A stretch of DNA of 38,792 nucleotides, taken from assembly GCF_001428895.1 (NCBI RefSeq), contig NZ_LMJA01000018.1, positions 38,391-77,182 on the forward strand. The letters are read 5' to 3'. The translations under genes were made by a program, and so were the position numbers. This DNA comes from Mycobacterium sp. Root265 (GTDB lineage: Bacteria > Actinomycetota > Actinomycetes > Mycobacteriales > Mycobacteriaceae). The notes under the pieces were generated by a model, which had not been told where the DNA came from, made no database searches, and saw nothing but the letters and a program-made list of their open reading frames with translations. Within the stretch, counting starts at the first letter, position 1, and each line of letters begins with the position of its first letter. Of the stretch, positions 1-38,792 are shown in pieces.

Positions 1-1221
1 GGAACGTTGATGCCGACCATGCCGACCTCGACTTCGTTCTGGAAGCGTCGGGCGGCGCCGCCGTCGTTGGTGAAGATGGCGGTGCCGTTGCCGTAGGGGT
101 TGGTGTTGATCAGTTCCAGCGCCTCGTCGTAGGTCTCGACGCGCAAGACCGAGAGGACGGGACCGAAGATTTCGTCGGTGTAGACGCTCATCTCGGGGGT
201 GACGTTGTCGAGCAGGGTGGGGCCCAACCAGAACCCTTCGGCGCCGCCATCGGCGGTCACGTTGCGTCCGTCGACGACGACCTTGGCGCCGTCGGATTCG
301 CCGGCGTCGATGTAGGAGGCCACCTTGTCGCGGTGCGCCTTGGTGACCAGGGGTCCCATATCGGAGTCTTTGGTGCCGTCGCCGATCTTGAGCGGGGTGG
401 TGCGTTCGGCGATTTTGGCGACCAGGTCGTCGGCGACGGGGCCGACGGCGACGCAGGCCGAGATGGCCATACAGCGTTCGCCTGCGGAGCCGAAGCCGGC
501 GTTGACCATGGCGTCTGCGGCCAGGTCGAGGTCGGCGTCGGGCAGGATGACGGCGTGGTTCTTGGCTCCGCCGAGGGCCTGCACGCGCTTGCCGGGCCTG
601 CACGCGCTTGCCTGCGGCGGTGCCGGTGGCGTAGACGTACTGCGCGATCGGGGTGGACCCGACGAAGCTGATGGACTTCACCTTCGGGTTGGTCAGCAGT
701 TCATCGACGACCGTCTTGTCGCCTTGAAGCACGTTGAACACGCCGTCGGGCAGGCCCGCTTCCTTCCACAGTGCGGCCAGCCACAGCGAGGCGCTGGGAT
801 CTTTCTCCGACGGCTTGAGGATGACGGTGTTGCCGGTGGCGATGGCGACCGGGAAGAACCACATGGGCACCATGGCGGGGAAGTTGAACGGGGAGATGAT
901 GCCGACAGGACCCAGGGCCTGGCGGATGGAGTACACATCGACCTTGGTCGAGGCGTTCTCGGTGAACCCGCCCTTGAGCAGATGCGGGATACCGCAAGCG
1001 AATTCGACGACTTCCTGGCCGCGGGCGACCTCGCCCAAGGCATCGGAGACGACCTTGCCGTGCTCGCTGGTGATGATCTCGGCGAGCTCACCCTTGCGCT
1101 CGTTGAGCAGTTCGCGGAAGGCGAAGAGCACCTGGGTCGCCGGGTTCGTGACCGGAGCGGTCTTGCCGGCGGTCCCTTCGAAGAACGTGCCGTCACTCCA
1201 GTGCTGAACGGTGGCCTGCAT
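1..1221 (-). pseudogene. mmsA: CoA-acylating methylmalonate-semialdehyde dehydrogenase, disrupted and partial at left edge
   Basis: The family oxidises (methyl)malonate semialdehyde to propionyl- or acetyl-CoA in valine, pyrimidine and inositol catabolism. Reading from ATG 1221, family sequence is clear: IPHLLKGGFTENAST, FNFPAMVPMW, LKPSEKDPSASLW, SFVGSTPIAQYVYATGTA. At 575-612 a perfect 19-bp tandem duplication shifts the frame. Beyond it the normal frame resumes (LGGAKNHAVILPDADLD, then the catalytic-Cys segment SAGERCMAIS) and leaves the window at VGMVGINV. The shifted frame has no stop before the edge, so an Arg-rich nonsense tail would be made. A second lesion is inferred: NPATQ is joined directly to VLFAFREL, whereas family members have nearly 40 residues between these segments. 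The gene is divergent from the PucR regulator. Either it is a true pseudogene or the duplication is an assembly artefact; two independent lesions favour real decay. Confidence 0.82.
575..612. repeat. 19-bp perfect tandem duplication inside mmsA
   Basis: GGGCCTGCACGCGCTTGCC occurs at 575-593 and again, immediately adjacent, at 594-612. Nineteen is not a multiple of three, so it shifts the mmsA frame. On the minus strand the codons GKRVQA are read and then restart out of frame. Removing one copy restores GKRVQALGGAKNH, the family sequence. Confidence 0.95.
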
Positions 1222-1291
1222 CGCGATGAGCTCACTTTCTGTCGGGTTGTCTTCCAGTCTGGGGGTCTGCCACGCAGTTCGATCGAAACAC

Positions 1292-1303
1292 AGCGTCTAC
1301 GCT
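1292..1303. promoter_or_regulatory. Short inverted repeat in mmsA-pucR divergent promoter region
   Basis: AGCGT-CT-ACGCT is a perfect 5-2-5 palindrome in the 108-bp region between the divergent mmsA and pucR-type genes. It lies in the -35 zone of the regulator promoter. A regulator-binding role is inferred only from symmetry and position. Confidence 0.35.
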
Positions 1304-1316
1304 TTGTCTGTTGGGA

Positions 1317-1329
1317 TTACACTGTGTAA
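1317..1329 (+). promoter_or_regulatory. Palindrome overlapping leaderless -10 box of PucR-type regulator
   Basis: TTACAC-T-GTGTAA is a perfect 6-1-6 palindrome ending one base before the ATG at 1330. It contains TACACT (1318-1323), a TANNNT -10 box placed 6 nt before ATG, so the transcript probably starts at the A of the start codon. A protein bound here would block the promoter, which suggests autoregulation. Confidence 0.6.
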
Positions 1330-2904
1330 ATGCAGCTCACGGTCGCCGAGGTGATTGCGCTGCCGGTCATCCAGGCCGGTGACCCCGAGGTGCTCAGCGC
1401 GCACCGCTTCGGCGAAACCATCCGCTGGGTGCACGTGAGCGACGTGCCCGACCTGTCGGCTCTGGTGCAGGGCGGTGAGCTGGTGCTGACAACCGGTGCG
1501 GCGCTGCGTGATTCACCGCGCCGGTACCTGAGCGGGATGGCTGCGGCCGGAGTGCTGGGGGTGGTCGTCGAGATCGGCGAGACCGATCTGGACGCGGGCA
1601 TGGGGGCCATCGCCGCCGAGTTCGATCTGGCGCTGGTGTCGCTGCACCGTCAGGTGCGATTCGTCGAGGTGACCGAGGCCGTGCACCGGCTGATCGTCGC
1701 CGACCAGTACGAACGGGTGGACTTCGATCGCCGCGTGCACGAAACCTTCACCGAGCTCAGCCTGAAACGTCCGTCCGCGGCGGGCGTCGTCGAGGCCGCC
1801 GCCGCGATCCTCGATGAACCCGTCGTGCTGGAGGACCTGACGCACCGGGCGCTGGCGGTGTCGCTGCGGGGGCGTCCGGCGGATCTGCTGCGGGACTGGG
1901 AGCGGCGTTCACGACTGCGTGCGACGGCCGAAGAGTGGGCGGTGACCGCGGTGGGACCACGGGCCGAACAGTGGGGCCGGCTGATCGTCCCGCAACCGTC
2001 ACCGGATCCGGACCGCACTCGGATGGTGCTGGAGCGCGCCGCGGTGGCGTTGGCGTTGCAGCGGATGATCGAACGCGACCGCACCGGGCTGCACCATCAG
2101 GCCCAGAGCGGACTGATCGACGACGTGCTGCGCGGGCGTATCACCGATGAACGGGAGGCCGCGGCCCGTGCACATGCGCTGGGTCTGCGCTCGGCGGCGC
2201 GGTACACACCCGTGGCGGTCCGAGTGGGACGCGCGGCCGCGGCGACGGATCCTGTTGTCGCACAACGCCGCAATGCGCTGCTGGTGGACACCGTCCTGCA
2301 CACCGTCAACGCCTCGGGCCACGCCGGCCTGTGCGCGCTGCGCCGAGACGGAGAGGTCGGCGCGGTGCTGGCACTCGGCGTGACCAGGCCGGAGGACGAT
2401 GCGCTGGCCGCGCTGGGGACGGCGCTGCGGATCGAGATCGCCCGGGTGGACGGCACCGCCGGCGCGGTGCTCGCCGTCGGGCCTGCGGTGGAGGGCGTGA
2501 TCGACGCGGTCACCGGGCTCGGTGAGGCCGCACACATCGCCGAGGTGGCGCTGGCCATGCGCGGCGAGCCGAGACCCTTCTACCGCGCCGCGGATGTCCG
2601 GTTGCACGGGCTCATTTCGCTGCTGCGTGACGACCCACGGGTCCAGACCTTCGCCGAGACCGAACTGCGGGCCCTGCTGGCCGGCGACCCCGCGCATCTC
2701 GACCTGCTGCGCGAGTACCTGAAGCTGGCCGGCAACAAGGCCGCCGTCGCCGCCCGCCTGCACATCAGCAGGCCTGCGCTGTACAAGCGGCTCGCGGCGG
2801 TGCGGTCGGCGCTCGGGGTGGACCTCGATGACGGCGAGTCGATGACCTCACTGCATGTCGCGCTAATGGTGCTGGATGCGCAGGGGCGCGGGGTACTGTC
2901 CTGA
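1330..2904 (+). CDS. PucR/CdaR-family transcriptional regulator
   Basis: A 524-residue regulator. The N-terminal part (about residues 1-120, beginning MQLTVAEVIALPVIQAGDPEVL) matches the PucR N-terminal domain. A middle GGDEF-like/CdaR region follows. The last about 65 residues carry the PucR C-terminal helix-turn-helix (YLKLAGNKAAVAARLHISRP, then ALYKRLAAVRSALGVDLDD). Such regulators sense metabolites and control catabolic genes; the divergent neighbour is mmsA, its likely target, which is now broken. The start is fixed by a leaderless -10 box 6 nt upstream. The ligand is not evident from sequence. Confidence 0.88.
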   Translation: MQLTVAEVIALPVIQAGDPEVLSAHRFGETIRWVHVSDVPDLSALVQGGELVLTTGAALRDSPRRYLSGMAAAGVLGVVVEIGETDLDAGMGAIAAEFDLALVSLHRQVRFVEVTEAVHRLIVADQYERVDFDRRVHETFTELSLKRPSAAGVVEAAAAILDEPVVLEDLTHRALAVSLRGRPADLLRDWERRSRLRATAEEWAVTAVGPRAEQWGRLIVPQPSPDPDRTRMVLERAAVALALQRMIERDRTGLHHQAQSGLIDDVLRGRITDEREAAARAHALGLRSAARYTPVAVRVGRAAAATDPVVAQRRNALLVDTVLHTVNASGHAGLCALRRDGEVGAVLALGVTRPEDDALAALGTALRIEIARVDGTAGAVLAVGPAVEGVIDAVTGLGEAAHIAEVALAMRGEPRPFYRAADVRLHGLISLLRDDPRVQTFAETELRALLAGDPAHLDLLREYLKLAGNKAAVAARLHISRPALYKRLAAVRSALGVDLDDGESMTSLHVALMVLDAQGRGVLS

Positions 2905-2905
2905 C

Positions 2906-3115
2906 ATGGCGGGTGGGGGGACAACCGTGCTGGAGACCGTGCGCAGGATCTTGAGTTACGAGATGCAGATCTCGGAGTGGATCGGCCTGGCGATTCTGCT
3001 TGCCATCCCGTATCTGGTGATCGGAACCGTCTGGGCCTTCACACATTCCGGGCCGTTCCTCGGCTCCGTGCTGGCCTGGCCCCTGCTCTTCCTGTACAGC
3101 CTGTGCGGATTATGA
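2906..3115 (+). CDS. Small membrane protein, first of a tandem pair
   Basis: A 69-residue protein starting one base after the stop of the PucR gene (MAGGGTTVLETV...), so probably in its operon. An internal ATG (MQISEWIGL) is an alternative start. The core IGLAILLAIPYLVIGTVWAF is one hydrophobic span, followed by a second hydrophobic stretch with the pattern AWPLL near the C-terminus. It resembles the next gene product (LAxPYxVIG and WP motifs). Its stop overlaps the next start (ATGA). No function can be assigned; this is likely a two-span inner-membrane protein. Confidence 0.65.
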   Translation: MAGGGTTVLETVRRILSYEMQISEWIGLAILLAIPYLVIGTVWAFTHSGPFLGSVLAWPLLFLYSLCGL

Positions 3116-3363
3116 CCGGCTTCCTGAGCCGGCCGGTCAAGGTCGAGGCCATGATCGAGACGCTGATGTGGCTGGCGGTGCCCTACATCGTCATCGGACT
3201 GGTGTTCACTATCGCCAATCCCGACGATGTGCGCGCCCTGGAGAAGCAGGTACAGACCCAGCTGCCGGCCGGCGCGGATGTGGCGTCCTTCGGCGCGACC
3301 ACCCTACTGTGGCCGATGATGCTGATCACCGGTCCAGTAGAGGAGCACTGCAATGTCGGATGA
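3112..3363 (+). CDS. Small membrane protein, second of the tandem pair
   Basis: An 83-residue protein whose ATG overlaps the previous stop (ATGA). MIETLMW at 3151, preceded by a purine-rich AAGGTCGAGG, is an alternative start. The core WLAVPYIVIGLVFTI aligns with LLAIPYLVIGTVWAF of the preceding protein, and a second hydrophobic stretch contains LLWPMMLI. Between them is a polar stretch (about NPDDVRALEKQVQTQLPAGAD). The 3' end overlaps the next gene by 11 bp. It is probably a diverged duplicate of its neighbour; function unknown. Confidence 0.65.
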   Translation: MTGFLSRPVKVEAMIETLMWLAVPYIVIGLVFTIANPDDVRALEKQVQTQLPAGADVASFGATTLLWPMMLITGPVEEHCNVG

Positions 3364-4165
3364 CGATCTGTCCGATTTCGAACAGACCGATTTCACCCAC
3401 GACGGTAAGACCCGCACGGTGTACCGGAAGGGCACCGGCCCGGCGGTCATCGTGATCTCCGAGATGCCCGGCATCACGCCCAAGGTGCTGGCCTTCGCGC
3501 GCCAGGTCGCGGGCATCGGCTGCACCGCGGTGCTCCCGCATCTGTTCGGGGTGCCGGGCCGGGATCCCAACGGCAGCAACCTGTATGCGCTTCGTACGCT
3601 GGGAATGTCCATGGTGCCTGCCTGCATCAGCAAGGAATTCGTCACCCTGGCCACCGGCCGCACCTCTCCGGTCGTCGGATGGCTGCGGGCGCTGGCCCGC
3701 GCCGAGCACACCCGGTGCGGCGGACCGGGTGTCGGGGCCGTCGGCATGTGCTTCACCGGTGGCTACGCGCTGGCGATGGCGACCGACGACGTGCTGCTCG
3801 CGCCCGTGCTGTCCCAGCCGTCGATGCCGACGGGGCTCACCGAGGCGCAGCGCCGGTCGATCGACATCTCGCCCGCAGATCTGGAGATCGTCAAGGGGCG
3901 CTGCGCCCGCGGGTTGACGGTGCTCGGATTGCGGTTCGACTCCGACAAACTGGTTCCCCCCGAGCGTTTCGAGTTCCTGCGCGAGCAACTCGGCGACGCT
4001 TTCGTCGCGGTGGAACTGGCCGGGGCGGCCGCCAATCCGGACGCCATGATGCCCCCGCATTCGGTGCTCACCGAGCACCTGATCGACGAACCGGGGCAGC
4101 CGACCAGGGTCGCGCTCGATCAGGTGCTGGACCTGTTCCGCAGCCGCCTGCTCGTCACCGCCTGA
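3353..4165 (+). CDS. Dienelactone hydrolase family protein
   Basis: A 270-residue alpha/beta hydrolase. The nucleophile elbow is VGMCFTGG with Cys133, the Cys type found in dienelactone hydrolases. Glu37 in SEMPGI matches the conserved Glu of DLH. Asp196 or Asp198 (LRFDSD) and His236 (PPHSVLTEHL) are candidates for the rest of the triad. Members hydrolyse lactones or esters in aromatic or other catabolic routes; the substrate is not predictable. The gene overlaps the upstream small membrane gene, so it probably belongs to the pucR operon. Confidence 0.85.
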   Translation: MSDDDLSDFEQTDFTHDGKTRTVYRKGTGPAVIVISEMPGITPKVLAFARQVAGIGCTAVLPHLFGVPGRDPNGSNLYALRTLGMSMVPACISKEFVTLATGRTSPVVGWLRALARAEHTRCGGPGVGAVGMCFTGGYALAMATDDVLLAPVLSQPSMPTGLTEAQRRSIDISPADLEIVKGRCARGLTVLGLRFDSDKLVPPERFEFLREQLGDAFVAVELAGAAANPDAMMPPHSVLTEHLIDEPGQPTRVALDQVLDLFRSRLLVTA

Positions 4166-4228
4166 CGCGGCTCAGCCGGCGCAGACCCGGTCGGGATGAG
4201 ACTGCGGTCGCGATGTGTTGTCACCTAC

Positions 4229-4378
4229 ATGCTCACCACAAGACGATTCGTGCAGTCGGTCGTCGCCTCCGCCGCCGCCCTGGTCGCCATCGCCATCGCC
4301 ATCCCGACTGTCGCACTGTTACAGGACGGACCGGTGCAATTCCCGATCCAGATCACCATCGCGGATCCGCTGCCCTAA
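4229..4378 (+). CDS. Possible small exported or membrane peptide
   Basis: A 49-residue ORF (MLTTRRFVQSVVASAAALVA...) with two arginines followed by a long Ala/Ile/Val stretch, like a signal anchor, and a short tail ending in IADPLP. Starting at 4196 would give 60 residues. It ends overlapping the 3' end of the convergent GGDEF gene by 4 bp. No clear ribosome binding site was seen and no family is recognised. The signal-like N-terminus is the main reason to keep it. Confidence 0.4.
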   Translation: MLTTRRFVQSVVASAAALVAIAIAIPTVALLQDGPVQFPIQITIADPLP

Positions 4379-5544
4379 CCTGACCGGCCGCCCCCGGGAC
4401 GGTCATCGGGCCCGTCGTCCTCGACGGTGGCCAGCGCAGGTGACAGCAGCAGCCGCATCTGGTTGCCGCCGGACTTGCGCGCCTCATACATCGCGTTGGT
4501 GCCGATCGTGACGAGCTCGTCGAGCACATCGTGAGATCCCTGACCGGTCAACGGTTTCAGCGGGGTGCTGATCACACCGAGGCTCGCCGTCAGCTGGAAC
4601 GGCGCCGATTTGATGGTGCCCAGGATCCGCTCGGCCAGCGGGGTGGGGTCCGGCGTGGTGAACACATCGGCCACCAGATATTCGGCCTCACCGAGAGCGC
4701 CGATCACGGCGTCGCCACGCACCGTCTCGCGCAGACGCTGACCGATCGCGACGCGGGCCTTGTTGCCGCCGGCCTTGCCCGACATGGCGGTCAGCAACGA
4801 GAAGCTGTCCAGGTTCACCACGATGAGGATGAGATAGCGATCGTCGCGGCGACTGCGTGACCCGATCAGGGTGGCCACACTGTCATAGAAGCTCTGCCGG
4901 TTCGGCAGGCCGGTCAGCGGTTCGATCTCCCCGTGCGGCTTCTCCGAGCCGATGATCCGCAGCACCAGCTCACACCCGAACGCGACGAACGAATTGATCA
5001 GCGCGACAAAGACGACGCTGGCCAGCGCGAGCGCGTGGTCGATCTCCACCAGGCGCCAGGCCAGTACCACCAGGGTGGCCGTCTGGACCGCCCAGATCGG
5101 GACGAGCCACGTGCGGGAGTGGAAGAACACCGCGTAGGCCGTGGTGACGGTGAACGCCGCCGAGCTCAGCAGGCCCAGAACCGGATCGGGCTCCAGCAGG
5201 CACACGGTGGCGATGAGGACGGTGCCCAGGATCAGACAGAAGTGCGACTGCCGCCGGGACGGCCAATCCGAACGCAACCAGACGAAGGCCATCACCGCGC
5301 ACGTGACGAACAGCAGGGCCGCGATGACCGGTCGGTACGGCTGCTCGGACGTGGTGGCGGCGACGATCACCACAACCGACATGGCGCCGAGGCTTGCGAT
5401 GATCCAGGCGACCACCCGGCAGGTGGCGACCTGCAGATCGCGGGCCGCCAGAAACGCTGTCAACCACTCGTAGTGGTCGCCGCCATGTCGCCACCGCGAA
5501 GGGTTCACCACAGCCCGGCGCACCCGGAACCGGGCCGTGCACAT
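4375..5544 (-). CDS. Membrane GGDEF-domain protein with degenerate active site
   Basis: A 389-residue protein. Residues about 45-200 contain six or so membrane spans. A GGDEF-type domain follows from EPLTGLPNRQSF (208-219). The domain keeps NLDSF (Asp246, equivalent to the first metal-binding Asp) and the late TASLGV motif. The signature loop reads GEAEY (285-289) instead of GGDEF, and the usual FKxxND segment is FSLLTA. Loss of the second Gly and the key acidic pair suggests it cannot make c-di-GMP and may be a sensor or structural protein. Start: the longest ORF begins at 5544; an internal GTG (VNPSRW, residue 12-13) is possible. It is divergent from the SDR gene. Confidence 0.85.
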   Translation of the reverse strand: MCTARFRVRRAVVNPSRWRHGGDHYEWLTAFLAARDLQVATCRVVAWIIASLGAMSVVVIVAATTSEQPYRPVIAALLFVTCAVMAFVWLRSDWPSRRQSHFCLILGTVLIATVCLLEPDPVLGLLSSAAFTVTTAYAVFFHSRTWLVPIWAVQTATLVVLAWRLVEIDHALALASVVFVALINSFVAFGCELVLRIIGSEKPHGEIEPLTGLPNRQSFYDSVATLIGSRSRRDDRYLILIVVNLDSFSLLTAMSGKAGGNKARVAIGQRLRETVRGDAVIGALGEAEYLVADVFTTPDPTPLAERILGTIKSAPFQLTASLGVISTPLKPLTGQGSHDVLDELVTIGTNAMYEARKSGGNQMRLLLSPALATVEDDGPDDRPGGGRSG

Positions 5545-5589
5545 CTACGCCCCCACAGCATCAGCGAACGGTACCAGCACAGTCGCCGC

Positions 5590-5595
5590 TAGCCT
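5590..5595 (+). promoter_or_regulatory. Leaderless -10 box TAGCCT for SDR gene
   Basis: TAGCCT lies 6 nt before ATG 5602, the usual spacing for a mycobacterial leaderless start. Confidence 0.6.
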
Positions 5596-5601
5596 GGCCC
5601 T

Positions 5602-6519
5602 ATGGCATCCCGATGGACGACAGCACGACTTGGCGATCTGACCGGCCAGACGGTCGTCGTGACCGGAGCGACCAACGGTGTCGGGCTGGCCACCGCGGCC
5701 GCCCTGACCCGGGCCGGCGCCCACGTGGTGATGGCGGTGCGCAATACCGAACTCGGGGCACAGCGCGCGGCCGAGATCGGCGGGCACACTTCGGTGCTGC
5801 GACTCGATCTGGCGGACCTCTCCTCGGTGCGCGCATTCCCCGGGCTGCTCGACGATCAGGGCATCGATGCGGTGGACATCCTCATCAACAACGCCGGGAC
5901 GCTGGCCGAGAAGCGCGCGGACACCGTCGACGGTTTCGAGACGACCATCGGCACCAACCTGCTCGGGCCGTTCGCCTTGACCAACCTGCTGATCGACCGG
6001 GTGCGCTCGCAGATCATCAATGTCGGTTCGCAGGCCCACGAGTCGGCGACGCTGCACCTCGACGATCTGCACATGCGGACCCACAAGTGGACGGTGATGG
6101 GCGCCTACGCCCAGTCGAAGCTCGTGGTCATGCTGTGGGGCCTGGAACTGGACCGGCGCCTGCGGGCCGCCAAGTCGCCGATCATCAGCCACCTGACCCA
6201 TCCGGGATGGGTGGATTCGAACCTGCCGCAGCTGTCGGATTCGCCGCTGATGGGGGTGGTGCAGCGCGGCGTCAAACTGGTGGCCGGCGCGTTGGCCAAC
6301 GACCCGGCGGCCGGCGCGGCCACCACGCTGTACTGCATCACCGAGCCGATCCCGCCGGGCAGCTACGTCGGGGTGGAAGGCCGGTTCGGTCTGCGTGGGG
6401 GTCCGGTGCTGATCGGGCGTTCGGCGCTGGCATGTGACTACGCGACGGCCGCCCGGGTCTTTCAGTTCGCCGAGCACGAAACGGGTACAACACTTCCGGT
6501 TGCTCAGCCCAGCCGTTAG
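5602..6519 (+). CDS. Short-chain dehydrogenase/reductase
   Basis: A 305-residue classical SDR of the retinol-dehydrogenase-like or protochlorophyllide-reductase-like type. It has TGATNGVG (21-28) for NAD(P) binding, NNAG (96-99), catalytic Ser143, Tyr169 and Lys173 (YAQSK). Members oxidise or reduce alcohols and ketones using NAD(P)H; the substrate is unknown. The start is supported by the leaderless -10 box. It reads away from the GGDEF gene and has no obvious operon partner. Confidence 0.87.
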   Translation: MASRWTTARLGDLTGQTVVVTGATNGVGLATAAALTRAGAHVVMAVRNTELGAQRAAEIGGHTSVLRLDLADLSSVRAFPGLLDDQGIDAVDILINNAGTLAEKRADTVDGFETTIGTNLLGPFALTNLLIDRVRSQIINVGSQAHESATLHLDDLHMRTHKWTVMGAYAQSKLVVMLWGLELDRRLRAAKSPIISHLTHPGWVDSNLPQLSDSPLMGVVQRGVKLVAGALANDPAAGAATTLYCITEPIPPGSYVGVEGRFGLRGGPVLIGRSALACDYATAARVFQFAEHETGTTLPVAQPSR

Positions 6520-6564
6520 CCCGGCCATAACGAAGCTGTCACCTGCCGGTGGGACAGTCACCAT

Positions 6565-7029
6565 GTGACCGCCGACCTCGATCACGGAATCGTCGAGCGG
6601 TTCCACCGATTCTGCGAGCGGGTGGCGGCGCGACTGCCTTTCGGCCTGAGTTCGGTTGTCGCCCCGACCTTTCTGGGCTTCGCACTGATCAACAGTTTCA
6701 CCTTCGGCGTGGACATGGCGCTGTTGACGGTGCTGCACAGCGGTTACGGGGTGCGGCTGCCGGTCGCGCTGACGGTGGGCTACGTGTGCGCGTTCACGCT
6801 GGCGTTCTTCCTGAACCGGACCCTGAACTTCCGGTCACACGCCACCGTCGGCCCGCAACTGGTCGTCTATGTGGTGGTGGTCGCCGTCAACTACCTGGCA
6901 TTCATCGTCGTGCTGCCGACCTCGCTGGCCGCGGCCGGCCTGCAGTATCACCTTGCCCGGCTGGTGGCCGGCTGCTGCGAGGCGGTCTACATGTATACCG
7001 CGATGCGGATGGTGGTGTTTCGGCGCTGA
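6565..7029 (+). CDS. GtrA-like membrane protein
   Basis: A 154-residue protein with four predicted spans: about residues 30-55, 62-82, 95-115 and 120-150. The motifs FALINSFTFGVDMALL, the charged NRTLNF after the second span, and the final MRMVVFRR are typical of the GtrA family. These proteins are thought to help move lipid-linked sugars across the membrane or act with glycosyltransferases. GTG at 6565 is the start; an ATG four bases upstream is out of frame. No glycosyltransferase is adjacent. Confidence 0.85.
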   Translation: MTADLDHGIVERFHRFCERVAARLPFGLSSVVAPTFLGFALINSFTFGVDMALLTVLHSGYGVRLPVALTVGYVCAFTLAFFLNRTLNFRSHATVGPQLVVYVVVVAVNYLAFIVVLPTSLAAAGLQYHLARLVAGCCEAVYMYTAMRMVVFRR

Positions 7030-7047
7030 AACCCCAACAATGGCTGC

Positions 7048-7443
7048 ATGGCTCCTCAGCTGGCTCGCAGGCACGTGCTCGTCGGCGCGGGCGCCGTGGT
7101 GGGGGCCGGGGCACTGGTCGCCTGCGCGGGCTCCGAGGACGAACCCGCGGCAGCCCAAGCTGAAACCGGAGTTCTGGCCGCCACCTCCGAGGTGCCCGTC
7201 GGATCAGCGCTGATCGTGGACGGCATCGTGCTCACCCAGTCGAAGGCTGGCGAGTTCACCGGCTTCTCCGCGGTCTGCCCGCACGCCGGATGCGCGGTGT
7301 CCAAGGTCGACGGCGCGAAGGTCCTCTGTCCGTGCCACGGCAGCACCTTCGGGCTCGACGGCGCGGTGATCTCCGGCCCGGCGCGCGAACCGCTGGCCCC
7401 GGCGCCGATCACAGTCCGGGGCGATTCGATCGTGGCGGGCTGA
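7048..7443 (+). CDS. Exported Rieske [2Fe-2S] lipoprotein
   Basis: A 131-residue protein. The N-terminus has a twin-arginine-like ARRHVLVGAG, a hydrophobic core and a lipobox LVAC with Cys26, so it is probably Tat-exported and lipid-anchored. The Rieske motifs are C77-P-H79-x-G-C82 and C94-P-C96-H97-G-S: ligands Cys77, His79, Cys94 and His97, with Cys82/Cys96 as the disulfide pair. It likely transfers electrons at the outer face of the membrane; the partner is unknown. Small free-standing Rieske lipoproteins of this kind are common in mycobacteria. Confidence 0.9.
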   Translation: MAPQLARRHVLVGAGAVVGAGALVACAGSEDEPAAAQAETGVLAATSEVPVGSALIVDGIVLTQSKAGEFTGFSAVCPHAGCAVSKVDGAKVLCPCHGSTFGLDGAVISGPAREPLAPAPITVRGDSIVAG

Positions 7444-7451
7444 AAGCTCGT

Positions 7452-7457
7452 TACGAT
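7452..7457 (+). promoter_or_regulatory. Leaderless -10 box TACGAT
   Basis: TACGAT lies 8 nt before GTG 7466, fitting a leaderless start for the Thr-rich protein. Confidence 0.5.
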
Positions 7458-7465
7458 CATCGGCT

Positions 7466-7828
7466 GTGGTGGACGACCAGCGCGGTGAACCGGCGCCGAT
7501 ACCGTGGTACGAGGAATCGTGGGCGGTCGTCACTGCCGGCGCGGCGGGGGTTCTCGCGGTCGGTGTGCTGATCTACGCCGTCGTGCAGACCTCGGAGAAC
7601 TCGGTGGAACCCTCCTACGGTCCGCAGTACACCGACTACTCCGCATCGACGACCAGCGCCACGTCCACGTCCACGACCACATCGCGGACCACCAGGTCGA
7701 CGACCACGACCACGACGACCACCACCACGACCACCGAATCGACCAGCACGGAGACGACCCCGTCGCTGGACGACGAGAACCCGTTCATCCTGAATCCGTT
7801 CGCCACCACGACGACGGAATCGGGTTGA
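7466..7828 (+). CDS. Single-span membrane protein with Thr/Ser-rich external tail
   Basis: A 120-residue protein: a short cytoplasmic N-terminus, one span (about residues 21-41, VVTAGAAGVLAVGVLIYAVV), then an external tail rich in Thr and Ser including an uninterrupted run of 12 Thr. It ends with DDENPFILNPFATTTTESG. The Thr/Ser tract could be mannosylated, as on many mycobacterial envelope proteins; this is inference. The low-complexity coding DNA (ACC/ACG codons, about 7670-7740) is prone to length change. Function unknown. Confidence 0.75.
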   Translation: MVDDQRGEPAPIPWYEESWAVVTAGAAGVLAVGVLIYAVVQTSENSVEPSYGPQYTDYSASTTSATSTSTTTSRTTRSTTTTTTTTTTTTESTSTETTPSLDDENPFILNPFATTTTESG

Positions 7829-7879
7829 GCGTTTAGCAGGCCGATTAGCCGGGGATGTGATCGTCTGACAGAATCAGCC

Positions 7880-7985
7880 CCGAGGGGAGTACTCCTGCGC
7901 TGCAGTGTCGTCATCACGTCGTCTGTCATCGGACGACCGGTGCTGCAGGCCCACGCGATGTCTGCGCGGGCGGAAGAGACCTCGG
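7880..7985 (+). ncRNA. yybP-ykoY-type Mn2+ riboswitch upstream of terC
   Basis: The terC leader has the hallmarks of this class. P1 is CCGAG (7880-7884) with CTCGG (7981-7985). The conserved L1 GGGAGTA (7885-7891) follows its 5' strand, and GAGACC (7976-7981) precedes or overlaps its 3' strand. Between them are CTGCAG pairing with CTGCAG (7900-7905 region with 7942-7947), the hairpin GTCGTC/GACGAC, and GCCC-GCG/CGC-GGGC (about 7949-7971). This class binds Mn2+ and typically controls TerC/Alx and MntP Mn exporters, matching the next gene. A GGAGG at 8002-8006 is the terC ribosome binding site. Control is probably over translation, since no terminator is seen. Not confirmed by a covariance search. 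Confidence 0.8.
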
Positions 7986-8016
7986 CCGTTGATCGACGAC
8001 CGGAGGCTCCAACCAT

Positions 8017-9042
8017 ATGAACGTGTCCGCACTCGAGTGGGGGATCACCCTCGCCGTCACCCTGGGCGTCCTGCTCGTGGATGTCGTGGTGTTCGGCAGA
8101 CGGCCGCATGAGCCGTCCACCCGGGAGACCTCCATCGCCCTGACGTTCTACGTCGGCCTCGCCATCGCCTTCGGCATCTGGACCTGGACCTTCCATGGCA
8201 GCCAGTTCGGTGTGGAGTTCTTCGCAGGCTGGCTCACCGAGTACAGCCTTTCGGTGGACAACCTGTTCATCTTCTTGATCATCATGGCCAGCTTCAAGGT
8301 GCCCAGGATCTACCAGCAGCAGGCGTTGCTCGTCGGCATCATCCTGGCGTTGATCTTCCGCGGCATCTTCATCGCCCTCGGCGCGGTGGCCATCGAGCAG
8401 TTCTCCTGGGTCTTCTACATCTTCGGTGCGTTCCTGATCTACACCGCCTTCAAGCTGGCCAAGGACACCGAGCACGATGACGACGCCGAGAACGGCGTCG
8501 TCCGGTTCGCCCGCAAGCACTTGAAGTTCAGCGAGCAATGGGACGGCCTGCGGTTGTGGGTCAAGGAAAACGGCTCCCGGGTGATGACGCCGATGTTCCT
8601 GGTGATCGTCGCGCTGGGCACCACCGACCTGCTGTTTGCCCTGGATTCCATCCCGGCCATCTACGGGCTCACCCAGGAGCCCTACCTGGTGTTCACCGCG
8701 AACGTGTTCGCCCTGATGGGTCTGCGCCAGCTGTACTTCCTGCTCGGCGATCTGCTCAAGCGCCTGGTGTACCTGTCGCAGGGCCTGGCCTTCATCCTCG
8801 GTTTCATCGGCGTCAAGCTGGTGCTGCACGCTCTGCACGAGAACGAAGTGCCGTTCATCAACGGTGGCGAGCCGCTGCACGTCCCGACGATCCCGACGCT
8901 GGCCAGCCTGGGCGTCATCATCGTCACGCTGGTCATCACCACGGTCGCCAGCCTGTACAAGACACGTGCCGACGCCAAGAAGGCCGACGACACAGCCGAG
9001 AACACGGCCGACGGGGAAGCCCCGGCCAAGCCGGCCGAGTAA
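8017..9042 (+). CDS. terC: TerC/Alx family Mn2+ export membrane protein
   Basis: A 341-residue polytopic protein with about nine spans. The two signature acidic motifs are present: SLSVDNLFIF with Asp81, and TTDLLFALDSIPAI with Asp204 and Asp210. The C-terminus is a charged Ala/Lys/Asp/Glu tail (about 312-341). TerC/Alx proteins export manganese and were first named for tellurite resistance. The upstream riboswitch supports Mn2+ as signal and substrate. The ATG at 8017 has a GGAGG 10 nt upstream. A strong terminator follows, so this is a single-gene unit. Confidence 0.9.
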   Translation: MNVSALEWGITLAVTLGVLLVDVVVFGRRPHEPSTRETSIALTFYVGLAIAFGIWTWTFHGSQFGVEFFAGWLTEYSLSVDNLFIFLIIMASFKVPRIYQQQALLVGIILALIFRGIFIALGAVAIEQFSWVFYIFGAFLIYTAFKLAKDTEHDDDAENGVVRFARKHLKFSEQWDGLRLWVKENGSRVMTPMFLVIVALGTTDLLFALDSIPAIYGLTQEPYLVFTANVFALMGLRQLYFLLGDLLKRLVYLSQGLAFILGFIGVKLVLHALHENEVPFINGGEPLHVPTIPTLASLGVIIVTLVITTVASLYKTRADAKKADDTAENTADGEAPAKPAE

Positions 9043-9045
9043 CGG

Positions 9046-9079
9046 TTGAGCGGGGCGCCGATATAAGCGCCCCGCTCAA
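9046..9079. terminator. Strong hairpin terminator after terC
   Basis: TTGAGCGGGGCGC (9046-9058) pairs perfectly with GCGCCCCGCTCAA (9067-9079) around an 8-nt loop. It begins 3 nt after the terC stop. There is no T-tract, as is common in mycobacteria. Confidence 0.85.
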
Positions 9080-9105
9080 ACCCGTTATCCCGCCGGTCAA
9101 TTCAC

Positions 9106-9111
9106 TAACGT
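9106..9111 (+). promoter_or_regulatory. Leaderless -10 box TAACGT for MFS gene
   Basis: TAACGT lies 8 nt before ATG 9120; no ribosome binding site is seen. Confidence 0.5.
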
Positions 9112-9119
9112 AGGTCGGC

Positions 9120-10394
9120 ATGTCGTCCGCTGCCGTCCGTAAAGCCGTCATCGGCGCCTCCATCGGCAACGCCGTGGAATGGTTCGACTTCGCCATCTAC
9201 GGGTTCCTGGCCACCTACATCGCCGCCAACTTCTTCCCGTCCGGCGACGAGACGGCGGCGCTGCTGAACACCTTCGCGATCTTCGCGGCCGCGTTCTTCA
9301 TGCGTCCGCTCGGTGGGTTCGTCTTCGGGCCGCTCGGTGACCGCATCGGCAGGCAGAAGGTGCTGGCCCTGGTGATCCTGCTGATGTCGGCGGCCACCCT
9401 GCTGATCGGACTGCTGCCGACGTATTCGGCCATCGGCGTCGCGGCCCCGCTGTTGTTGCTGGTGCTGCGGTGTGTGCAGGGCTTCTCGGCGGGTGGTGAA
9501 TACGGCGGCGGCGCCGTGTATCTGGCCGAATATGCCGCCGACAAGCGCCGCGGATTCGTCGTCACCTTCATGGTGTGGTCGGGGGTGCTCGGTTTCCTGC
9601 TGGGCTCGATCACCGTCACCCTGCTGCAGGCCGGGTTGCCGGCCGCGGCGATGGACAGCTACGGCTGGCGCATCCCGTTCCTGCTCGCCGCGCCGCTGGG
9701 TCTGGTCGGCCTGTACATCCGGCTGCGGTTGGACGACACCCCGGAATTCACCGACCTGAGCAGCCGCGACGAGGTTGCCGACCGCCCGTTGCGGGAGGCC
9801 TTCGCGACCTCGTGGCGGCCGATCCTGCAGGTCATCGGGCTGTTCCTGATCTTCAACGTCGGCTACTACGTGGTGTTCACCTTTCTGCCGACCTACCTGA
9901 TCAAGACCCTGGCGTTCTCCAAGACCGCATCGTTCGTCTCCATCACGCTGGCCAGCCTGGTCGCCCTTGTGCTGACGCTGCCGTTCGCGGCGCTCTCGGA
10001 CCGGATCGGGCGCAAGCCGATGCTGATCGCCGGTGCGGTGGCCTTCACGCTGCTCAGTTATCCGCTGTTCCTGCTGCTGACCTCGGGGTCGCTGGTGGCC
10101 GCCGTCACCGCGCACTGCGTGCTGGCCGCGATCGAATCGATCTACATCTCCACGGCCGTGACGGCGGGCGTCGAGCTGTTCGCCACCCGGGTGCGCTACA
10201 GCGGTTTCGCCGTCGGCTACAACATCTGCGTGGCCGTCTTCGGCGGCACCACCCCGTACGCGGTGACCTGGCTGACGGCCGAGACCGGTAACCCGCGGGC
10301 GGCGGCGTTCTATCTGGTGATCGCCGCGGTGCTGTCCCTGGGCACGGTGCTGACCCTGCGCGAATCGGCGGGTAAACCGCTGGTGACCACCTGA
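9120..10394 (+). CDS. MFS transporter, metabolite:H+ symporter (MHS) type
   Basis: A 424-residue, 12-span transporter. The N-terminus [18 protein letters not shown] and [11 protein letters not shown] (loop 2-3 motif, residues 71-80) are typical of the MHS group, which includes ProP, KgtP and ShiA. The motif [12 protein letters not shown] also fits. Substrates in this group are organic acids, betaine or proline taken up with protons; the actual substrate cannot be told. The LacI-type regulator downstream on the same strand may control it. Confidence 0.88.
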
Positions 10395-10405
10395 CCCCGG
10401 TGCCG

Positions 10406-10424
10406 GGGCGAGCGAAGCGACGGG
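10406..10424 (+). repeat. Copy 1 of 19-bp dispersed element GGGCGAGCGNAGCGACGGG
   Basis: GGGCGAGCGAAGCGACGGG lies in the 59-bp gap between the MFS and LacI genes. Identical apart from one variable base to the copies at 14808-14826 (opposite strand) and 22001-22019. Confidence 0.85.
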
Positions 10425-10453
10425 ATGGCGGGTGGACCTGCGATGATGTCGGA

Positions 10454-11431
10454 ATGAGACCGGGGACCAGGCCGACCAAAGCGGATGTCGCGCGGCTGGC
10501 CAACGTCTCACCGGCGACCGTCAGCTATGTGCTCAACAACGTCAAGGGCCAGACGATCTCAGCGCAGACCCGCGCGGCCGTGCAGGACGCGGCCAAGTCC
10601 CTGGGGTACCGGCCCAACCTGGCCGCCCGCAATCTGGCCCGCGGCGGCAGCGGCGTGGTGCTCTACATCGTGCCCCGAATTGCGTTGGGCGAGTTGCTGC
10701 TTGAGGTGGGTAGCCGGCTGACCACCGAACTGGCCCGCCACGGTGTGGTGCTGTCGCTGCAATTCGAGACCGATGACGGGCGCAATGTCGTCGACGCGGT
10801 GGCCGACCTGAACCCGATCGCGGTCACCAGTGTGTTCCCGCTCGGTGGTGCCGCACTGGAGGCGGTGACCCAGGCGGGCATCCCGCAGATCTATCTGGGC
10901 AGCGCGCAACTGCATGCGATGGGCGAGCTGCATCTGTCGATCGGCGCGATGCGGATCGAGCACCTGGTGGCCCGGGGACATCGCCGGATCGCGTTCGCCT
11001 TCGCCGGCGACGAGACGCTGCGACCACTCGGCGACTACTGGCTGACCGGCCTGCGGGCGGCGGCCGCGGAGCTGCCCGAGATCGTCACCGCGACCGTCGC
11101 CGCCGACGGCTCCGATGCCGCCGACGTGGTGCGGAACTGGATCGCGGCCGGTGTGACGGCGGTGTGCGCGCAGAGCGACGAGACCGCACTGGTGGTGCTG
11201 CACGGCATCAGGGAGGCCGGCCTGCGCTGCCCGCAGGACCTGGCCGTGATGGGCGTCGACGCGATCCCGCTGGGCGCAGTCAGCGGCCCGCCGCTGACCT
11301 CGGTGGGCCTGGATGCCAAGACGATCGTCGAGGTGTCGGTGGCGGCCATGATGACCGAACTCGGATTCCCCAGCGTGCAGGAGCCCAGCAGCGACAACGT
11401 CGCGCACCTGATCCAGCGCGCCTCGACCTGA
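10454..11431 (+). CDS. LacI-family transcriptional regulator
   Basis: A 325-residue regulator. The N-terminal helix-turn-helix KADVARLANVSPATVSYVLN and hinge LGYRPNLAARNLA are classic LacI. A periplasmic-binding-protein-like sensor domain follows (about residues 55-325). ATG 10454 is chosen because the HTH begins about ten residues later; the frame is open upstream to 10400, but that stretch includes the dispersed repeat. It probably responds to a sugar or related metabolite and may control the MFS transporter upstream; both points are inference. Confidence 0.87.
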   Translation: MRPGTRPTKADVARLANVSPATVSYVLNNVKGQTISAQTRAAVQDAAKSLGYRPNLAARNLARGGSGVVLYIVPRIALGELLLEVGSRLTTELARHGVVLSLQFETDDGRNVVDAVADLNPIAVTSVFPLGGAALEAVTQAGIPQIYLGSAQLHAMGELHLSIGAMRIEHLVARGHRRIAFAFAGDETLRPLGDYWLTGLRAAAAELPEIVTATVAADGSDAADVVRNWIAAGVTAVCAQSDETALVVLHGIREAGLRCPQDLAVMGVDAIPLGAVSGPPLTSVGLDAKTIVEVSVAAMMTELGFPSVQEPSSDNVAHLIQRAST

Positions 11432-11472
11432 CGGTCACATCCACGCTTGCCCTCTGGGGAGTGACCCGCGTA

Positions 11473-11488
11473 ACTTACGCGAGTAAGT
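11473..11488. promoter_or_regulatory. Palindromic operator upstream of P450 gene
   Basis: ACTTAC-GCGA-GTAAGT is a perfect 6-4-6 palindrome, 24 bp before GTG 11513. Its TTAC...GTAA form is typical of TetR-family operators, but no TetR gene is in the window. Confidence 0.55.
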
Positions 11489-11512
11489 GATTGCCCCCGG
11501 AGAGGTGAACAG

Positions 11513-12715
11513 GTGACCGTCGACGCCAGCAAAGACGTGTACTTCGACCCGTACAACGTCGAGATCAATGCCAACCCCTATCCGGCGTTCGCCCGCCTCC
11601 GTGAGGAGGCGCCGCTCTACTACAACGAAGAGTTCGACTTCTACGCGCTGAGCCGGTTCGCCGACGTGAACAAGGCGCTCATCGACCATGAGACGTTCAG
11701 CTCGGCCCGCGGCGCGATCATCGAACTGATCAAGGCCAATATCGAGATTCCTTCGGGCGCATTGATCTTCGAGGATCCGCCGATCCACACCACCCACCGC
11801 AAACTGCTCGCCAGGATGTTCACCCCGCGCAAGATCGCGGCGCTGGAACCCAAGATCCGCGAGTACTGCGCTGCAGCGCTGGACCCGCTGGTCGGCGCCG
11901 GGAAACTCGATTTCATCACCGACTTCGGCGCCATCATGCCGATGCAGGTGATCAGCACCCTGCTCGGCATCCCCGAGGACGACCAGGAGATGATCCGCGA
12001 CCACGGCAACGACCAGATGCGCACCGAGGCCGGTAAACCCATGAAGGCCGCCTCGGAGGGCATGATCGACGGCTCGATCTTCGAGACCTACATCGACTGG
12101 CGCAAGGACAACCCGTCCGACGACATCATGACCGACCTGCTCAACGTCGAGTTCACCGACGAGCAGGGCGTGACCCGGCACCTCACCCGCGAAGAGCTGC
12201 TCATCTACATCAACGTGGTCGCCGGCGCCGGCAACGAGACCACCACCCGGCTGATCGGCTGGGCGGCCAAGGTGCTCGCCGAGCATCCCGACCAGCGTCG
12301 TCAGCTCGTCGAGAACCCGGGGCTGATCCCGCAGGCGATCGAGGAACTGCTGCGCTTCGAACCGCCCGCCCCGCACGTGGCGCGCTACGTCACCCGCGAC
12401 GTCGAGTATTACGGCCAGACGGTGCCCGAGGGCGCCTCGATGATGATGCTGATCGGCTCGGCCGTCCGCGACAGCCGCCAGTTCCCGCCCGACGGCGAGG
12501 TTTTCGACATCCACCGCGAACAGCGCCAGCACCTCGCGTTCAGCGTCGGCACGCACTTCTGCCTGGGCTCGGCGCTGGCGCGCCTGGAGGGCCGGATAGC
12601 GCTGGAGGAGATGCTCAGGCGGTTCCCCGAGTGGGAGGTCGATCTGCCCAACGCCAAGCTGTCGCCGACCTCGACGGTGCGCGGCTGGGATTCGATGCCG
12701 GTCGTCATCCCGTGA
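11513..12715 (+). CDS. Cytochrome P450
   Basis: A 400-residue soluble bacterial P450. The I-helix is AGAGNETT (237-244), ExxR is E278-R281, and the heme loop FSVGTHFCLG has Cys350 as the iron ligand. Family numbering cannot be set by eye; the form resembles mycobacterial P450s acting on lipids, steroids or terpenes. GTG 11513 is preceded by GGAGAGG. A palindromic operator lies upstream, and the stop overlaps the start of the phosphotransferase gene (GTGA), so the two are co-translated. No ferredoxin or reductase gene is adjacent. Confidence 0.92.
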   Translation: MTVDASKDVYFDPYNVEINANPYPAFARLREEAPLYYNEEFDFYALSRFADVNKALIDHETFSSARGAIIELIKANIEIPSGALIFEDPPIHTTHRKLLARMFTPRKIAALEPKIREYCAAALDPLVGAGKLDFITDFGAIMPMQVISTLLGIPEDDQEMIRDHGNDQMRTEAGKPMKAASEGMIDGSIFETYIDWRKDNPSDDIMTDLLNVEFTDEQGVTRHLTREELLIYINVVAGAGNETTTRLIGWAAKVLAEHPDQRRQLVENPGLIPQAIEELLRFEPPAPHVARYVTRDVEYYGQTVPEGASMMMLIGSAVRDSRQFPPDGEVFDIHREQRQHLAFSVGTHFCLGSALARLEGRIALEEMLRRFPEWEVDLPNAKLSPTSTVRGWDSMPVVIP

Positions 12716-13779
12716 GCCTGAGCGTGCCGGCTTCGTGGGAGGACGTCACCCCCGCGTGGCTGACCGCGGCGCTGGCCCGCGATTTCCCGGGCGCGGTGGT
12801 CGGTGAGGTGACCGTGCAGATGCGCGATGACGGCACCAACCGGCGGGCGCGCCTCGGCGTCCGCTACGCCGAGGGCGCGGGGCCGGGGACGGTGTTCGTC
12901 AAGGCCGTCGACCCCGGCCACAAGGAGATGATCAAGTACACCAGCGGGCTGCTGCACGAGCCACGGCTGTTCAACGCCGCCGTGGGATTGCCGCTGGAAC
13001 ATCCCGCGGTCTACGCGGCGCCGATCGACGAGGCGGCCGAGGACTTCATGCTGGTCATGGAGGACCTGACCGCCCGGAGTGCCGACCCGCGCGATGCCAC
13101 CCGGCCGCTCACGGTCGATCAGGCCGCGAGCGGGGTGCGCGGCCTCGCTCGTCTGCACGGCGAGTTCTGGGGTGAGCGGCTGGCCCGGACCGGGCTGGAG
13201 TGGCTGGAACCGTTCGTGCCGTGGGACGGGATGCAGTACGCGCCGCTGCCCGCGGCGCTGGAGCGGCTCGGCGATGACGCGCCGGCCACGGTGCAGGTAC
13301 TGACCATCGATCACCTGGTGGAGGGCATCTGGAAGCCCTTCATCCGGACGTTGACCGCGCCGGGTGTGCCCACCACCCTGCTGCACGGTGACCCGCACAT
13401 CGGGAACACCTACCTGACCCCGGGCGGCGATACCGGGTTCCTGGACTGGCAGGTCGCCCGGCGCGGGAACTTCTCCGTCGACCTCGGCTACTTCCTGCAG
13501 GGTGCGCTGGTCACCGAGGACCGCCGCATCCATGAGCGTGAGCTGCTCGGCGTGTACCGCGACAATCTGGGTCTGCCCGCCGACGAACTGCCGTCGGCGG
13601 AGGAGATCTGGCTGCGCTACCGGGCGTCGGTCGCGCACGGCCTGACCACCTGGCTGGCCACCGCCAGCGCGGGCGAGTTGTGGCAGCGCCCGGACATCGC
13701 GCTGGCATTGGCGCAGCGCTACAGCGCCGCCTACCAGGACCTGAACACCGCGGAGGCTCTGGCGGAATTGACCACCTAG
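12712..13779 (+). CDS. Aminoglycoside-phosphotransferase-like kinase
   Basis: A 355-residue protein with the protein-kinase-like APH fold. The catalytic loop is H225-G-D227-P-H-x-G-N232 and the metal-binding Asp245 is in FLDWQ. Proteins of this group phosphorylate small molecules; in mycobacteria such genes often sit beside P450 and lipid-degradation genes, so the substrate may be a P450 product. GTG 12712 overlaps the P450 stop by 4 bp; an open frame extends further upstream into the P450 gene but has no support. Confidence 0.85.
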   Translation: MSLSVPASWEDVTPAWLTAALARDFPGAVVGEVTVQMRDDGTNRRARLGVRYAEGAGPGTVFVKAVDPGHKEMIKYTSGLLHEPRLFNAAVGLPLEHPAVYAAPIDEAAEDFMLVMEDLTARSADPRDATRPLTVDQAASGVRGLARLHGEFWGERLARTGLEWLEPFVPWDGMQYAPLPAALERLGDDAPATVQVLTIDHLVEGIWKPFIRTLTAPGVPTTLLHGDPHIGNTYLTPGGDTGFLDWQVARRGNFSVDLGYFLQGALVTEDRRIHERELLGVYRDNLGLPADELPSAEEIWLRYRASVAHGLTTWLATASAGELWQRPDIALALAQRYSAAYQDLNTAEALAELTT

Positions 13780-13782
13780 TCT
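13777..13782 (+). promoter_or_regulatory. Leaderless -10 box TAGTCT
   Basis: TAGTCT overlaps the stop codon of the phosphotransferase gene and lies 7 nt before GTG 13790, the start of a 7-codon upstream ORF. Confidence 0.55.
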
Positions 13783-13789
13783 TGGTGGC

Positions 13790-13813
13790 GTGACGAGAGC
13801 GCTGCGACGGTGA
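13790..13813 (+). CDS. Leaderless upstream ORF (MTRALRR) coupled to the DMT gene
   Basis: The sequence GTG-ACG-AGA-GCG-CTG-CGA-CGG-TGA encodes seven residues. Its GTG is at the position expected for a leaderless transcription start, and its TGA overlaps the GTG start of the next gene (GTGA, 13810-13813). No Shine-Dalgarno sequence is seen for the next gene, so translation there may depend on re-initiation after this ORF. The arginine-rich end could slow ribosomes, which is speculative. Confidence 0.5.
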   Translation: MTRALRR

Positions 13814-14697
13814 TCGATCAGCTGCTCGTCGTCGTCTTTGCACTGTGCGCAGCCATTTTCGCGGCCGTCGGCATCGTGGTGCGTCAGCACGCGACGATGG
13901 ATGTGCCCGAGGAGGACGGCGTCAGCACCGTGATGCTGGCCACTCTGCTGCGCCGCCCGCTGTGGTGGGCCGGAACCGCCGCGGCGGTGGCCGGCTTCGT
14001 CTTCCAGGCCTTGGCGCTGGACAACGGATCGCTGATCGTGGTGGCGCCCCTGCTGGTGTCGGCGCTGCTGTTCGCGCTGCCGCTGAGCGCCCGGCTGGCG
14101 CACCGCCGGGTCACCCGCGGCGCCTGGCTGTGGGCGATGCTGCTGACGGTGTCGCTGGCGATCTTCATCCTGCTCGCCCATCCCCGGGTCAGCGATCAGG
14201 TCGCGCCGGTGGCCACGATCGTCGTGGTCGCGGCGGTGTGCTCGGTGCTGGTCTTCGGCTGCGTGGTGATCGCGGTGCGCCGGTCGGGTTGGCAGCGTGC
14301 GGTGCCGCTGGCCGTCGCCGTCGGGGTGCTGTTCGGTCTGGTCGCGGTGCTCACCAAGATGCTGATGCACGAACTGGACCGCAATTCTGTGGCCGAGGTG
14401 TTGTCGACGCCGCTGCCGTACGCGCTGGTGCTGCTCGGCGTGCTCGCCACCCTGTTGCAGCAATCGGCGTTCCACGCCGGGTCGCTGCAGACGTCGGTGC
14501 CCACCATGCTGGTGATCGAACCGATGGCCGCCGTGCTGCTCGGTGTGTTCCTGCTCGGCGAGACGCTCACCGCGAACCGGTGGGAGGCCGTGGTGCTGAC
14601 TGTCGCGGTGGTCGCCATGACCGCGGCCACCATCGCGCTCGGACGTGACGAAGGCGCCTACGAGGCCGAATTGGAAGCCACGTCACGCGCCGTCTGA
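13810..14697 (+). CDS. DMT-superfamily (EamA-like) transporter
   Basis: A 295-residue protein with about nine to ten spans in two halves. The second half ends with the typical VLLGVFLLGETLTANRWEAV followed by a last span and a polar tail. The general architecture is that of drug/metabolite transporters, with some resemblance to NIPA-like Mg2+ transporter relatives. Substrate unknown. GTG 13810 is chosen because it overlaps the stop of a leaderless upstream ORF; the hydrophobic first span begins at residue 4. Confidence 0.8.
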   Translation: MIDQLLVVVFALCAAIFAAVGIVVRQHATMDVPEEDGVSTVMLATLLRRPLWWAGTAAAVAGFVFQALALDNGSLIVVAPLLVSALLFALPLSARLAHRRVTRGAWLWAMLLTVSLAIFILLAHPRVSDQVAPVATIVVVAAVCSVLVFGCVVIAVRRSGWQRAVPLAVAVGVLFGLVAVLTKMLMHELDRNSVAEVLSTPLPYALVLLGVLATLLQQSAFHAGSLQTSVPTMLVIEPMAAVLLGVFLLGETLTANRWEAVVLTVAVVAMTAATIALGRDEGAYEAELEATSRAV

Positions 14698-14756
14698 GGA
14701 CCGTTTTCACAGGGAATCGGCAGGTCGCAGGGTCTCGGGCATATCTTTAGTTTTGC

Positions 14757-14762
14757 TAACGT
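14757..14762 (+). promoter_or_regulatory. Putative -10 box TAACGT for car
   Basis: TTTTGCTAACGT gives a TANNNT box about 100 nt before the car ATG. It implies a leader of roughly 95 nt that contains a copy of the dispersed 19-bp element. No riboswitch class was recognised in the 167-bp gap 14698-14864. Confidence 0.4.
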
Positions 14763-14807
14763 TGTAGGGGTTGGTCGGTGCGGACGACGAGGTCCCCGGA
14801 GCGATTT

Positions 14808-14826
14808 CCCGTCGCTCCGCTCGCCC
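14808..14826 (-). repeat. Copy 2 of 19-bp dispersed element, inverted, in car leader
   Basis: The reverse complement reads GGGCGAGCGGAGCGACGGG. It lies 38 bp before the car start, in the probable 5' untranslated region. Confidence 0.85.
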
Positions 14827-14864
14827 TGGCCAACGAATAGCGATAGAGAACCGAAGGATTACTC

Positions 14865-17800
14865 ATGCCCGACGAAAACTTTGAAGACCGCATCGCGCGG
14901 CTCTACGCCACCGACCCCGAGTTCGCCGCCGCCAAACCGAGCGCGTCGGTCAACGCCGCCGTCAGCGAACCCGGACTGACCCTTCCCGACGTCGTGCGCA
15001 CCGTACTGACCGGCTACGCCGACCGGCCCGCGCTGGGCGCCCGCGCCGTCGAGTTCGTCACCGACGAAACCGGCCGCACCGTCGCCGAGCTGCAGCCGCG
15101 TTTCGAGACCGTCACCCACGGACAGCTGTGGGAGCGCGTGCGCACCCTCGCCGACGCGTGGCGCGGGGACCCGGTGCACCCTGGCGACCGGGTCGCCCTG
15201 CTCGGCTTCACCAGCGTCGACTACACCGTCGTTGATATCGCGCTGACTCAGCTCGGCGCCGTCTCGGTGCCGCTGCAGACCAGCGCATCGGCCGCTGCCC
15301 TCGCCCCGATCATCGCCGAGACCGAACCGGTGCTCATCGCGTCGAGCATCGACTATCTCGATGACGCCGTGGAACTGGCGCTCGGATCGGGTGCCACCCG
15401 CCTCACGGTGTTCGACTACCGGCCCCAAGTCGACGACCAGCGCGATGCGCTCGCCGCCGCGACGGCCCGGCTCGGTGGCCGGATCGCCCTGGAGACCCTC
15501 CAGGGTGCGCTGGACCGCCCGGCCTCCACCATCGAACCCGTTGCCGCGCAGGAGGAATCAGACCCGCTGTCGCTGTTGATCTACACCTCCGGGAGCACCG
15601 GAGCGCCCAAGGGTGCGATGTACCCGGCGAGCAAGGTCGCCGACATCTGGCGCCCGGCGGCCAACGCCCACTGGGACGACAGCCAGGGCGTGGTGCCCTC
15701 CATCGTGCTGAGCTTCATGCCGATGAGCCACGTGATGGGCCGCGGCATCCTCTACAGCGCGCTGGCCAGCGGCGGTTCGGTGAACTTCGCCGCCCGCGCC
15801 GACCTGTCCACCTTCCTGGAAGACCTGGCCCTCACCCGGCCCACCCAGATGAACTTCGTGCCGCGTATCTGGGACATGCTGTTCGGCGAGTACCAGAGCC
15901 GGATCGCGCACGGCGCAGAAGAATCCGCGCTGCTGGCCGACATGCGGGAGAACCTGCTGGGTGGACGTTTCGTCAGCGCGCTGACCGGGTCGGCGCCCAT
16001 CTCGCCCGAACTCAAGGCGTGGGTGGAGAAGCTGCTGGACATGCACCTGCTGGAGGGCTACGGCTCCACCGAGGCGGGCGCGGTGTTCGTGGACGGCAAG
16101 ATCGCCCGGCCACCGGTGCTGGAGTACAAGCTCGTGGACGTGCCCGAACTGGGCTACCACCTCACCGACCGGCCGCATCCGCGCGGTGAGTTGCTGGTGC
16201 GGTCCGAGCAGCTGTTCCCCGGCTATTACAAGCGCCCCGAGGTCACCGCGCAGGTCTTCGACGAGGACGGCTTCTACCGGACCGGCGATATCGTCGCCGA
16301 ACTCGGCCCCGATCAGGTCGCCTATGTCGACCGGCGCAACAACGTGCTCAAGCTCTCCCAGGGTGAGTTCGTCACGGTGTCCAAGCTGGAGGCCGCCTTC
16401 AACACCGCACCGCTGGTGCGCCAGATCTACATCTACGGCAACAGCGCCCGGCCCTACCTGCTGGCCGTGGTGGTGCCCACCGACAGCGGCGCCACCAAGG
16501 CGGACATCGCCGCCTCGCTGAAGGAGGCCGCGCGCGCCGCGGATCTGCAGTCCTACGAGCTGCCAAGGGATTTCCTGATCGAGACGACCCCGTTCACCGT
16601 GGAGAACGGGCTGCTCACCGGCATCCGGAAGCTGGCTTGGCCCAAGCTCAAGGAGCGCTACAGCGCGGAGCTGGAGCAGCTCTACACCGACCTGGCCGAC
16701 GGCCAGGCCCAGGAGCTGCAGGCGCTGCGCACCGCGGGGTCCACCGGGCCGGTGCTCGACACCGTCAGCCGCGCCGCCGTCGCACTGCTGGGAGCGGCCA
16801 GCGCCGATATCGCACCCGATGTGCACTTCACCGATCTGGGTGGAGACTCGTTGTCGGCGTTGACCTTCGGCAACCTGCTACAGGACATCTTCGACGTCGA
16901 GGTCCCGGTTTCGGTGATCGTGAGCCCGGCCTCGGATCTGCAGACCATTGCCGATCACATCGAGACCCAGCGTGCCGGCGGCACCGGCCGCCCGACGTTC
17001 GCGTCCGTCCACGGTGCCGGAGCCACCGAGGTGCACGCCGCCGATCTCACCCTGGACAAGTTCCTCGACGCCGCGACTCTGGCTGCGGCGCCGTCTCTTC
17101 CGGGCCCCGTGAGCGAGATCCGGACCGTGCTGCTGACCGGCGCCACCGGCTTCCTGGGCCGCTACCTGGCACTGGAGTGGCTGGAGCGGATGGACCTGGT
17201 GGACGGCAAGGTGATCTGCCTGGTCCGCGCCAAGTCCGACGAGGAGGCCCGGGCGCGGCTGGACAAGACCTTCCAGACCGGTGACCCGAAGCTGGTCGCG
17301 CACTACCGCGAACTGGCCGACCGTCACCTCGAGGTCATCGCGGGCGACAAGGGCGAGGCCGACCTCGGCCTGGACCCGGCGGTCTGGCAGCGCCTGGCCG
17401 ACACCGTCGACCTCATCGTGGATCCGGCCGCACTGGTCAATCACGTGCTGCCCTACAGCGAGTTGTTCGGGCCCAACGCCCTCGGCACCGCCGAACTCAT
17501 CCGGATGGCGCTGACCACCAGGATCAAGCCGTTCGCCTACGTGTCCACCATCGGTGTCGGCTGGGGTATCGAGCCCGGCAGCTTCGTCGAGGACGCCGAT
17601 ATCCGGACCATCTCCGCCACCCGGCGGGTCGACGACACCTACGCCAACGGCTATGGCACCAGTAAATGGGCCGGCGAGGTGCTGCTGCGCGAGGCGCACG
17701 ACCTGACCGGACTGCCGGTGTCGGTGTTCCGCTGCGACATGATCCTGGCCGACACCACGTACGCCGGCCAGCTGAACCTGCCGGACATGTTCACCCGGAT

Positions 17801-18323
17801 GATGCTCAGTCTGGTGGCCGCCGGTATCGCCCCCGGATCGTTCAATGAGCTTGACGCCGAGGGCAATCCACAGCGCAGCCACTATGACGGTCTGCCGGTG
17901 GAGTTCATCGCCGAGGCGATCTCGACGCTGGGCACCCAGGTGGCGCTGGAGCCCGGGCGGTCATTCGAGACCTATCACGTGATGAACCCGTACGACGACG
18001 GCATCGGCATGGACACCTTCGTGGACTGGCTGATCGAGGCCGGCTACCGGATCGAGCGGGTCGGCGACTACGCGCAGTGGCTGTCCCGGTTCGAGACCGC
18101 GCTGCGGGCACTGCCGGACAAGCAGCGCCAGGCGTCGCTGCTGCCGTTGCTGCACAACTACACCGCACCGGGTGTGCCGGTGAACGGGGCGATGGCGCCG
18201 ACCGATGTGTTCCGCACCGCCGTGCAGGACGCAAAGATCGGGCCGGACAAGGACATCCCGCACGTGAGCCGGGAGGTCATCGTCAAGTACGCGAGCGATC
18301 TGGAACTGCTCGGCCTGCTCTGA
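14865..18323 (+). CDS. car: Carboxylic acid reductase
   Basis: A 1152-residue multidomain enzyme that reduces carboxylic acids to aldehydes using ATP and NADPH. The adenylation domain spans about residues 1-640, with P-loop [10 protein letters not shown] at 241-250 and YGSTEAG further on. The carrier domain has GGDSLSAL with Ser662 as the phosphopantetheine site. The reductase domain (about 745-1152) has the NADPH motif TGATGFLG (758-765) and catalytic Tyr930/Lys934 in YGTSK. The length is close to known mycobacterial CARs (about 1170). It needs a phosphopantetheinyl transferase, not present here. ATG 14865 is preceded by GAAGGA. The gene stands alone and is followed by a strong terminator. 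Confidence 0.96.
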
Positions 18324-18335
18324 CGCGCCACACGG

Positions 18336-18369
18336 GAATGGGGCACCTCCGACCGGGGGTGCCCCATTC
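18336..18369. terminator. Bidirectional hairpin terminator between car and a convergent gene
   Basis: GAATGGGGCACC (18336-18347) pairs with GGTGCCCCATTC (18358-18369). The inner bases can extend the stem almost to a tetraloop. It lies 12 bp after the car stop and 13 bp after the end of the converging gene. Confidence 0.85.
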
Positions 18370-18382
18370 TCGTTGTGCCGGA

Positions 18383-18682
18383 TCAGTTCACGTCGACGTA
18401 CACGGTCTGACCGGCCAGCGCGTTGTAGACATAGTCGCGGTCCTCGTCGTCGACGATCCAGTTCTGCCTGAAGTTCTGGCCCTGCCGGATTCCGACCACG
18501 TTCGCCTCGGACAGCGGCCTGGCGCTCAGCCGGCTCACGATCACGCGGTAACCCTGGGCCCGCAGTTCGTCGATGGTCTGCTGGGCAGTGCCCGATATCT
18601 CGTCGGGCGTCGCGGCCGCCGGCGCGGCGAATCCCACGATGCCCGCGGACAAGCCGGCGGTGACCAATGTCAGTGTCTTCAT
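18383..18682 (-). CDS. Small secreted protein of unknown function
   Basis: A 99-residue protein. Signal peptide MKTLTLVTAGLSAGIVGFAAPAAA is followed by a likely cleavage before TPDE. The mature part (about 75 residues) has EISGTAQQTIDELRAQGYRVIVSRL and ends in LAGQTVYVDVN. Small exported proteins with a DELRAxGYxV segment are common in mycobacteria and uncharacterised. ATG 18682 is preceded by AGAAGAGG; the frame is open further upstream, but the signal peptide fixes the start. Confidence 0.8.
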   Translation of the reverse strand: MKTLTLVTAGLSAGIVGFAAPAAATPDEISGTAQQTIDELRAQGYRVIVSRLSARPLSEANVVGIRQGQNFRQNWIVDDEDRDYVYNALAGQTVYVDVN

Positions 18683-18729
18683 GGCGCTGCCTCTTCTCTG
18701 CACACTGATCTTAGAGCCGGAACCGTGGT

Positions 18730-19137
18730 TCAGGCGTGCCAGGAGGCCCAGTGCGCCACGGCGATCGCCACCACCGGGCCGTCCAGTGCGGTCCGCTCGT
18801 ACTGCACGTACTTGGCGCGCAGCAGGCCGTAACCGATGGCCATCTGCTCCCCGTCGTGATGCACGGTCGCCTCGCCGTCGGCCCGTACCCACCACAGTTG
18901 GTCCCAGTCCTCGCTGTAGTGGTCGACCAGCAGGCTCACCTGCGGGTTGGCCTCGATATTGGCCAGCCGTCGCAGACGTTGGGTGGACTTACGTTTCGCG
19001 TCGACGGCGGTGTAGACGGTGTCGCCCTCGACGGCGAAGACCACCGGCACCAGGTGCGGTGCGGCCTCGGCTCCCACCGTGGCGAGTGCGGCGACGGTGC
19101 CACTGGCGAACAGTTCGACGGCATCATGGTCGGGCAC
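18730..19137 (-). CDS. PPOX-class, probably F420-dependent oxidoreductase
   Basis: A 135-residue split-barrel flavin/F420 protein (PNPOx-like fold). The segments [53 protein letters not shown] and the terminal [26 protein letters not shown] match actinobacterial TIGR03668-type F420-dependent PPOX proteins. The substrate is unknown. GTG 19137 is supported by a leaderless -10 box. It is divergent from the ABC importer operon. Confidence 0.85.
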
Positions 19138-19144
19138 ACCCCCG

Positions 19145-19150
19145 ATGTTA
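19145..19150 (-). promoter_or_regulatory. Leaderless -10 box TAACAT for PPOX gene
   Basis: On the minus strand TAACAT lies 7 nt before GTG 19137. Confidence 0.55.
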
Positions 19151-19251
19151 GGCGTCGTCGACGGCAGGGTTGCCGGTAGCGTCGGATCCCGTTCACTGCG
19201 ATGTCACCGACAGGTCACCGTCTGGCCGCCTGTCCATCGGAAGGTTCGGCA

Positions 19252-20364
19252 ATGAAGAATTCGCTCCTGGGTCTGGCTGCCACCGCACTGCTGACCGCAG
19301 GCCTTGTCGCCTGCGCCCCACCGGCGAAGGAGGAGCAGGCCGCCGAAGGCGACGCCCGCACCGCCACCTCGGCGGCGGACTTCGGCGGGATGGACGCGCT
19401 GATCGAGGCCGCCAAGGCCGAAGGCGAACTCAACGTCATCGCGCTGCCGCCGGACTGGGCGAACTACGGCCAGATCATCGCGAAGTTCACCGAGAAGTAC
19501 GGCATCACGGTGAACTCGGCGCAGCCGGGCGCCAGCAGCCAGGAGGAGATCAACGCCGCGGTCCAGCAGAAGGGCCGCGGCACCGCACCCGACGTCTTCG
19601 ATCTGGGACAGTCCGTCGCGCTGGCCAACACCGAGATGTTCGCCCCGTACAAGGTCGAGCATTTCGCCGAGATCTCGGACTCCTTCAAGGACCCGGACGG
19701 CACCTGGGTCAACGATTACGGCGGTTACATGTCGATCGGCTACGACTCCGCCAAGGTGCCGACGATCGCGGGCGTGGACGACCTGCTCAAGCCCGAGTTC
19801 GCGGGCAAGGTCGCCCTCAACGGTGACCCGACCCAGTCCGGGGCGGCGTTCTCCGGGGTGATGATGGCGTCGATCGCCCGGGGTGGCTCACCCGATGACA
19901 TCGCACCCGGCGTGGAGTTCTTCGCCACACTCAGCGAGGTGGGTAACTTCCTGCCGGTGGACCCGACACCGGCCACCATCGCCTCCGGCCAGACCCCGGT
20001 GGTCATCGACTGGGATTACCTGAATGTCGAACAGTCCAAGAAGGTTCCGGGCTGGAAGGTGATCATCCCGCACAACGCCGCCGTCGCCGGCTACTACTTC
20101 CAGGCCATCAACGCCGACGCGCCGCATCCGGCCGCGGCCCGGCTGTGGCAGGAGTTCCTGTACAGCGACGAGGGGCAGAACCTGTACCTGGGCGGGGGCG
20201 CCCGGCCGGTGCGGGCCGACTCGATGGTGACCCGGGGCAGCATCGACCGGGTGGTCTACGGCGGGCTGCCGCCGGTGGACGGCGCGGCGACCTTCGTCTC
20301 GGTGGAGCAGAACGAGGCCGCGACCAAGTATCTGGAAGCCAACTGGGCCAAGGCCATCGACTGA
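19252..20364 (+). CDS. ABC transporter substrate-binding lipoprotein (family 1)
   Basis: A 370-residue lipoprotein with signal MKNSLLGLAATALLTAGLVAC and Cys21 as the lipid anchor. It is an extracellular solute-binding protein of the polyamine/phosphonate/iron type, with GELNVIALPPDWANYGQII, DVFDLGQS and PVVIDWDYLN. ATG 19252 has GGAAGG 7 nt upstream; the frame is open further 5' but contains no signal. It is the first gene of a four-gene importer. The ligand cannot be told; spermidine/putrescine, 2-aminoethylphosphonate and ferric-iron type binders share this fold. Confidence 0.88.
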   Translation: MKNSLLGLAATALLTAGLVACAPPAKEEQAAEGDARTATSAADFGGMDALIEAAKAEGELNVIALPPDWANYGQIIAKFTEKYGITVNSAQPGASSQEEINAAVQQKGRGTAPDVFDLGQSVALANTEMFAPYKVEHFAEISDSFKDPDGTWVNDYGGYMSIGYDSAKVPTIAGVDDLLKPEFAGKVALNGDPTQSGAAFSGVMMASIARGGSPDDIAPGVEFFATLSEVGNFLPVDPTPATIASGQTPVVIDWDYLNVEQSKKVPGWKVIIPHNAAVAGYYFQAINADAPHPAAARLWQEFLYSDEGQNLYLGGGARPVRADSMVTRGSIDRVVYGGLPPVDGAATFVSVEQNEAATKYLEANWAKAID

Positions 20365-20366
20365 TC

Positions 20367-21209
20367 GTGCGGTACGTCCGGCAGGCCCTGCCACTGCTGC
20401 CGTTCCTGGCGGTGGTGCTGGTTTTCCTCGTCATCCCGACCGGCACCGTGATCGTGAACGCCTTTGTGGTGGACGGCCGTTTCTCACTGGACCTGGTGGC
20501 CGCACTGTTCACCGAGGCACCGCTGGCCGCCCTGGTGCGCAGCGTGATCCTCTCGGCGAGCAGCGCGTTGATCGGCGCGGTGTTCGGTGCCGTGCTGGCC
20601 TGGTTGATCCTGAGCAGCCCACCGGCCTCCCTGCTGCGCCGGGCGGTCCTGTCGCTGGCCAGCGTGCTGGCCCAGTTCGGCGGTGTCGCACTCGCTTTCG
20701 CCTTCCTGGCGACGATCGGACTCAACGGTGTGCTCACCCTGTGGCTGCAGCAGTTGCTCGGTATCGATGTGGCCGCCGGCGGCTGGCTCTACAGCGTGGG
20801 TGGCCTGGTGCTGGTGTACACCTACTTCCAGATCCCGCTCATGGTCATCGTGTTCCTGCCCGCGCTGGAGGGGCTCCGCGCGCAATGGCGGGAGGCGGCG
20901 GTGAGCCTGGGCGCGAGCACCTGGCAGTACTGGCGTGAGGTGGCGGTGCCGCTGTTGACACCGGCCTTCCTCGGGTCGCTGCTGCTGTTGTTCGCCAACG
21001 CCTTTGCCGCCTACGCCACCGCGGCGGCCCTGGTGAGCCAGGGCAGTCCCATTGTGCCGCTGCTCATCCGATCCGCGTTGACCAGCGAGGTGGTGCTGGG
21101 GCGCGCCGGTCTGGCGTATGCGCTGGCGCTGGAGATGATCGTCGTGGTCGCCGTGGTGATGGTTGCCTACAACCTGCTGGTGCGGCGCACGGCCCGGTGG
21201 CTGCGATGA
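20367..21209 (+). CDS. ABC transporter permease, first subunit
   Basis: A 280-residue, six-span inner-membrane permease. The EAA loop is recognisable around LRAQWREAAVSLGASTWQYWREVAVP. GTG 20367 begins 2 nt after the binding-protein stop; a longer upstream frame is a shadow of that gene. It pairs with the next permease as a heterodimer of the PotB/PotC or PhnU/PhnV type. Confidence 0.88.
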   Translation: MRYVRQALPLLPFLAVVLVFLVIPTGTVIVNAFVVDGRFSLDLVAALFTEAPLAALVRSVILSASSALIGAVFGAVLAWLILSSPPASLLRRAVLSLASVLAQFGGVALAFAFLATIGLNGVLTLWLQQLLGIDVAAGGWLYSVGGLVLVYTYFQIPLMVIVFLPALEGLRAQWREAAVSLGASTWQYWREVAVPLLTPAFLGSLLLLFANAFAAYATAAALVSQGSPIVPLLIRSALTSEVVLGRAGLAYALALEMIVVVAVVMVAYNLLVRRTARWLR

Positions 21210-21993
21210 AGCCGCTCCCGCCGGCGGGCAGGAGCGCAGCGACCCGGGGAATCAGATCAGCGCTGTGGCTGATGTTCGGAGCGTTCTTCCTCTTTCCGCT
21301 CTATGCCATGGGCGATTTCGCCACCCGCGATCTGCAGTCGGGTGGCCGCACCATGGCGGCGTGGGTCAACCTGTTCGCCGATGACGCGTTGTTCGCCGCG
21401 ATCCTGACGTCGTTGTCACTGGCGGTGCTGACGGTGACGGCGATGTTGGCGCTGCTGGTGCCCACGATGATCTGGGTCCGGCTGCGTGCGCCGTGGGCGA
21501 GCAGGTTCATCGAGTTCCTCTGCCTGCTGCCCTTGACCATCCCGGCGCTGGTGGTCGTCGTCGGCCTGCGCAACGTCTACCTCTGGGTGACCTACCTGCT
21601 GGGCGAGTCGGCGCTGACGCTGGCTTTCGTCTATGTGGTGCTGGTGTTGCCCTTCGCCTACCGGGCGCTGGACGCCGCACTGTCGGCGATCGATCTGCGG
21701 ACGCTGGCCGAGGCTGCCCGGTCGTTGGGCGCCGGGTGGGCGTCAACGATCGTGGCGGTGATCGTGCCGAACATCGCCGCGGGCATCCTGTCCGCGGCGT
21801 TCATCTCGATCGCGGTGGTGCTCGGTGAGTACACCGTGGCGTCACTGTCGGGATTCCAGACGCTGCCGGTGCAGATCGTGGAGATCGGCAAGAGTGACGG
21901 ACCGACATCGGTGGCGGCCTCCCTGGCCACCCTGATCTTCGGGTTCATCCTGCTGTTGGTGTTGTCGATGGTGACCAGACGGAGGCGGCGCGC

Positions 21994-21997
<4 letters not shown>
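21206..21997 (+). CDS. ABC transporter permease, second subunit
   Basis: A 263-residue, six-span permease with EAA loop IDLRTLAEAARSLGAGWASTIVAVIVP. ATG 21206 overlaps the previous stop (ATGA). The first codons (PPAGRSAATRG) are encoded by a partial copy of the dispersed GAGCGNAGCGAC element (21231-21243), so this N-terminal extension may be non-functional. It works with the first permease. Confidence 0.88.
21231..21243 (+). repeat. Partial copy of the dispersed 19-bp element
   Basis: GGAGCGCAGCGAC matches the core GCGAGCGNAGCGAC with a one-base change at its left end. It lies within the first codons of the second permease gene. Confidence 0.5.
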
Positions 21998-23049
<1,052 letters not shown>

Positions 23050-23058
23050 TCAGCTCGG

Positions 23059-23123
23059 CGAAACACGCGTACCCGTCGTCGCGAGGCGCCAGATCGCGAC
23101 CGGTACGCGAGTTTCGCGCGAAA
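23059..23123. repeat. Long nested hairpin between ABC ATPase gene and pyrE
   Basis: CGAAAC-A-CGCGTACC (23059-23073) pairs with GGTACGCG-A-GTTTCG (23102-23116), 14 of 15 positions. Inside it GTCGCGA (23078-23084) pairs with TCGCGAC (23094-23100). The right arm overlaps a perfect palindrome TTTCGCGCGAAA (23112-23123). It could end transcription from both sides, since it lies between the plus-strand operon and convergent pyrE. The unusual nesting also fits a mobile palindromic unit. Confidence 0.7.
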
Positions 23124-23136
23124 TGCGGAGGGGGGC

Positions 23137-23703
23137 TCAGACGGCTTTGACCGGTTCGATGCCCAGGTCCTTGTAGGTGACCAGGGCGACGAACGGCACG
23201 CCCATGCCGCCGAACAGTTCGGCTGCGACATCGCCGCGGTCGACCATCGGGATGACCCCGGTGACCACGGCGCCGGCCGCGGTGACCCGGTCGTAGGCCT
23301 TGGCGGTGGAGCCCCCGGTGCTGATGACATCGTCGACCAGCAGGACCCGGGTGCCCGGCTCGATGCGGGTGCCCTCGATCCACTGCTCACGGCCCCGGGC
23401 CTTCTGCTCCTTGCGCACCGAGAACCACGCGGCGCCGGTCACCATGGCGACCCCGTGGGCCAGCGGGTCGGCGCCCATGGTGAGCCCGCCGACGGCGTCG
23501 AACTCGATGCCGCTGCCGGCGGCCAGGTCGGCGACGGCCCGGCTGACGGTGGTCAGGCGCTCGCCGTTGTCGATGGCGTACTTGCCGTCGATGTAGTCAT
23601 GGCTGAGCTGACCGCTGACGAGCTTGAACGGCTCCGCACGGTGCTCGTAACCGCGCGTCTTGATCAGCTCGAAAGCCGCTTGCCAGGTCTCCGGGCGCTG
23701 CAT
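23137..23703 (-). CDS. pyrE: Orotate phosphoribosyltransferase
   Basis: A 188-residue enzyme that joins orotate and PRPP to make OMP in pyrimidine synthesis. The PRPP motif VLLVDDVISTGGST is at about residues 120-133, and the catalytic loop region VRKEQKARGREQWIEG precedes it. FKLVSGQLSHDYIDGKYA is the N-terminal substrate segment. An in-frame ATG 7 codons upstream exists, but ATG 23703 sits 7 nt after TACGAT and is the better leaderless start. The upstream HugZ-like gene is only 32 bp away. Confidence 0.92.
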   Translation of the reverse strand: MQRPETWQAAFELIKTRGYEHRAEPFKLVSGQLSHDYIDGKYAIDNGERLTTVSRAVADLAAGSGIEFDAVGGLTMGADPLAHGVAMVTGAAWFSVRKEQKARGREQWIEGTRIEPGTRVLLVDDVISTGGSTAKAYDRVTAAGAVVTGVIPMVDRGDVAAELFGGMGVPFVALVTYKDLGIEPVKAV

Positions 23704-23710
23704 ACCCGGA

Positions 23711-23716
23711 ATCGTA
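23711..23716 (-). promoter_or_regulatory. Leaderless -10 box TACGAT for pyrE
   Basis: On the minus strand TACGAT ends 7 nt before ATG 23703 and therefore decides between the two in-frame ATGs. Confidence 0.55.
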
Positions 23717-23735
23717 TTGCACATCGCGGGCGGTA

Positions 23736-24539
23736 TCAGCCCTGCCGTGCCCTCCGGGTCAGTTCGACTGCCGCCGAGCGCAATTCATCGATGCCATTGA
23801 TGGGCGCCAGATAACCGGCCCGGGTGTAGGCGATCCCGCGCGGGGTGGTGACCCGCAGGTCGAGCCCATACCGGTCGGCTGCGGTGCAGGTCGCGGCGGT
23901 GGCGTCGGGAAAACCGCCGAGCTTCTGGGCCATCGCGACCAGCGCGTCGGCGTGATCGGCATTGAGGTGGGCGACGGCCCCGGCGGAATGCGGCGCCACC
24001 GGGTCGGGCGCCGCGGCGGTGTACTCCGCACCCGATGTCGAGTCCATCCGGCCGTACCCGCCGACCCAGCGCACGCGCTGCACCTGCAGCACCCACAGGG
24101 TGAAGTCGCTGTAGTCGATGTAGTACTTGGCGGCGGGCACGGCGGCCAGATGCGCGGCCCGGGCGCCTTCCAAAGCGTCCCCGGTGGGCCGCACGACCGT
24201 GCCGGCCAGCGTGACGCGGCCGGAGGCCAACGGGTCATCCGGGGCATCGGGGGCGACGATCGCGATGCTCGCGCGCTGATCGCCCGCCAGATTGCGGCCG
24301 TGCTCGGCCATGTTGGAGACACACAGCACCGGGGCGCCGTCGTGCAGGCCGTAGGTCACGAAGGATGCCCAGGGGTCGCCGTCGGCGGTCAGGGTGGCCA
24401 GCGTGCCGGTGTTGGTGGCCGCGGCGATGGTGCGTGCCTCTTCGGCGGCCGACGGGCGCGTCATGTCCGCCGCCGGGGTCAGCGGTGGCGGCACCGACGG
24501 AGCGTCGCCGGGGTCACCGTGATCTCGCAATTCAGCCAC
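23736..24539 (-). CDS. HugZ-like heme-utilisation/PPOX protein with DUF2470
   Basis: A 267-residue protein. The N-terminal half is a split-barrel PPOX domain (TLATLTADGDPWASFVTYGL, then PVLCVSNMAEHGRNL), and the C-terminal part (from about HSAGAVAHLNADHADALVAMAQ) is a DUF2470 domain. This arrangement is that of HugZ-type heme oxygenases and related proteins; heme breakdown is plausible but unproven. GTG 24539 lies 6 nt after TACAGT on the minus strand, so the longer frame to 24611 is not used. It is divergent from maltokinase. Confidence 0.82.
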   Translation of the reverse strand: MAELRDHGDPGDAPSVPPPLTPAADMTRPSAAEEARTIAAATNTGTLATLTADGDPWASFVTYGLHDGAPVLCVSNMAEHGRNLAGDQRASIAIVAPDAPDDPLASGRVTLAGTVVRPTGDALEGARAAHLAAVPAAKYYIDYSDFTLWVLQVQRVRWVGGYGRMDSTSGAEYTAAAPDPVAPHSAGAVAHLNADHADALVAMAQKLGGFPDATAATCTAADRYGLDLRVTTPRGIAYTRAGYLAPINGIDELRSAAVELTRRARQG

Positions 24540-24545
24540 GTCGGC

Positions 24546-24551
24546 ACTGTA
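24546..24551 (-). promoter_or_regulatory. Leaderless -10 box TACAGT for HugZ-like gene
   Basis: On the minus strand TACAGT lies 6 nt before GTG 24539. Confidence 0.6.
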
Positions 24552-24603
24552 ACCGAGCCGAGGCCACGTGTACGAGCGCGCGCAGTCGGGTACGGGAAGG
24601 ATC

Positions 24604-25848
24604 ATGACCATGAATCTGCCCTTTGATCGCTGGCTGCCCGCGCAGCGCTGGTACTCGGGCCGAGGACGGGTGATCGCGGAGGTCCGCCCCGCCGTGGTGG
24701 AGGCGCTGGGTTCCGACCTGGACCTGGTGCTGTTGGAGGTCGCCTACACCGACGGCCCGGCCGAGGGCTACCAGGTGCTGGTGCGCTGGGACACCGGCGC
24801 GGACTCGGCGCTGATCGGCACCGACGGGGACCGTTCGGCGTTCGACGCGCTGTCCGACCCGGAGGCCGCCGGCGCGCTGCTGTCGTTCATCGAGGCCTCC
24901 AAGCAGATCGGGCCGGTCCGGTTCATCCGCGAGCCGGGCGCGGATCTGGGCCCGGGCACCCCGGTGCGCGTGCTCGGCGGCGAACAGTCCAACACCAGCG
25001 TGGTGTTCGGTGCGCAGACCATCTTCAAGGTGTTCCGCCGGGTCACGCCGGGGATCAACCCCGATATCGAGCTGACCCGCGCGCTCGCCGGAAACCCGTA
25101 CGTCACGGCGCTGCTCGGATCGTATGAGATCGATTGGGGCGCAGAGCAGTACATGCTCGGTATGGCCAGCGCGTTCGCGCCGAACTCGGTGGACGGCTGG
25201 CAGGTGGCGATCACCGGCGCCGGCGACGACTTCGCCGGAGAGTCCCGCGAACTCGGTGCGGCCGTCGGCTCGGTGCACCGTGCGCTCGCCGAGGCCCTGG
25301 GCACGCGGGTCGGCGCCTTCCCGGCGCAGACCATGATCGACCGGTTGCGCGCCGTTGCGGCGCGGGTCCCCGAACTGGGCGACCACGTTCCGGCGATCGA
25401 GCGGCACTACCGCGCGGTGGCCGAGGAATCCTCGACCGAACACCGCATCCACGGCGACCTGCACCTCGGGCAGGTGCTGCACACCCCGCAGGGCTGGCTG
25501 GTCATCGACTTCGAGGGCGAGCCGGGGCAACCGCTGGAGGAGCGGCGGCGTCCCGATTCGCCGCTGCGCGATGTCGCGGGCATGCTGCGGTCCTACGACT
25601 ACGCCGCGCATCAGCGGCTGCTGAGCACCGGCGGCGACGAGGGCGCGGCGCGGCGGTGGGCCGAGGACAACTGCGCGGCGTTCTGTGCGGGCTATGCCGC
25701 GGTCAGCGATACCGACCCGCGTGGCGCCGCCGACGTGCTGCGCGCCTATGAACTGGACAAGGCCGTCTACGAGGCGGGCTATGAGGCCCGCTACCGGCCG
25801 GACTGGCTGCCGATTCCGTTGCGCGCCATCGAGCGTCTGGTCGGCTAG
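24604..25848 (+). CDS. mak: Maltokinase
   Basis: A 414-residue enzyme that phosphorylates maltose to maltose-1-phosphate for the GlgE alpha-glucan pathway. Typical segments are WLPAQRWYSGRGR, EQSNTSVVF, KVFRRVTPGINPDIEL, the catalytic loop HGDLHLGQ (His283-Asp285) and metal-binding DFEGEPGQP. The family is usually about 440-455 residues; here a loop before GDDFAGES is shorter by roughly 20 residues. ATG 24604 has GGAAGG just upstream; the frame to 24568 is not supported. Trehalose synthase treS, often adjacent or fused, is absent from this window. Confidence 0.93.
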   Translation: MTMNLPFDRWLPAQRWYSGRGRVIAEVRPAVVEALGSDLDLVLLEVAYTDGPAEGYQVLVRWDTGADSALIGTDGDRSAFDALSDPEAAGALLSFIEASKQIGPVRFIREPGADLGPGTPVRVLGGEQSNTSVVFGAQTIFKVFRRVTPGINPDIELTRALAGNPYVTALLGSYEIDWGAEQYMLGMASAFAPNSVDGWQVAITGAGDDFAGESRELGAAVGSVHRALAEALGTRVGAFPAQTMIDRLRAVAARVPELGDHVPAIERHYRAVAEESSTEHRIHGDLHLGQVLHTPQGWLVIDFEGEPGQPLEERRRPDSPLRDVAGMLRSYDYAAHQRLLSTGGDEGAARRWAEDNCAAFCAGYAAVSDTDPRGAADVLRAYELDKAVYEAGYEARYRPDWLPIPLRAIERLVG

Positions 25849-25872
25849 GAGCGCAGCGGATCAGGAATGTGG

Positions 25873-26688
25873 TCAGCGGACCAGTCTGCGCAGCAGCGCC
25901 GCGGCCGTCACCACACCGAGCACCGCCGCCACGACGAGCACCGTGATGTCCAGGGCGGCGTTGGTGGGGGTACCGATCAGCAGGCCGCGCAGCGCATTCA
26001 CCTCGTAGCTCAGCGGGTTGATCGCCGACAGCCAGCGCAGCCACTGCGGCATCAGCTCCACCGGGTACAGCGCGTTGGAGGCGAAGAACAACGGCATGGT
26101 GATGGCCTGCCCGATGCCCATCAACCGGTCGCGGTTGCGCACCAGGCCGGCCAGCGACATCGACAGGCAGGCGAAGAACGCGGAACCGAGCACCACCACG
26201 CCCATCGCCCCGAGGATCCGCAGCGGGTTCACGGTCATGTGCACGCCCAGCAGATAGGCCAGCGCGACGACACCGATGACCTGAACGACCGAACGTACGC
26301 CCGCCGCAAAGGCTTTGCCGGTGATCAGCGCGGTGGGCGGGGCGGGTGTCACCATCAGTTTGGCCAGGATCCCGGCGTCCCGGTCCCAGATGATCTGGAT
26401 GCCGTAGAAGATCGAGATGAACAGTGCGGACTGCGCGATGATCCCCGGTGCGAGGAACGCGAGGTAGGGCACGTCGCCGGTGTCGATCACGTCGAGTCGG
26501 GAGAAGGTCTGGCCGAAGATCAGCAGCCACAGCGCGGGCTGCACCATCCGGGTGAACAACTCGGTGCGGTCATGTCGCAGCTTCTGCAACTCGACGAGCG
26601 CGAAAGCGCCGATGCGGTTGGCGATTCCGGGAAACCGCCGCCAGCCGCGGGGCGCCCGGACCAGGGTGATGGTGGTGTCAGCCGACAC
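25873..26688 (-). CDS. ABC-2 type exporter permease (DrrB-like)
   Basis: A 271-residue membrane protein with six spans and the ABC-2 domain signature (PALWLLIFGQTFSRL, DRDAGILAKLMVTP, SNALYPVELMPQWLRWLSAINPLSYEVNALRGLL). GTG 26688 overlaps the upstream ATPase gene by 11 bp; the longer frame is a shadow. With that ATPase it forms a drug- or lipid-export ABC system of the daunorubicin type. It is convergent with maltokinase. Confidence 0.88.
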   Translation of the reverse strand: MSADTTITLVRAPRGWRRFPGIANRIGAFALVELQKLRHDRTELFTRMVQPALWLLIFGQTFSRLDVIDTGDVPYLAFLAPGIIAQSALFISIFYGIQIIWDRDAGILAKLMVTPAPPTALITGKAFAAGVRSVVQVIGVVALAYLLGVHMTVNPLRILGAMGVVVLGSAFFACLSMSLAGLVRNRDRLMGIGQAITMPLFFASNALYPVELMPQWLRWLSAINPLSYEVNALRGLLIGTPTNAALDITVLVVAAVLGVVTAAALLRRLVR

Positions 26689-27499
26689 GGCGGGCCGTCC
26701 TTCGTGCGGCGCGGACCTGGCGCAGGCCCGCGGGGGTGGACTCGTCGAGATCGGAACCGGCGTAGTGGCGGAACACATCCTCCAGCGTCGCCTCCGGGCC
26801 GGCTTCGTCCTTGAGGCCGGCCTTGAGTTCGGCCGGCGTGCCCTGCGTCTGCAGTTCGCCGTGGTGCATCAGCGCCACCCGGTCACACAGCGCGTCGGCC
26901 TCACCCATGTAGTGCGTGGTGAGCAGCACGGCCATGCCGAACTCCTTCTGCATGCGGTCGACCTGGTCCCAGACGCTGTCGCGGGCAATGGGATCCAGGC
27001 CGACGGTGGGTTCGTCGAGCAACAGCAGGGATGGCCGGTTGACCAGGGCCTGGGCCAGCTCCAGACGGCGCACCATGCCGCCGGAGTAGGTGCCCGCCGC
27101 ATTGTCGGCGACGTCGGAGAGTTGCATGGAGTCCAGCGCCTGGGCGACCCGGTCGGCGCGTTCGCGGCGCGGCACATCGTAGAGCCGGGCGAACAATTCG
27201 ACATTCTGCCGCCCGGTCAGCGCCGCCTCGATGGAAAGCTGTTGCGGGACATAGCCGATGTTGTACCGGATGTCCATGGTGTCGCGCCGGGCGTCGAGGC
27301 CGAAGATGCGCACCTCGCCCTGCTGTACCGGGGTGAGGGTGGTGAGCACCCGGATGACGGTGGTCTTGCCCGCGCCGTTGGGGCCGAGCAGGCCGACGGT
27401 CTCGCCGGCCGCCACCTGGAGGTCGAGGCCGGACACCGCGGTGAACTTGCCGTAGCGATGGGACAGGCCACGGCAGTCGATGGCCGGTGGCTGGGTCAT
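26678..27499 (-). CDS. ABC exporter ATP-binding protein (DrrA-like)
   Basis: A 273-residue ATPase. Walker A GPNGAGKTT (39-47), signature YSGGMVRRLELAQAL, Walker B LLLLDEPTVGLDP and switch TTHYMGEADALCD are present. The C-terminal about 50 residues (GPEATLEDVFRHYAG...) match DrrA-type exporters. ATG 27499 follows AGGAGG and overlaps the stop of the MarR gene (ATGA), so the three genes MarR-ATPase-permease form one operon. The exported compound is unknown. Confidence 0.92.
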   Translation of the reverse strand: MTQPPAIDCRGLSHRYGKFTAVSGLDLQVAAGETVGLLGPNGAGKTTVIRVLTTLTPVQQGEVRIFGLDARRDTMDIRYNIGYVPQQLSIEAALTGRQNVELFARLYDVPRRERADRVAQALDSMQLSDVADNAAGTYSGGMVRRLELAQALVNRPSLLLLDEPTVGLDPIARDSVWDQVDRMQKEFGMAVLLTTHYMGEADALCDRVALMHHGELQTQGTPAELKAGLKDEAGPEATLEDVFRHYAGSDLDESTPAGLRQVRAARRTARRVG

Positions 27500-27948
27500 T
27501 GCTGGTCCTCCTGCAGAAGTCGGGTCAGCTCGGCGATGACGGCCAACCCCTTTGTCAGATCGTCGATCTGGGTATCCTCGAGTGCTTCCAGGGCGCCGGC
27601 CAGTGCGGTGCGCCGGGCCCGCCGCGAGCGGTCCGCGACCTCCTGCGCCGCGTCGGTGAGGCGCAGCCGGCCCACCCGGCGGTCGGTGCTGTCGACGGTG
27701 CGGGTCAGCAGATCGTCGGCGGCCAGCCGGGACACCAGGGTGGAGGCGGTGTTGGCGGCCAGTCCGAGTTCGGCGGCCGCCTCGCGGACCGAGATGTCGG
27801 GCCGGCGGCCGACGAGCCGCAGCAGTTCGGCCTGGGACTGCGTGAGTCCGGTGCGATCGAACCCGCCGCCGGTGGACCGCCGCAGCTGTCGCCGGAACCG
27901 GCCGACCACGGCGAACAGTTCGCCGGCCAGATCGCTGCGCGTGTCCAC
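27496..27948 (-). CDS. MarR-family transcriptional regulator
   Basis: A 150-residue winged-helix repressor. The core is LTQSQAELLRLVGRRPDISVREAAAELGLAANTASTLVSRL with the wing DSTDRRVGRLRLTDAA. It heads the exporter operon and probably represses it until an inducer binds. GTG 27948 sits 6 nt after TACCCT; a TTG two codons upstream (27954) is the alternative. It may also affect the divergent crotonase gene. Confidence 0.88.
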   Translation of the reverse strand: MDTRSDLAGELFAVVGRFRRQLRRSTGGGFDRTGLTQSQAELLRLVGRRPDISVREAAAELGLAANTASTLVSRLAADDLLTRTVDSTDRRVGRLRLTDAAQEVADRSRRARRTALAGALEALEDTQIDDLTKGLAVIAELTRLLQEDQQ

Positions 27949-27954
27949 CCACAA

Positions 27955-27960
27955 AGGGTA
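27955..27960 (-). promoter_or_regulatory. Leaderless -10 box TACCCT for MarR operon
   Basis: On the minus strand TACCCT lies 6 nt before GTG 27948. Confidence 0.5.
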
Positions 27961-27962
27961 CC

Positions 27963-27973
27963 TCTGCTACAGA
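27963..27973. promoter_or_regulatory. Possible MarR operator in divergent region
   Basis: TCTG-CTA-CAGA is a short inverted repeat just upstream of the MarR -10 box, in the 52-bp gap shared with the crotonase gene and next to an AT-rich ATATATTAAT. Assignment rests on position only. Confidence 0.3.
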
Positions 27974-28000
27974 TATATTAATCGCGCGGAAGGAGTGCCA

Positions 28001-28801
28001 GTGCTGCCCGAATACCGAACGCTGCTGACCGCCGTGCACGCCGGAGTCGCCACCGTCACGCTGAACCGGCCCGCACAGCGCAATGCCGTCGGCGACGGCA
28101 TGCGCGAGGAACTGGCCGATGCGCTGACGCGGTGCGATGCGGCCGATGAGATCCGCGCCATCGTGCTGACCGGCACCCCGCCGGCGTTCTGCGCGGGCGC
28201 TGATCTGAGTGCTGGTGCGCAGACCTTCACCACCCCCGGTGCAGGGTTCAGCGCTGCCGGCTTCCCGGTGCCGGCGTGGACGCTGGCCAAACCGGTGATC
28301 GCCGCGGTGAACGGACATGCCCTCGGGCTCGGCCTGACGCTGGCGCTGCAATGCGATATCCGGTTCTTCGCCGCCGACGCCACGTACGGCGTCGTACAGG
28401 TGCGGCGCGGCGTGGTCGGCGACGCCTACTCGCACTGGGTGCTCCCGCGGCTGGTGGGCATTGCGGCGGCGGCCGAGATCCTGTTGACCGGAGCGACGTT
28501 CGACGGCCACCGGGCGGTGGCGCTCGGCCTGGGCAGCCGGGTCCTGCCCGCCGCCGACGTGCTGCCCGCGGCGCTGGCGGTCGCCCGCGACATCGCCGAG
28601 AACACCGCGCCGATGTCGGTGGCGGCCAGCAAGCGGCTGCTCTGGGATTCGTTCGACCTCACCCGCGAACAGGTCGGGGCGCGTGAGACCGCGATCCACC
28701 TGCAGCTGATGGCCCACGACGACGCCGCCGAGGGGGTGCGGGCACAGCTGGAGCGCCGTGCCCCGCGCTGGACCGGGAAACCCGGGCAACTCTCCAGTTA
28801 G
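28001..28801 (+). CDS. Enoyl-CoA hydratase/isomerase family (crotonase)
   Basis: A 266-residue crotonase-fold protein. The oxyanion-hole segments are FCAGADLS and NGHALGLGLTLALQCDI. The catalytic region reads VQVRRGVVGDAYSHWVLPRLVG, where one of the two usual catalytic Glu positions is not evident, so the reaction may differ from simple hydration. Members act on acyl-CoA esters in fatty acid, sterol or amino acid degradation. GTG 28001 is chosen because AAGGAG ends 5 nt upstream; the very long frame upstream is a shadow. Confidence 0.87.
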   Translation: MLPEYRTLLTAVHAGVATVTLNRPAQRNAVGDGMREELADALTRCDAADEIRAIVLTGTPPAFCAGADLSAGAQTFTTPGAGFSAAGFPVPAWTLAKPVIAAVNGHALGLGLTLALQCDIRFFAADATYGVVQVRRGVVGDAYSHWVLPRLVGIAAAAEILLTGATFDGHRAVALGLGSRVLPAADVLPAALAVARDIAENTAPMSVAASKRLLWDSFDLTREQVGARETAIHLQLMAHDDAAEGVRAQLERRAPRWTGKPGQLSS

Positions 28802-28803
28802 GG

Positions 28804-28809
28804 TAGAGT
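28804..28809 (+). promoter_or_regulatory. Leaderless -10 box TAGAGT for SulP gene
   Basis: TAGAGT lies 6 nt before GTG 28816 and 3 nt after the crotonase stop. Confidence 0.55.
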
Positions 28810-28815
28810 CCGCCG

Positions 28816-30303
28816 GTGCTCACAACCCCGCAGCAGGAGCAGTCCGTGCTCGCCGCCCTGCGCTCACCACGACGATTGCGCACCGAGGTGCTCGCCGGGC
28901 TGGTGGTGGCGCTCGCCCTGATCCCGGAGGCGATCTCGTTCTCGATCATCGCCGGCGTCGATCCACGGATCGGGTTGTTCGCCTCGTTCACCATGGCCGT
29001 CACCATCGCCGTCGTCGGCGGCAGGCCCGCGATGATCAGCGCCGCTACCGGCGCCGTCGCGCTCGTCGTCGCGCCGCTGGTCCGAAGCCACGGCCTGGAT
29101 TACCTGATCGCGGCGGTGATCCTGGCCGGGGTCCTGCAGCTGATCCTCGGCGGCCTCGGTGTGGCCCGGCTGATGCGGTTCGTGCCGCGCAGCGTGATGG
29201 TGGGCTTCGTCAACGCGCTGGCGATCCTGATCTTCGTCTCCCAGATGCCGCACCTGCTGGGTGTCCCGTGGCTGGTGTACCCGATGGTCGCCGCCGGCAT
29301 CGTGCTGATGGTCGTGCTGCCCAAGGTCACCACGGTGATACCGGCACCCTTGGTGGCGATCGTGGTGTTGACCGCCGCCACGATCGGATTTGGTTGGGCC
29401 GTACCCGATGTCGGTGACGAGGGGCAGCTGCCGTCGAGCCTGCCGACCCTGCTCCTCCCGGATGTGCCCTGGACCTGGCAGACGCTGGGCGTCATCGCCC
29501 CCTACGCGCTGACCATGGCCATCGTGGGACTCCTGGAATCGCTGATGACCGCGAAACTGGTCGACGACATCACCGACACCCACTCCGACAAGTCCCGCGA
29601 GGCGGCCGGCCAGGGTGTCGCCAACATCGTCACCGGGTTCTTCGGCGGGATGGGCGGCTGCGCGATGATCGGCCAGACCATGATCAACGTCAAGGTCTCC
29701 GGCGCCCGCACCCGGATCTCGACGTTCCTGGCCGGGGCGTTCCTGCTCGGACTGGTGGTGGGGCTGGGCGACCTGGTCGCGCAGATCCCGATGGCCGCCT
29801 TGGTCGCCGTCATGATCATGGTGTCGGTGGCGACCCTGGACTGGCACAGCATCCACCCGAAGACGTTGCGCCGCATGCCCAAGAGCGAAACCGCGGTCAT
29901 GCTGGCCACCGTCGCGGTCACGGTGGCCACCGACAACCTCGCCTACGGGGTGGCGGTCGGCACGCTGACCGCCATGGTGTTGTTCGCCCGCCGGGTCGCC
30001 CACCTGACCGAGGTCGTCGACATCGCGCACCCGGACGACGACTCCCGGGTGTACGCGGTGCGGGGCGAATTGTTCTTCGCCTCCAGCAACGATCTGGTCT
30101 ATCAGTTCGACTACGTCGGCGACCCCACCAACATCGTCATCGATATGAGTGAGGCCAATGTCTGGGACGCCTCGACCGTGGCGAGCCTGGACGCGATTAC
30201 GACCAAATATGCGGCAAAGGGCAAGAAAGTCAGCATCATCGGGATGAACGAGCGGAGCGCGCAGCGTCACGCCCGGCTCAGTGGCCGGCTGGAGGGACAA
30301 TAG
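28816..30303 (+). CDS. SulP-family anion transporter with STAS domain
   Basis: A 495-residue transporter: about 10-14 spans in residues 15-395, then a C-terminal STAS domain (about 405-495: RVYAVRGELFFASSNDLVYQF, IVIDMSEANVWDASTVASLDAI). The segments GLVVALALIPEAISFSIIAGVDPRIGLF and GGMGGCAMIGQTMINVKVSGARTRIST are typical of the family, which carries sulfate, bicarbonate or other anions. GTG 28816 fits a leaderless start. The MerR gene follows at once and is probably co-transcribed. Confidence 0.92.
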   Translation: MLTTPQQEQSVLAALRSPRRLRTEVLAGLVVALALIPEAISFSIIAGVDPRIGLFASFTMAVTIAVVGGRPAMISAATGAVALVVAPLVRSHGLDYLIAAVILAGVLQLILGGLGVARLMRFVPRSVMVGFVNALAILIFVSQMPHLLGVPWLVYPMVAAGIVLMVVLPKVTTVIPAPLVAIVVLTAATIGFGWAVPDVGDEGQLPSSLPTLLLPDVPWTWQTLGVIAPYALTMAIVGLLESLMTAKLVDDITDTHSDKSREAAGQGVANIVTGFFGGMGGCAMIGQTMINVKVSGARTRISTFLAGAFLLGLVVGLGDLVAQIPMAALVAVMIMVSVATLDWHSIHPKTLRRMPKSETAVMLATVAVTVATDNLAYGVAVGTLTAMVLFARRVAHLTEVVDIAHPDDDSRVYAVRGELFFASSNDLVYQFDYVGDPTNIVIDMSEANVWDASTVASLDAITTKYAAKGKKVSIIGMNERSAQRHARLSGRLEGQ

Positions 30304-30304
30304 G

Positions 30305-30712
30305 ATGGCCGGCGACGCCGGTGATCGCGAACTGCTGCAGATCGGCGACGTGGCCGCCCGAACAGAACTGTCCATCAAGACGATTCGTCACTACGACGAT
30401 GTCGGGCTGGTCACCCCGTCGGCCCGCTCGGCGGGCGGCTTCCGGCTGTACACCGCAGGCGACGTCGACCGGCTGCTCTCGATCCGGCGGATGAAGCCAC
30501 TCGGCTTCACTCTCGAAGAGATGGGGGAGCTGCTCGACGCCCTCGACATCGTGCACCAGAGCGGATCAGCCGGCGAGCGGCGCGCGCAGGCGCTGAGCCG
30601 CCTCGCCGACTGCCACGAGCGCGCACAGCAGGCGTGCACCACGCTCGGCAGGCAACTCGCCTACGCCCGGGAACTCACCGCGCAACTGGCCGGCTACCGC
30701 GCTACTCGGTGA
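30305..30712 (+). CDS. MerR-family transcriptional regulator
   Basis: A 135-residue regulator. The N-terminal MerR helix-turn-helix is LLQIGDVAARTELSIKTIRHYDDVGLV with the wing SAGGFRLYTAGDVDRL. A dimerisation coiled coil follows (about 75-130). No metal-binding Cys cluster is seen; Cys87 and Cys95 (DCHERAQQAC) are the only cysteines, so the effector is unclear. ATG 30305 has GGAGGG 8 nt upstream, one base after the SulP stop. The 3' end overlaps convergent pncA by 11 bp. It may regulate the SulP gene. Confidence 0.87.
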   Translation: MAGDAGDRELLQIGDVAARTELSIKTIRHYDDVGLVTPSARSAGGFRLYTAGDVDRLLSIRRMKPLGFTLEEMGELLDALDIVHQSGSAGERRAQALSRLADCHERAQQACTTLGRQLAYARELTAQLAGYRATR

Positions 30713-31253
30713 CCTCGACGCCGCGCGCCCGCAGCAGCGCCACCGCCTCGGCCGTCGAGTCCGCGGCCACCCCGGCGCACAGCGGCAGCAGCACCCGGGT
30801 ACGCAACCCGGTCGCCGCGGCATCCAGCGCCGTCGCCCGCACGCAATAGTCGGTGGCGATCCCCACCACGTCGACGGCGTCCACCCGGCGCTGGGCCAGC
30901 CAGTCCGTCAGCGACGTACCATCGGCGTCGGTGCCCTCGAAACCGCTGTAGGCGGCCGAGAACTCGCCCTTGGTGAACACCGCCTGCACGGCGGCAGGAT
31001 CGAGATCCTCGTGGAAATCCACCCCGGGCGTGCCCACCACGCAGTGCCGGGGCCAGGACACCCGGAAGTCGGGGGTGTCCGAGAAGTGCTCGCCCGGATC
31101 GATGTGGAAGTCCATGGTGGCGACCACGTGGTCGTAATCGTGTCCGCTCAGCAGTTCGGTGATACCCCGGGCGACGGCGGCGCCGCCGTCAACCGCCAAA
31201 GACCCACCTTCGCAGAAGTCCTTCTGCACATCGACCACGATCAGCGCACGCAT
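30702..31253 (-). CDS. pncA: Nicotinamidase/pyrazinamidase
   Basis: A 183-residue isochorismatase-fold amidase converting nicotinamide to nicotinate for NAD salvage; the same enzyme activates pyrazinamide. The triad is Asp8 (VVDVQKDF), Lys95 (FTKGEFSAAYSGFEG) and Cys137 (GIATDYCVRAT). The metal site is Asp48, His50, His56 and His70. These match M. tuberculosis PncA positions shifted by one. ATG 31253 is 6 nt after a TACGGT box, so it can be transcribed on its own, although it also follows the membrane operon by 18 bp. Confidence 0.93.
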   Translation of the reverse strand: MRALIVVDVQKDFCEGGSLAVDGGAAVARGITELLSGHDYDHVVATMDFHIDPGEHFSDTPDFRVSWPRHCVVGTPGVDFHEDLDPAAVQAVFTKGEFSAAYSGFEGTDADGTSLTDWLAQRRVDAVDVVGIATDYCVRATALDAAATGLRTRVLLPLCAGVAADSTAEAVALLRARGVEVTE

Positions 31254-31259
31254 GGCTCA

Positions 31260-31265
31260 ACCGTA
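31260..31265 (-). promoter_or_regulatory. Leaderless -10 box TACGGT for pncA
   Basis: On the minus strand TACGGT lies 6 nt before ATG 31253, within the short gap after the upstream membrane gene. Confidence 0.5.
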
Positions 31266-31271
31266 GTCCCC

Positions 31272-32555
31272 TCACCCGCCGAAGAGCAGGTACAGGCCGG
31301 TGAATGTGTAGCCGACCATCACCAGCATCATCGTCAGCTGGCCGGTCATCTGATGGCCCTTGGGAAGCACCCGCAGCGCGCGGTCGTGCGCGGCGATGAC
31401 GCCGGCCACATGCCCGAGGAGCACGAACCCGACCTTCAGTGAGGCCAGTACCGACGGGTGCATGGACAACAGGTAATACACCTGGGCGTCAGGGGATCCC
31501 ATCAGGGCGTGCACGGTCTGCTGGCCCTTCTCGATGAGATAGGTGAGGTAGTGGGCGAAGACATAGCCGATGACGATCGGGATCAGCGAGTGCGCCATCA
31601 GGCCGGGCAACGCGCGGCGGCCCTCACGGTCCACACCTCCGGTCGCCGCTGCGGCCAGGCTGAAGGTCACCGCCACCACCGCGATGAACACCAGGAGGCC
31701 GACGGTCTTGTATCCGCTTGCGCCCCACGCGCTCGAGGTGTGGGAGTCCACGAAGTTCCGCCATCCGGGCATCGCCGAAAAACTGTCGAACGCGGTGGAT
31801 CCCAGCAGCACGGCCAGCACCGTCACGGTGCCGGGACGCACCGGTAGCGTCAGCAGCTGGTTGAACGGATTACCGATGGCGATGCGTCCGTCGGCGTTGC
31901 GGCGCCACGGTGCGCACCGGGAGGCGATCATGCTGTAGACCTCGAACGGGTCCGCACGCGCGCACCAGCGCGGTCCGCTCAGCAGGCCGCCCACGAGTGT
32001 CACCGCAAGGTAGATCAGCAGCCAGATCTCGACCGCGGTAAGCGATCCCGGATCGGGGCTGGCCAACTCGAGCCAGACGAAGGCGAACAATCCGGCGGCG
32101 GCGGGCCGGTAACCGAGCCGGCGCGGATAGCGATCGCGGGTGACGCGCAGCAGCCGCAGGACGGTGCGCACCGGCGATATCGCTCGCCACACCGGGCCCA
32201 GGAACAGCGACAGCGCCACCAGGCCGACCCACAACAGCACGTAGAAGACGCCGGGCAGCGCATTGCGGGAATCCTGCGGCCCGGTGACGGCCGCGACGGC
32301 CACCCACCCGGTGAACGCCAGGCCGGCCGCGGCGACCAGCCACCGGGTCAGCGATGCGTCGACGACGGTGGTGACCCAGCCCGGGAGGGGACGGCCCGGC
32401 GTGTCGGGATCGAAACGTGGTGTGCGCCAGGCCAGCGCGACCACTGCGAAGGTGAAGGTCAACGTCCACGCGGCGCCGACCACCGCGTAGGTGAACGGAA
32501 TGGGCAGATCGGCCGAGCCGCCCAGACCGTGGGCGAGGACCGCCGTGGAGGTCAC
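31272..32555 (-). CDS. Polytopic membrane protein of unknown function
   Basis: A 427-residue protein with about ten spans. The N-terminus, AHGLGGSADLPIPFTYAV, recalls a poorly studied family sometimes labelled fenitrothion hydrolase FedB; that name is recalled and tentative. His residues in or near the last spans (AHYLTYLIEKG, MHPSVLASLKVGFVLLGHVAGVIAAHD, GHQMTGQ) could bind a metal or heme. The ATG overlaps the stop of the cupredoxin-like lipoprotein gene (ATGA), so the two are coupled. It is the last gene of the four-gene membrane operon. Confidence 0.72.
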   Translation of the reverse strand: MTSTAVLAHGLGGSADLPIPFTYAVVGAAWTLTFTFAVVALAWRTPRFDPDTPGRPLPGWVTTVVDASLTRWLVAAAGLAFTGWVAVAAVTGPQDSRNALPGVFYVLLWVGLVALSLFLGPVWRAISPVRTVLRLLRVTRDRYPRRLGYRPAAAGLFAFVWLELASPDPGSLTAVEIWLLIYLAVTLVGGLLSGPRWCARADPFEVYSMIASRCAPWRRNADGRIAIGNPFNQLLTLPVRPGTVTVLAVLLGSTAFDSFSAMPGWRNFVDSHTSSAWGASGYKTVGLLVFIAVVAVTFSLAAAATGGVDREGRRALPGLMAHSLIPIVIGYVFAHYLTYLIEKGQQTVHALMGSPDAQVYYLLSMHPSVLASLKVGFVLLGHVAGVIAAHDRALRVLPKGHQMTGQLTMMLVMVGYTFTGLYLLFGG

Positions 32556-32959
32556 TGCACCGTGATGGTCGCGACGACGCGGTTCAGGTGGTGCAACTCG
32601 ACGTCGACCTTGCCGGGCACCTGGACCTCGAACTGAAAGGACTGCAGCGACTCGGGTTTCACGGCGAAGGTGTGCTCGGGACTGGCGTGCACGTGCAGTT
32701 CGTCCTCGGTGTCACTGGTGACCCGGATGACGATGGGCTGCTTCACCGCGGCCCGCACCTGCTGGTTGACCGGCGTCACCTGCCCGCCGGCGATGGTCAC
32801 GTCGATCACGACCCGTTCCGGCGGTGCCTGCTGATCGGAGAGTGCCGGCGCGGCGGTGGCCGCGGACGGTGCGGCCGGTTCCTCGGTGGAACCCGAGCAG
32901 CCCGCGGTGGCCAGCATGGCCGCCGCCGACACCACGGTCGCCGCGATCAGTGTCCTCAA
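32552..32959 (-). CDS. Cupredoxin-like lipoprotein
   Basis: A 135-residue exported protein with signal MRTLIAATVVSAAAMLATAGC and a probable lipid anchor at Cys21. After a Pro/Ala linker comes a beta-rich domain (about 48-135: VVIDVTIAGGQVTPVNQQVR, PIVIRVTSDTEDELHVHASP, then VPGKVDVELHHLNRVVATITV). The fold resembles cupredoxin domains of the EfeO type. It lacks the Cys-His-Met set of blue copper sites but has a His-rich face (HVH, EHTF, LHHLN) that could bind metal. TTG 32959 overlaps the stop of the 49-codon gene (TTGA), with GAGGAAA upstream. Confidence 0.75.
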   Translation of the reverse strand: MRTLIAATVVSAAAMLATAGCSGSTEEPAAPSAATAAPALSDQQAPPERVVIDVTIAGGQVTPVNQQVRAAVKQPIVIRVTSDTEDELHVHASPEHTFAVKPESLQSFQFEVQVPGKVDVELHHLNRVVATITVQ

Positions 32960-33105
32960 TCTGTTTCCTCACTTCGATTCTCGTCGTCGGGGTCGGGGTT
33001 GCGCCGGTCCCGGATGGCCACCCACGCCACCACCGCGGCGACCACCACGGCCGGGGCGAACGCGGGCAGCGCCAGCAGCAGGGAGTGATCGGCCAGGTAG
33101 GTCAC
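32956..33105 (-). CDS. 49-residue single-span membrane peptide
   Basis: GTG 33105 overlaps the stop of the large membrane gene (GTGA), and its TGA overlaps the TTG start of the lipoprotein gene (TTGA). The peptide begins MTYLADHSLLLALPAFAPAV, has one span (about 8-31) and ends in a charged tail, IRDRRNPDPDDENRSEETD. Exact fitting between two coupled genes is strong evidence that it is translated. The topology (short N-terminus, span, charged C-tail) suggests a small accessory subunit of the neighbouring membrane proteins. Confidence 0.75.
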   Translation of the reverse strand: MTYLADHSLLLALPAFAPAVVVAAVVAWVAIRDRRNPDPDDENRSEETD

Positions 33106-34934
33106 GCGAGCGGAACGGGCTGCTTGGTTTCCGCGCCGCTGTGAGCGCGCATCTCCCGGTCATTGATCCGGCCGGCCCCCCAGCTGAGCGCCGCGATCAG
33201 GATGAGCGAGCACAGCAACACCACCAATGATGCCGCGGTGAACAGCCAGCTCGGTACGTCCAGATTCCGTTCCCGCTGCAGCACACTGATTTCCGCGGTC
33301 AGATCCCGGTTCATCGACTCTTCTGCGGGCAGCTCGGTGGCACCGATGCCCGGGTCGGCGGGCAGGAACACCGGGACCGCGGCCATGGTGCGGCCGTCCT
33401 GAACCCGGATCAGTGTCTTCCAACTGCCCCAGACCGGTATCGGCCGGGTGGTGCGGTAGTGGCCGGGCCCGAGGCGTTCGAGCTTGTCCACGATCAGCCC
33501 GCGCTCGTTGTCGAGGCCGCCCTGCCAGGACAGCATCGAAATCCATTCGGGATCATCGCTGATCAGGTCGGCCGGGGAGATCCGGATGTCGGCGCTCACG
33601 AGTCGTTGCCCAGCGGGGCTGGGTAATTCGGTGAGCGTGATCTGCGCGCCGGCGTTCGGCGGCACCGAGATGTTCAGGCCGTTGCCGACCGCTGCGCCGA
33701 TGGTCAGCACCGTCAGCACCACGACTGCGACGCCGGCGCCGCGCCGGGGCAACGGACGGCCGGTGAGCACGGTGGCGAGTAACCCGCCGCACATGCCCAT
33801 CAGCACGGCCACCGGCACCGAGGTGGCCAGGGCTTCGACCCACATGGCCGCCGGCCACGGGTACATGAAGACCGCGTCGATCCAGAACGACTCCAGCCAC
33901 AAGCCGACCGTGCCGATACCGGCACCGGCGACCGCGCCGAACAGAATGGGGCGCTGCAGAAGTGGTGTCAGGGCCAGTAGTTCGACCACCAGGGCCGGGC
34001 CGAGGTAGAGCGCGAACCAGCTGTAGGGGGCGCCGAGCACCGGGCCGACCGCGACCGCGACGATCCCGCGGATCAACAGTGCGAACAGCACCGCGGCCAG
34101 CGCGGCGCCCCTGCCGAGGGTGATCCGGGCGGCGACCAGCGCCAGCGCGGCGGCGGCGGCGATCAGCATCGGGTGCAGCACCAGCCGGAACTGCTCGATG
34201 CCGAAGTCGTATTCGACGGGGAACACCGACATACCGATGACGAGGCCGCCGAAGGCGAAGTAGCGCAGGATCTTCCGCGGGGCCACCTCGGCGTCGGGGC
34301 CCATCGCGATACGGCCCTCGTGCTCCAGCAGCAGGACGGCGACCAGGGACAGGCCGGCGCCGCCGATCAGCATCAGGTGGGTCGGACCCCAGAGTGTGAC
34401 GTCCTGACCGAAGATGCGGTGCCAGACGTCGTCCAGTGGGAAGCCGATGAGCGCGTACAGACCGCATGCGGCCATCAACACCCCGCCCACGGGCGCATAC
34501 CAGGTTCTGGTGATCTTCAGCGCGGCCGGACCCGGCTTCTCATAGGGCAGGATGATGGCCAGCGATCCGGCGATGAACAGCAGGAACAGCCCGACCAGGA
34601 TGAAGTAGTGCGCCGGGTTGGCCAGCGGACCGGAGTCGCGGCCCTTGCCGATGTGCAGGCTGACATCCCAGATGAAGCCGAACATCGCGCAGATGATGGT
34701 CGAGGTGAACAGCAATGTCGGCAGCGCCACCCAGGGTGGCCGCTTCATCTTCACCCCGACCTTGTTGGCGAGCGTGTCCAGCCAGGTGATCCGCCGCGTG
34801 CGATGCAGGATGCCGATCCACAACAGCCCGGCGGTGATGATGCCGGCGGCGACCGAGACGCCGATGATCTGATCGAGATCCGCGCCGCCACCTTCGGTCC
34901 CCGCCTGCGCCAACACGCTCAACGTGCCTGACAT
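33102..34934 (-). CDS. Large polytopic membrane protein with extracytoplasmic domain
   Basis: A 610-residue protein from ATG 34934 (GTG 34940 is possible). Residues about 15-430 hold some 11-12 spans, with HIGKGRD, DDVWHRIFGQ and LHPMLIAAAAA carrying membrane-edge His residues. Residues about 430-560 form a soluble domain (ISVPPNAGAQITLTELPSPA, then RTTRPIPVWGSWKTLIRVQDGR) with a CopC/YtkA-like beta-sandwich flavour. A last span precedes the polar C-terminus. No family is recognised with certainty. It heads the four-gene operon; a TTAC-N6-GTAA repeat lies about 30 bp upstream. Confidence 0.78.
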   Translation of the reverse strand: MSGTLSVLAQAGTEGGGADLDQIIGVSVAAGIITAGLLWIGILHRTRRITWLDTLANKVGVKMKRPPWVALPTLLFTSTIICAMFGFIWDVSLHIGKGRDSGPLANPAHYFILVGLFLLFIAGSLAIILPYEKPGPAALKITRTWYAPVGGVLMAACGLYALIGFPLDDVWHRIFGQDVTLWGPTHLMLIGGAGLSLVAVLLLEHEGRIAMGPDAEVAPRKILRYFAFGGLVIGMSVFPVEYDFGIEQFRLVLHPMLIAAAAALALVAARITLGRGAALAAVLFALLIRGIVAVAVGPVLGAPYSWFALYLGPALVVELLALTPLLQRPILFGAVAGAGIGTVGLWLESFWIDAVFMYPWPAAMWVEALATSVPVAVLMGMCGGLLATVLTGRPLPRRGAGVAVVVLTVLTIGAAVGNGLNISVPPNAGAQITLTELPSPAGQRLVSADIRISPADLISDDPEWISMLSWQGGLDNERGLIVDKLERLGPGHYRTTRPIPVWGSWKTLIRVQDGRTMAAVPVFLPADPGIGATELPAEESMNRDLTAEISVLQRERNLDVPSWLFTAASLVVLLCSLILIAALSWGAGRINDREMRAHSGAETKQPVPLA

Positions 34935-34962
34935 GCCCACCCCCGTTTACGACCCTGCGGAT

Positions 34963-34976
34963 TTACTGGTCGGTAA
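34963..34976. promoter_or_regulatory. TetR-like inverted repeat in divergent region
   Basis: TTAC-TGGTCG-GTAA has matching 4-bp arms and a partly symmetric centre. It lies between the membrane operon and the papain-like gene. TTACnnnnnnGTAA is a common TetR-type operator form. Assignment by symmetry only. Confidence 0.4.
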
Positions 34977-35021
34977 TGTTGCCAGAAACCGATACCCGAT
35001 ACCAGGGGTACCAGAAGTGGC

Positions 35022-35027
35022 TACCCT
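35022..35027 (+). promoter_or_regulatory. Leaderless -10 box TACCCT for papain-like gene
   Basis: TACCCT lies 8 nt before ATG 35036, supporting that start over the ATG at 34976 in the same frame. Confidence 0.45.
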
Positions 35028-35035
35028 GGACGTCG

Positions 35036-35605
35036 ATGAAGTTCGCCGGTCTGCACCTGCGGCAACGTGACGGCATCAGCTGTGGTCCCTCGGTCGCGGT
35101 GATGGCCACCGCGTTGCTGGCCCCCGACTACGGCACCCCGCTGGCCGGCGCCGGCGCGGCGTCCTGGTTCGACGCCGAGCAGGCACGCGTCCATCACGCG
35201 GTGAACCGGATCTGGCCCCGGCGTCTCGGCATGACGCCCCGCGGCCTGGCGGGCGCCATCAACCGGCACAGCCCGGTCCGATATCGATGGCGGTTGTGCC
35301 GGGGCCTACTGCGCAGAACAGATCCACTCGGCGACGTGCTGGCAGCCGTGCACGACGGCTTTCCGGTCGCGATGCTGGTCGGCGGGTTCATCCCGCGGCA
35401 CTGGGTGCTCTTCGTCGGCGGGCGGGCCGGGGCGGATCAATTGCGTTGTTACGAGCCGACATCGGGGGAGACGCGTCCGGTGGAGGTGGTGCGCGTGCAG
35501 CGCGCCGAGCTGACCGGCCTGGGCTTCCCGCGGCCGTTCGCGTTCGTCCTGCCCGGTCCGGAGCGGCCTTGGCCGCGTTGCGCCTCCCAGCCGGTCGAAC
35601 TATAG
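35036..35605 (+). CDS. Papain-like (C39-like) cysteine peptidase or transferase
   Basis: A 189-residue protein starting MKFAGLHL. Gln10 and Cys16 in LRQRDGISCGPS have the Q-x5-C spacing of papain-like enzymes, and CGPS is typical of C39-like proteins. His122 (IPRHWVLFVGG) is the likely second catalytic residue, followed by an acidic residue in YEPTSGE. There is no signal peptide, so it acts in the cytoplasm or via partners. It could be a peptidase, an amidase or an acyltransferase. An upstream in-frame ATG (34976) adds 20 residues but falls in the operator-like repeat. It lies before, and 52 bp from, the glycosyltransferase gene. Confidence 0.7.
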   Translation: MKFAGLHLRQRDGISCGPSVAVMATALLAPDYGTPLAGAGAASWFDAEQARVHHAVNRIWPRRLGMTPRGLAGAINRHSPVRYRWRLCRGLLRRTDPLGDVLAAVHDGFPVAMLVGGFIPRHWVLFVGGRAGADQLRCYEPTSGETRPVEVVRVQRAELTGLGFPRPFAFVLPGPERPWPRCASQPVEL

Positions 35606-35606
35606 T
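35601..35606 (+). promoter_or_regulatory. -10 box TATAGT for the glycosyltransferase operon
   Basis: TATAGT overlaps the stop codon of the papain-like gene and lies 8 nt before ATG 35615 of a short upstream ORF. Confidence 0.6.
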
Positions 35607-35622
35607 CTGGACACATGTCCAG
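35607..35622. promoter_or_regulatory. Palindromic operator over the transcription start
   Basis: CTGGACA-CA-TGTCCAG is a perfect 7-2-7 palindrome directly after the TATAGT box, covering the expected +1 and the ATG of the upstream ORF. GGACAnnTGTCC is typical of TetR-family operators. No cognate regulator gene is in the window. Confidence 0.7.
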
Positions 35623-35656
35623 TATGCTTGCGCTGCAGTTCAGCGGATTGAGCTGA
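35615..35656 (+). CDS. 13-codon upstream ORF (MSSMLALQFSGLS) before the glycosyltransferase
   Basis: ATG 35615 lies 8 nt after the -10 box, so it may be the 5' end of the transcript. The ORF stops at 35654-35656, one base before GTG 35658 of the glycosyltransferase gene. That gene has only a weak GGATTGAG upstream, so translational coupling is likely. A second in-frame ATG is at 35624. Confidence 0.45.
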   Translation: MSSMLALQFSGLS

Positions 35657-35657
35657 C

Positions 35658-36917
35658 GTGCGTATAGCCCTTCTGTCGTACCGCAGCAAAACTCATTGCG
35701 GTGGGCAGGGTGTCTATGTCCGGTACCTCTCCCAGGGCCTCGCCGAGCTCGGCCACGATGTCGAGGTGTTCTCCGGCCAGCCCTATCCCGACGGGCTGGA
35801 CCCGCGGGTTCGGCTGACCAAGGTGCCGAGTCTGGATCTCTACCGCGATCCCGATCCGTTCCGGGTGCCGCACCCCCGCGAGATCCGGGACCGCATCGAT
35901 CTCCTCGAGCTGGCAACCATGTGGTCGGCCGGATTCCCGGAGCCGAAGACGTTCTGTCTGCGGGTGGCCCGGATCATGGCCGAGCGCGGCAACGAATTCG
36001 ACGTCATCCACGACAACCAGAGCCTGGGCTCGGCGCTGCTGACCATCGCGAAGCGCGGCCTGCCGGTGGTCGCCACCGTGCACCACCCGATCACCCGCGA
36101 CCGGGTGCTCGAGGTGGCCGCCGCCAAGTGGTGGCGCAAGCCGCTGGTGCGGCGCTGGTACGCCTTCGCCGAAACCCAGAAGAAGGTCGCGCGGGCCATC
36201 CCGGAACTGCTGACCGTCTCCTCGACATCGGCCGCCGATATCGCCGAGGACTTCGGGGTGAGCGACGAGCAGTTGCACGTGGTGCCCCTCGGTGTGGACA
36301 CCGAACTGTTCCGGCCCGCTCCCGATCGGGTGCCGGGCCGCATCATCGCGATCGCCAGCGCCGATGTGCCACTCAAGGGCGTGGGCAACCTGCTGCACTC
36401 GGTGGCGCGGCTGCGCGCACACCACAACCTGGATGTGCAACTGGTGTCCAAGCTCGAGCCCAACGGGCCGACCGAGAAGCTGATCGCCGAATTGGGCATC
36501 TCCGATATCGTCAACGTCTCCAGCGGGCTGTCCGACGAAGCGCTCGCCGACCTGCTCGCGTCCGCCGAGATCGCCTGTATACCTTCGCTTTACGAAGGCT
36601 TCTCGTTGCCCGCGGTGGAAGCCATGGCCAGCGGCACCCCGATCGTGGCGAGCCGGGCCGGGGCACTGCCCGAGGTACTCGGCGAAGAGGGCGAATGCGC
36701 ACGCCTGGTGCGGCCCGCCGATGTCGAGGAGTTGACCGGGGTGCTCGGTGAACTGCTGGACTCACCCGCCGAACGGCACCGTCTGGGCGCCGCCGGACGG
36801 CGCCGGGCACTGGATGTATTCAGCTGGGAATCCGTTGCGGCACAGACCGTCACCGTGTACGAGCGGGCCATCGACAGAACCGCCGCCAAGGCGAAGAAAG
36901 GACGGACAGCGTGCTGA
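35658..36917 (+). CDS. Glycosyltransferase family 4
   Basis: A 419-residue GT-B enzyme transferring a sugar from a nucleotide donor. The N-terminal glycine-rich loop is THCGGQGVYVRYLSQGL (12-28). The donor-binding half contains ADVPLKGVGNLL and the E-x7-E motif EGFSLPAVE (Glu313, Glu321). No membrane span is evident. GTG 35658 follows the upstream ORF by 1 nt. The acceptor is unknown; the downstream methyltransferase and toroid protein suggest synthesis of a methylated glycoconjugate, perhaps a glycolipid or terpenoid glycoside. Confidence 0.9.
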   Translation: MRIALLSYRSKTHCGGQGVYVRYLSQGLAELGHDVEVFSGQPYPDGLDPRVRLTKVPSLDLYRDPDPFRVPHPREIRDRIDLLELATMWSAGFPEPKTFCLRVARIMAERGNEFDVIHDNQSLGSALLTIAKRGLPVVATVHHPITRDRVLEVAAAKWWRKPLVRRWYAFAETQKKVARAIPELLTVSSTSAADIAEDFGVSDEQLHVVPLGVDTELFRPAPDRVPGRIIAIASADVPLKGVGNLLHSVARLRAHHNLDVQLVSKLEPNGPTEKLIAELGISDIVNVSSGLSDEALADLLASAEIACIPSLYEGFSLPAVEAMASGTPIVASRAGALPEVLGEEGECARLVRPADVEELTGVLGELLDSPAERHRLGAAGRRRALDVFSWESVAAQTVTVYERAIDRTAAKAKKGRTAC

Positions 36918-37627
36918 CCGTTGACTACGACCGGCTCGGCGTCGGACCCGGCACATCGGTCATCGATGTCGGTTGCGGCGCGGGCAGGCACTCGTTCGAG
37001 GCCTACCGGCGCGGTGCTGACGTCATCGCCTTCGACCAGAGCGTCGAGGATCTCAACGATGTCGACGCCATCCTGACCGCGATGAAAGAGCAGGGCGAAG
37101 CGCCCGCCTCGGCCAGCGCGGAGGCCGTGAAGGGCGACGCCCTGGCCCTGCCCTATGCCGACGGCAGGTTTGACTGCGTCATCGCCTCGGAGATCCTGGA
37201 ACACGTCCCAGCGGACGACGCGGCGATCGCCGAGCTGGTCCGGGTGCTCAAACCCGGTGGTGTGCTGGCCATCACCGTCCCGCGCTGGTTGCCCGAGAAG
37301 GTGTGCTGGCTGCTCTCGGACGAGTATCACGCCAACGAGGGTGGGCACATCCGCATCTACCGTGCCGATGAGCTGCGCGACAAGGTCGTCAGCCACGGTA
37401 TGCGATTCACCCACCGCGAGCACGCGCATTCGCTGCACGCGCCCTTCTGGTGGCTGAAATGTGCGGTCGGAGTGGACAAGCCGAACAATCCCGCGGTGAC
37501 CGCCTATCACAAGCTGCTGGTGTGGGACATGATGAGCCGTCCGTGGCTGACCCGCCAGGCCGAAGCCGTGCTCAACCCGGTGATCGGGAAGAGCGTCGCC
37601 CTCTATTTCGAGAAGCCGACCGCGTAG
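36911..37627 (+). CDS. SAM-dependent class I methyltransferase
   Basis: A 238-residue methyltransferase (Methyltransf_11-like). SAM motif I is VIDVGCGAGRHS (17-28), motif II includes AFDQS (41-45), and motif IV is CVIASEILEHVP. The start at GTG 36911 overlaps the glycosyltransferase stop by 7 bp. Some members in this family methylate sugars or small metabolites; here the substrate is probably the product of the neighbours. Confidence 0.9.
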   Translation: MLTVDYDRLGVGPGTSVIDVGCGAGRHSFEAYRRGADVIAFDQSVEDLNDVDAILTAMKEQGEAPASASAEAVKGDALALPYADGRFDCVIASEILEHVPADDAAIAELVRVLKPGGVLAITVPRWLPEKVCWLLSDEYHANEGGHIRIYRADELRDKVVSHGMRFTHREHAHSLHAPFWWLKCAVGVDKPNNPAVTAYHKLLVWDMMSRPWLTRQAEAVLNPVIGKSVALYFEKPTA

Positions 37628-37632
37628 CCATT

Positions 37633-38697
37633 ATGCGTCGCCACGAGATTCCCGGTGTGTCAGGTGTATTGACGCCGAAGCAGTGCCTGCAAACGGCCCA
37701 GTCGATTGCCGACACCCAGGAATCCGATGGCGCGATCCCGTGGTCGGTCGGCGGTCACACCGACCCGTGGGACCACGTCGAGGACCTGATGGCACTGACG
37801 GTGGCGGGGCTTCTCGAACCGGCCCGCGCCGGATTCGACTGGTGCCGCCGCACGCAACGGGACGACGGTTCCTGGCCGATCCAGCTGCGCAACGGTGTCG
37901 TCGAGGATGCCAATACCGACAGCAACTTCTGCGCCTACATCGCCACCGGGGTGTGGCACCACGTGCTCATCACCGGCGACCGGCGGTTCGCGGTGCAGAT
38001 GTGGCCGACGGTGAGCCGGGCCATCGAACTCGTGCTCAGCATGCAGTTGCCCGGTGGTCAGATCAGCTGGGCCAGAAGCGATGCCGGGATGATGGACGAA
38101 GCCCTGCTGACCGGATGCGCGAGCATCTACCACAGCATCCGGTGCGCGCTGGCACTGGCGAACTACCTGGGCGAGCCTCAGCCGGAGTGGGAAGTGGCTG
38201 TCGGCCAGCTCGGGCACGCGATCGCCGAGCATCCGGAATTGTTCAACGCCAAAGACACCCACGCGATGGAGTGGTACTACCCGGTGCTCGGGGGTGCCAT
38301 CCAGGGTGCGGCGGCACACGCGCGCATCGAATCGCGCTGGGATGACTTCGTGGTCCCCGGCCTGGGTATCCGCTGTGTCGATCACCGTCCGTGGGTGACC
38401 GGTGCGGAGACCTGCGAACTGGTCATGGCACTGGACGCGGTCGGAGACCGTACCCGCGCACTTGAGCAGTTCACCGCCATGCAGCATCTGCGTGAGGTGG
38501 ACGGATCCTATTGGACCGGACTGGTTTTCACCGACGGCAAGCGCTGGCCGGTGGAGCGCACCACCTGGACCGGTGCGGCGATGATCCTGGCCGCCGATGC
38601 GCTGTCCCGAACCACCCCGGCCGGCGGCATCTTCCACGGCGCCGATCTGCCGCGCGGGCTGGAGGGCGAGTTCGACTGCGCCTGCGACCGCGTCTAG
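37633..38697 (+). CDS. Terpenoid-cyclase/prenyltransferase-type alpha-toroid protein
   Basis: A 354-residue protein with QW-like repeats of the squalene-cyclase/prenyltransferase toroid: QESDGAIPW (29-37), QRDDGSW (75-81), QLPGGQISW (138-146) and REVDGSYW near the C-terminus. No DDxD-type terpene-cyclase motif or prenyltransferase zinc ligands can be pointed out, so a non-catalytic or glycoside-processing role is possible. ATG 37633 is 5 nt after the methyltransferase stop. The stop TAG lies exactly at the junction with an IS630-type element, and the last codons are CDCACDRV-like; the C-terminus may be native or altered by the insertion. Confidence 0.78.
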   Translation: MRRHEIPGVSGVLTPKQCLQTAQSIADTQESDGAIPWSVGGHTDPWDHVEDLMALTVAGLLEPARAGFDWCRRTQRDDGSWPIQLRNGVVEDANTDSNFCAYIATGVWHHVLITGDRRFAVQMWPTVSRAIELVLSMQLPGGQISWARSDAGMMDEALLTGCASIYHSIRCALALANYLGEPQPEWEVAVGQLGHAIAEHPELFNAKDTHAMEWYYPVLGGAIQGAAAHARIESRWDDFVVPGLGIRCVDHRPWVTGAETCELVMALDAVGDRTRALEQFTAMQHLREVDGSYWTGLVFTDGKRWPVERTTWTGAAMILAADALSRTTPAGGIFHGADLPRGLEGEFDCACDRV

Positions 38698-38792
38698 TGT
38701 CCTGAGTCATTAATTCGGGTGCAGTAGTTGGCGATGCTGGCCAGGATTTGGTCGGCGGTTTTGGTCCAGACGTAGGGCTTGGGGTTGTCGTT
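38694..38792 (-). CDS. IS630-family transposase, C-terminal fragment
   Basis: Read on the minus strand from the window edge, the frame gives NDNPKPYVWTKTADQILASI, then ANYCTRINDSGH and a TAG stop at 38696-38694. This is the characteristic C-terminus of IS630-family (Tc1/mariner-like) transposases. The rest lies beyond the right edge. The stop codon uses the TA shared with the stop of the preceding plus-strand gene. Confidence 0.88.
   Translation of the reverse strand, partial: NDNPKPYVWTKTADQILASIANYCTRINDSGH
38697..38792. mobile_element. IS630-family insertion sequence, one end
   Basis: The element seems to begin at GTGTCCTGAGTCA (38697 on), directly after TA 38695-38696. IS630-type elements insert at TA, often within CTAG, and duplicate TA; CTAG is found here at 38694-38697. 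Only 96 bp of the element is visible. Confidence 0.75.

Follow-up and report, generated by a model that had tools for sequence, protein, structure and literature searches.

The window, i.e. the whole analysed stretch of 38,792 nucleotides from Mycobacterium sp. Root265, carries four adjoining hypothetical genes on its minus strand, here named A, B, C and D, which raise the question of what metal, and to what end, two polytopic membrane proteins, a small peptide and a lipoprotein could handle together at the cell envelope.

A conserved and overlapping four-gene operon

All four ORFs were confirmed where the initial annotation had placed them (Table 1), with A shortening to 610 aa if started at ATG 34934. 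The annotation had reported overlaps at every junction, and this held, with GTGA at A/B and TTGA at B/C; the C/D junction, given there as ATGA, reads GTGA. Among the junctions measured in relatives, with start codons chosen mechanically, a spacing of −4 nt was found at 60 of 68 C/D, 29 of 42 A/B and 27 of 35 B/C junctions.

Table 1. Features of the A-B-C-D locus (window positions; evidence or remark in the last column)
Feature	Position	Strand	Remark
Upstream element CTGGCAACATTACCGACCAGTA	34964..34985	-	conserved, just upstream of A; candidate promoter/operator
A	33102..34940	-	polytopic membrane protein, 612 aa from GTG; apparent remote relative of CuMMO subunit C (PmoC/AmoC)
A residues 92-111, CuC-like motif D92-x3-H96-x4-R101D102...P109-x-H111	34608..34667	-	alignments
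A residues 170-188, CuD-like motif D170-x3-H174-x5-D180...P186-x-H188	34377..34433	-	Asp replaces PmoC Asn227
A residues 243-250, third conserved outer motif E243, D245, Q250	34191..34214	-	alignments
A residues 421-564, predicted external segment between helices 12 and 13	33249..33680	-	hydropathy
B	32956..33105	-	one-helix peptide, 49 aa; seen in 69/80 best loci; 22 sequences aligned
C	32552..32959	-	135 aa lipoprotein, SDxxDELHVH...VELH motif, candidate copper carrier
D	31272..32555	-	427 aa, 10-helix protein, copper-linked family

Co-occurrence of the four genes was checked in the best 80 loci of a larger set of relatives, and joint conservation was seen across them: A and D occurred together in 78, B was detected in 69 and C in 70. 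The order A-B-C-D was found in 36 and B-A-C-D in 25 of these loci, followed by A-C-D without a detected B (9), A-B-D without a detected C (7), A-D (1), B-A on a 3.8-kb contig (1) and A alone (1), and a third complete order, A-C-D-B, occurs at locus L196, which belongs to a different family within the class. The A-B-C-D operon is conserved more than expected by chance, and the coupled four-gene operon proposed earlier was borne out by the joint presence of A and D and by the mostly 4-nt overlaps. It is from coupling and joint inheritance that we infer a possible complex of the four proteins.

Flanking genes vary between locus groups among the gene-called loci listed (22 of the 80). A pncA gene follows D in 31 of the best 80 loci, and a 6-hydroxynicotinate reductase or nicotinate dehydrogenase is encoded close to D in some alphaproteobacteria. 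Since loci in other neighbourhoods are without pncA, it was treated as mere neighbourhood and a nicotinate link was dropped. Copper genes are absent from the surroundings of some A and D loci, and iron genes are present at some.

Upstream of A, the exact pattern CTGGCAAYATTACYGNNNNGTA was found in 28 of 148 loci, always in this place, two of the 28 being the window's own copy, and the element has one exact copy in its own genome. A regulon search of this genome with up to 3 mismatches returned 6 sites versus 4 for the reversed control, and three guessed TetR operator strings had no occurrence in the literature searched.

Probable relationship of A to CuMMO subunit C

Subunit C of CuMMOs carries the proposed catalytic copper of the methane- and ammonia-oxidising enzymes. 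The initial annotation had recognised no family firmly, which stood for whole-protein searches of the operon proteins, none of which named a family, including window A against Pfam (no match at E ≤ 1). For A it did not stand against deeper profiles, by which A appears to be a previously unrecognised remote homologue of CuMMO subunit C. When a 30-sequence profile of the A domain was run against 177,635 PDB sequences, the one match at E ≤ 10 was ammonia monooxygenase subunit C (E = 0.0015), and the top three matches of a 4-sequence A profile were all AmoC (E 0.16-0.28). In the reverse direction, a PmoC/AmoC profile ranked short A relatives directly behind seven true PmoCs among 11,648 ORFs, scoring just 15 of 190 A-type ORFs at E ≤ 10, window A not among them. 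One of these relatives, L048, aligned to the PmoC profile over 102 residues, interrupted by two gaps of one residue each, and all six ligands fell in matching positions; in a shuffle control, the mean and best real scores against the PmoC profile exceeded those of all 200 shuffled sets.

The CuC and CuD ligands of PmoC are described in PMC12576850, which suggests CuD as the active site of pMMO. In a joint alignment all 30 A domains and all 7 PmoC retain every ligand column: the CuC ligands D156/H160/H173 correspond to D92/H96/H111 of A in all 30 domains, and of CuD N227/H231/H245 both His are kept while Asn is replaced by Asp in all 30. The CuC-like motif is invariant in all 61 A proteins aligned, and its D, H and H in 30 of 30 superfamily domains. 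The third outer motif, E243/D245/Q250, is likewise invariant in these 61, as in a separate alignment of 14 long A proteins, and was not seen in PmoC. Like A, CuMMO subunit C (PmoC/AmoC/HmoC, PF04896) has two tandem [DN]-x3-H-x5-[DE]...P-x-H copper motifs on the same predicted membrane face with two helices between them; the helix order is the same, and the motif-to-motif spacing is 73 residues in NBB4 PmoC, 75 in L045 and 78 in A.

A differs from CuMMO subunit C in its length, its 13 predicted helices, its external segment and the Asp in place of the CuD Asn. The external segment claimed earlier was confirmed by averaged hydropathy, which puts residues 421-564 outside, and its profile had no significant match in PDB. 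A also stays below the PF04896 cut-off of 26.7 bits, which even the best relative, L048, missed at 13.9 bits, and a search of the own genome with PF04896 (XmoC) found nothing at E ≤ 10. No CuMMO family was matched by the operon proteins or by the four neighbours scanned with them, and no XmoA- or XmoB-like protein was seen in the operon, D showing no likeness to PmoA and C none to PmoB.

The lipoprotein C and membrane protein D as a copper-linked pair

In 40 aligned C proteins the lipobox Cys is present in 39, the remaining one being truncated; H89, H91 and E121 are invariant in all 40 and H123 in 39, which agrees with the His-containing lipoprotein of the initial annotation. Its label 'cupredoxin-like' stays tentative: C has conserved His ligands and matches Cupredoxin_1 (PF13473) weakly (E 0.07), at a score below the cut-off (13.6 versus 27 bits). 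The 40-sequence C profile found no significant match in PDB, and profile support for C as PmoB was nil with the shallow profiles used.

For D, averaged hydropathy predicts 10 helices, and the conserved residues H9, H335, H382, H390, E163 and D257 include His spread from the predicted outer to the inner face. No Pfam match to CopD or Caa3_CtaG at E ≤ 0.1 was obtained in 13 members scanned, hhalign of D against two CtaG proteins gave nil, and D as PmoA, PmoC or CtaG had no support from the shallow profiles.

All eight plasmid records with C also have D, and the four actinobacterial plasmids found to carry PmoC all carry C and D. The neighbours of C-D include CopC, CtaG, SCO and PCuAC, and an A homologue adjoins CopC on plasmid NZ_CP126903.1. 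Using phmmer with 19 copper- or metal-related queries, matches were obtained in 6 of 20 D loci versus 0 of 20 control regions of the same genomes, five of the queries being derived from those D loci; the remaining 14 alone match 3 of the 20 (L178, L188 and L193). A Pfam neighbour comparison shows the 25 commonest families per set only and so was not used as a control. By these neighbourhoods C and D are a copper-linked pair. The pmo/amo operons have the copper accessory genes PmoD, CopC, CopD and PCuAC (PMC6189053), and on actinobacterial plasmids C and D are found with CuMMO genes just as PmoD/CopCD/PCuAC are in methanotrophs. Unlike PmoD as described there, C is without CxnC-type Cys ligands, and D matched no Pfam family, whether CopD, CtaG or another. 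In NBB4 and PH-06 the pair adjoins a gene with the annotation sigC, and PMC7924339 reports that SigC acts as a copper-starvation factor in M. tuberculosis; one SigC promoter consensus was found upstream in 3 of 81 loci and not in the window, so this link was dropped.

Proposed function and its alternatives

Metal handling at the envelope, suggested earlier as copper or iron, was supported, and the context points mainly to copper. Judged from the sequences, the most likely reading makes A a copper protein of the membrane, perhaps with oxygenase activity, to which C and D supply the metal. The sequences themselves show the conserved operon, a homology of A that the profiles support well, the retained ligands and the copper-linked surroundings of C and D; copper binding, topology, the supply role, the complex and catalysis are inferred from them. 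The whole proposal, a copper-dependent membrane complex with A as a remote PmoC/AmoC/HmoC homologue and C-D as its copper supply, we hold at even chances. The two motifs of A would lie at the outer face of the membrane and correspond to CuC and CuD, with helices and the external segment added to a PmoC-like core. C would be a surface lipoprotein carrying copper, and D may, along its His/acid path from outer to inner face, import copper or load a client membrane protein. This client would be A here, the CuMMO in relatives that oxidise alkanes, and perhaps haem-copper oxidases in other organisms. B could be a small subunit for assembly or stability. For A itself, the most probable activity would be to oxidise a small or membrane-soluble substrate with O2 at the copper sites. 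We consider a further-reaching version somewhat unlikely: A would found a new class of copper membrane oxygenase outside all known CuMMOs, without XmoA/XmoB, and C and D would be an undescribed pair that inserts its copper and does the same for the canonical CuMMOs of actinobacteria.

The best-surviving rival, which we consider somewhat unlikely, is copper homeostasis only, A binding copper non-catalytically at PmoC-like sites while the operon acquires, stores or delivers it with D as transporter. The copper-handling neighbours of C-D, the A homologue beside CopC and the His distribution in D agree with it, as do the many A proteins without an oxidoreductase gene alongside. Outside mycobacteria, however, an FMO-like gene (L058 and L059) and an alpha/beta-hydrolase gene (L206) overlap A by 4 nt, an arrangement commoner for catabolic enzymes. 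The CuD counterpart in A, CuD being the suggested pMMO active site in PMC12576850, also argues for catalysis.

It is improbable that A is unrelated to PmoC and that an unrelated polytopic metal protein reached the D-x3-H...P-x-H motifs by convergence. Consistent with convergence, the similarity core is short and the hhalign probabilities of A versus PmoC are low (36% and 41%; 0.6%, not significant, for the long-A set alone), with two of these three alignments pairing the second motif of A with the first of PmoC; moreover, one of the 30 A domains matched LtrA in Pfam at E 6.1e-6. Against it stand the two motifs with near-equal internal and mutual spacing and the same helix order, AmoC as sole or top PDB match, the reverse ranking and the shuffle control. 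In Pfam scans of the A domains, MadL also matched one at 0.0079 and AmoC was found at E 0.036, the stray matches equalling or bettering AmoC.

Least probable, and suggested by siderophore or iron-transport genes at some loci (SIP (siderophore-interacting) and Peripla_BP_2 beside B-A in L055, Peripla_BP_2 after D in L060, and Iron_transport-domain proteins beside haloarchaeal D genes), is an operon for iron uptake or reduction in which copper would be no more than a cofactor, against which speak the PmoC-like copper ligands of A, C-D on all the actinobacterial PmoC plasmids found and the copper chaperones adjoining D elsewhere. The haloarchaeal homologues belong to the same D family at about 25-31% identity and adjoin Iron_transport (PF10634)/DUF7350 proteins and P-type ATPases; on their plasmids C was not found and the partner proteins are of other families. 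A was found on two records only, neither haloarchaeal.

CuMMOs drive methane and ammonia oxidation, and the origin of their subunit C and the roles of CuC and CuD are debated. Under the copper-dependent reading, four hypothetical genes gain a likely metal and a testable role, and C-D would be a candidate copper-insertion module for CuMMOs. PmoC-like A proteins without XmoA/XmoB in many mycobacteria and other actinobacteria would be an outgroup and offer a natural reduced context to test both copper sites; if the further-reaching version is true, the A family, whose short forms retain only the two-site core, would supply the outgroup so far missing for tracing how methane and ammonia oxidation arose.

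Conservation of the four-gene operon

Genes A, B, C and D, encoding a 612-residue polytopic protein, a predicted one-helix protein of 49 residues, a 135-residue lipoprotein and a predicted ten-helix protein of 427 residues, are joined in the window by GTGA (A/B), TTGA (B/C) and GTGA (C/D) junctions, and 4-nt overlaps predominate across loci; D is followed by a nicotinamidase-like gene, pncA, whose product carries an Isochorismatase domain. Named genomes yielded at least 572 relatives of A on scanning, from which the best 80 loci were taken for operon comparison. These came from Mycobacterium, Mycolicibacterium, an uncultured member of Mycobacteriaceae, Gordonia, Williamsia and one Kitasatospora record, the nearest named loci in A among the matches listed (92-94% identity) being those of Mycolicibacterium sp. 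P9-22, M. frederiksbergense and Mycobacterium sp. MBM. The four-gene operon of the initial annotation was borne out, as A and D occurred together in 78 of these best 80 loci, B was detected in 69 and C in 70; at seven loci, those of three Gordonia, three Williamsia and the Kitasatospora record, the order was A-B-D and C was not detected. Flanking genes varied between locus groups (22 of the 80 loci were gene-called, among those listed), and the gene order was A-C-D-B at one locus (L196). Genes in unannotated loci were called mechanically, and gene names follow Pfam, the record annotation or, failing these, common usage.

Of 396 genomes from the phylum, 45 have A or a near relative, 83 have D and 23 have both (hypergeometric P = 1.5e-6); when Mycobacteriaceae are set aside, A is present in 32, D in 70 and the two together in 10 (P = 0.048). 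By these locus counts and genome co-occurrences, the four genes form a unit in Mycobacteriales, yet A and D also occur apart.

Features of the operon and its surroundings in the window
Feature	Position	Strand	Remark
A	33102-34940	minus	gene of the operon
B	32956-33105	minus	gene of the operon
C	32552-32959	minus	gene of the operon
D	31272-32555	minus	gene of the operon
Divergent neighbour of A	34976-35605		209 residues; upstream of A; no Pfam match
22-bp element	34964-34985		upstream of A
MerR-type regulator	30281-30712		beyond pncA
SulP-type transporter	28816-30303		adjoins the MerR-type regulator

The divergent gene lies near the operon in 30 of the 80 loci, mostly with pncA. The 22-bp element, with one exact copy in the window's own genome, also occurs at 26 further loci with differing neighbourhoods, while loci of B-A-C-D order have another common stretch, GTAGGGTAACGG, upstream of B. 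The MerR-type regulator resembles CueR weakly, at 70 of 147 bits. At the Kitasatospora locus (K. arboriphila NRRL B-24581), A is 67% identical to the window's, reflecting either horizontal transfer or a mislabelled genome.

Remote relationship of A to PmoC/AmoC

The initial annotation had recognised no family firmly, which still holds for Pfam, NCBIfam and phmmer-PDB searches: A, B, C and D had no Pfam or NCBIfam match above cut-off, 13 D-family members gave no convincing family match, and phmmer searches of A, C and D against PDB were empty or insignificant. Sequence profiles nevertheless argue for a distant homology between A and PmoC/AmoC, subunit C (PF04896) of the copper membrane monooxygenases (CuMMOs). 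Short A relatives (398-497 residues, alignment A3), reached from weak matches, aligned with the long, window-type A set by hhalign (E = 2.6e-22, probability 99.5%), and common to both are WDxxxH...RD...PxH and D-x3-H-x3-G-x-D...PxH; the same motif appeared on aligning HmoC proteins encoded near D homologues. Against all PDB sequences, the A3 profile returned five matches at E ≤ 10, the first three being AmoC (9cl6_C, 9pxf_G and 9leg_C; E = 0.16-0.28, aligned on the motif), and a profile of 30 A-superfamily domains, PmoC excluded, returned a single one, AmoC 9cl6_C (E = 0.0015).

In the reverse direction, an unfiltered search of 11,648 ORFs from the loci with a profile of seven PmoC/AmoC proteins ranked next after those seven L048/L237 (one gene, E = 0.0035), then L240, L049, L047, L243 and L197/L244 (one gene), all A relatives, with the first unrelated ORF at E = 0.64 and A-type and unrelated ORFs intermixed below; only 15 of 190 A-type ORFs reached E ≤ 10, a group that does not include the window's A. 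AmoC was the best Pfam family for L048 (E = 0.036, spanning both sites), and stray families did equally well or better in other members (LtrA, 6.1e-6, L199; MadL, 0.0079, L258); the LtrA match (PF06772) of one A-type domain, L199:7041-7778, was below cut-off. Scored against the PmoC profile, the 30 domains (mean 4.8; best 17.8) exceeded all 200 sets with residues permuted within 10-residue windows (largest mean -0.7, largest single score 9.8), with some single domains inside the shuffled range. Two hhalign comparisons of A with PmoC reached E = 3.8e-4 (probability just 36%) and E = 2.8e-4 (just 41%), and a third, with the long A set alone, was not significant. Two of these three alignments matched A's second motif with PmoC's first, a crossed pairing that would fit repeated motifs but conflicts with a one-to-one site register.

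PmoC holds the copper sites CuC (Asp156/His160/His173) and CuD (Asn227/His231/His245), the latter suggested as the active site (PMC12576850). The match of L048 to the PmoC profile spans 102 residues, contains two gaps of one residue each and keeps the six ligands in register. When PmoC proteins and A domains were aligned jointly with MAFFT, the ligand columns read D/H/H and N/H/H in all seven PmoC proteins, and D/H/H at both sites in each of the 30 A domains; the aspartate of the RD pair is conserved in 26 of these domains and replaced by E in 4, and the second-motif Glu of PmoC is Asp in all 30. The distance between the starts of the two motifs is 73 residues in NBB4 PmoC, 75 in L045 and 78 in A, and one hydropathy method gave A and PmoC a common helix-motif-helix-helix-motif-helix order. 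The six putative ligands, together with E243, D245 and Q250, are invariant across 61 A proteins.

Short A relatives with the same two motifs occur at L045:3759-5252, L048:4716-6173, L047, L049 and L238-L243, that of L045 adjoining a Transglut_core protein and that of L048 having the domain with the best score against PmoC. PF04896 had no match in the genome from which the window comes. Among the open-access papers searched, none was found to report PmoC relatives of A's kind; PMC6215863 has a thaumarchaeotal XmoC group as the most distant one, and divergent archaeal CuMMOs keep the C site (PMC9038741).

C and D as a copper-linked pair

Plasmid records and gene neighbourhoods link C and D, as a pair, to copper. 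Among 72,556 plasmid records, D homologues were found on 59 and C on 8, all 8 with D. PmoC was present on ten plasmid records, four actinobacterial (M. chubuense NBB4, M. dioxanotrophicus PH-06, Rhodococcus WAY2 and ZPP) and six proteobacterial; the four actinobacterial ones all carry C and D, ~1 to 10 kb from PmoC, and none of the six is among the 59 D-carrying records. D also neighbours CopC (L193, 4-nt overlap), Caa3_CtaG (L188, overlapping), SCO1/SenC (L189, L195), a plastocyanin-type protein (L216), PCuAC (Sulfitobacter), and CopC plus a cytochrome oxidase assembly protein (M. gallinarum). A single ORF at L178 joins a C-type domain to a PCuAC-like region, and an A homologue adjoins CopC on the JOB5 plasmid. 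Haloarchaeal D genes lie beside Iron_transport-domain proteins, some also beside P-type ATPases, HiPIP or COX15; at some further D loci, no metal gene was seen nearby. By hydropathy, the source of all topology given here, four conserved histidines of D are placed outside (H9), near the outer face (H335), within the membrane (H382) and near the inner face (H390).

The N-terminus of D reads A-H9-G and that of PmoB A-H48-G-E; in rhizobial and haloarchaeal D, AHG follows an apparent signal peptide, as in PmoB, its His possibly being an N-terminal ligand. Alphaproteobacterial D genes (L036, L150, L151) cluster with 6-hydroxynicotinate reductase, molybdenum-hydroxylase-type genes and a branched-chain amino-acid type ABC transporter.

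Methanotroph pmo operons include the copper helpers PmoD, CopC, CopD and PCuAC (PMC6189053). C-D differ from these helpers and are proposed as their actinobacterial counterpart.

Possible role of A

At L055, siderophore-interacting protein and Peripla_BP_2 genes lie beside the operon, as does Peripla_BP_2 at L060, and L062 appeared similar by eye; these neighbours raise a possible iron link. Outside mycobacteria, A is overlapped by 4 nt by an FMO-like monooxygenase gene (L058, L059) or an alpha/beta-hydrolase gene (L206), and L204 has an FMO-like gene close to A. MerR-type matches were found at 17 of 30 non-mycobacterial A loci and FMO matches at 6 of 30, versus 0 of 20 control regions for both, counts to be taken as indicative since the queries came partly from those loci, several matches are long ORFs overlapping A, and the controls were drawn for D loci, mostly in other genomes. 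This FMO, hydrolase and MerR setting is more like that of a regulated catabolic oxygenase than that of a transporter, and it is the main ground on which we favour, with modest confidence, an oxygenase role for A.
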